Source: Rhodospirillaceae bacterium (lineage in GTDB: Bacteria > Pseudomonadota > Alphaproteobacteria > CACIAM-22H2). Taken from it: a stretch of 36,709 bases of DNA. Below the pieces are notes generated by a model. It had not been told where the DNA came from, made no database searches, and saw nothing but the letters and a program-made list of their open reading frames with translations. Both the position numbers and the translations under genes were made by a program. Below, piece after piece: positions 1 through 36,709 of this stretch (positions are counted from its first letter, which is position 1; each line of letters begins with the position of its first letter). The stretch is taken from the NCBI GenBank assembly GCA_022843945.1, contig JALHMR010000046.1:1-36709 (forward strand), given 5' to 3'.

Positions 1-1709
1 GCGCCGCCACCCGCGAGGCGGCCAGGCGCGAGCGTCGCGAGCCCAGCCTCGACGGTGAAGGTGGCGAGCCGATGGATTCGCCAGCGCCGGAGATCGAGCG
101 CGTGCGCCCGGCGGCGACCGAGCTGGTCGTGCCGCGCGCGGCCGAGCCGGCGCCGAAGAAGCCGAAGAAGCAGGCCAGTCTCGATCTCGCCACGCGCGGC
201 GGCTATCACCTGCCGGCGCACGATATCCTGACGCTGCCCAAGGGCACGGGCTCCGCCAAGATCGACGAGGAGGCGCTGGCCCAGAACGCCCGCCTGCTCG
301 AATCCGTGCTCGACGATTTCGGCGTCAAGGGCCAGATCGTCAAGGTGCGGCCCGGTCCCGTCGTCACGCTTTACGAGCTCGAGCCGGCGCCCGGCACCAA
401 GACCAGCCGCGTCATCGGCCTGGCCGACGACATCGCCCGCTCGATGAGTGCCGTGTCGGTGCGCGTCGCGGTCGTCCCCGGCCGCAACGTCATCGGCATC
501 GAGCTGCCCAATATCAGCCGCGAAACCGTTTACTTGAGAGAACTACTCGCCGACCACGCCCACGAGACCAACGGCCAGGCACTGTCGCTCGCCCTGGGCA
601 AGGATATCGGCGGCGCGCCGGTGATCGTCGATCTGGCCAAGATGCCCCATCTGCTGATCGCCGGTACCACCGGCTCGGGCAAGTCGGTGGCCATCAACAC
701 CATGATCCTGTCGCTGCTCTACCGGCTGTCGCCGGCGGATTGCCGCTTCATCATGGTCGACCCGAAGATGCTCGAGCTCTCGGTCTACGACGGCATCCCG
801 CATCTCCTCGCCCCCGTGGTCACCGACCCCAAGAAGGCGGTCGTGGCGCTCAAATGGGCGGTGCGCGAGATGGAGAACCGCTACCGCGCCATGTCCAAGC
901 TCGGCGTGCGCAACATCGCCGGCTACAACGCCCGGCTGATCGAGGCCAAGAAGAAGGGTGAGACCCTCACCCGCAAGGTGCAGACCGGCTTCGACGAGGC
1001 CGGCAAGCCGATCTTCGAGGAGCAGCCGCTCGATACCGATCCGCTGCCCTTCATCGTCGTGGTGGTCGACGAGATGGCCGACCTGATGCTGGTCGCCGGC
1101 AAGGACGTCGAGTGGGCGATCCAGCGCCTGGCGCAGATGGCGCGCGCCGCCGGCATCCACCTGATGATGGCGACACAGCGTCCCTCGGTCGACGTCATCA
1201 CCGGCACGATCAAGGCCAACTTCCCGACGCGCATCTCCTTCCAGGTGACCTCGAAGATCGACAGCCGCACCATCCTGGGCGAGCAGGGCGCCGAGCAGCT
1301 CCTCGGCCAGGGCGACATGCTCTACATGGCCGGCGGCGGCCGCATCACCCGCGTGCACGGGCCGTTCGTCTCGGACCGCGAGGTCGAATCGGTGGTCAAG
1401 TTCATCAAGGACCAGGGCTCGCCGGAATTCGTCGAGGACATCACCGAGGAGGAGCCGGAGTTCGGCGCCATGCCCGGGGCGGGCGCCGACGGCGAAGGCG
1501 GCTCGGGCGACGGGCTCTACGACCAGGCCGTGTCGCTGGTGGCCCGCGAGCGCAAGTGCTCGACCAGCTTCATCCAGCGTCATCTGCAGATCGGCTACAA
1601 CCGCGCGGCGCGCATCGTCGAGCGCATGGAAGCCGAGGGCGTGGTCAGCGCCGCCAACCATGTCGGCAAGCGCGAGGTGCTGGCTCCCAAGGGCGACTAC
1701 GCGGCCTGA
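1..1709 (+). CDS. ftsK: DNA translocase FtsK, 3' part (5' end outside window)
   Basis: C-terminal part of the septal DNA translocase that pumps chromosome ends and activates XerCD at dif. The frame is open upstream of the first ATG (72) to the window edge, so that ATG is internal and the N-terminal membrane domain lies outside. Counting from the ATG at 72, a basic Pro/Ala linker (1-60) leads into the RecA-like motor. Walker A GTTGSGKS is at 198-205 and Walker B (IVVVVDEMADL) near 328-338. The C-terminal gamma winged helix (about 475-535, with the helix QIGYNRAARIVERM) reads KOPS-type polarity sequences. An acidic Gly-rich linker separates motor and gamma domain. In alphaproteobacteria ftsK is often followed by lolA and xth; here a minus-strand chemoreceptor/cold-shock segment lies between. 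Identity is certain; only the 5' extent is unknown. Confidence 0.97.
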   Translation, partial: AATREAARRERREPSLDGEGGEPMDSPAPEIERVRPAATELVVPRAAEPAPKKPKKQASLDLATRGGYHLPAHDILTLPKGTGSAKIDEEALAQNARLLESVLDDFGVKGQIVKVRPGPVVTLYELEPAPGTKTSRVIGLADDIARSMSAVSVRVAVVPGRNVIGIELPNISRETVYLRELLADHAHETNGQALSLALGKDIGGAPVIVDLAKMPHLLIAGTTGSGKSVAINTMILSLLYRLSPADCRFIMVDPKMLELSVYDGIPHLLAPVVTDPKKAVVALKWAVREMENRYRAMSKLGVRNIAGYNARLIEAKKKGETLTRKVQTGFDEAGKPIFEEQPLDTDPLPFIVVVVDEMADLMLVAGKDVEWAIQRLAQMARAAGIHLMMATQRPSVDVITGTIKANFPTRISFQVTSKIDSRTILGEQGAEQLLGQGDMLYMAGGGRITRVHGPFVSDREVESVVKFIKDQGSPEFVEDITEEEPEFGAMPGAGADGEGGSGDGLYDQAVSLVARERKCSTSFIQRHLQIGYNRAARIVERMEAEGVVSAANHVGKREVLAPKGDYAA

Positions 1710-1735
1710 CCTGCTGACCTAAGCCGCACAAACAA

Positions 1736-1763
1736 AAACGGCGACCCGTAAGGGCCGCCGTTT
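1736..1763. terminator. Bidirectional hairpin between ftsK and the chemoreceptor gene
   Basis: A 12-bp stem (AAACGGCGACCC with GGGCCGCCGTTT, one A-C mismatch) and a GTAA loop sit between convergent stop codons. On the minus strand it is followed by TTTTTGTTTG, a good rho-independent tail. On the plus strand the tail (TTTCCGTTT) is weaker. It is nearly identical to the hairpin at 3722-3747. Confidence 0.75.
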
Positions 1764-1781
1764 CCGTTTCAGGGCACCCGG

Positions 1782-3242
1782 TCAGGCGGCGTGAATACGG
1801 CCGACGAAGGCGTCCGCCTTGCCACGCAGGGCATCGAAGCGCTGCATGATGCCGCTGGCGTCGCGCCGAACCTCGCCCGACAGACGCTCGGTCTCCAGCG
1901 TCGCGGTGGCCAGCCCCTCGGCGTTCTCGGTGACGGCTTCCGCGCCGCTCGCCGCCCGCTTCACGCTGCCGGCGATCTCGCGGCTGACCGCGATCTGGGT
2001 ATCGACCGCTCCCGCCATGGTCGACGAGATCGTATTGATGCGCCGGATCGTCTCGCTGATCCGCGCGATGGCTTCGACGGCCTGCGTCGTCGAACCCTGA
2101 ATCGCGGTGACCTGTGCCGCAATGTCCTCGGTCGCCTTGGCGGTCTGCGTGGCCAGCGACTTCACCTCCGAGGCGACGACCGCGAAACCCTTGCCGGCTT
2201 CGCCGGCCCTCGCCGCTTCGATCGTGGCATTGAGCGCCAGAAGATTGGTCTGGCCGGCAATGTCGTTGATCAGCTTGACGACGTCGCCGATCTTGCGCGC
2301 GGCGGCCGCCAAACCCTGGATTTCCGTGTTCGTACGCTCGGCCTCGTTGACCGCCTCGCCGGCCACCGATGCCGATGTCGACGCCTCGCGCCCGATATCG
2401 GCAATCGACGACGACAGCTGGTCAGCCGACTGTGACGCCGCACGAACATCTTCGGAGGCCGAGCCGGCAGCTTGCGAGACTTTCGTGGCCCGCGCCCGGG
2501 CGCTATCCGAGGCCTGCGATAGGCCGGTTATCAGCCGGTCGAAGCCCTGCATGGTCCGGTTGATCTCGTCGAGCAACGAGCCGATCTCGGCACGGAACGT
2601 ATCCGCGACGGCATTGAGCGCCGTCTGACGTTCGGCGGTGGCTTGGGCATCGCTCGCCTGCCGCTCCCCTGCCAGCCGGCGCTCGCGCTCCTGCGCCGCA
2701 CCAGCCTCGGCGAGCGCCGCGGCCGAGGTATCAAACAGGCCGGCGACTCGATGCGTCAGCCACATCAGCACGCCGCATTCGAGCACGACAATGACGGCGT
2801 GCAGCACGACGCGGGCGAAGTTGGCGCCATCCGGAAACACTGCCGCCGGGTAGAGGAAATTGAGCACGAGATGGTGCAGCGCCGTGGTAGCCGCGGCGGC
2901 CAGAACCGCCCGCCAGTCGCAGTAGGCTGCAATCAGTGCGAAAGCCGCGAAGTAATACATGTGGAGATCGATCTGCCAGGCCGAGGGCACGCCGTAGACG
3001 AGCGCCGAAACCATGGCGATATAGGCGACCGCTATCAGCGAGCGTGTCGCGTCGCTCGCCGGGGCAAGCCACCAGCCCAGCGTCGCCGTCACTGCGAGAA
3101 GCGCCGTCAGGAGGCCGAGCGCCCACGGGCTGGCGTTGCCGAAGGCAGAGACCCCGGCGACGATCGGCACCTGAAGCCACAGGAGGAGCAGCAGGAGGCG
3201 GTTGGTCGCCTCGCGCAGCCGGACGAGATCGAGCGAAATCAT
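1782..3242 (-). CDS. Methyl-accepting chemotaxis protein with multi-pass membrane sensor
   Basis: Chemoreceptor that signals to CheA/CheW. The 486-residue product has about six hydrophobic segments in its first 180 residues (starting [16 protein letters not shown]) and no sizeable periplasmic domain. The ligand is therefore probably sensed in or at the membrane. A long coiled coil follows, with the conserved hairpin tip around residues 320-350 ([20 protein letters not shown], then [11 protein letters not shown]), the CheA/CheW contact. I place the start at the ATG at 3242, with GGAG about 8 nt upstream. The longer open frame to 3482 adds a Pro/Arg-rich stretch unlike any receptor and overlaps the small upstream gene in another frame. 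No che genes are nearby, so it probably feeds a pathway encoded elsewhere. Confidence 0.92.
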
Positions 3243-3279
3243 GGCCTGTCTCCGATCAACGAATGAATTTCTTGGCGGG

Positions 3280-3603
3280 TCACAGCGCGGCGCCATCCGG
3301 CCCCGGTCCACAGATCCAGGTGCCGATCGCGGCCGACACCACGAGGGCGCCCGCGCCGTACAGCCGGCTCGTGAACCCAGGATCGTCGGAACGGGCGATG
3401 ACGATCGTGCCGGAAGCCCCGTGGCGCAGAATCTCACCGCCGGCGGCGGCCACCCGGAGAAGGGCGGTGTCGTGATCGGCAAAGGGGCGAAAGAAGACGG
3501 CGACCGGCGTTCCCGGGGGGCCGGGTTGAAACTCGCTCATGCCGATCGCGAGCAGTGACGCAATGGCGAGCGCGAATGCCGGCAAGAATCTGAACCTCGA
3601 CAT
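3280..3603 (-). CDS. Small exported protein of unknown function upstream of the chemoreceptor
   Basis: 107 residues. The N-terminus is a good signal peptide or membrane anchor ([21 protein letters not shown]). The rest is a compact domain with [13 protein letters not shown], a Gly/Ala-rich helix, and a second hydrophobic stretch near the C-terminus ([17 protein letters not shown]). The ATG at 3603 has AGGAAGG about 4 nt upstream; a TTG at 3606 is the alternative. The gene ends 37 nt before the chemoreceptor ATG, so the two are probably cotranscribed. I do not recognise the family. The pairing suggests an accessory role with the receptor, which is inference. Confidence 0.7.
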
Positions 3604-3721
3604 CAAGCCTTCCTGGCAGGACGCGCCTTCTGCGCGCCGATAAATTCCGCCTTGTAAGATGGAGGATCGCGTTTAATTTCCTCTTAATACTCCCGTAGGA
3701 TTTTAGAGATCGCCCAAACAA

Positions 3722-3747
3722 AAACGGCGGCCCGAGGGCCGCCGTTT
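3722..3747 (-). terminator. Rho-independent terminator of the cold-shock gene
   Basis: A perfect 12-bp stem (AAACGGCGGCCC / GGGCCGCCGTTT) with a two-base loop lies 33 nt downstream of the cold-shock stop codon. On the minus strand it is followed by TTTTTGTTT. The surrounding 42 nt (3715-3756) nearly repeats 1729-1773. Confidence 0.85.
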
Positions 3748-3779
3748 CCGTTTCAGGCCGAAGCCTGACGTGGGCTGCT

Positions 3780-3983
3780 TCAGGCGGCCTTGAGATTCGT
3801 CGCCGCGGGCTTGCCGCGCTCGTTCGTAATCTCGAAGCTCACCTTCTGGCCGTCGCGCAGCGTGCCGAGGCCGGCGCGCTCGACGGCGCTGATGTGGACG
3901 AACACGTCCTTCGAGCCGTCATCGGGAGCGATGAAGCCGAAGCCGCGCTGGGTGTTGAAGAACTTAACGGTACCGGTTGCCAT
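3780..3983 (-). CDS. Cold-shock protein, CspA family
   Basis: 67-residue single cold-shock domain, the usual family length. It binds single-stranded RNA and DNA and melts RNA structure. RNP1 is RGFGFI (about residues 13-18) and RNP2 is VFVHIS (about 27-32); the N-terminus MATGTVKFFN is typical. AAAGGAG lies about 6 nt before the ATG. The gene stands alone, between its own terminator (3722-3747) and a predicted promoter (4133-4161), giving a leader of about 140 nt. Long structured leaders are a known feature of cspA-type genes, where they govern cold response. Confidence 0.96.
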   Translation of the reverse strand: MATGTVKFFNTQRGFGFIAPDDGSKDVFVHISAVERAGLGTLRDGQKVSFEITNERGKPAATNLKAA

Positions 3984-4126
3984 GATGGCTCCTTTTCATA
4001 AAAAACCCACGCCCCTGTGAAAACAGGAACGCAGGGCAGGTCACGCATCACGGAGATCTTGAGGACGCCGATCCGAGCAAACCCGGTGTCGGCGTAGCGG
4101 CAAGCGGCCGTCGGTGCAGAACGTGC
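3984..4126 (-). promoter_or_regulatory. Long 5' leader of the cold-shock gene
   Basis: If the promoter at 4133-4161 is right, transcription starts near 4126 and leaves about 143 untranslated nucleotides. No alternative gene is visible here. Near the gene the leader can form CCTGT-TTTC-ACAGG (about 4011-4024, minus), just before a T-rich run and the ribosome binding site. Cold-responsive folding is inferred from the family. Confidence 0.45.
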
Positions 4127-4132
4127 GGTGCT

Positions 4133-4161
4133 TAAATAGGATTATTTCGTAAAGAATTCAA
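4133..4161 (-). promoter_or_regulatory. Predicted sigma-70 promoter of the cold-shock gene
   Basis: On the minus strand a -35 TTGAAT (4156-4161) is separated by 17 nt from a -10 TATTTA (4133-4138), inside an AT-rich island in otherwise GC-rich DNA. It faces the cold-shock gene. Confidence 0.6.
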
Positions 4162-4207
4162 GCGTCTTAAGAACAACCCCCCGAACCGGACCGTTGACTA
4201 CCATTCC

Positions 4208-4236
4208 TTGTGGCCCCCTGGCCGAAAGCCTATATC
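4208..4236 (+). promoter_or_regulatory. Possible promoter of lolA
   Basis: TTGTGG (4208-4213), 17 nt, then TATATC (4231-4236). Transcription would begin about 7 nt before the lolA ATG at 4250, giving an almost leaderless mRNA. That would fit the lack of a Shine-Dalgarno sequence there. The match is moderate. Confidence 0.3.
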
Positions 4237-4249
4237 TCTGGCGAACCCC

Positions 4250-4900
4250 ATGCTCCCGTATTCCCTTTCCCGCCGCCGTTTCCTCGCTGTTCTCGCCGCC
4301 ACATCGCTGGCCGGTCCGGCGCTGGCCCAGGCCCCCGGCCCGCGCCGGCTCGCCCCCCAGGACGAAGCCGATGTGGGCCGCGTCGAGCAGTACCTGAACG
4401 GTCTCAAGACGCTGCGCGCGCGCTTCCTGCAGATCAATCCCAGCGGCGGCTCGACCGAGGGCACGCTCTACCTGTCGCGACCCGGCCGCATGCGGCTCGA
4501 CTACGATCCGCCGGATCCGAACCTGGTGATCGTCAACGGCTCGCATCTCATCCATTATGACCGCCAGCTGCGCACGCCCGCCTATCTCGGGCTCGACGCC
4601 ACGCCGGCCGGCCTCCTGGTGCGCGAGACGGTCAGGCTCTCGGGCGACGTCACGGTGAGCGCGGTCGAACGCGGCCCCGCGGTGCTGCGCGTGACGCTCA
4701 CCCAGACCAAGGATCCGCGCGCCGGCAAGATGACCCTGATGTTCAGCGAGCGGCCTTTCCAGCTTACCAACTGGCAGGTGACGGACGGGCAGGGCCTGGT
4801 TACCCGCGTGGCGCTCTACGAACCGCAGATCGGCCTGGCGCTCGATCCGCAGCTTTTCGTCTTCCGCGAAGCCACCGGCTTCGATACGGGACCCCGTTAA
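4250..4900 (+). CDS. lolA: Outer-membrane lipoprotein carrier protein LolA
   Basis: Periplasmic chaperone that takes lipoproteins from LolCDE to the outer membrane. The 216-residue product begins with an export signal carrying a twin-arginine-like motif (LSRRRFLAVLAATSLA, then ALAQ). The mature part has LolA features: an N-terminal helix ending TLRARFLQ, GGSTEGTLYLSRPGRMRLDY, and a C-terminal LTNWQVTDGQGLVTRVALY. I chose the ATG at 4250 because it starts directly at the signal peptide; a TTG at 4208 would add 14 unlikely residues and overlaps the predicted promoter. The next gene's GTG directly abuts the stop, so the two are translationally linked. Confidence 0.9.
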   Translation: MLPYSLSRRRFLAVLAATSLAGPALAQAPGPRRLAPQDEADVGRVEQYLNGLKTLRARFLQINPSGGSTEGTLYLSRPGRMRLDYDPPDPNLVIVNGSHLIHYDRQLRTPAYLGLDATPAGLLVRETVRLSGDVTVSAVERGPAVLRVTLTQTKDPRAGKMTLMFSERPFQLTNWQVTDGQGLVTRVALYEPQIGLALDPQLFVFREATGFDTGPR

Positions 4901-5650
4901 GTGAGCCGTCGGGGGGCGCCGCTGATCGGCCTGCCGGCCTGCGTCATCGATTCATCTGCGTACACCTGGCACTCGGTGGCCGAGCAATACATCCGCGCGG
5001 TCGTTGCCGCCGGCGGCGCGCCGGTGATCCTGCCCTCGATCGGCGACGCAACCGATGCCGCGCGCCTGGTCGAGCGGCTCGACGGCATCATGCTGACTGG
5101 CAGCTCCTCCAATGTGGAGCCTGCCCGCTACGGCGGGCCGGCGTCGCGCGAGGGCACCAAGCACGACGCCAAGCGTGACGCAACAACCCTGCCGCTCATC
5201 CGCACCGTGCTCGACGCCGGCATGCCGCTCTTCGCCATCTGCCGCGGCCACCAGGAGCTCAACGTGGCGCTCGGCGGCACGCTTCACCAGAACGTCCAGG
5301 AGCTGCCGGGCAAACACGATCACCGCGCGCCCCGCGACCAGCCCCACGCCATCCGCTATGCGCCCGTGCACACCGTCGAGCTCGCCGGCACGCTCGGCGC
5401 GCTGGCCGGCGCCTCAGTCGCCAGGGTCAATTCGCTGCACGCCCAGGCCATCGATCGCCTGGCGCCCGGCCTGGTCACCGAGGCCGTCTCGGACGACGGC
5501 GTAATCGAAGCCGTGCGGGTCGACGGCGCAAAGCGGTTCGCCGTCGGCGTGCAGTGGCATCCCGAATGGATGGTCGAGACCGATGCCCTGTCGAAGGCTT
5601 TGTTCTCCGGCTTCACCGACGCGGCCCGCGACTACGCCGCGCGAAAATAA
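4901..5650 (+). CDS. Gamma-glutamyl-gamma-aminobutyrate hydrolase family protein (peptidase C26)
   Basis: Class I glutamine amidotransferase-like hydrolase of the PuuD type, expected to cleave gamma-glutamyl amides. It has 249 residues, normal for the family. The nucleophile is Cys114 in AICRGHQELNV; His220 and Glu222 in GVQWHPEW complete the triad. The GTG start at 4901 directly follows the lolA stop. The substrate cannot be read from sequence: no putrescine or GABA pathway genes are adjacent, so gamma-glutamyl-GABA is only the family default. Confidence 0.88.
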   Translation: MSRRGAPLIGLPACVIDSSAYTWHSVAEQYIRAVVAAGGAPVILPSIGDATDAARLVERLDGIMLTGSSSNVEPARYGGPASREGTKHDAKRDATTLPLIRTVLDAGMPLFAICRGHQELNVALGGTLHQNVQELPGKHDHRAPRDQPHAIRYAPVHTVELAGTLGALAGASVARVNSLHAQAIDRLAPGLVTEAVSDDGVIEAVRVDGAKRFAVGVQWHPEWMVETDALSKALFSGFTDAARDYAARK

Positions 5651-5668
5651 TCACGGGACGTCTTCGGC

Positions 5669-6649
5669 TTGTCGGTCTTCCGTTCCATCCCTGCTGGGCG
5701 CGCCGATCTGATCCCGGTCAGCGGGCACGCCGGCCTGCGACTCAATCTCTATCGTTTGCGTCCGCACCAGGCCCAGGCGCCGGTCGTGCTCTTCGGTCAT
5801 GCCTGCGGTTTTGCCGCGGGATCCTACCTGCCGCTCTTCGATCGCCTCGGCGCGGAAATGGACGTGCTGGCCTATGATGCGCGCGGCCATGGCGGCAGCG
5901 ACGTGCCGCCGCCCGATGGCGACACCTACACCGCGGAAAGCTACGCCCTCGATCTGGCAGCCCTGGGCGCGGCTGCCGCCACCATCGCCGCCGGACGTCC
6001 GCTTTATTTCGTCGGTCATTCGCTCAACGCGGCGGCGATGCTGCGGCTCGGCGGCTGCCACCCCGACCGGCTGCGCTCGATCGGATTTCGCGGGCTTCTG
6101 CTGTTCGAGCCGCCGGTCTTTCCCTCTGCCGACCGGCCGGAGCATACGGAATGCCGGGAGAAGGACACGAAACTGATCGCCCGCACGCTCAATCGTCGTG
6201 ACCGCTTCGCCGGTCCCGACGACCTCGTGGCCTTGCTGACCGGCCGCGGCCTGTTTCGCCACCTCGCCCCCGAATTCCTCCAGGCCCATGCGCAGGCGAC
6301 CTTGCGCCCGGCCGGTGAGGGTGTGGTGCTCGCCTGTCCGCCCGCTGTCGAATCAGCGACCTTCGCGGCCTTCGGCGAGGACTCCACCTTCCAGCGGCTT
6401 GGCGGCTTTCCCGCCGAGCTGCCGGTTCATCTGATCGGCGGCGATCCCGACAGCGGCCCCGACCGCAACTGGACCACGATCATGGCTCCGGTGCTCGCCG
6501 AACGGCTCGCCTCGGCCACCGGCGCCGCGCCCCTCAAGCGCTTCACCCAGCTACCCGGGCGCGGCCATCTGATGGTTCAGGAAGACCCGGCTACCACCCA
6601 CCGGCTGATCCGCGAACTTCTACAAAGCCCTGATTCGGCTACTCAATAA
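5669..6649 (+). CDS. Alpha/beta hydrolase
   Basis: 326-residue cytoplasmic alpha/beta-hydrolase-fold enzyme with no signal peptide. Seen are an early oxyanion region (FGHACGFAAGSY), the strand-4 motif DARGHGGSD, the nucleophile elbow GHSLN with Ser118 (usually GHSxG), and the catalytic His in PGRGHLMVQ near the C-terminus. The start is the TTG at 5669; no better in-frame ATG is found nearby. It lies 18 nt after the previous stop in the same direction. Substrate unknown. Confidence 0.85.
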   Translation: MSVFRSIPAGRADLIPVSGHAGLRLNLYRLRPHQAQAPVVLFGHACGFAAGSYLPLFDRLGAEMDVLAYDARGHGGSDVPPPDGDTYTAESYALDLAALGAAAATIAAGRPLYFVGHSLNAAAMLRLGGCHPDRLRSIGFRGLLLFEPPVFPSADRPEHTECREKDTKLIARTLNRRDRFAGPDDLVALLTGRGLFRHLAPEFLQAHAQATLRPAGEGVVLACPPAVESATFAAFGEDSTFQRLGGFPAELPVHLIGGDPDSGPDRNWTTIMAPVLAERLASATGAAPLKRFTQLPGRGHLMVQEDPATTHRLIRELLQSPDSATQ

Positions 6650-6678
6650 GGCGTGATCGGAATTCCAAAGGGGGAGGC

Positions 6679-6708
6679 TTGTTTAAATCCGGCCGGTCCC
6701 CATATCGA
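6679..6708 (+). promoter_or_regulatory. Possible promoter of the structured RNA
   Basis: TTGTTT (6679-6684), 18 nt, TATCGA (6703-6708). It is weak by sequence but lies just upstream of a run of four hairpins ending in a terminator. Confidence 0.3.
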
Positions 6709-6714
6709 TTTGTA

Positions 6715-6828
6715 GAAACGGACGGCTTCGGCCGGACGTTCGGAAGCGGCTCCCCTGACGCTTCCGGGCTCTTGCAAAAGAGCTTCGAGCGCCCGGTCCT
6801 CCCCCCCGACCGGGCGCTTTCTTTTTTG
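6715..6828 (+). ncRNA. Candidate structured small RNA (about 115 nt)
   Basis: Four consecutive perfect hairpins fill this intergenic stretch. H1 is CGGC-TTCG-GCCG (6723-6734), a UUCG tetraloop. H2 is CGGAAGCG/CGCTTCCG (6741-6766) with the C-rich loop GCTCCCCTGA. H3 is GCTCTT-GCAA-AAGAGC (6768-6783), a GNRA tetraloop. H4 is an 11-bp stem with loop CTCCCCCCC followed by TTCTTTTTT. The C-rich loops could pair with ribosome binding sites, as the CCUCC loops of known alphaproteobacterial sRNAs do. I do not recognise an Rfam family. It could instead be the 3' UTR of the hydrolase gene. Confidence 0.5.
6788..6826 (+). terminator. Strong rho-independent terminator
   Basis: A perfect 11-bp stem AGCGCCCGGTC / GACCGGGCGCT (6788-6798 and 6808-6818) with loop CTCCCCCCC, followed by TTCTTTTTT. 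It separates the lolA-hydrolase group and candidate RNA from xth. Confidence 0.9.
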
Positions 6829-6892
6829 GGCTCAATTTTTTCGTGCCTTGACGTACTGCCGCGCTTACCGGAAAGGTGCGGCCGGTCGTTTC

Positions 6893-7780
6893 ATGCAGAG
6901 TCCCCGCCTCTCCTCGCCAACATCGCCCGAAGCTGCGCCGTATCGCTACGCGTTGCGTGCCGTGCCGTCCGCTCCGGCGGGCGCGCTGAGGATTGCCACC
7001 TGGAACATCAACTCGGTGCGCCTGCGCATCGGCATCGTGCGCAAGCTGGTGCGCCTCGCCGCGCCGGACGTCATCTGCCTCCAGGAAACCAAGTCACCCG
7101 ACGAAGTCTTCCCCCGCGAGGCCATCGCCAAGCTCGGCTACGAGCATCAGGCGATCCTCGGGATGAAGGGCTATAACGGCGTCGCCATCCTGTCGCGCCA
7201 CAAGCTTCACACCTGGGCGCCGCATCAATGGTGCGGCAAGGCGGATTGCCGCCACATCGCGGCGACTATCGAGCGCAACGGGGCGGCGCTGGAGCTGCAC
7301 AACGTTTACATTCCCGCGGGCGGCGATATCCCCGACCCCAAGGTCAACCCGCGCTTCGACCACAAGCTCCGTTTCCTGCGTGAGCAGGTCGCTTTCTGGA
7401 AATCGGCAACGAAGGCGTCGCGGATCCTGGTCGGTGACCTGAACGTAGCGCCCTACGAGTCAGACGTCTGGTCGCACAAGCAGCTGCTCAAGATCGTCAG
7501 CCACACACCTTTGGAGACCGATCTCCTGAAGGAGATGCTGGCGGCGCACGACTGGGTCGATGCCGCGCGCCATGTCGTGCCGGAGCCGACGCGGCTCTAC
7601 ACCTGGTGGAGCTATCGCAACCAGGATTGGAAGGCCTCGGATCGCGGCCGACGCCTGGATCACATCTGGGTGACGCCGGATCTCAAGCCTCACCTCGCCG
7701 GCCTTCACGTGATCAAGGGTGCGCGCGACTGGACGCAGCCCTCCGACCACGTGCCGGTGATCCTCGACCTGAAGCTCTAG
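6893..7780 (+). CDS. xth: Exodeoxyribonuclease III
   Basis: AP endonuclease and 3'-5' exonuclease of base-excision repair. By the 6893 start: WNINSVR (37-43), the metal-binding Glu65 in LQETK, Asp182 and Asn184 in GDLNVAP, and the terminal Asp285/His286 in SDHVPV. The family normally begins directly at (M)RIATWN. Here the nearest ATG adds about 34 residues, rich in Ser, Pro and Ala. TTG 6953 or GTG 6962 would remove most of this, so the start is uncertain. The stop shares the sequence CTAG with the stop of the convergent methyltransferase gene. Confidence 0.93.
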   Translation: MQSPRLSSPTSPEAAPYRYALRAVPSAPAGALRIATWNINSVRLRIGIVRKLVRLAAPDVICLQETKSPDEVFPREAIAKLGYEHQAILGMKGYNGVAILSRHKLHTWAPHQWCGKADCRHIAATIERNGAALELHNVYIPAGGDIPDPKVNPRFDHKLRFLREQVAFWKSATKASRILVGDLNVAPYESDVWSHKQLLKIVSHTPLETDLLKEMLAAHDWVDAARHVVPEPTRLYTWWSYRNQDWKASDRGRRLDHIWVTPDLKPHLAGLHVIKGARDWTQPSDHVPVILDLKL

Positions 7781-8280
7781 CCGGCCTTGCGATAAAGAAA
7801 ATAACGGCCTTCGGCAACACCGGCGGGCAGGGTTTGCGCCAGCCAGCCGAAACGCGGGTCCGGCTTCATATCCTGGTCGGAAACGATGGCCGCGCCCAGA
7901 TTCAGCAGCGGATCTATGAGCGATACGAGACCACGCGCCTGCATCTGGCTGGCGGCGGAATCGCCTGACCCGGTATCGGCATGGACGAGCGCGGCACCAC
8001 GCCCCAGGCGAGCCGCGAGCGCCGGCAGGGTTTCGCGGAAATCACCGAGCAGCAGATGATCGCTATCGGGAATACAGCCGGGATGGGCCGCGAGCTGGCG
8101 ATCGAAGGCGAAGATCTCACGCGCGTGGGCGAGGCGCGAGCGCAGGTGATCGTAGGTGCGGCCGTTACCCAGGCCGAGCTCCAGCGCCACACCGGCCAGG
8201 TCCCACGATGCCGCAATCGCCCAGTCGAGGCAGGCGCGCTGTGCCTCCAGGCGGCGGATGAAGCTGTCGAGCCGGCTCAT
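7777..8280 (-). CDS. Small class I SAM-dependent methyltransferase-like protein
   Basis: 167 residues, compact, with the SAM-binding glycine loop LELGLGNGRTYDHLR (about 33-47) and an acidic strand-2 end (IFAFDRQ). It resembles the short alphaproteobacterial Methyltransf_17 family. Substrate unknown. It lies 49 nt downstream of the PCu(A)C-like gene on the same strand and may be cotranscribed with it. Its TAG stop (7777-7779) overlaps the xth stop tail to tail. Confidence 0.75.
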   Translation of the reverse strand: MSRLDSFIRRLEAQRACLDWAIAASWDLAGVALELGLGNGRTYDHLRSRLAHAREIFAFDRQLAAHPGCIPDSDHLLLGDFRETLPALAARLGRGAALVHADTGSGDSAASQMQARGLVSLIDPLLNLGAAIVSDQDMKPDPRFGWLAQTLPAGVAEGRYFLYRKAG

Positions 8281-8329
8281 GCCGGCACTCTAGGGTCCGG
8301 CAGCATTCCGCGCCAAGGCCGCCGCGCGC

Positions 8330-8779
8330 TCAGCCGCGGTCGTCGATGTCGACGCGCACCTCGAGCTTCTGGCGGTTGGCGAAGACCAGGGTCAGCGGGA
8401 AGGTGCCGCCCTTGGTCAATGACTGCTTCAGCCCATCCAGCTTGAGGTGCACGCGCCCGGGCCGCAGCGCGATCTCCCGCCGGGCCCGCAGATCGATATA
8501 GGCCACGGTCTCGATCGTGCCGCGCGGCTCTTCGTCGACGAAAGTCACCCGCTCGGCCACGGGCGTCTCGACCGCGACGAGCCGGTTGAGATCGGGACCC
8601 CGGTTCTCGATCACCATGTAAACTTCGCCCGTGCGCGAGCCGTTGCGCGTGGGCGGCGCCCACGGCTTGGAGACCCTGACCTGGTTCAACCAATAGTCCT
8701 GCGCATCCGCGGGTGCCGGTCTTGCGCCGGCCCCAACCGCGAGAAGCGCCCCCATCACCACCTGTCGGCGGTTTAACAT
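8330..8779 (-). CDS. PCu(A)C-like periplasmic protein lacking copper ligands
   Basis: 149 residues with a signal peptide (MLNRRQVVMGALLAVGAG, cleavage probably after ADA). The fold follows PCu(A)C (DUF461): TGEVYMVIENRG, NRLVAVETPVAE, LRPGRVHLKLDGLK, GGTFPLTLVFA. The H-x10-M-x21-H-x-M copper motif keeps exact spacing but reads Val78, Ile89, His111, Lys113, so three of four ligands are gone. A strong GGAGG precedes the ATG at 8779. It is divergent to a canonical paralogue at 8929. It may be a partner or a different binding protein; copper delivery by itself is unlikely. Confidence 0.82.
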   Translation of the reverse strand: MLNRRQVVMGALLAVGAGARPAPADAQDYWLNQVRVSKPWAPPTRNGSRTGEVYMVIENRGPDLNRLVAVETPVAERVTFVDEEPRGTIETVAYIDLRARREIALRPGRVHLKLDGLKQSLTKGGTFPLTLVFANRQKLEVRVDIDDRG

Positions 8780-8928
8780 GGCGCATCCTCCGCGATATAA
8801 CCCGGCAGCGGGGAGACCCCGCTACGGCGGGTACCGGTCCTCGGCGTACAGCCGGACCGGCTTTGGTTGCGTTAATAATAGTGGATAACTCGGCCGTTGG
8901 CTAATCCCCTGCAGACCAGTCAACTACT

Positions 8929-9417
8929 ATGGTAGCAAGAGCATGGATGGCGGTGGCTGTGATGGCCGCCCTGCTGGCCGCCGCCCCGCCGGCGGCGGCA
9001 CAGGGGCCGGACGCCGCGGCGGGCGGTGCCTTGAGGATCGAAGGCGCCTGGGCTCGCGCCACCCCTCCCGCGGCCCGCACGGGGGCCGCCTATTTGACCA
9101 TCATCAATACCGGCGGCGAACCGGACCGCCTCGTGGCAGCCTCCAGCCCGGCGGCGGCCCAGGCCGAACTGCACACGCATATTAGCGAAGGCAACGTCGC
9201 TCGCATGCAGCAGCTCCAGGCCATCGATATCCCGGCCGGCGGACGGCTGAGCTTCGCCCCTGGCGGCCTGCACGTAATGCTGGTGAACCTGCAGGGCCCC
9301 TTGCGCGACGGCACCCGGTTCCCGCTCACCCTGCGCTTCGCCAGGGCCGGCGAGATCACCATCGAGGTTCCGGTCAGCCGTTCGGCCCCGGCGGCCGCAC
9401 CCGCCCACCGCCACTAA
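8929..9417 (+). CDS. Copper chaperone PCu(A)C
   Basis: Periplasmic Cu(I) chaperone of the family that supplies cytochrome oxidase CuA or Cox assembly factors. It has 162 residues, a signal peptide (VARAWMAVAVMAALLAAAP, cleavage near AAAQ), and the complete motif H82-x10-M93-x21-H115-x-M117. The tail ends in AHRH, an extra possible metal site. No Shine-Dalgarno is evident before the ATG at 8929. No cox genes are nearby. Its divergent neighbour is a ligand-poor paralogue, and the 149-nt space between them probably holds both promoters, which I could not assign. Confidence 0.92.
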   Translation: MVARAWMAVAVMAALLAAAPPAAAQGPDAAAGGALRIEGAWARATPPAARTGAAYLTIINTGGEPDRLVAASSPAAAQAELHTHISEGNVARMQQLQAIDIPAGGRLSFAPGGLHVMLVNLQGPLRDGTRFPLTLRFARAGEITIEVPVSRSAPAAAPAHRH

Positions 9418-9500
9418 AATTAACCACACGAAACCGTGGGTTTAGCGGGGATTGCCGCCCCTGCGCTAGGCCTCTGAAAAATGTCAAGAAATCTTGCTTT

Positions 9501-9528
9501 TTGACGGGGTTGGACGGTGTGGCATAGT
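9501..9528 (+). promoter_or_regulatory. Promoter of the glycosyltransferase/ABC operon
   Basis: TTGACG (9501-9506), a 16-nt spacer, and CATAGT (9523-9528): a close match to the alphaproteobacterial housekeeping promoter. It lies about 40 nt before the first gene of the operon. No other good promoter was noticed inside the operon. Confidence 0.65.
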
Positions 9529-9566
9529 CCCGCGCCTGCAGGGGGCGCAATCAGGGGGGCCTACCC

Positions 9567-10859
9567 TTGGCCGGGCAAAACACTCAAGGTGAGCGCGCAA
9601 ATCGCGCGGGCAATGGCGGCTCGCGCGTGCTCATCTACAGCCACGACACGATGGGCCTTGGCCATCTCCGGCGCTGCCGGGCGATTGCCCACGCCCTGGT
9701 GGAGCGCGACAAGGACCTCTCGGTCCTCATCCTGTCCGGCTCCCCGATCATCGGCAGCTTCGATTTCAAGGCGCGCGTCGACTTCGTCCGCATGCCCGGC
9801 GTCATCAAGCTGCGCAACGGCGAATACACCTCGCTCAACCTGCATATCGACATCACCGAGACGCTCAAGATCCGCGCCTCGATCATCCGCCATACCGCGG
9901 AGGCTTTCCGCCCCGACCTGTTCCTGGTCGACAAGGAGCCGCTGGGCCTGCGCGGTGAGGTTTCGGAAACGCTGCACTATCTAAAGAGCCGCGGCGTGCC
10001 GCTGGTCCTGGGCCTGCGCGACGTGATGGACGACCCCTCGCTGCTCGAACCCGAATGGCGCCGCAAGAAAGCCTTGCCGGCCCTGCGCGACCTCTACGAC
10101 GACATCTGGATCTACGGCCTGCCGCAGATCTGCGAGCCGCTGGCCGGGCTTTCGGTGCCCCGCCACGTCCAGAAAAAGATCAGCTTCACCGGCTACCTGA
10201 AGCGCTTCGAGGAGCCGACGGTACGCCGCAGCTCCTTCCCCGGGCAGCCGATCGAGCCCTATATCCTGGTCACCACGGGCGGCGGCGGCGATGGCGAAGC
10301 CCTGATCGACTGGGTGCTGCGGGCCTATGAATTCGCCCCTGACCTGCCGGCGCGCGCCCTGCTCGTCCTCGGCCCGTTCATGCAGCCCGAGCTCCAGGGC
10401 GACTTCCTGCGCCGGGCCGCCGCCCTGTCCAACGTCGAAGCGATCACCTTCGACGCACACCTCGAAGCCCTGATGGCGCGGGCGGTCGGCGTCGTCGCCA
10501 TGGGCGGCTACAACACGTTCTGCGAGATCCTGTCTTTCGATCAACGGGCGCTGATCGTCCCCCGCACCGCCCCGCGCCTGGAGCAGTTCATCCGCGCGCG
10601 CCAGGCGCAGGATCTCGGCCTGGTCTCGACCCTGGTCGACGACGGGGTCCGGGACGCCTCGGTGATGGCGGCGGCGTTGCGCCACCTGCCCAATCAGCGC
10701 CGGCCGTCGGAAGTCGTGGTTCCCGGCCTGCTCGACGGCCTCGACAACGTCGATCGCCTCGCCCGTCGATGGCTCGATCGGCCGGCCAGCGAGCGCAAGG
10801 CGGCGACCTCCCGGCGGCTTACCGTGGTCGGCGGCCAGCGCGCTTCCGGCAGCCGCTAG
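9567..10859 (+). CDS. Predicted glycosyltransferase, MurG/GT28-like (COG4671 type)
   Basis: 430-residue GT-B-fold enzyme. The N-terminal glycine loop is YSHDTMGLGHLRRCRAIAHA, typical of COG4671 predicted glycosyltransferases. The C-terminal nucleotide-sugar half has VTTGGGGDGE (about 232-241) and a MurG-like donor site (MGGYNTFCEILSF, then IVPRTAPRLEQFIRA). There are no membrane segments, so it should act on the cytoplasmic face. The start is a TTG at 9567 with GGGGGG about 8 nt upstream; the next ATG lies inside the glycine loop and is too late. It is the first gene of an operon reaching 22313. Its distant homologue is at 13878. Donor and acceptor unknown. Confidence 0.85.
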   Translation: MAGQNTQGERANRAGNGGSRVLIYSHDTMGLGHLRRCRAIAHALVERDKDLSVLILSGSPIIGSFDFKARVDFVRMPGVIKLRNGEYTSLNLHIDITETLKIRASIIRHTAEAFRPDLFLVDKEPLGLRGEVSETLHYLKSRGVPLVLGLRDVMDDPSLLEPEWRRKKALPALRDLYDDIWIYGLPQICEPLAGLSVPRHVQKKISFTGYLKRFEEPTVRRSSFPGQPIEPYILVTTGGGGDGEALIDWVLRAYEFAPDLPARALLVLGPFMQPELQGDFLRRAAALSNVEAITFDAHLEALMARAVGVVAMGGYNTFCEILSFDQRALIVPRTAPRLEQFIRARQAQDLGLVSTLVDDGVRDASVMAAALRHLPNQRRPSEVVVPGLLDGLDNVDRLARRWLDRPASERKAATSRRLTVVGGQRASGSR

Positions 10860-10894
10860 CAGCGTTTTTCCGCTGCGGGCGTTATAACGGCCGC

Positions 10895-12172
10895 ATGGCC
10901 GACAGCCTTCCCTGCCGCGAATCCAGGCCGCTTTCCGGCCACGTGGCCGTCGTGGTCAAGGGTTGGCCGCGCCTGTCCGAGACCTTCATCGCCCGCGAGC
11001 TCATCGGGCTGGAGCGGCGGGGGCTCCGCTTGCGGCTCTACTCGCTGCGGCATCCGACCGACCGCAAGGTTCATGCAAGCACGCGCGAACTGCGCGCCCC
11101 CGTCTCCTACCTGCCCGAATATCTCTGGCGCGAACCGGCGCGTGTTTGGCACGGCTGGCGGCAGGCACGGCGGCTGGCCGGGTACCGAGCGGCCCGCGCC
11201 TTGTGGCTGCGCGACCTGGCGCGCAACCCGACCCCCAACCGTGTGCGCCGCTTCGGCCAGGCGCTGGTCCTCGCCGCCGAGCTGCCGGCGGATGTCGGCC
11301 ATCTCTACGCCCATTTCCTGCATACGCCGGCTTCGGTCGCCCGCTATGCGGCGACGCTGCGCGGCCTGACCTGGAGCGTGTCGGCGCACGCCAAGGACAT
11401 CTGGACCACGCCCGCCTGGGAGACGATCGAGAAGCTCGGCGAGGCCGCCTGGGCGGTGACCTGCACCGGCGCCGGCCATGCGCACCTCGCCGGCCTCGCG
11501 CGGCCAGGCACGGTCCACCTGGTCCATCACGGTCTCATCGTCCCTGCGGATATCCCGCGGCGGCCGCCGCGGGACGGAAGCGACGCGAACGATCCGGTGC
11601 GCCTGCTGTCCGTCGGGCGGGCTGTCCCCAAGAAAGGCTTCGATGATCTGCTGACGGCGCTGGCGCGCCTGCCGGAGGCCTGTGCCTGGCGGCTCACCCA
11701 TATCGGCGGCGGCCCGCTGCTCAGCGACCTCAAACGCCAGGCGGGGCAACTCGGCATCGGCGGGCGCATCGACTGGCGCGGTGCCGGTGACGAGGACGAG
11801 GTCCGCGCCGCCTATCGCGAGGCCGATCTGTTCGCGCTCGCCAGCCGGGTCGAGCCGAACGGCGACCGCGACGGTATCCCCAACGTGCTCGTCGAGGCGA
11901 TGAGTCATGGGTTGCCGGTGGTCGCGACCGTCGCCGGAGCCATACCCGAGATCGTCACACGGGAGACCGGCGTGCTGGTGCCATCCGGCGATCCGGCGAT
12001 CCTTGCCGAGGCTCTCGCGGCGCTGATTGCCGATCCGGCGCGGCGTATCGCGCTGGGCGCCGCCGGCGCCGCCCGGGTGCGGCATGACTTCCCCGCCGCG
12101 CGCGGGTTCGACCGCATTGCGGAACTGCTTCAGTCCACGGCCGCATGCGCCTCGCCTTCTACGCACCGCTGA
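10895..12172 (+). CDS. Glycosyltransferase family 4 (colanic-acid WcaL-like)
   Basis: 425 residues, GT-B fold. The N-terminal half starts VAVVVKGWPRLSETFIARE, a pattern seen in WcaL-type exopolysaccharide glycosyltransferases. The C-terminal half has LLSVGRAVPKKGFDDLL (phosphate-binding region), then EPNGDRDGIPNVLVEAMSHG, the retaining-GT4 E-x7-E type motif. I start at the ATG at 10895, since upstream residues in frame overlap the preceding gene. It begins 35 nt after the previous stop and overlaps the next gene by 28 nt. Confidence 0.88.
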   Translation: MADSLPCRESRPLSGHVAVVVKGWPRLSETFIARELIGLERRGLRLRLYSLRHPTDRKVHASTRELRAPVSYLPEYLWREPARVWHGWRQARRLAGYRAARALWLRDLARNPTPNRVRRFGQALVLAAELPADVGHLYAHFLHTPASVARYAATLRGLTWSVSAHAKDIWTTPAWETIEKLGEAAWAVTCTGAGHAHLAGLARPGTVHLVHHGLIVPADIPRRPPRDGSDANDPVRLLSVGRAVPKKGFDDLLTALARLPEACAWRLTHIGGGPLLSDLKRQAGQLGIGGRIDWRGAGDEDEVRAAYREADLFALASRVEPNGDRDGIPNVLVEAMSHGLPVVATVAGAIPEIVTRETGVLVPSGDPAILAEALAALIADPARRIALGAAGAARVRHDFPAARGFDRIAELLQSTAACASPSTHR

Positions 12173-13284
12173 AAGCGCCGGACCATCCGGTCCCTTCGGG
12201 CGATCGCCGGATGGCACGCCTGCTGATGCGGGCCTTCGCCGCGGGTGGTCACGAGGTCGAGCTGGCCGCGCGGCTGCGCTCGCACGATCGCGGCGGCGAG
12301 GCGGAGCGCCAGGCGCTGCTGGCGGCGATCGGCGGCCGGCTGGCCGCGCGCTACGTGGCCCGGGCGCGGGCCAAAGACGCAACGCAACGTCCGCAAGCCT
12401 GGATCACCTATCACCTCTACTACAAGGCGCCGGACTGGATCGGCCCGCGCGTCGCCGCGCAGCTGGGCATCCCCTACGTCATTCTCGAAGCCTCGGTGGC
12501 CGCCAAGCGCGCCGGCGGGCCGTGGAGCCTGGGACACGAAGCGAGCCTTGCCGCTCTCGCCCGCGCCAGCGCCGTGGTCTCGATCAATCCCGCCGACGAG
12601 GCGGGTATCGCGCCTTACGTGACGGACGCGGCGCGCCTGCACCGCCTCAAGCCATTCCTCGATGCCGCGCCTTACACGGCCGCCATGCGCGTGCGCGCCG
12701 CCAACCGCACGGTCGTCGGCGGCAGCTTCGGGCTGGAGGACGGCGTGCCCTGGCTGCTGGCGGTCGGCATGATGCGGCCGGGCGACAAGCTCGAATCCTA
12801 CAGGGCGCTGTCGGAAGCCCTGCAGCTGGTCTCCTCCCAGCCCTGGCGGCTGATCGTGGTCGGCGACGGGCCGGCGCGCGACGAGGTCCACGCGGCCCTC
12901 GCCCCGCTGGGCAGACGCGTCGTTTACACCGGCGCGCTCGATGAGGATCGCCTGACGACGGTGTACGCCGCGGCCGATCTCTATGTCTGGCCGGCGGTCA
13001 ACGAAGCCTATGGCATGGCGATACTGGAAGCGCAGGCCACGGGGCTGCCCGTGGTCGCCGGCGAGGTCGGCGGTGTGGGCACCATCGTCGAGCAGGGTGT
13101 GACGGGCGCGCTGGTGCGCCCCCGCGATCCCGCCGCCCTGGCTGCAACTCTGGCGCCGCTTCTGGCCGACCCGGCACGCTGCCGGCAGATGGCCAAGGCC
13201 GCCCTCGCCAAGGTCGCGGCCGAGCACGACCTGCCGGCGGCGGCACGCAAGCTGAATGACATTCTCGCGGCGGTGGCCCGATGA
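12145..13284 (+). CDS. Glycosyltransferase family 4
   Basis: 379 residues. The N-terminus MRLAFYAPLKAPDHPVPSGD is typical of GT4 enzymes that begin with a strand and a SGD-type loop. The C-terminal domain has VGMMRPGDKLESY, IVVGDGPARDEV, and the donor motif VNEAYGMAILEAQATG. The ATG lies 28 nt inside the preceding gene, and the end overlaps the next start by ATGA. Soluble, cytoplasmic. Substrate unknown. Confidence 0.87.
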   Translation: MRLAFYAPLKAPDHPVPSGDRRMARLLMRAFAAGGHEVELAARLRSHDRGGEAERQALLAAIGGRLAARYVARARAKDATQRPQAWITYHLYYKAPDWIGPRVAAQLGIPYVILEASVAAKRAGGPWSLGHEASLAALARASAVVSINPADEAGIAPYVTDAARLHRLKPFLDAAPYTAAMRVRAANRTVVGGSFGLEDGVPWLLAVGMMRPGDKLESYRALSEALQLVSSQPWRLIVVGDGPARDEVHAALAPLGRRVVYTGALDEDRLTTVYAAADLYVWPAVNEAYGMAILEAQATGLPVVAGEVGGVGTIVEQGVTGALVRPRDPAALAATLAPLLADPARCRQMAKAALAKVAAEHDLPAAARKLNDILAAVAR

Positions 13285-13874
13285 CCACGCTGGCTCTCCT
13301 TCGCCACGCCCCGACCGAATGGAACGCCGGCAAGCGGCTCCAGGGCCGGGCCGATATCGCGCTGTCGGAGCCGGCTCGCACGGCACTGCGCCGGCAGGCG
13401 CTGCCGCCCGAGGTCGCGGGATTTCGCGTCCTCGTCTCGCCGCTTGCCCGCGCACAAGAGACGGCGCGCCTGCTCGGCCTCGATGCCCGGGTCGAGCCGC
13501 GGCTGATCGAAATGCACTGGGGCCGCTACGAAGGCCAGACGATCGCCGCGCTGCGGGCCGAGCACGGGCCTGCGTTCTCCGCCAACGAGGCGCGCGGCCT
13601 CGATTTCACGCCGGAGGACGGCGAAAGCCCGAGCATGGTCCAGGAACGCATCCGCCCGCTGCTGACCGAAATCGCCACGGCGGCGCGCCCGACTTTGGCC
13701 ATCACGCATCGCGGCGTCATCCGTGCCGTCTATGCGCTGGCCACCGGCTGGGACATGAGCGGCGAGGCACCGCACAAGCTCGACCTCTATGCCATGCAGA
13801 TCTTCACCCTCGACGCCACGGGCCGGCCGGCCATCGCCACGCTCAATCTGCCGCTGGCCGAGCGTGGTCCATAG
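13281..13874 (+). CDS. Histidine phosphatase family protein
   Basis: 197-residue member of the phosphoglycerate-mutase-like superfamily. The catalytic motif is LLRHAPTEWNAGKRLQGR (His8 nucleophile, RHA in place of the usual RHG). A second His lies in AITHRGVIRAVY, with Arg in SPLARAQETA and Glu in LIEMHWGRYEG. It is placed between glycosyltransferase genes with an ATGA overlap upstream and a 3-nt gap downstream. It may remove a phosphate from a sugar or glycosyl-phosphate intermediate. That role is inference; CobC-like activity is an alternative, but no cobalamin gene is near. Confidence 0.85.
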   Translation: MTTLALLRHAPTEWNAGKRLQGRADIALSEPARTALRRQALPPEVAGFRVLVSPLARAQETARLLGLDARVEPRLIEMHWGRYEGQTIAALRAEHGPAFSANEARGLDFTPEDGESPSMVQERIRPLLTEIATAARPTLAITHRGVIRAVYALATGWDMSGEAPHKLDLYAMQIFTLDATGRPAIATLNLPLAERGP

Positions 13875-13877
13875 ATC

Positions 13878-15023
13878 ATGCCAGCCCGCATCCTCCTTCA
13901 TGTGCAACACCTGCTGGGCACCGGCCATCTCAGGCGAGCGGCCGCCATCGGCGCCGCCCTCGCCGAGCGGCATCAGGTGGAGATCGTCTCCGGCGGGCCG
14001 CCGCTGGCGGATCTGGACATCGGCAAGGCGCGGCTGACGCAGCTGCCGCCGCTGCGCGCCGCCGACGCGAGCTTCCGCTCGCTGGTCGATGGAGCCGGCG
14101 CCCCGGTCGACGCGATCTGGAAACAGCGCCGCGCGACTATCCTGCTTCAGGCGTTTCACGACCTTCGTCCCGAGGTGGTCATCACCGAGCTGTTCCCGTT
14201 CGGCCGGCGCAATCTCGAATTCGAGCTGCTGCCGCTGCTCGACGCGGCAGGCGCTGCCGCGTCCCGGCCGCTCCTGCTCTGTTCGCTGCGCGACGTGCTG
14301 GTTGCGCCGCGCGAGCCCACGAAGATCGCCCGGACCCTTGAACGGGCCCGCGGCTACGATCGCCTCCTGGTTCACGGCGATCCCGCCCTGATCGCGCTGG
14401 AGGCGAGCTATCCGGCCGCGACCGCGATCGCCGAGCGCCTCCTCTACACCGGCTACGTCGCGGCCCCGCCCGGCCCCGAGGCCCCCGCCGGCGACGGCCT
14501 TGACGAGATCCTGGTGTCCACCGGGGGCGGTGCCGTCGGCGCCCGGCTACTTGAGACGGCACTCGCGGCCCGCACTCGCCTGGCCGACGGGCGCCGCTGG
14601 CGGCTGCTGATCGGGGCCGATCTGCCGGTCGAGGCCCGCGCCCGTCTGGCGGCCGCCGCCGGCCCCGGGCTGATCGTCGAGCCCGCGCGGCGGGACTTCC
14701 CGGCGCTGCTGCGCCGCTGCCATGTTTCGCTGTCGCAGGCAGGCTACAATACGGTCATGGATATCCTGGACGCTCGCGCGCGCGCCGTGCTGGTTCCCTT
14801 CGCCGCCGGTGGGGAAACCGAGCAGGCCCTGCGCGCCCAGGCCCTGGCGGCGCAGGGCTGGGCCGAGGTGGTCAGCGAAGACGCGCTCGACGCCGAGCGG
14901 CTCGCCGCGGCGATCGCCCGGGCCGCTGCCGGCCCGCGCCCCGATGCCGGGAGCCTGAACCGCGACGGCGCTGCCGGGACCCTGCGGATCGTCGACCGAC
15001 TGCTGGCGGAGCGTGGGCGATGA
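13878..15023 (+). CDS. Predicted glycosyltransferase, MurG/GT28-like (second in operon)
   Basis: 381 residues with the same architecture as the gene at 9567 but clearly divergent. It has a glycine loop HLLGTGHLRRAAAIGAAL, ITELFPFGRRNLEFELLP, and LLCSLRDVLVAP (matching LGLRDVMDDP in the first copy). The phosphate region is STGGGAVGARLLE. The C-terminal donor site is SQAGYNTVMDILDARARAV, then GGETEQALRAQAL. The ATG at 13878 is 3 nt after the phosphatase stop, and the end overlaps the deacetylase by ATGA. Donor and acceptor unknown. Confidence 0.83.
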   Translation: MPARILLHVQHLLGTGHLRRAAAIGAALAERHQVEIVSGGPPLADLDIGKARLTQLPPLRAADASFRSLVDGAGAPVDAIWKQRRATILLQAFHDLRPEVVITELFPFGRRNLEFELLPLLDAAGAAASRPLLLCSLRDVLVAPREPTKIARTLERARGYDRLLVHGDPALIALEASYPAATAIAERLLYTGYVAAPPGPEAPAGDGLDEILVSTGGGAVGARLLETALAARTRLADGRRWRLLIGADLPVEARARLAAAAGPGLIVEPARRDFPALLRRCHVSLSQAGYNTVMDILDARARAVLVPFAAGGETEQALRAQALAAQGWAEVVSEDALDAERLAAAIARAAAGPRPDAGSLNRDGAAGTLRIVDRLLAERGR

Positions 15024-15769
15024 GCTGGGAGGCGCTCACGGCCGAGCTCGATGCCTGGGCCCAGGCCGGCAAGACGGCCGAATTCTGGTGGCGCGACGAC
15101 GACGCGGTCGACACCACCCCGGCGCTCGAACGCCTGATCGACATCCAGCGCCGACAGGCGGCACCGCTGATGCTGGCCGTCATCCCCGCCCGCGCGCAAA
15201 GCCGGCTCGCCGCCCGTCTCGCCGACGAGGGCGGCATTACCGTCGTCCAGCATGGCTGGGCCCATGCCAACCACGCGGCCGTCGGTCAGGCCAAGGCCGA
15301 GCTTGGCAGCGACCGGCCGACCGCTTACGTGCTCGGCGAACTGGTGCGGGGGCGCCTGGCGCTCGACGCTCTGTTCAAGGGCGCCTGGCTGCGTGTCCTC
15401 GTGCCGCCGCACAACCGTATCGCGCCGGTGCTCGCCGCCGTGCTCGCCCCGGCCGGTTATGTCGGCCTGTCGACCTACAATCCGCGACGCACCCCGCCGC
15501 CCGGGCTGCGCCAGGCGAATTCCCACATGGACATCATGAACTGGACAACGCGGCGATTCGCCGGCGAGACCGAGGCGCTGGGCCTGGCCCTGACGCATCT
15601 GCGCGCCCGGCGCGAGGGTCGCGCCGATCCGGCCGAGCCGACGGGCCTCCTCACCCATCACCTCGCCCATGATGACGAGGCCTGGCGCTTTACCGAGAGA
15701 TTCCTGGCGGAAGTTGCCGGGCACCCTGCCGCGCGCTGGGCGGATCCCCGGGCGATGTACCGGTCATGA
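15020..15769 (+). CDS. Polysaccharide deacetylase-like protein (NodB fold)
   Basis: 249 residues, no signal peptide, so cytoplasmic unless exported otherwise. The N-terminal FWWRDDDAV carries the paired Asp of the first NodB motif. VVQHGWAHANHA supplies the metal-binding His pair (H-x4-H type). A later VPPHNRIAP is in the position of the RxP-type motif. The C-terminal LLTHHLAHDDEAW supplies the last His. The expected reaction is removal of an N-acetyl (or O-acetyl) group from a sugar. Cytoplasmic location would mean it acts on a precursor, as in LpxC- or PIG-L-like logic. ATGA overlaps on both sides. Confidence 0.8.
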   Translation: MSWEALTAELDAWAQAGKTAEFWWRDDDAVDTTPALERLIDIQRRQAAPLMLAVIPARAQSRLAARLADEGGITVVQHGWAHANHAAVGQAKAELGSDRPTAYVLGELVRGRLALDALFKGAWLRVLVPPHNRIAPVLAAVLAPAGYVGLSTYNPRRTPPPGLRQANSHMDIMNWTTRRFAGETEALGLALTHLRARREGRADPAEPTGLLTHHLAHDDEAWRFTERFLAEVAGHPAARWADPRAMYRS

Positions 15770-16275
15770 CGGAGCTGCGCTACCGCTTCGTGACCCTGCG
15801 CGCCGACTACCTGCGCGCCGGCGCGGGACTCGCCTTGTCGCTGGGCCCCGCCGCGATGGTGCCGGCCGGCTCCGCGGCGCTCTATGTCCTGATGCCGATC
15901 GCGCTGCTCTTTCTTGCCTTCGGCCTGCGGACATGGCGGCGGCAGATGTCGCGCGTCAGGCTCGACGAGGCCGGGATATCGCTTTTTTCGCCTCGCCGCG
16001 TTAGCCTCGCTTGGAAAGACATCCGTGCGCTGAAACTCGGCTACTACACCGTGCGCGCGGATCGGACAGGGGGTTGGATGCAGCTGACGCTGAAAGGGCC
16101 CGACGGAACCATTCGTATCGATTCGTCTCTCGACGAGTTCGAGCCGTTGGTCCGCCGGGCCGCGTCAGCCGCCCAGGACAACGGGGTGAAGTTAAGCGAA
16201 GCGACGCGCACCAATCTCGCGGCGCTGAATATCGCGGTCGCCGAGCCTTCGTCCTCGGCGGAAGCAGCGGCATGA
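15766..16275 (+). CDS. Small membrane protein with PH-like domain, unknown function
   Basis: 169 residues. Two hydrophobic segments (about 18-35 and 38-53, from GLALSLGPAAMVPAG to LFLAFGLRTWRR) are followed by a beta-rich soluble domain. This holds ISLFSPRRVSLAWKDIRAL and GWMQLTLKGPDGTIRIDSSL, a pattern like bacterial PH (bPH) domains on the cytoplasmic side. A low-complexity Ala/Ser tail ends it. ATGA overlaps with the deacetylase before and the ABC ATPase after place it inside the operon. It might anchor the soluble enzymes to the membrane, which is inference. Confidence 0.7.
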   Translation: MTELRYRFVTLRADYLRAGAGLALSLGPAAMVPAGSAALYVLMPIALLFLAFGLRTWRRQMSRVRLDEAGISLFSPRRVSLAWKDIRALKLGYYTVRADRTGGWMQLTLKGPDGTIRIDSSLDEFEPLVRRAASAAQDNGVKLSEATRTNLAALNIAVAEPSSSAEAAA

Positions 16276-18179
16276 CCGACCTGCTCACCGTCCGCGACCT
16301 GGCGATCGAGTTCAAGGTTCATGACAGCCTGGTGCGCGCAGTCGACGGCGTCAGCTTCCGCGTACGGCCGGGCTCGACCGTGGCGCTGGTCGGCGAGTCC
16401 GGCTCGGGGAAATCGGTCATCAGCCAGGCGATCATGGGCATCCTGCCCCAGGTCGGACGCGTCGCCGCCGGTGAGATCCTGCTGCGGCCGCCGGGCAGCG
16501 ATGCCCCCGTCGACATTGCGCGCCTGGATCCGGACAGCGCTGCGATGCGGGCCATCCGCGGCAGCCAGATCTCCATCATCTTCCAGGAGCCGATGACCTC
16601 GCTCTCGCCCCTGCACACCGTGGGCGATCAGATCACCGAGGCTCTGCTGCTGCACCAGCCGGTGGATCGCAAGCAGGGCGAGGAGATCGCCGCTGACATG
16701 CTCAACCGGGTCGGCTTCAAGAACCCGACGAAGGCGCTCAAGACATACCCGTTCGAGCTCTCCGGCGGACTGCGCCAGCGCGCCATGATCGCCATGGCGC
16801 TGGTCTGCCGGCCGGCACTGCTGATCGCCGACGAGCCGACCACCGCCCTCGACGTCACCATCCAGGCCCAGATCCTCAAGCTCCTGCTCGACCTGCAGCA
16901 GGAATTCGGCATGGCGATCCTGATCATCACCCATGATCTCGGAGTGGTCGCCAACATGGCCGAGGAAGTCGTGGTCATGTACCGCGGCAAGCTGATGGAG
17001 GCGGGCACACGGCAGGATATCTTCCGCGACCCGCGCCATCCCTACCTGAAGGCGCTTCTCCACGCGGTGCCGCGCTTCGACATGAAGCCGGGCGAACGCC
17101 TGGTGCCCCTGCGGGAGATCAAGTACGAGCCCGGCGTGTTCGCAACCGAGCGCGTCGCCTGGCCCGAGACAGCCGATGAAGCCGGGCCGCTGCTTTCGGT
17201 GCAGCATGTCACCAAGAGCTTCGCCATCCGGCAGTCGGGCTGGCTGGGTGGCGGTGCCGAGACCCGCGTGCTGGCCGTTGACGACGTGAGCTTCGACATC
17301 CGGCGCGGCGAATGCCTGGGCCTGGTGGGCGAATCGGGCTGCGGCAAGACGACACTCTCAAAGATTCTGCTGCGGGCACTCAGCGCCGACTCGGGCGAGG
17401 TGCTGTTCAACGATCACGGCACCGTGCGCAATGTCTTCACCCTGCCGCCGGACAAGCTGGTCGATTTCCGCCGCAAGGTGCAGTTCGTCTTCCAAGATCC
17501 GTTCAGCTCGCTCAATCCGCGGATGACCGTGTTCGACATCATCAGCGAGCCCCTGATCATCCACGGGCTGGGCGATCCGGAGAGCCGCGCCGAGCGCGTG
17601 CGCGAGCTCATGCGCCTGGTCGGGCTCGACGTCCGCTATCTCAACCGCTACCCGCACAGCTTCTCCGGCGGCCAGCGCCAGCGTATCGGCATCGCCCGCG
17701 CGCTTGCCCTCAATCCCGACCTGCTGCTGCTCGATGAACCGGTTTCGGCGCTCGACGTCTCGATCCAGGCGCAGATCCTGAACTTCCTCAAGGATCTCCA
17801 GAAGGAGCTCGGGCTCACCTATCTCTTCATCTCGCACAACCTGGCGGTGGTGGACTACATCGCCGACCGTATCGCCGTGATGTGCGCCGGGCGCCTGGTG
17901 GAGCTCGCCCCGCGTCAGACCCTGTTCCGCCGGCCGATGCATCCCTATACCCGGGCGCTGCTGGCGGCCGTGCCCGAGCCCGATCCCGACAAGCGCCTCG
18001 ATCTTCGGGCCCTGATGGACGGCAAGGCCTCGGTGCCGGCGCTCTGGCCGGAGCCCTATCGCCTCGAGCCCACGACCCGCGCCGCCTTCATCGACCTCGG
18101 CGGCGGTCATTTCGTGCGCGCCGCGGAGGGCGTCGACCCGCGGGACCTCGCACCCGCCACGGAGCGGCTGCCGGCATGA
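16272..18179 (+). CDS. Peptide ABC transporter, fused double ATPase (YejF/DppDF type)
   Basis: 635-residue fusion of two nucleotide-binding domains that power oligopeptide or microcin-C-type import. Domain 1: Walker A GESGSGKS (41-48), signature LSGGLRQRAMIA, Walker B IADEPTTALD (Asp187/Glu188). Domain 2: Walker A GESGCGKT (353-360), signature FSGGQRQRIGIA, Walker B LLDEPVSALD (Asp488/Glu489). Each ends with an oligopeptide-type C-terminal region (HPYLKALLHAVP, HPYTRALLAAVP). The ATG at 16272 overlaps the previous stop. A longer open frame to 16011 is only read-through inside the preceding gene. It precedes the binding protein, unlike the yejABEF order. Confidence 0.93.
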   Translation: MTDLLTVRDLAIEFKVHDSLVRAVDGVSFRVRPGSTVALVGESGSGKSVISQAIMGILPQVGRVAAGEILLRPPGSDAPVDIARLDPDSAAMRAIRGSQISIIFQEPMTSLSPLHTVGDQITEALLLHQPVDRKQGEEIAADMLNRVGFKNPTKALKTYPFELSGGLRQRAMIAMALVCRPALLIADEPTTALDVTIQAQILKLLLDLQQEFGMAILIITHDLGVVANMAEEVVVMYRGKLMEAGTRQDIFRDPRHPYLKALLHAVPRFDMKPGERLVPLREIKYEPGVFATERVAWPETADEAGPLLSVQHVTKSFAIRQSGWLGGGAETRVLAVDDVSFDIRRGECLGLVGESGCGKTTLSKILLRALSADSGEVLFNDHGTVRNVFTLPPDKLVDFRRKVQFVFQDPFSSLNPRMTVFDIISEPLIIHGLGDPESRAERVRELMRLVGLDVRYLNRYPHSFSGGQRQRIGIARALALNPDLLLLDEPVSALDVSIQAQILNFLKDLQKELGLTYLFISHNLAVVDYIADRIAVMCAGRLVELAPRQTLFRRPMHPYTRALLAAVPEPDPDKRLDLRALMDGKASVPALWPEPYRLEPTTRAAFIDLGGGHFVRAAEGVDPRDLAPATERLPA

Positions 18180-20125
18180 CGCGTCGTCTCGCTCCCCTGA
18201 ACCCTCTCCTGGGCGCCATGGCCTGTTTCGGCCTGTGGTTCGGCGCACCGGCGGCCGGCTTTGCCCAGTCAACGGTGATGGAGACGCCCAGCCTGGCCAC
18301 CGAGGTCCGGGCCGGACGCATGCCCGCAGTTGCCGATCGTCTGCCGGACGAGCCCCTGGTCGCCGATTTCGGCGGAGCCGGAACGATGGAGGGACGCCAC
18401 GGCGGCGAGCTCCGCCTGCTAATGGGCCGCTCGCAGGACGTGCGGATGATGGTCGTCTACGGCTATGCGCGCCTCGTCGGCTACGACCGCAATTTCAATC
18501 TCGTGCCCGACATCCTGCGCGCCGTCGAAATCGAAGGTGGCCGCGTCTTCACGCTGCGCCTGCGACCGGGACATCGCTGGTCGGACGGACATCCGCTGAC
18601 TGCCAACGATTTCGCCTACTGGTGGAATGACGTTATCGGTCACAAGCAGCTTTCGCCGCTCGGTCCGCCCAAGATCATGCTGGTCGACGGTAAGCCGCCG
18701 AAGTTCGAGGTCCTCGACCAGTTCACCGTGCGCTACAGCTGGGACGGGCCCAACCCTTATTTCCTGCCGGCCTTGGCCGGCCCGGCGCCGCTCTACATTT
18801 ACCGGGCGGCGCACTATCTGAAGCAGTTCCACCAGCAGTACGCCGACCCGGCATTGCTGGCCGACGCCATACGCAAGGCGAATGTGCGCAACTGGGGGCA
18901 GCTCCATAACCGGCTCGACAATCAGTACCGTAACGATAATCCCGAATTGCCGACGCTCGACCCCTGGATGATCACCACACGGCCACCGGCCGAGCGCTTC
19001 GTCTTCACACGCAATCCCTACTATCACCGCATCGATTCGGCCGGGCGGCAGCTTCCCTACATCGATCGCGTCGTGATGAGCATTGCCGACGGCCGCATCC
19101 TCGCCGCCAAGACCGGAGCCGGGGAAACCGACCTGCAGTCGCGCGGCATCACCTTCGCCAATTACACGTTCCTCAAGCAGGCCTCAAAACGCAACGACTT
19201 CAACGTCTATCTCTGGGACACGGCCAAGGGCGCCCAGGTGGCGCTCTACCCGAACCTCAACGCCAACGATCCGGTGTGGCGACAGCTCAATCGCGACGTC
19301 CGCTTTCGCCGTGCCCTGTCGATGGCCATCAACCGGCGCGAGGTCAACCAGGTCGTCTATTTCGGGCTTGCCCTCGAGGGCGGGAACACGGTGCTTCCGC
19401 AAAGCCCGCTGTATCAGCCGGAATACCGCTCCGCTTGGTCGCGCTTCAACCTTCAGGAAGCCAACCGGCTGCTCGATGAGCTCGGTCTGACCAAGCGCGA
19501 TTCGCGCGGTGTGCGCCAGCTGCCCGACGGACGGCCCCTGGAAATCGTCATCGAGACCGCTGGCGAGGATACCGAGCAAACGGACGTTCTGGAGTTGATC
19601 CACGATTCGTGGATGAAGGCCGGGATCAAGCTGTTCTCCAAGCCCTCGCAGCGCGAGGTCTTCCGCAACCGCATCTTCTCCGGACATACGACGATGTCGG
19701 TGTGGACCGGTCTGGAGAACGGGCTGGTCAGCGCCAACATGGTGCCGGACGAGTTCGCGCCAACCTCGCAACAGCAGCTGCAGTGGCCGAAATGGGGGCA
19801 GTATGTCGAAACCGGGGGCGTCAGCGGCGAACCGGTCGATGATGCGCCCGCCCAGGAGCTGCAGCGGTTGCGCGAGGCTTGGCGCCTCGCCCCGGGCAAC
19901 GACGCGCGGGCCAGCATCTGGCGCCGGATGATCGAAATCAACGCCGATCAGGTCTACTCGATCGGCATCGTCGCAGGAGTGAAGCAGCCGGTGGTGGCCA
20001 CGCGCCGCCTGCGCAATATCCCCGAGCACGGCATTCACAACTGGGATCCGGGCGCCTTCTTCGGCCTCTACCGGCCGGACACGTTCTGGCTGGCTGACCC
20101 GACATCCACGGCCGAGGCGCGCTGA
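18176..20125 (+). CDS. ABC transporter substrate-binding protein, family 5 (oligopeptide type)
   Basis: 649-residue periplasmic binding protein with a signal peptide (LNPLLGAMACFGLWFGAPAAG, cleavage near FAQ). Family-5 hallmarks: GYARLVGYDRNFNLVPDI, LRLRPGHRWSDGHPLTANDF, the open-reading domain with RRALSMAINRREVNQVVYFG, and a C-terminal GVKQPVVATRRLRNIP. At about 650 residues it is long, like YejA-type proteins. ATG 18176 overlaps the ATPase stop by 4 nt. The ligand is unknown: peptides, glycopeptides or opines are all possible for the family. Confidence 0.92.
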   Translation: MTRRLAPLNPLLGAMACFGLWFGAPAAGFAQSTVMETPSLATEVRAGRMPAVADRLPDEPLVADFGGAGTMEGRHGGELRLLMGRSQDVRMMVVYGYARLVGYDRNFNLVPDILRAVEIEGGRVFTLRLRPGHRWSDGHPLTANDFAYWWNDVIGHKQLSPLGPPKIMLVDGKPPKFEVLDQFTVRYSWDGPNPYFLPALAGPAPLYIYRAAHYLKQFHQQYADPALLADAIRKANVRNWGQLHNRLDNQYRNDNPELPTLDPWMITTRPPAERFVFTRNPYYHRIDSAGRQLPYIDRVVMSIADGRILAAKTGAGETDLQSRGITFANYTFLKQASKRNDFNVYLWDTAKGAQVALYPNLNANDPVWRQLNRDVRFRRALSMAINRREVNQVVYFGLALEGGNTVLPQSPLYQPEYRSAWSRFNLQEANRLLDELGLTKRDSRGVRQLPDGRPLEIVIETAGEDTEQTDVLELIHDSWMKAGIKLFSKPSQREVFRNRIFSGHTTMSVWTGLENGLVSANMVPDEFAPTSQQQLQWPKWGQYVETGGVSGEPVDDAPAQELQRLREAWRLAPGNDARASIWRRMIEINADQVYSIGIVAGVKQPVVATRRLRNIPEHGIHNWDPGAFFGLYRPDTFWLADPTSTAEAR

Positions 20126-20130
20126 GACCG

Positions 20131-21129
20131 ATGCTCGCCTACGTTGTCCGCCGGATCCTGATCATGATCCCGACGCTGATCGCGATCAGCGCCATCTCCT
20201 TCATCATCATCCAGCTGCCGCCGGGCGATTACCTATCGACCCTGGTCGAGGAGCTGCAGAGTCAGGGCGAGGCGGCCAGCCTCGAGAAGCTCGCCTACTT
20301 GCGCGAACAGTACGGGCTCGACAAACCGGCGATCGAGCAATACTTCTACTGGGTTCTGGGCCTGCTGCAGGGCGATCTGGGCTGGTCTTTCGAGCACAAT
20401 GTCCCGGTTACGGATCTGATCGGGGAGCGGATCGCCCTGTCGTTCCTGGTGGCTCTGGCGACGCTGCTCTTCTCCTACATTGTCGCCTTTCCGATCGGCG
20501 TCTACTCCGCGACGCACCAGTATTCGCTGGGCGACTACTTCTTCACCTTCCTGGGCTTCATCGGGCTGGCGACGCCCAGCTTCCTTCTCGCCCTCGTCCT
20601 GCTCTATCTCGCCAACGTCTGGTTCGGCACATCGGTCGGCGGCCTGATGGACGACCACTTCCTCGACCAGCCGATGTCCTGGGCCAAGTTCCGTTCGGTG
20701 CTGGAGCATCTGTGGATCCCCGTGCTGGTCATCGGCCTGGCGAGCACCGCCGAGAACATCCGCCTGCTGCGCGCCAACCTGCTCGATGAGCTGCAGAAGC
20801 AATATGTCATCACGGCCCGCGCCAAGGGCCTCCCGGCCCGCCGGCTGCTGCTCAAATACCCGCTGCGCATGGCCCTCAATCCCTTCATCGCCGATATCGG
20901 CGGGGTGCTGCCGCGGCTGATCTCCGGCTCAGCCATCGTCTCGGTGGTGATGAGCCTGCCGATCAATGGACCGATGCTGGTTCGCGCCCTGCAGGCCCAG
21001 GACATGTACCTGGCGGGCTCCTTCGTCATGCTTGAAGCGGTCCTGGTGGTCATCGGCGTCTTTCTGTCCGATCTGGCCCTCGCGGTTCTCGATCCTCGCA
21101 TCCGGCTGGGCGGAGGATCGACCCGATGA
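20131..21129 (+). CDS. ABC transporter permease, DppB/YejB type
   Basis: 332-residue inner-membrane permease with six predicted membrane segments. It has the typical start MLAYVVRRILIMIPTLIAI, a periplasmic loop with LREQYGLDKPAIEQY, and GDLGWSFEHNVPV. The EAA loop that contacts the ATPase is ITARAKGLPARRLLLKYPLR. It starts 5 nt after the binding-protein stop and overlaps the next permease by ATGA. Confidence 0.94.
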   Translation: MLAYVVRRILIMIPTLIAISAISFIIIQLPPGDYLSTLVEELQSQGEAASLEKLAYLREQYGLDKPAIEQYFYWVLGLLQGDLGWSFEHNVPVTDLIGERIALSFLVALATLLFSYIVAFPIGVYSATHQYSLGDYFFTFLGFIGLATPSFLLALVLLYLANVWFGTSVGGLMDDHFLDQPMSWAKFRSVLEHLWIPVLVIGLASTAENIRLLRANLLDELQKQYVITARAKGLPARRLLLKYPLRMALNPFIADIGGVLPRLISGSAIVSVVMSLPINGPMLVRALQAQDMYLAGSFVMLEAVLVVIGVFLSDLALAVLDPRIRLGGGSTR

Positions 21130-22313
21130 ATGATCGCCAGCCCCCGCCGGCGGCGCCGGACCCGGACCGTCTTCCCCACTACGTCAGCGATGCGCCGTTC
21201 GACCGGCGCGCCAGTGATCGCCTGACGCCTGAACTCGAGCGCTACTACCGGGCGTCGCAGTGGACGATGATGTGGTGGAAGTTCCGCCGCCATCGGCTCG
21301 CCCTGATCTCGGGCTTCATTCTTGCGGTGATGTACGGCTCGATCCTGGTCAGCGAATTTCTCGCCCCCTACAGCCTGCACACCCGGAACACGGAATTCAT
21401 CTACGCGCCGCCGCAAGCCATCCACCTGTTCCATGACGGGCGCTTCGTCGGTCCTTTTGTCTACGGCATGGACTACCGGCTGGACATGGACACGCTGAAG
21501 CGCGAGTACACGGACAACCCGACACAGGTTCAGCCTCTCCGCTTCTTCTGCACCGGCGACCCCTATCACTACATGGGCCTGTTCGCCGGCAACATGCATC
21601 TTGTCTGCCCGGCGGAGGGTGGCACGCTGTTCCTGCTCGGCACTGACCGCCTGGGTCGCGACATGCTGTCGCGCATCATTTATGGCGGGCGGATCTCGCT
21701 CACCATCGGCTTCATCGGCATCGTCCTGAGCTTCGCCATCGGCATCACGCTCGGAGGGCTTGCCGGATACTATGGCGGCTGGATAGACAGCGTGGTTCAG
21801 CGTGCCATCGAGGTCCTGCAGTCCTTTCCCAAGCTGCCTTTGTGGCTGGCGCTGTCGGCGGCCCTGCCCGTGGCGTGGAGTCCGCTCTACGTCTATTTCG
21901 GCATCACCATCATCCTTGGTCTGCTGACCTGGACGGGGCTCGCCCGCGCCGTACGCTCCAAGCTTCTGGCCCTGCGCGAGGAGGACTTCTGCACCGCCGC
22001 CGTGCTGATGGGCGCCAAGCCCAAGCGCATTATCGGCCGGCATCTGCTGCCGAGCTTCATGAGCCACCTGATCGCCGTTGCCACGCTCAATATCCCCGAG
22101 ATGATCCTGGGCGAAACGGCGCTGTCGTTCCTCGGCCTGGGCTTGCGCCCGCCGATCACCTCGTGGGGGGTTCTGCTCACCGAGGCGCAGAACATAAACG
22201 TGGTGGCGCTCTATCCCTGGCTGATGTTCCCGGCACTGCCGGTCATCATCATCGTCCTCGCCTTTAATTTCCTGGGCGACGGTCTGCGCGACGCGGCCGA
22301 TCCGTACAAGTAG
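21126..22313 (+). CDS. ABC transporter permease, DppC/YejE type
   Basis: 395 residues. A cytoplasmic N-terminus leads to WKFRRHRLALISGFILAVMY as the first membrane segment, followed by a periplasmic insertion of about 110 residues, longer than in DppC and like YejE. Five further segments follow, starting after GTDRLGRDMLSRIIYGGRIS. The EAA loop is AAVLMGAKPKRIIGRHLLPS. It is the last gene of the operon and ends 21 nt before the convergent PAS gene. No terminator is evident there. Confidence 0.94.
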   Translation: MNDRQPPPAAPDPDRLPHYVSDAPFDRRASDRLTPELERYYRASQWTMMWWKFRRHRLALISGFILAVMYGSILVSEFLAPYSLHTRNTEFIYAPPQAIHLFHDGRFVGPFVYGMDYRLDMDTLKREYTDNPTQVQPLRFFCTGDPYHYMGLFAGNMHLVCPAEGGTLFLLGTDRLGRDMLSRIIYGGRISLTIGFIGIVLSFAIGITLGGLAGYYGGWIDSVVQRAIEVLQSFPKLPLWLALSAALPVAWSPLYVYFGITIILGLLTWTGLARAVRSKLLALREEDFCTAAVLMGAKPKRIIGRHLLPSFMSHLIAVATLNIPEMILGETALSFLGLGLRPPITSWGVLLTEAQNINVVALYPWLMFPALPVIIIVLAFNFLGDGLRDAADPYK

Positions 22314-22334
22314 ATCAAGGCGCCGATGCCGCTC

Positions 22335-22862
22335 CTACCCGAGGTGATCCTCGGGATTGATGAAGCGCGCATGCGGCTCGGTATAGACCGTGGCCACCAC
22401 GACGATATCGACCTGATCGCCGCCGATGGTCAGCGGCAGGATCAGGCGGTGGTAGTAGTAGTGTCGCACGTCGTAAACGACATGAACCGCCTCGATGCTG
22501 GTCTCACCGGAATCGAAAACAGCCCGGTAGCGCTGGATCAGGTGGTCGCGATACCAGGCCGGCTCGATGTCCTCGATCAGCCGCCCGCGCAGGTAACCGA
22601 CCGCCTCGTTGCGAATCTCCTCGCCGACCAGACGGATACGTAAGCCCCGCCCCGTTACCGGCGGCCGGTCGACAAGGGCGATATAGGGCATGGCGAAGGC
22701 GAATTCCTCGGGCCGCAGGTCCGCCTGCTTCATCCAGCGCCTGTCGCCCCGGACTGATTCCCAGTACGCCAGGAAGCGCCGCAGCAACGGCTGATCCAGC
22801 TGCTCCGCCGTCACCGGCAGCGCGCGAATCTTTCCTTGGACCATCCCAGGTTTGTTGGCCAT
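22335..22862 (-). CDS. PAS_5 domain protein
   Basis: 175 residues, a single PAS-like domain of the PF07310 type common in Rhodospirillales, with no attached output domain. Seen are LRRFLAYWESVRGDRRWMKQ, LRIRLVGEEI, and YYYHRLILPLTIGGDQVDIVV. I use the ATG at 22862 with AGGGCGG upstream; 27 further residues are open before it but look non-genic. Its signal and partner are unknown. Confidence 0.78.
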   Translation of the reverse strand: MANKPGMVQGKIRALPVTAEQLDQPLLRRFLAYWESVRGDRRWMKQADLRPEEFAFAMPYIALVDRPPVTGRGLRIRLVGEEIRNEAVGYLRGRLIEDIEPAWYRDHLIQRYRAVFDSGETSIEAVHVVYDVRHYYYHRLILPLTIGGDQVDIVVVATVYTEPHARFINPEDHLG

Positions 22863-22975
22863 GCCCCGCCCTGATCGCCGGCCCGCCACGATGCACGCGC
22901 CGTATCCAGATGACAGAAAGCCGCAGATAGCGGCGCGGCGCAATAGGTTACCGGACAGGCCACCGGCCGACGCTT

Positions 22976-23821
22976 TCAGGTCTTCTCGAGCCAGAGGCTG
23001 GTTTCGCGGGCTCCGGCTGGCAGCGGCAGAGGATCAAGCCCGGCCTTCGTTACCTCGGCTCCCATGCGTGTGCGAGCCCAGTGCGAGGACCAGAGCAGCC
23101 GCGCCTGTTGACCCAGCAGCGGCGCCAGGGCGTTTTGCTCGTTGTAGCCACGCCACGCCCAGTCGGACGGGTACGCGTCAGGCAGCAGGATGTCATGCAC
23201 GTGGACCAGCGTGCCGGCCGGCAAGCGGGGCCAGATCTGGTTGAGCAGGATGTCGACATCGCTGCCCGGCATCAGAATATGACTGGAATCGATGAACAGG
23301 ACATCGCCGGGCTCAAGCGCCGCCACAGACGCATGGCTGCTGGTCTGCAGCGTCTCGCGGACCCAGGTCACGGCCAGACCGGCAAGGGCCGCCCGCGGCT
23401 GGGGGTCGATGGCCGTTATCGCCGTGGCGAGACTCTCATCGGCTACCGCACGCGCCAGGAAGCGTGTGGAATGACCCGAACCGACCTCGACGATGCGCCG
23501 CGGCCGGCGCTGACGGACGAGCGTGTAGGCCATGGCCCCGTCGAGCCCGGGGAACCAGTCTTGCTCAAAGCGTGGCGATGGCGCCGCGGCGCCACGGAAG
23601 GAGGCGAAGATGGCGCTGTATGCTGCCGCTTCCTGCAATCGCGCCGCGAATTCCGGCTGTGCGTTGACGAACAGCGACTCCAATCCTGGATAAGATGCCG
23701 GCGCCCGGCTCGCCCCGGCGTACCGGTAAGGAATGAAATAGCCTTTGCTCCCGCCGAGGAGCGTCGTCAGTCCGAGCGTCCAGCGGCGCCATGGCCGGTC
23801 GGCGGTCACGCCGGAAACCAT
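22976..23821 (-). CDS. Class I SAM-dependent methyltransferase (Methyltransf_24-like)
   Basis: 281 residues. The SAM-binding loop is RRIVEVGSGHSTRFLARAV, strand 2 gives AITAIDPQPRA, and GDVLFIDSSHILMPGSD and LVHVHDILLPDAYP follow, a pattern shared with Methyltransf_24 and rhamnosyl O-methyltransferase-like proteins. I start at the ATG at 23821, one base after the TGA of the metallo-hydrolase gene, which implies translational coupling. The frame is open for another 24 residues upstream. The substrate may be a sugar or small acid; unproven. Confidence 0.8.
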   Translation of the reverse strand: MVSGVTADRPWRRWTLGLTTLLGGSKGYFIPYRYAGASRAPASYPGLESLFVNAQPEFAARLQEAAAYSAIFASFRGAAAPSPRFEQDWFPGLDGAMAYTLVRQRRPRRIVEVGSGHSTRFLARAVADESLATAITAIDPQPRAALAGLAVTWVRETLQTSSHASVAALEPGDVLFIDSSHILMPGSDVDILLNQIWPRLPAGTLVHVHDILLPDAYPSDWAWRGYNEQNALAPLLGQQARLLWSSHWARTRMGAEVTKAGLDPLPLPAGARETSLWLEKT

Positions 23822-23822
23822 G

Positions 23823-24665
23823 TCACGGTGACAGGGCGAGACCTTCGCGGGCCACGACGGTCCCCGGCCGCATGGCCTCGGCGGCAGCCGCAATCTGGTC
23901 CATGAAAGCGTCGTCGTGGGCGGGATCGTGGTGAAAGACGACGAGCCGCTTGGCCTTGGCCTGGTTGCACAGGCGGACCCCTTCCTGCCATGTCGAGTGG
24001 CCCCAGCCTCTGAACTTGGCGAACTCCTCGTCGGTGTACGTCGAATCGTAGATCACGAGATCGGCGCCGGCGATCAGCGCCAGGACATTCTCGTCGGGTT
24101 GGCCGGGCACATGTTCGGTGTCGGTGACATAGCAGATCGACTTGCCGCCGAATTCGACCCGATACCCCGTGGCGCGGTTGGGATGATTGAGGGCCGCCGT
24201 CCGCAGAGCGATTCCGGGGCCCGGCTCAAGCGTCGTGCCGCAGGCGAAGTCGTGGAAGGTGCTGTCGGCCGAGAGGATGCTCAGCGGCACCGGGAAGAGC
24301 GGCGCCGCCATCATTTCCGACAGCACTCCCTTGAGCGTGTAGTCGGGCCGCAGGTGGCCGGCCCAGAAACGCAGGTGATTGGTCGGTTTGTAGGCCGAGC
24401 TGAAGAAGGGCAGGCCCTGAATATGGTCGAAATGGGTATGGGTAAAATAGAGATCGGCGTCGACCGGCCCCGACTTGTCGAGATGATGGCCCAGCGGACG
24501 CAGACCTGTGCCGCCGTCGAAGATCAGCAGCCGTTCGCCGCAGCGCACCTCGAGGCACGAGGTGTTACCGCCATAGCGAAGGGTGGCCGGGCCGGGGCAG
24601 GCCACGGTGCCGCGCACCCCCCAGAAGCGGACAAAGAAATCGCTCGTCGGAACCTCTACCACCAC
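23823..24665 (-). CDS. Metallo-beta-lactamase-fold hydrolase
   Basis: About 280 residues. The two-metal motif is THTHFDHIQG (His76, His78, Asp80, His81 by this start). Further ligands are in LNHPNRATGY, CYVTDTEH and the late VFHHDPAHDD. The N-terminus VRFWGVRGTVACPGP with RYGGNTSCLEV is typical of a subfamily often annotated as phosphodiesterase-like or linked to cyclic-nucleotide signalling. GTG 24665 (or 24662) has GGGAGG just upstream and is preferred over GTG 24701. It is coupled to the methyltransferase and lies downstream of a response regulator. Substrate unknown. Confidence 0.85.
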   Translation of the reverse strand: MVVEVPTSDFFVRFWGVRGTVACPGPATLRYGGNTSCLEVRCGERLLIFDGGTGLRPLGHHLDKSGPVDADLYFTHTHFDHIQGLPFFSSAYKPTNHLRFWAGHLRPDYTLKGVLSEMMAAPLFPVPLSILSADSTFHDFACGTTLEPGPGIALRTAALNHPNRATGYRVEFGGKSICYVTDTEHVPGQPDENVLALIAGADLVIYDSTYTDEEFAKFRGWGHSTWQEGVRLCNQAKAKRLVVFHHDPAHDDAFMDQIAAAAEAMRPGTVVAREGLALSP

Positions 24666-24813
24666 CGTCCTCCCGCCCGGGCTTCTGATAGCATAACCCA
24701 CCCCGCCCGGTCCTTCGCCCCAATACGCAGGAGGGGCAGCCTAGGATTGCCACCCCCGGTGCGGGATGTGATGGGGATCACCAGAATCGGATAAATTCAG
24801 GACCCGCTAAATT

Positions 24814-25497
24814 TTATGGGTTTAGACGATAGCCCCCGGGCGCGGTGGTCAGGATCTCGGCGCGGCTGGGATCGCGCTCGATCTTCTGGCGCAGGCGATA
24901 GACATGCGTTTCCAGGGTATGGGTGTTGACCCCGGCGTTGTAGCCCCAGACCTCCCCGAGGAGGGTCTCACGCGAGACCGGCTTGTCGCCGGCCCGGTAG
25001 AGAAAACGCAAGATCGCCACCTCCTTCTCGGTCAGGCGGATCTTCTTGCGCGAGCCGTTTTCGACAAGCAGCTTGGCCGCGGGCTGAAAACTGAACGGAC
25101 CGATGGCGAAGACAGCTTCGGTCGACGCTTCATGGTTGCGCAACTGGGCGCGCAGCCGGGCCAGAAGCTCTCCCAGCCGGAACGGCTTGGTGACGTAGTC
25201 GTTCGCCCCGGCATCGAGCCCGGTGATGGTATCGGCCTCGGCGGCGGCGGCCGTCAGCATGACAATCGGCACGGTGACGCCACGCTCGCGAAGCTGGCGA
25301 CAGACTTCCCGGCCGTCCATATCGGGAAGCCCGACATCGAGGAGGATAGCGTCGAAGCGCGCGCCTTGCGCCGCCGCCAGGGCGGCAGCCGCGCTGTCGG
25401 CCTGCTGGGTCTCGAAATCGGGAGCCAGCTGCTCGGCCAGCGACTGGCGCAGCGCCGTATCGTCATCGACGATCAGAAGTCTTTTGGCCCCGCTCAT
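24814..25497 (-). CDS. OmpR/PhoB-family response regulator
   Basis: 227 residues. The receiver domain has the acidic pocket VDDD (10-13), phospho-acceptor Asp54 (ILLDVGLPD), Thr82 and Lys104 (TKPF). The winged-helix DNA-binding domain carries KIRLTEKEVAILRFLY, VNTHTLETHVYRLRQKIE, and a C-terminal TAPGGYRLNP hairpin. No histidine kinase gene is in the window, so its partner lies elsewhere. It is about 150 nt upstream of the metallo-hydrolase gene on the same strand. Confidence 0.94.
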   Translation of the reverse strand: MSGAKRLLIVDDDTALRQSLAEQLAPDFETQQADSAAAALAAAQGARFDAILLDVGLPDMDGREVCRQLRERGVTVPIVMLTAAAAEADTITGLDAGANDYVTKPFRLGELLARLRAQLRNHEASTEAVFAIGPFSFQPAAKLLVENGSRKKIRLTEKEVAILRFLYRAGDKPVSRETLLGEVWGYNAGVNTHTLETHVYRLRQKIERDPSRAEILTTAPGGYRLNP

Positions 25498-25535
25498 GGC
25501 CGGGCCTTTCTAGCACGGGCGTTCGCTCGAATGAA

Positions 25536-25575
25536 ATCGCCCGCGCCGGCCCCGGATGGGGGTGGCGCGGGCGAT
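25536..25575 (-). terminator. Hairpin terminator downstream of the TorF gene
   Basis: A perfect 12-bp stem ATCGCCCGCGCC / GGCGCGGGCGAT (25536-25547 and 25564-25575), 16-nt loop. On the minus strand it is followed by TTCATTC. It lies 47 nt beyond the TorF stop. The poor T tail lowers confidence. Confidence 0.6.
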
Positions 25576-25621
25576 CGAAGCCTCGCGGAACTCCGCGCCG
25601 AAATCGGCGCGATGCTGCAGA

Positions 25622-26440
25622 TCAGAACTTCTTGGTGAGAGCGAGGATGATGCGCGGCGTCGTTGTGTCGTGCACGCGGTCGTTGAGCGTGCCGGTCGAG
25701 CTATCCGACTTGTTCTCGAGATGCGCGTTCTTCTTGATGTCGGTGTCCGTATAGGTCAGAGCAAGGTTGATGCCCCAGATCTCCGGGAAGTCGCGGTTGA
25801 TGCCCAGCGCCCAGTCGGTGTAGTCGGGCAGGCCGAGATTGGCGTTGTTCTGAACGCGCAGGTGGCCAAGGCGCGCGCCAAAGGTGATGTCGTACCAGGG
25901 CAGCGGCACGTCGACACCGGCGTTCCAGTAGTGGCCGTGGCCCGAGGCGATCGAGTAGTTGGGCGAGTAGTAATAGGCGCCCAGAGCGGTGAGGAAGCCG
26001 AAGTCGTAGCTCAGCTTCACGGCTCCTTCCGACCAGTCGAGGCTCTGGCTGGCGGCCGGCGGCAGGTCGGAGTTGGGATAGTAGTAGCGGATGTAGCCGA
26101 TATCCCACTTGAACTTCTCGATCTCGCCGCGCACGCCGAACATGAGGTCGAGTTCGATCTTGGCGTCGAGCTTGCCGCTGCTCGAGGTGTCGGGGAACAT
26201 GACGTTCGAGGCGAAGAGGCCGGCGTAGGGCGTGACCGGGCCGACTTCTTTCGAGTACTCAGCCGAACCCTGCAGCGCCGGCCGGCCGATGGTCTGTGAA
26301 ACACCGCGGAACGTGTAATCCGTGGCCACCGCGACGGAGCTGCTGATCGCACCCCAGTCGCCCGAGAACTGGGCGCTGGCGAGGTTGGGAGCCAAGAGGC
26401 CACCGAGACCGATGGCGGAAGCAAGAACGATGCGGCGCAT
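25622..26440 (-). CDS. TorF family putative porin
   Basis: 272 residues with a signal peptide (MRRIVLASAIGLGGLLAPN, cleavage near ASA). Alternating beta-strand pattern follows: ISSSVAVATDYTFRGVSQT near the N-terminus (the family signature), YAGLFASNVMF, DIGYIRYYYPNSD, and a terminal LALTKKF ending in Phe as outer-membrane proteins do. The ATG at 26440 has GGGGA upstream; 7 extra residues to 26461 lack a binding site. TorF proteins are outer-membrane barrels of unknown substrate. Confidence 0.9.
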   Translation of the reverse strand: MRRIVLASAIGLGGLLAPNLASAQFSGDWGAISSSVAVATDYTFRGVSQTIGRPALQGSAEYSKEVGPVTPYAGLFASNVMFPDTSSSGKLDAKIELDLMFGVRGEIEKFKWDIGYIRYYYPNSDLPPAASQSLDWSEGAVKLSYDFGFLTALGAYYYSPNYSIASGHGHYWNAGVDVPLPWYDITFGARLGHLRVQNNANLGLPDYTDWALGINRDFPEIWGINLALTYTDTDIKKNAHLENKSDSSTGTLNDRVHDTTTPRIILALTKKF

Positions 26441-26747
26441 GTGCGTGTATCCCCAATTCAACTGAAACAGGCGTCATGGATACCGCGAAACGGTCCGCCG
26501 CTTAACGGTCTAAATTACTGAAATAATTGAATTTAAACCGCTGTGGCCGGTTCAACACGAAATGATTGCAAAGCGTCCTGGATGCTCAATCGGCAACCAG
26601 TTTTTCCTTTTTTGACAAGGCGGCCAAAGAGTCCGGGTGATCGCCTAGGAGCTCGGCAAAAACTGCCGGGAGGACCGGGTTCGGCAGATCAAGTGCCTGT
26701 AGTTATTGTAAGTTTCTTTGGCTTGCCGGTTGCAAAGAAACCCCATC
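26441..26747. other. Intergenic region with leader hairpins
   Basis: 307 nt without a gene, between divergent TorF and the unknown gene. It holds a TTGACA at 26612-26617 without a good -10. Three complementary arms follow: CGGCA near 26654, TGCCG near 26666 and CGGCA near 26682. The middle arm can pair with either neighbour. A perfect 9-bp hairpin GTTTCTTTG / CAAAGAAAC (26712-26720 and 26733-26741) ends 6 nt before the ATG at 26748. No promoter for TorF could be assigned. Confidence 0.4.
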
Positions 26748-27686
26748 ATGTCGTCGACGCTGCCTGTCGTCTCCCCTAGCCTGTCTGCCACGGCCGCCCG
26801 CCCGCAGCACGGCGTGATCGCGCCTCCCGGCGTCGAAAGCATCCAGGACAGCGGACAGCCGGCGCAGAATTTCTCGTTTTCCGATTTCCTGTCGGTCATC
26901 AACCCGCTGCAACACATCCCGATCGTTGGCACGATCTATCGGGCCATCACCGGCGATACCCTGGCGCCGGCCGCGCGGGTGCTGGGCGGCACGCTGTTCG
27001 GAGGCCCTATCGGGCTCATCTCGTCCGCCTTGAATGCGGTTATCGAGCAGACCAACGGCAAGGATCTGGGCGACCAGGCCCTCGCCTGGACCGTTCCGGG
27101 CAATGACAAACTGGCGGCGGCTTCAGCGCCGCCGGCCGTGCAGCACGCGGCCGCGCCGGCGCCCAGCGCCGCCCTGGAGAACGACGCCGAAGCCAGTCCT
27201 CCCGCGGCCCCGCTGACCGCCGAGACCAGCCCCGCACCCGTGTCGCGCGCACTCTTTGCCGCGCAGAACGCCCCAGCGGGAGACCGCACCCTGAGCGGGT
27301 CGCTGGTCAACCGGCAGGGCTCGACGGCCCCCGGCCGTACGCTCTCCGACTACCGCAGCTTTGCCGGGCGTCCCCTGCCGACGATCGATGCCTCGCGCAG
27401 CGCATCGACGGCGGCGCCGGTGCGCTTGCAGACGACCGGCCCGATCACCCCCGAGCGGGGCCGGACCCCAATTCTGGCGGCGAGCGGCCCGACGAATGTC
27501 CCGACGACAAACCCCGCGGAAGCGATGCCCAAGAGCCCGACGAATGCCCCGACGACAGCGGAGAATGCCGCCGGTACTCCGCAGACGCATTGGTTTCAGG
27601 CGGCGATGATGAAGGGCCTCGACCGCTATCGTGAGGGTCGGCGCGCCGATACGGCGCCAGCCCAACAGCTCGATACGACCCTCTAG
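26748..27686 (+). CDS. Unknown protein with conserved hydrophobic core and Pro/Ala/Thr-rich tail
   Basis: 312 residues, no signal peptide. Residues about 40-115 form the only ordered-looking part: FSFSDFLSVINPLQHIPIVG, YRAITGDTLAPAARVLGG, and a Gly-rich hydrophobic stretch LFGGPIGLISSALNAVI. The remainder is low-complexity (Ala, Pro, Thr, Ser) with a short internal repeat, then a charged helix FQAAMMKGLDRYREGRRA at the end. I do not recognise a named domain. The core could insert in or lie on a membrane. The ATG at 26748 is preferred over TTG 26718, which falls inside the leader hairpin. Confidence 0.75.
   Translation: MSSTLPVVSPSLSATAARPQHGVIAPPGVESIQDSGQPAQNFSFSDFLSVINPLQHIPIVGTIYRAITGDTLAPAARVLGGTLFGGPIGLISSALNAVIEQTNGKDLGDQALAWTVPGNDKLAAASAPPAVQHAAAPAPSAALENDAEASPPAAPLTAETSPAPVSRALFAAQNAPAGDRTLSGSLVNRQGSTAPGRTLSDYRSFAGRPLPTIDASRSASTAAPVRLQTTGPITPERGRTPILAASGPTNVPTTNPAEAMPKSPTNAPTTAENAAGTPQTHWFQAAMMKGLDRYREGRRADTAPAQQLDTTL
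27488..27557 (+). repeat. Short direct repeat inside the unknown gene
   Basis: Two 22-nt copies (27488-27509 and 27536-27557), 21 of 22 identical and 48 nt apart, in frame. They encode PTNVPTT and PTNAPTT in the disordered tail. Confidence 0.8.
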
Positions 27687-27730
27687 AAGACCACCGTATT
27701 CGGACAGTTCGGTCTGGACTCGGTCTGGAC

Positions 27731-28411
27731 CTAGTGCGCCGGCCGCTCGCCGAAAATCGCCGTGCCGATGCGAATGTCAGTCGCGCCACAGCGGATCGCC
27801 GTCTCGAAATCGGCGCTCATTCCCATGCTCAGCCGCTCGAGACCATGACGCGTCGCAATCCCGCGCAGCATGTCGAAATGCGGCGCCGGAGAGTCCGCGG
27901 CGGGCGGGATGCACATCAGGCCGATGACCGGCAATCCGGCGCGTTCGCGGCAATAGGCGATGAAGGCATCGGCCTCGGCCGGCAGCACGCCGGCCTTCTG
28001 CGGCTCCTGCCCGGTGTTGACCTGGATAAAGCAGTTCGGGCGGCGCCCCGCCTTGACCATGGCGGCCGCCAGGGCGTCGGCCAGCCGCGGACGATCGAGG
28101 CTGTGGATGGCGTCGAACAGCCGCACGGCATCCAGCGCCTTGTTTGTCTGCAGCGGGCCAATCAGGTGAAGCGTCAGCTCGGGAAACGCAGCTTTGAGGG
28201 CCGGGAACTTGCCGGCGGCCTCCTGAACACGATTCTCGCCGAAGCAGCGCTGGCCGGCAGCTAGGGCTGCCTGTACCGATGCAGCGGGGTGCGTCTTGCT
28301 GACGGCGATCAGCTCGATGGCGGCGGGCTCGCGCCCGGCTTCGTGGGCAATGCGGGCGATGCGAGCCCGCAGGGAGGCGAGGTTCTGAGCGATCGAGGAG
28401 TCGGCCGGCAC
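27731..28411 (-). CDS. YggS family PLP-binding protein (PLP homeostasis)
   Basis: 226-residue alanine-racemase-like TIM barrel that buffers pyridoxal phosphate. The PLP lysine is Lys39 in ELIAVSKTHP. Conserved are FGENRVQEA, LHLIGPLQTNK, NCFIQVNTGQEPQKAG, LSMGMSADFETAI and RIGTAIFGER. The ATG at 28453 lies only 8 nt past a terminator hairpin and has no binding site, so I prefer GTG 28411, which gives the normal family length. A PLP-dependent partner is not nearby. Confidence 0.92.
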   Translation of the reverse strand: MPADSSIAQNLASLRARIARIAHEAGREPAAIELIAVSKTHPAASVQAALAAGQRCFGENRVQEAAGKFPALKAAFPELTLHLIGPLQTNKALDAVRLFDAIHSLDRPRLADALAAAMVKAGRRPNCFIQVNTGQEPQKAGVLPAEADAFIAYCRERAGLPVIGLMCIPPAADSPAPHFDMLRGIATRHGLERLSMGMSADFETAIRCGATDIRIGTAIFGERPAH

Positions 28412-28461
28412 GCCCGACTCTTTAGCACCCCGGCCGACGGGCGCACATGCCAAAGAAAAAA

Positions 28462-28483
28462 GGGGCGGCCCGAGGGCCGCCCC
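28462..28483 (-). terminator. Rho-independent terminator of the porin gene
   Basis: A perfect 10-bp stem GGGGCGGCCC / GGGCCGCCCC with a 2-nt loop. On the minus strand it is followed by TTTTTTCTTTG. It lies 24 nt after the porin stop codon. Confidence 0.93.
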
Positions 28484-28507
28484 TTCCTGCAGTCTTTGCT
28501 GTCCTGA

Positions 28508-29740
28508 TTAGAAGCTCAGGACCACGCCACCGAGAACGCCGGTGGCCTTGTTGTTGTCGACGTCCTGACCGCCGGAGCTGGTCGTGCCTTCGCCGGTGAT
28601 CTTGGCGTAGAAGCCAGTCGCCAGCAGCTGCACGCCCGGCCCGAGGGTGTAACGGCCGGTGACCGAGAAGATCTTCGACTTGTCGTCGCCGGTGTTGACC
28701 GTCGAGGCCTTGTTCTTGCCCTGGAAGTAGGTGACGCCCACTTCGGCCGGGCCGAACGTGTAGGTCAAACCGAGGTCCCAAGCGCGACCGTCGTTGACAT
28801 AATCGTTCACGCCGGTTGCGCCGGTGGTGCTCACGTCGACCGAAGCCACCGTGCCGCCCAGCGTGTAACCGTCCTTGAACTTCGTGTACGAACCACCGAG
28901 GCGGAACCCGGCATAGGCAACCTGCGCGCCGACGCCGTAAGCCTTGGGATCCTTCTTGGTCGCACCGTTGGCGAAGTCCGGCGAGTCCATCGTGACGTAG
29001 CCGGCATAAGCCGCGGTGTCGAACGCGCCGAACGAACGCGTGAAGTTCAAACCAGCCGAGAGTGCGTTCTTGTAGCGGTTCGACTCGTACTTCACCAGGT
29101 GACCGGAGTCTTCGCGGACCTCAGGGGTGTAGCTCAGACCGAGCTGGAAGCCCTCGAAGCGCGGGGTGTAGTACGAAACGCGCTCGGAGTCGTTGTCACC
29201 GAAGCGCAGCCAGGAGCTGCCGAACGGGCCATCAGCGCCCGACGACTTGGTCGGGTTCTGGATGGTGTTGCCGATCATCGTCGCCTGGTTGGTGAAGCCC
29301 GGGCCGCGGTTCGCGAGGTCGGGCGCGCCGATCTTCGTCTTCATCGCGGCGTGGTCGGTCGAGCCGAGCTCGATACGGCCGAACGCGCCTTCGATCGCGA
29401 CAAACGATTCGTCGATGGTGTCGCTCGAGGTGTAGGCCTCGAGTTCGATGCGCATCGCCACCGAGATGCCGTTTGCCAGGGTGGTCTTACCCTGGAACCA
29501 GATCTCAGCGTCGTTGACGAGGTTCATCTTGTGAGTCTTGGACGTGACCGTCGCCGACAGCGGGCTGGCGCCCACCACGCGGTCGTCCTGGTCAGCATAC
29601 TGCAGCGACTGCTGCGTATAACCGCCGACCGTAACCTGGATCGGCTGGCTCGCAGGAGCCGTTTGAGCGATCGCCGTGCCGGACGCAGCAATCATGCCGG
29701 CCGCCACCAGCGCGCTCGTGGATAGTAGTTGTTTCTTCAT
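28508..29740 (-). CDS. General porin (Gram-negative porin family)
   Basis: 410-residue outer-membrane beta barrel, probably a trimeric general diffusion pore. The signal peptide is MKKQLLSTSALVAAGMIAAS with cleavage after AIA. Typical strands: TVGGYTQQSLQYADQDD, ISVAMRIELEAYTSSDTIDE, FGRIELGSTDHAAMK, WLRFGDNDSERVSYYTPRFE (a loop-3-like stretch), ending VLGGVVLSF with terminal Phe. GGAGAGGG precedes the ATG. It has its own terminator and a structured leader, fitting a highly expressed gene. Codon use is strongly biased to a few codons, also consistent with high expression. Confidence 0.94.
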   Translation of the reverse strand: MKKQLLSTSALVAAGMIAASGTAIAQTAPASQPIQVTVGGYTQQSLQYADQDDRVVGASPLSATVTSKTHKMNLVNDAEIWFQGKTTLANGISVAMRIELEAYTSSDTIDESFVAIEGAFGRIELGSTDHAAMKTKIGAPDLANRGPGFTNQATMIGNTIQNPTKSSGADGPFGSSWLRFGDNDSERVSYYTPRFEGFQLGLSYTPEVREDSGHLVKYESNRYKNALSAGLNFTRSFGAFDTAAYAGYVTMDSPDFANGATKKDPKAYGVGAQVAYAGFRLGGSYTKFKDGYTLGGTVASVDVSTTGATGVNDYVNDGRAWDLGLTYTFGPAEVGVTYFQGKNKASTVNTGDDKSKIFSVTGRYTLGPGVQLLATGFYAKITGEGTTSSGGQDVDNNKATGVLGGVVLSF

Positions 29741-29766
29741 GAAGACCCTCTCCAGTGATTTCTACT

Positions 29767-29798
29767 CAGCCTTGCGGCTGGGTTGATAGCCTTGCGGC
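29767..29798 (-). promoter_or_regulatory. Tandem GNRA hairpins in the porin leader
   Basis: On the mRNA strand GCCGCAAGGC occurs twice. Both form stems closed by a GCAA tetraloop: GCC-GCAA-GGC (29789-29798) and CAGCC-GCAA-GGCTG (29767-29780). They lie 27-58 nt before the start codon. They may stabilise the mRNA or form a regulatory site. Confidence 0.5.
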
Positions 29799-29831
29799 CG
29801 GTCCGATGCCGTGATGGCACAGACCATTGCC

Positions 29832-29861
29832 GTTATTTCATGCGGCGCTTTTTACGGTCAA
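29832..29861 (-). promoter_or_regulatory. Possible porin promoter
   Basis: Minus-strand TTGACC (29856-29861), 18-nt spacer, AATAAC (29832-29837). It would give a leader of about 85 nt containing both GNRA hairpins. Confidence 0.4.
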
Positions 29862-30031
29862 ACGAATTTCGGCCAGATTGTGTCGAAAGCGGCAACATGT
29901 GGCAGCGCGGCCACACGCCCGATTCCGCGCGTATCACATTATTTTTTTCTATCAACATATTGATGTTATTGGAAATGTGTTTTGCGGGGGCGCGGGGAGT
30001 ACTGAGCAATAAAATTGCGCCGTCTCTATTT

Positions 30032-30049
30032 GAGGTATTTAAATACCTC
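30032..30049. promoter_or_regulatory. Perfect 18-bp palindrome, probable operator
   Basis: GAGGTATTTAAATACCTC is a perfect inverted repeat in an AT-rich island. It ends 12 nt before the -35 box of the DUF3576 promoter, centred about 57 nt upstream of its predicted start. A second, interrupted one, ATCAA-CATA-TTGAT, is at 29951-29964. The rest of the 29741-30136 space holds promoters and nothing else I can identify. Confidence 0.55.
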
Positions 30050-30061
30050 TAAGGGCGCGCA

Positions 30062-30091
30062 TTGAACCGGCGAAGGCTCACCCGTTATACT
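30062..30091 (+). promoter_or_regulatory. Promoter of the DUF3576 gene
   Basis: TTGAAC (30062-30067), 18-nt spacer, TATACT (30086-30091). Start of transcription near 30098 rules out translation starts upstream of that point. Confidence 0.65.
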
Positions 30092-30142
30092 ATGGGCGCA
30101 ACCGAAGATCGGGCAGGGCTTGGAAACGACGGCAGGATGCGG

Positions 30143-30697
30143 ATGATGACGAATTTTGCGGGCCGACTTGCCCCGTGGCGGAAGGCGGCAGTGGGACTGG
30201 GCCTCATCCTGGCCATGGGAGCGTGTTCGAGCGCCAATGTCGAGCACCAGTATCCGGAGAAGACCGGGGACAGCACCTACAAGCAGTCCGGCACCGCCCG
30301 CGACACCGTATTCGGCGCGGACGGATTGAACCTGTTCGGTAGAGGAAAGCAGAACGATCCCGGTGCGACCGGTATCGGCGTGAACAGCTATCTGTGGCGC
30401 GCGTCCCTCGATGCGATCTCCTTCATGCCCCTAGCCTCGGCCGATCCGTTCGGCGGCGTGATCATCACCGACTGGTACGCGCCCCCCGAGACCCCCAACG
30501 AACGCTTCAAGCTCAACATCTACATCCTCGGCCGGCAGTTACGCGCCGATGGCGTGAAGGCCGCCGTGTTCCGCCAGCGCCGGGACGCCGGTGGCAACTG
30601 GACCGACGCCGCGGTCGAAGGCCGCACGTCGCTCGATCTGGAAAACGTCATTTTGACACGGGCCCGCCAGCTGCGAATCGACTCAGAACGGCCCTGA
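30143..30697 (+). CDS. DUF3576 lipoprotein
   Basis: 184-residue envelope protein. A signal peptide with lipobox-like end (GLILAMGAC, Cys28; Met at -3 is unusual) is followed by the conserved DUF3576 body: GIGVNSYLWRASLDAISFMP, ADPFGGVIITDWYAPPETPN, NIYILGRQLRADGVKAAVF. GCAGG lies 6 nt before ATG 30143; ATG 30137 and 30146 are alternatives. In many alphaproteobacteria this family sits upstream of leuS and lptE; here it is followed instead by the convergent OGT-like gene, with a 15-nt overlap of the coding ends. Function unknown, probably outer-membrane assembly related. Confidence 0.88.
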   Translation: MMTNFAGRLAPWRKAAVGLGLILAMGACSSANVEHQYPEKTGDSTYKQSGTARDTVFGADGLNLFGRGKQNDPGATGIGVNSYLWRASLDAISFMPLASADPFGGVIITDWYAPPETPNERFKLNIYILGRQLRADGVKAAVFRQRRDAGGNWTDAAVEGRTSLDLENVILTRARQLRIDSERP

Positions 30698-32998
30698 AGC
30701 CGCCGATCTATCGCGGCTCTCCGCACCGGCGCCGCCCCACCAGTGAAGCCACATGGCCCGGAGCAGGCGCTCAAATTGCCGTGCCCGCAATCGCCCGTCG
30801 CACAAAGACGATGACGCCAGCCGGTCGCGCAAGCCGGCGCGAAGCTCCGCCAGCCGCGGCAGGTCCATGGCGAGTCGACTTGCGGCGGTTACGTAAGCGT
30901 CGGGCGTCTCAGCAACCAGTTCGCTCAATTTGAGCGCGCGTAGTATCGAGGCCGACCACCGCGACACCATGCGCGTTCCGCTCAGCGTCACCACGGGAAG
31001 CCCCATCCACAGCGATTCGAATGTCGTTGTCGATCCGGTGAACGGCGATGTATCGAGCGCCATATCGACACGCGAAAATATATCGAGCTGTCTTCCGCTC
31101 CCGGCCTCGGCCGTGATGAATTCAATTCGCTCTCGAGCCACACCTTCGATCGCGAGGCGATCGACAATGCGGCTCTGTAAAATCCGCGAGCCGTAGAAGT
31201 TGCGATAGCGCAGCAGCATTCGGGACCCCGGCACGGCCGCCAGAGTCTTGCCCCACAGCGCCAGGCAATCGTCGCCGATCTTGGTTGGATTGTTGAAGCT
31301 CCCAAACGTCACATAGCCGTTTCTGGAGGCTGGCAAAGGCCCGACCGGCGGAGCGCCGGCGAGGGGAGCATGTATATAGTACCGAGGCAGTCGGACGACG
31401 CGCTCGACGAAGCGCTCGGTCGTGCCGCGTGGCGTGAGATCCGAATCACCAATGAGGAAGTCCATGGCTGCGATCCCGCTGGTCGCCGGATCGTGAAAAC
31501 TGACCTGCACGGGAGCCGCCCGGTGCAAGGCGATGGTTGGTCGATTCCTCTCTAACCCGGCCGCCAGGAAGAGCAATACATCGATCCGGTCACGCCGGAT
31601 GACCGCTGCCGCATCACTATCGTCGAGATCCACAAGCGAATGCCAGCCATCGGCTTGCCGGCGAAATTCATCTGCCAAGTCATCGGACTCTGGCGACGTC
31701 GGATAGACGAATACTTCGAAAGCCCGCCGGTTATGGTTGGCGAATACGGGAAAAAGATTTCGCCCGACCGGATGATGATAGAGATCGGAAGAGACGTAAC
31801 CGATCCTGAGACGCGTCGACGCCGTGGCGGGTGGGTCGAAATGCCGTTCGCGTGAGGCGGTCTTACCGACCAGGCCCATGTAGCGACGGCAGTCTTCAAA
31901 TCGACGGCGCTCATCGTCCTGGCTGCCGTAGAGCTGGCCGGCGCGAAGGTACCGATGAAAGGTCGCCGAATCGGTATCAAGGGCGATGGCCCGTCGGTAC
32001 GTATCGGACGCGACCTTGTGAAAGCCGAGGTCGTCCAGCACCATCGCCCGGTAGGCATGAGCCTCCGCGTCCTGTGGTTTCAGCCGCAGAACCGCGCCGA
32101 ACGATTCGAGGCTCTCATCGAGCTGGCCAAGCCGGTGCAGAACCATGCCGAGATTGTTGTGCAGATCGGCAGAGTCGGGACGGAGACAGATCGCACGCCG
32201 AACAGCATCCAACGCCGCCCTGAGATTGCCGGCCTTTTCTTGCGCCTGTCCAAGATTCACAAGCCCTTCGACATAGTCTGGCCGCAACTCAACCGCTCTG
32301 GAACAATGCCGCAAGGCCTCGGCCAAAAAGCCCGGCTTGCCGGAGAGCGCGAATCCCAGGTTGCTGTGGGCTTCGGCGAAATCGGGGCGTAGCGCGATGG
32401 CCCGCTCGTAGGCGGCGATGGCCTCGTCCAGCGCGCCGGCCGCCTTCAGCGCGTTGCCGAGATTGCTGTAGGCCTCGGCGTAGTCGGGTTTCGCGGCAAT
32501 CGCCTGGCGCAGCGCCGCCACCGCCTCGGAGGCCTGGCCCAGGCCGCTCAGCGTCACGCCCAGCCCGAGCTGCGCCTCGGCATAGCCGGGCTGCAGCGCC
32601 ACGGCGCGGCGGTAGCAATCGAGCGCCTCGGGCAATCGCCCCAGCTCGCGCAGCGTCTGGCCGAGATTCTTCAGCGCCACCGGGTAGTCCGGCTGCAGCG
32701 CCAGCGCCCGACGATAGCTCCCGACCGCCGCCTCGCGCTTGCCCTGTTCGGCCTGGTTGTTGGCCAGGTTGTTCCAGGCCCGCGCCTGCTTCGGCTGCAG
32801 CACGGTCAGCCGCGCGAACAGCGTTTCGGCTTCCGCCGCGCGCCCCTGTTGCTGCACCGCCACCGCCAGCAGGCCCAGCGCATCGGGCTGATCGGCGATC
32901 TGCGTCAGCACCCGCCGGCACGCCGCCTCCGCCGCCGCCAGCCGTCCCGCCTGGTAGTGCCCAACAGCCTCCGTCCACGCCACTGGCGGCCCGCTCAT
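30683..32998 (-). CDS. TPR protein with SPINDLY/O-GlcNAc-transferase-like domain (third of three)
   Basis: 771 residues. About ten TPR units (residues 10-350, each near 34 residues, for example AWNNLANNQAEQGKREAAV) form a superhelix for protein binding. The GT41-like half has LRIGYVSSDLYHHPVG, whose second His matches the OGT catalytic-base position, FGSFNNPTKIGDDCLALW with the donor-phosphate Lys, and LDTSPFTGSTTTFESLWMG. Expected role: transfer of a sugar to Ser/Thr of cytoplasmic proteins. ATG 32998 overlaps the upstream stop by ATGA. The last TPRs and catalytic half differ more from the two upstream paralogues than these do from each other. Confidence 0.87.
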   Translation of the reverse strand: MSGPPVAWTEAVGHYQAGRLAAAEAACRRVLTQIADQPDALGLLAVAVQQQGRAAEAETLFARLTVLQPKQARAWNNLANNQAEQGKREAAVGSYRRALALQPDYPVALKNLGQTLRELGRLPEALDCYRRAVALQPGYAEAQLGLGVTLSGLGQASEAVAALRQAIAAKPDYAEAYSNLGNALKAAGALDEAIAAYERAIALRPDFAEAHSNLGFALSGKPGFLAEALRHCSRAVELRPDYVEGLVNLGQAQEKAGNLRAALDAVRRAICLRPDSADLHNNLGMVLHRLGQLDESLESFGAVLRLKPQDAEAHAYRAMVLDDLGFHKVASDTYRRAIALDTDSATFHRYLRAGQLYGSQDDERRRFEDCRRYMGLVGKTASRERHFDPPATASTRLRIGYVSSDLYHHPVGRNLFPVFANHNRRAFEVFVYPTSPESDDLADEFRRQADGWHSLVDLDDSDAAAVIRRDRIDVLLFLAAGLERNRPTIALHRAAPVQVSFHDPATSGIAAMDFLIGDSDLTPRGTTERFVERVVRLPRYYIHAPLAGAPPVGPLPASRNGYVTFGSFNNPTKIGDDCLALWGKTLAAVPGSRMLLRYRNFYGSRILQSRIVDRLAIEGVARERIEFITAEAGSGRQLDIFSRVDMALDTSPFTGSTTTFESLWMGLPVVTLSGTRMVSRWSASILRALKLSELVAETPDAYVTAASRLAMDLPRLAELRAGLRDRLASSSLCDGRLRARQFERLLRAMWLHWWGGAGAESRDRSAASGPF
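32356..32469 (-). repeat. 114-nt block identical to 36596-36709
   Basis: Every base matches the block at the window end, at an offset of 4240. It codes for part of two TPR units (LGNALKAAGALDEAIAAYER and following). Sequence beyond position 32356 diverges at once. Confidence 0.95.
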
Positions 32999-35166
32999 GA
33001 CGACCCCGCGCACCAGCGGCGCCATATGGTGCGGTAGGCATCCTCAACGGCGCGGGTGTAGCGCACCGGATCGCCGGCCACGGAACCGGCGACTTGGCCG
33101 CGCAAAGTCGCCCGCAGCCGCGCCAGCGCTTCGCGATCGCGCGCCTTGTCGATCGCCAAGCTCACATACGCCTCGGCATCAACGGCCACCCATTCATTCA
33201 ATCCGACGGCAGAGAGGATAGCCGCCGAAAGACGGCTTGCCGCATTCGGGCCCTCGGGCGACACGACCGGAACACCCATCCACAACGTTTCGTAGGTCGT
33301 GATGCCGCCCGAGTTGGGGAAAGGATCGAGAGCGATGTCGATCTCCCCGTAGGCACGAAGATGATCCACGTGCGGCGTACCTCCCCGAAGCAGAACGCGC
33401 TCTGGAGCGACGCCGTTGCGCAGGAGAGCGTTCAGGATCTGCCGTTGCGTGGCAGCATCATCGAGAGCCCGATCCTTCAGCATCAGACACGAGCCGGGAA
33501 CGGCCTCGAGAATTCGCGCCCATACAGAAAGCGCTACTTCGGTGACCTTGGCTAACCGATTAAGGCATCCGAACGTGACTGCATCTCGATCCAGTCTTGA
33601 TAAGGAATCGACAGCTGGCGCATAGGAGGGCGCCTCGTAGGTGATCACGCAGGGCAAATCATAGATTTTCTCCGCGAACAGACGCCTTACCTCTTGCGGC
33701 ACGAAGGTGGGGTCGGCGAAAAAATAGTCCATCGTCGCCAGGCCGCTTCCGGTTGCGTGGCCCCAAGCCGTGACTTGTACCGGCGCCGGCTTGTACGCAA
33801 AGGCCAGCAGCCGGTTGCCGCGGGAATGGCCGGAGAGATCGACAAGAATGTCGATGCCATCCGACCGGATCATGTCACATAGCGCCTGATCGGGAATACG
33901 CAGCGTACTGCGCCACAGCGCGGCACTGTCCCGCAGCAGCGTGGTGACATCGTCTTCAATTTCCGTCCCGGAGTAGCAGACGATCTCCACCGCCGCAGGG
34001 TCATGATGCCGGAGGATCGGACCAAAGCAGGCCGATGCAGAGTGCCGTCGGAAATCCGCCGATACATAACCGATCCGCAGGCGCCGGTCCGGTTCTCGCG
34101 CATTGGCATGGTGCAGGCTGGGACGAAGGTGTTTTCCATGCCGCCCGTACCAGGCGCGTCGTTCCGCCTGCTGCTCGGCAAATGCAGCACCCGGCATAAG
34201 GTCGAGGGCAAAAATCAGATTGCTGTGCGCGGTGGAGAATGTCGGATCAAGGTCAACGGCGTGACGAAAATGCGCGACCGCCTCTTCGATGCGGCCCTGG
34301 GTCATCCGCTCGCCGCCGAGGTTGTTCCAGGCGCCCGCCAGGCCGGGTGCCAAGTCTATGGCTTTTTGGAAGTAGGCGGCGGCCTCGTCAAGCTGCCCCT
34401 GGGTCTGCAGGAGCGAGCCCATGTTGTTCCAGGCTTCGGCGGAGGAGCCGTCCAGTTCGATGGACCGTTGCAGGCACTGCGTGGCGTCGCCGAGCCTTCC
34501 CAGGTCGTGGAGAGCGTTGCCCAGGTTGTTCCAGGCCGCGGCATAGGTGGGACGAGCCGTCACCGCGTGTCGGAAGCTGGCGACGGCCTCGTCGAGCCGT
34601 CCCTGCCGCATCAACGCGTCACCCAGGCGATTGTGTATCTCCGGAGCGGCGACGAGGACAAGCGCCGTGCGAAAGGCCGAAGCGGCTTCCGCCCAGCGAT
34701 CGAGACGGCCGAGGAGGTCACCAATCTTCACATGGGTGGGCATGTATTGCGGCTGCAAGTCTGCCGATCGCCGAAGACTTTCAAGCGCTGCCTCGAGCTG
34801 CCCCTTATCCTCGAGGATCAGGCCGAGATTGAAATGAGCGTCCGCCTGCTTCGCATCCAGCGCCAAAGCCCGATGCAGGCACGCTTCGGCTTCATCGAGG
34901 CGCCGCTGCGCACGAAGCACGAGGCCGAGGTTCGCGTGATAGGCGGGATTGTCGGGGCTGCGATCGATGGCGCGGCGGATATGGATTTCGGCCGCGGGCG
35001 CATCGCCCCGCTGGTGCAGCACTACCCCTAAAAGATGCGAGGCCTCGGCGTGCTGCGGATCCCGGCGCAATAATTCGAGATAGACGGCTTCGGCTTCGCC
35101 GAGGCGGCCGGCCTGGTGATGCAAAAGGGCCTCGGACACGAGCGCGGCAACGGCCGTATCCGTCAC
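32995..35166 (-). CDS. TPR protein with SPINDLY/O-GlcNAc-transferase-like domain (second of three)
   Basis: 723 residues. About nine TPRs (residues 1-310) precede the linker SNLIFALDLMPG. The GT41-like part begins LRIGYVSADFRRHSASACFG (His in the OGT base position), then VDLSGHSRGNRLLAFAYKPA, FGCLNRLAKVTEVALSVW (Lys of the donor site), and LDPFPNSGGITTYETLWMG. The GTG start at 35166 overlaps the upstream TGA by 4 nt; a longer frame to 35196 only runs into the upstream gene. Closely related to the gene at 35163. Soluble and cytoplasmic. Confidence 0.9.
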   Translation of the reverse strand: MTDTAVAALVSEALLHHQAGRLGEAEAVYLELLRRDPQHAEASHLLGVVLHQRGDAPAAEIHIRRAIDRSPDNPAYHANLGLVLRAQRRLDEAEACLHRALALDAKQADAHFNLGLILEDKGQLEAALESLRRSADLQPQYMPTHVKIGDLLGRLDRWAEAASAFRTALVLVAAPEIHNRLGDALMRQGRLDEAVASFRHAVTARPTYAAAWNNLGNALHDLGRLGDATQCLQRSIELDGSSAEAWNNMGSLLQTQGQLDEAAAYFQKAIDLAPGLAGAWNNLGGERMTQGRIEEAVAHFRHAVDLDPTFSTAHSNLIFALDLMPGAAFAEQQAERRAWYGRHGKHLRPSLHHANAREPDRRLRIGYVSADFRRHSASACFGPILRHHDPAAVEIVCYSGTEIEDDVTTLLRDSAALWRSTLRIPDQALCDMIRSDGIDILVDLSGHSRGNRLLAFAYKPAPVQVTAWGHATGSGLATMDYFFADPTFVPQEVRRLFAEKIYDLPCVITYEAPSYAPAVDSLSRLDRDAVTFGCLNRLAKVTEVALSVWARILEAVPGSCLMLKDRALDDAATQRQILNALLRNGVAPERVLLRGGTPHVDHLRAYGEIDIALDPFPNSGGITTYETLWMGVPVVSPEGPNAASRLSAAILSAVGLNEWVAVDAEAYVSLAIDKARDREALARLRATLRGQVAGSVAGDPVRYTRAVEDAYRTIWRRWCAGSS
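33009..33045 (-). repeat. 37-nt repeat at the 3' end of two tandem paralogues
   Basis: Identical to 35180-35216. It encodes the shared C-terminus EDAYRTIWRRWC of the second and first gene of the triplet. Confidence 0.93.
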
Positions 35167-36709
35167 GGGCGGTCCCCCACGCACCAGCGGCGCCATATGG
35201 TGCGGTAGGCATCCTCGACGGCGCGAGTGTAGCGGATAGGATCGCCAGCCACGGAACCGGCGACCTGGGCGCGTAAGGTCGTCCGCAGCCGCGCCAACTC
35301 TTCATGGTCGCCCGCCTTGCCGACCGCCAGGTCGGCGTACCTGTCCTCGTCCGCAGTGACCCAATCCCGCAGCCCCACGGCATGCAGGATGGCACCGGCG
35401 ACCCGGCTTGAACCGCTGTCGCCCGTCATCGCCACCACCGGCACGCCCATCCACAGCGCATCGTAAGTGCTGATGCCGCCGTTCTGCGGAAACGGATCGA
35501 GTGCGATGTCGATTTCGCTGAAAGCCTGGAGATGGTCGCGCTGTGGCGTCCCGCCCTTGAGCACGATGCGCTCTTCGGCAACACCATGTCGCGTAAGCGA
35601 CCCGTTCACGTAGGCACGGGCCGTCTCGTCACTCAGCGCGCCGTCTTTCAGCATCAAGCGCGAGCCGGGAACAGCGTGGAGAATGCGTGCCCACAGCGCC
35701 AGGACCGGCTCGGTCACCTTGGCCAGCCGGTTGAAGCAGCCGAAGGTGATGGCGCCACGCTCCAGGGCCGGGAGAGGCGCCACCGCCGGCGCGTCGGAGG
35801 GGGCCTCATACGTAATCAGGCACGGCAGATCATAGATCGTCTCGGCAAAGAGCGAACGCATCGAAACAGGAATATGCACCGGATCGCTGAATAGATAATC
35901 GATCGTCGCCAGGCCGGTTCCGTTCGCATGACCCCACGCCGTGATCTGCACTGGCGCCGGCTTGCGTGCAAAAGTCAGCAGACGATTCCCACCGGAGTGC
36001 CCGGACAGGTCCACCAGGATATCGATCGCGTCTTTGCGTATCTGCTCTGCCAGGGCTTCGTCGGTCATGCCGAGGGTCGGCCGCCAGAGATCAGCCCGGC
36101 TGCGAAATTCCTGCGTGAGATCGTCCTCGACGGCGACTCCCGAATAGCAGGCCACCGCGAACCGCTCACGGTCGTGGCGGCGGAGCAGGGGTCCGAAGCA
36201 ATAGGCCGCCGAGTGCCTCTTGAAATCGGCCGACACGTAGCCGATCCGCAGACGGCGCTCCGGATCGGCCGTGTTCGAGTAGTGCGCGCCGCCCACGGGC
36301 GCAAATCGTGCCGCATGCTTTTCCCCCCAGCGGCGGCGCTCACTCTGCTGCTCGTCGAACCCGACACCCGGCAAGAGATCGAGGGCGAAGATAAGGTTGC
36401 TGTGAGCGACAACGAATGAGTCGTCGATGGCCAATGCCCTACGCAATGCCACTACTGCTCCTTCGACGTCGCCAAGATCCTGGAGCACCAAGCCGAGATT
36501 GACGTATCCCTCGGCGTAGTCGGATCGGAGGTCGATGGCCATACGGCAATAGGCGAGAGCTTCCCGCAGTCGCTTTTTGTCTCGTAAGGCAAACGCCAGG
36601 TTGCTGTGGGCTTCGGCGAAATCGGGGCGTAGCGCGATGGCCCGCTCGTAGGCGGCGATGGCCTCGTCCAGCGCGCCGGCCGCCTTCAGCGCGTTGCCGA
36701 GATTGCTGT
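35163..36709 (-). CDS. TPR protein with SPINDLY/O-GlcNAc-transferase-like domain (first of three), 5' end outside window
   Basis: The frame is open past the first internal ATG (36542) to the window edge, and the residues there are TPR sequence, so the gene is cut by the edge. About three TPRs are visible, then SNLIFALDLLPG, LRIGYVSADFKRHSAAYCFG, VDLSGHSGGNRLLTFARKPA, FGCFNRLAKVTEPVLALW and LDPFPQNGGISTYDALWMG. The catalytic half is strikingly similar to the next gene, which points to tandem duplication. Its TGA overlaps the next GTG start. Confidence 0.9.
   Translation of the reverse strand, partial: SNLGNALKAAGALDEAIAAYERAIALRPDFAEAHSNLAFALRDKKRLREALAYCRMAIDLRSDYAEGYVNLGLVLQDLGDVEGAVVALRRALAIDDSFVVAHSNLIFALDLLPGVGFDEQQSERRRWGEKHAARFAPVGGAHYSNTADPERRLRIGYVSADFKRHSAAYCFGPLLRRHDRERFAVACYSGVAVEDDLTQEFRSRADLWRPTLGMTDEALAEQIRKDAIDILVDLSGHSGGNRLLTFARKPAPVQITAWGHANGTGLATIDYLFSDPVHIPVSMRSLFAETIYDLPCLITYEAPSDAPAVAPLPALERGAITFGCFNRLAKVTEPVLALWARILHAVPGSRLMLKDGALSDETARAYVNGSLTRHGVAEERIVLKGGTPQRDHLQAFSEIDIALDPFPQNGGISTYDALWMGVPVVAMTGDSGSSRVAGAILHAVGLRDWVTADEDRYADLAVGKAGDHEELARLRTTLRAQVAGSVAGDPIRYTRAVEDAYRTIWRRWCVGDRP
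36596..36709 (-). repeat. 114-nt block identical to 32356-32469
   Basis: The match continues to the last base of the window, so 114 nt is a minimum. Confidence 0.95.

What the first reader, a model, noticed from the sequence alone, without database searches (positions are those of the whole stretch)
32356..36709. Perfect 114-nt identity between TPR regions of the first and third gene
Positions 32356-32469 and 36596-36709 match base for base although the flanking TPRs diverge immediately on the one side visible. Silent positions are identical too. This points to recent gene conversion or exchange of TPR modules, a way to change target choice. The middle gene lacks this block.
Basis: seen in the sequence. 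Interest (0 to 1): 0.6.

Follow-up and report, generated by a model that had tools for sequence, protein, structure and literature searches.

The report
Swapped TPR half between neighbouring enzymes
Two neighbouring sugar-transferring enzyme genes share a near-identical front half, most likely copied from one to the other, and the 114-base match is the edge of that shared stretch, visible because it stopped the genome assembly there.

Summary
The 114-nt identity is in the sequence (114/114), but its length is set by the assembly. The window is a complete contig (C46) of an 82-contig genome and ends exactly where the match ends. Of 158 contig ends tested, 32 finish in exact 103-119-nt repeats, peaking at 119 and 118: the mark of a k-mer assembler breaking at repeats. 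The far edge is at the start of contig C34: its first 103 nt equal 32721-32823 of gene 1, and its first 304 nt are 94% identical to gene 1's 5' end. Among the ends tested, C34's start and C46's end are the only GT41-coding ones left unpaired. They face each other, and the yggS-porin-GT41-leuS order of relatives fits the join. Gene 3 is therefore most likely a mosaic: a gene-1-like front (19 differences in 202 nt, then none in the 217 nt visible) on a gene-2-like back (catalytic identity 64% to gene 2, 36% to gene 1). 'Recent, perfect, 114 nt' is not: the outer part has diverged silent sites. Retargeting by the swapped TPRs is plausible but untested. This is segmental gene conversion, a known process, in a tandem TPR-glycosyltransferase cluster.

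The parts
30683..33025 (-). Gene 1: TPR array plus GT41 catalytic domain, 780 aa as called; the ATG at 33025 is CTG in the C34 copy, both have an ATG at codon 10 (32998), a likelier start
32995..35196 (-). Gene 2: TPR array plus GT41 domain, 733 aa; lacks the shared block; nearest paralog of gene 3's catalytic half
35163..36709 (-). Gene 3, 5' part missing because the contig ends; last TPRs plus GT41 domain
32356..32469 (-). 114-nt block, gene 1 copy (residues 187-223)
36596..36709 (-). 114-nt block, gene 3 copy, running to the contig end
32721..32823 (-). Second exact tract (103 nt), identical to C34:1-103
32356..33025 (-). Inferred whole shared tract of gene 1 and gene 3 (670 nt): outer 202 nt with 19 differences, 103 nt exact, about 251 nt unseen in gene 3, 114 nt exact
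   Evidence: the 251-nt middle is inferred
28508..29740 (-). Porin (Porin_4), synteny anchor
27731..28453 (-). yggS-type gene (Ala_racemase_N), synteny anchor; leuS, the anchor on the other side, is on C34:6492-9092

Best explanation
Six tandem TPR-GT41 glycosyltransferase genes lie between yggS/porin and leuS, split over contigs C46 (the window) and C34. The front half of gene 3 (about residues 1-223, several TPRs) was made the same as that of gene 1 by homologous exchange within the tandem array, most simply gene conversion. The catalytic half of gene 3 stayed of the gene-2 type. A long exact repeat resulted that short reads could not resolve, so the assembler carried gene 1's copy through and stopped gene 3 on both sides: 114 nt in at C46's end and 103 nt in at C34's start. 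Shown: the exact matches, the contig ends, the diverged outer part, the discordant halves, the synteny in relatives. Inferred: the C46-C34 join, identity across the ~251-nt gap, conversion rather than another kind of exchange, its direction. Likely function (inferred): cytoplasmic protein O-glycosyltransferases whose TPR half binds the target; a swapped TPR half would give two different catalytic domains one docking surface.
For: Exact block, abrupt edge. Window is a whole contig. Contig ends in 103-119-nt exact repeats: 32 of 158 tested (one low-complexity end left out of the 32), 13 at 119 and 14 at 118, against 1 of 2000 interior points at 100 nt or more; repeat-broken contigs carry ends of maxK or maxK-1 (PMC10914622, passages). 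C34 start matches gene 1's 5' end: 103 nt exact, 304 nt at 94%. Of 158 ends only C34 start, C46 end, C58 start and C77 end match GT41 proteins, and C58 start and C77 end overlap each other by 119 nt. yggS and leuS in one stretch in 18 of 20 relatives examined, GT41 genes between them in 8 of those 18. Discordant halves: gene 3's catalytic part is nearest gene 2 among all 17 GT41 genes (65%; gene 1 35%; 64% and 36%); gene 1's is nearest C58b (54%) and C34b (52%); the C34 piece is 95% identical to gene 1 and at most 42% to any of 11 other paralogs and 30% to C14; the whole-genome DNA search with gene 1's 5' part finds only C34:1-304 and the C46 end at 94% or more over 100 nt or more.
Against: The two ends reach 114 and 103 nt into the repeat, not the 119 or 118 that most breaks give here; even ends whose partner is inside their own contig (C26, C81) show 119. 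Unexplained: coverage loss, strain variation or trimming could do it. Nothing was read across the gap, so a further gene copy between C46 and C34 is possible. Six of 164 contig ends were not tested. In 20 comparable loci with two or more GT41 frames only 1 (G055) had an exact inter-GT41 repeat of 100 nt or more, and that in the catalytic half, so such exchange is not common.
Confidence: 0.75

Rival explanations
1. Assembly artefact: the last ~114 bases of C46 (and first ~103 of C34) are gene-1 sequence wrongly attached to gene 3, which in reality differs there.
For: The match ends exactly at the contig end; 114 and 103 are not the standard overlaps of this assembly; the exact parts are just the contig-end parts, while the same gene pair differs at 9% further out.
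Against: With about 9% divergence throughout, no long shared word would exist and the assembler would have had no reason to break at both places; the break itself argues for a real long exact repeat. The 304-nt 94% match on C34 goes beyond anything a contig-end error would bring in.
Confidence: 0.12
2. C34's cut gene and the window's gene 3 are two different genes, with one or more further GT41 genes with the same front half between them, missing from the assembly.
For: The gap was not read; the smallest contig of the assembly is 6567 b, so short contigs may have been dropped; relatives carry 0 to 5 GT41 genes in this interval.
Against: Only two unpaired GT41-coding ends remain among 158 tested and one gene satisfies both; more genes need extra missing sequence.
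Confidence: 0.15
3. Unequal crossing-over or duplication of a whole gene followed by divergence of the back half, rather than gene conversion.
For: Direct tandem repeats favour unequal crossing-over; I could not test reciprocity.
Against: A duplicated neighbour expected next to the hybrid is not seen: the gene upstream of gene 3 on C34 (C34a) is not a close copy of gene 2 (35% and 65% catalytic identity to gene 3). Divergence of only the back half to 36% while the front stays at 94-100% is hard to reconcile with one duplication.
Confidence: 0.2
4. Convergence or strong selection on a consensus TPR unit, no exchange.
For: TPR units are alike by nature.
Against: Silent sites are identical over the visible 217 nt, while gene 2 and the other paralogs share at most 22 of 36 residues of the block.
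Confidence: 0.01

Closest known systems
FlmG of Caulobacter crescentus (PMC7591256; outline with abstract, section 10 and passages seen)
   Same: TPR N-terminal half plus GT-B C-terminal half; other GT41 genes of this genome sit beside flagellins (C77, C81) and FlgK (C58)
   Different: The window's cluster lies between yggS/porin and leuS; no flagellin in the window or the first 20 kb of C34 (tblastn); substrate unknown; 17 GT41 genes in this genome (my gene count from the places)
Human OGT and plant SPINDLY (GT41; PDB 7ntf, 7y4i)
   Same: Same domain order; phmmer E 7.7e-108 and 3.3e-106 for gene 2; the histidine and lysine aligned with OGT's catalytic pair are kept (residue roles recalled)
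   Different: Bacterial, multi-copy, tandem; sugar donor unknown
Gene conversion between bacterial paralogs, e.g. a PE_PGRS pair (PMC1762029, start of abstract in the listing); concerted evolution in prokaryotes (PMC6053082, abstract)
   Same: Segmental homogenisation between paralogs in one genome
   Different: Here confined to the TPR half of a glycosyltransferase; only one genome seen
Domain movement in restriction specificity subunits (PMC3077401, abstract)
   Same: Recognition modules move between genes by recombination
   Different: There shown by comparing alleles within species; here no second strain is available
Repeat-induced contig breaks (COBRA, PMC10914622, passages)
   Same: Contig ends share maxK or maxK-1 bases; in this assembly peaks at 119 and 118
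   Different: The C46 and C34 ends share 114 and 103 nt with an interior copy

Membership tests
GT41 (OGT-like) TPR glycosyltransferases | TPR array followed by a Glyco_transf_41 domain above cut-off | tested here: met
   Genes 1-3: PF13844 131.4, 163.6 and 157.9 bits, cut-off 25; TPR families above cut-off in each
GT41 (OGT-like) TPR glycosyltransferases | Catalytic histidine and lysine positions (roles recalled from OGT) | tested here: met
   Both columns conserved in genes 1, 2 and 3; gene 2 aligned to human OGT
FlmG-type flagellin glycosyltransferase | TPR half binds flagellin; flagellin is modified | not testable with these tools
   Needs two-hybrid and mutant work
FlmG-type flagellin glycosyltransferase | Genes lie with flagellar genes (supporting, not defining) | tested here: not met
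   Flanked by yggS/porin and leuS; no flagellin hit in the window or C34:1-20000, positive control C81 found. Paralogs on C77, C81 and C58 do lie by flagellar genes
Gene conversion between paralogs | Tract far more similar than its flanks, with an abrupt edge | tested here: met
   100% over 114 nt, then 20-60% per 30 nt beyond the edge in either of two registers
Gene conversion between paralogs | Discordant nearest paralogs inside and outside the tract | tested here: met
   Pairwise identities, no tree built
Gene conversion between paralogs | Unconverted state in a close relative; non-reciprocal transfer | tested here: inconclusive
   Only one other genome of the genus is held; its best match to gene 3's catalytic half is 40% identical
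k-mer assembly break at a repeat | Contig end exactly in a repeat, of the assembler's k or k-1 | tested here: inconclusive
   The end lies in an exact repeat, but 114 and 103 nt rather than 119 or 118

The most novel reading that the evidence does not exclude
The yggS-leuS interval of this bacterial family is a fast-evolving tandem array in which TPR halves and catalytic halves of GT41 enzymes are reshuffled by recombination. Each new pairing would put a different glycosyltransferase on a given docking surface: a natural combinatorial system for protein O-glycosylation. Hints: the mosaic here; a second genome of the family (G006) whose contig in the same interval also starts in 106 nt shared exactly with the N-terminal TPR region of the adjacent GT41 gene; and a genome of the same class (G055) where two adjacent GT41 genes share 545 nt exactly, in the catalytic half instead.
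Probability: 0.13. Interest if true: 0.6.

Novelty: new member of a known kind. Interest (0 to 1): 0.32.

Why it matters
As it stands it is a worked example of two things. An exact repeat that ends at a contig end must be read as an assembly edge first. And tandem TPR-glycosyltransferases can exchange their presumed substrate-binding half independently of the catalytic half. If retargeting by TPR exchange were shown, it would bear on how cytoplasmic O-glycosylation acquires its specificity, which the FlmG paper calls poorly understood (PMC7591256, abstract and section 10).

Tried and rejected
Rejected: a repeat confined to 114 nt (second exact tract and 94% tract on C34); pure TPR convergence (silent sites); gene 2 as donor of the block. 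The G056 (149 nt exact) and G005:C2 (103 nt exact) repeats first looked like the same thing. The G056 repeat lies between flagellin-like frames, the G005 repeat looks like a flagellin 3' end at a contig end, both read by eye, and neither is between GT41 frames, so both were dropped as parallels.

Led nowhere: the single genome-contig scan gave relatives of at most 52% identity, too far to date the exchange. Genus search: one other genome, best match 40%. A TPR regular expression on contig ends matched nothing, not even C46's own end, so it was useless and was replaced by tblastn. In NCBIfam no equivalog model reached its cut-off for genes 1-3; only a TPR domain model (NF047558) did, in genes 1 and 2. 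Direction of transfer is unsettled: gene 1's N-terminal TPRs score highest against C65, a gene-3-type enzyme, which weakly suggests gene 3 as donor. Literature: by titles and abstract starts, the listings (3 of 4 shown; 10 of 10; 11 of 11; 12 of 15) hold no paper on gene conversion between TPR-GT41 paralogs; that covers only the held library and those terms.

Limits: one search compared ends with 0.518 Mb held, about 10% of the genome, so 32 of 158 is a lower bound; 53 of 158 ends had a match of 20 nt or more (24 of 2000 interior points did). Its interior control was drawn from the 18 contigs held whole, with the match required to end at the point, while ends were allowed up to 10 bases. Searches used 13 of the genome's 17 GT41 genes; C14, C16 and C37 were added; C31 only. 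In one search, 3 of 60 loci were dropped as covered by longer stretches, and stop-to-stop frames stand for genes. The probabilities assume a uniform rate and a tract chosen after the fact.
Full report
OBSERVATION. Window 32356-32469 and 36596-36709 are identical over 114 of 114 bases, and the bases to the left differ at once. A search of the genome (G000, 5.38 Mb, 82 contigs, 96.7% complete) finds no third full copy. The window is the entire contig C46, 36709 b, so the second copy runs to the end of the assembled sequence. The genes are on the minus strand: gene 1 30683-33025, gene 2 32995-35196, gene 3 35163-36709 with its start missing. All three are TPR arrays followed by a GT41 catalytic domain.

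THE CONTIG END. I compared 158 of the 164 contig ends with 0.518 Mb of the same genome. Thirty-two ends (one low-complexity end, C5 end, excluded) finish within 10 bases of an exact match of 103-119 nt elsewhere: 13 of exactly 119, 14 of 118, and five others (103, 111, 113, 114, 117). Among 2000 interior points one had a match of 100 nt or more. A published simulation study reports that contigs broken by repeats carry end sequences of maxK (metaSPAdes, MEGAHIT) or maxK-1 (IDBA_UD) (PMC10914622, passages). So this assembly most likely used a largest word of 119 or 120. An exact repeat that stops at a contig end is therefore what breaks contigs here, and the length seen says little about biology. 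The 114 (and 103, below) fall short of 119; why is not explained, and ends whose partner lies inside their own contig (C26, C81) do show 119.

THE FAR EDGE. Contig C34 begins with 103 bases identical to window 32721-32823, and its first 304 bases are 94% identical to 32721-33024, the 5' end of gene 1. C34 starts inside a minus-strand gene whose N-terminal part is present and whose remainder is cut off. C46 ends inside a minus-strand gene whose N-terminal part is missing. Three facts say these are one gene. (i) Among the 158 ends tested only four match GT41 proteins (C34 start, C46 end, C58 start, C77 end), and the C58 and C77 ends overlap each other by 119 nt. (ii) Orientation and TPR register agree. 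(iii) Gene order: C46 carries yggS and a porin on one side of its GT41 genes, C34 carries leuS on the other side of its three. I examined 20 of the 32 other genomes with a yggS match, chosen mainly for contig length (stretches). yggS and leuS lie in the same stretch in 18, and in 8 of those 18 one to five GT41 genes lie between them; the other 10 have none between. The two exceptions are G037 (no leuS in the 19 kb fetched) and G006 (the contig starts there). Nothing was read across the gap, so the join stays an inference.

WHAT THE TRACT LOOKS LIKE. From gene 1's called start to 32356 is 670 nt. In the outer 202 nt genes 1 and 3 (C34 piece) differ at 19 positions; 18 codons are changed, 11 silently. 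One of the changes is the called ATG itself; both copies have an ATG at codon 10, so the true start may be there. The next 103 nt and the last 114 nt have no difference. About 251 nt between them are unseen in gene 3. If the outer rate held throughout, zero differences in 217 nt would have probability 5e-10 (uniform rate, post hoc). The simplest reading is two layers: an older copying of the front half and a later, shorter one inside it. Past 32356 identity falls to 20-60% per 30 nt.

DISCORDANT HALVES. Over all 17 GT41 genes, gene 3's catalytic part is nearest gene 2 (65%), then C65 (58%) and C14 (52%); gene 1 is at 35% (64%, 59%, 52% and 36%). Gene 1's catalytic part is nearest C58b (54%) and C34b (52%) among the 12 others, with C14, C16 and C37 at 36-40%. 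Yet the C34 N-terminal piece is 95% identical to gene 1 and at most 42% to any of 11 other paralogs. These are pairwise identities; no tree was built. Gene 3 is most likely a mosaic.

MECHANISM AND FUNCTION. Homologous exchange in a head-to-tail array, most simply gene conversion, explains a tract bounded by the gene start and an internal edge without rearranging neighbours. Unequal crossing-over is a rival. Function is inferred: cytoplasmic O-glycosyltransferases. In Caulobacter the FlmG TPR half binds flagellins and is required for efficient glycosylation (PMC7591256, passages). The 17 GT41 genes of this genome (my count of genes from the places) include ones beside flagellins (C77, C81; Pfam), beside FlgK (C58), and on C65, whose other frames look flagellar by eye. 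No flagellin was found in the window or in the first 20 kb of C34 (tblastn). Genes 1-3 keep the histidine and lysine aligned with OGT's catalytic pair (roles recalled). If TPRs dock the substrate, genes 1 and 3 now dock alike while carrying different catalytic domains.

HOW UNUSUAL. Of 57 loci scanned, 20 have two or more GT41 frames. One (G055) has an exact inter-GT41 repeat of 100 nt or more: 545 nt, in the catalytic half, with unlike TPR halves; the next longest is 52 nt. In G006 a contig in the same yggS interval starts with 106 nt identical to the N-terminal TPR region of the adjacent GT41 gene; the rest of the cut gene is off the contig. Such exchange recurs but is not common in this sample, and short-read assemblies would hide it.

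VERDICT. Observation partly confirmed; exchange supported and enlarged; 'recent, perfect, 114 nt' is an assembly edge; target switching untested. Known kind of process, modest interest.

Noticed in passing
G000 contigs C14, C16, C31, C34, C37, C46, C58, C65, C77, C81: Seventeen GT41 TPR-glycosyltransferase genes in one 5.4-Mb genome (my count), several beside flagellin or other flagellar genes.
   Followed up: partly
L015 end and L155 start (C77 end, C58 start): These contigs overlap by exactly 119 nt inside a GT41 gene, so flagellins, several GT41 genes and FlgK form one flagellar locus split by the assembly.
   Followed up: partly
L274-L292, L227 (relatives): yggS and leuS lie close together in 18 of 20 relatives, with 0 to 5 GT41 genes between them and usually a porin: it looks like a hotspot of GT41 gain and loss.
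   Followed up: partly
L292:1-106 and 2268-2373 (genome G006): Another contig that starts exactly in a repeat shared with the N-terminal TPR region of an adjacent GT41 gene.
   Followed up: partly
L271:2850-3692 and 5126-5968 (genome G055): Adjacent GT41 genes 96% identical over 844 nt of the catalytic half (545 nt exact) but unlike in the TPR half, in a two-contig genome.
   Followed up: partly
L270:7257-9518 and 9743-12002 (genome G056): Tandem flagellin-like genes 93% identical over 2263 nt (label by eye).
   Followed up: no
window 33009-33045 and 35180-35216: The gene 2/gene 1 and gene 3/gene 2 junctions share a 37-nt exact repeat and the genes overlap (31 and 34 nt as called; about 4 nt at the first junction if gene 1 starts at codon 10), which suggests translational coupling.
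   Followed up: no
G000 contig ends in exact 118-nt matches (e.g. C3/C41, C67/C68): Pairs of contig ends overlap by roughly 120-230 nt with mismatches, which looks like strain variation in a metagenome-derived assembly.
   Followed up: no
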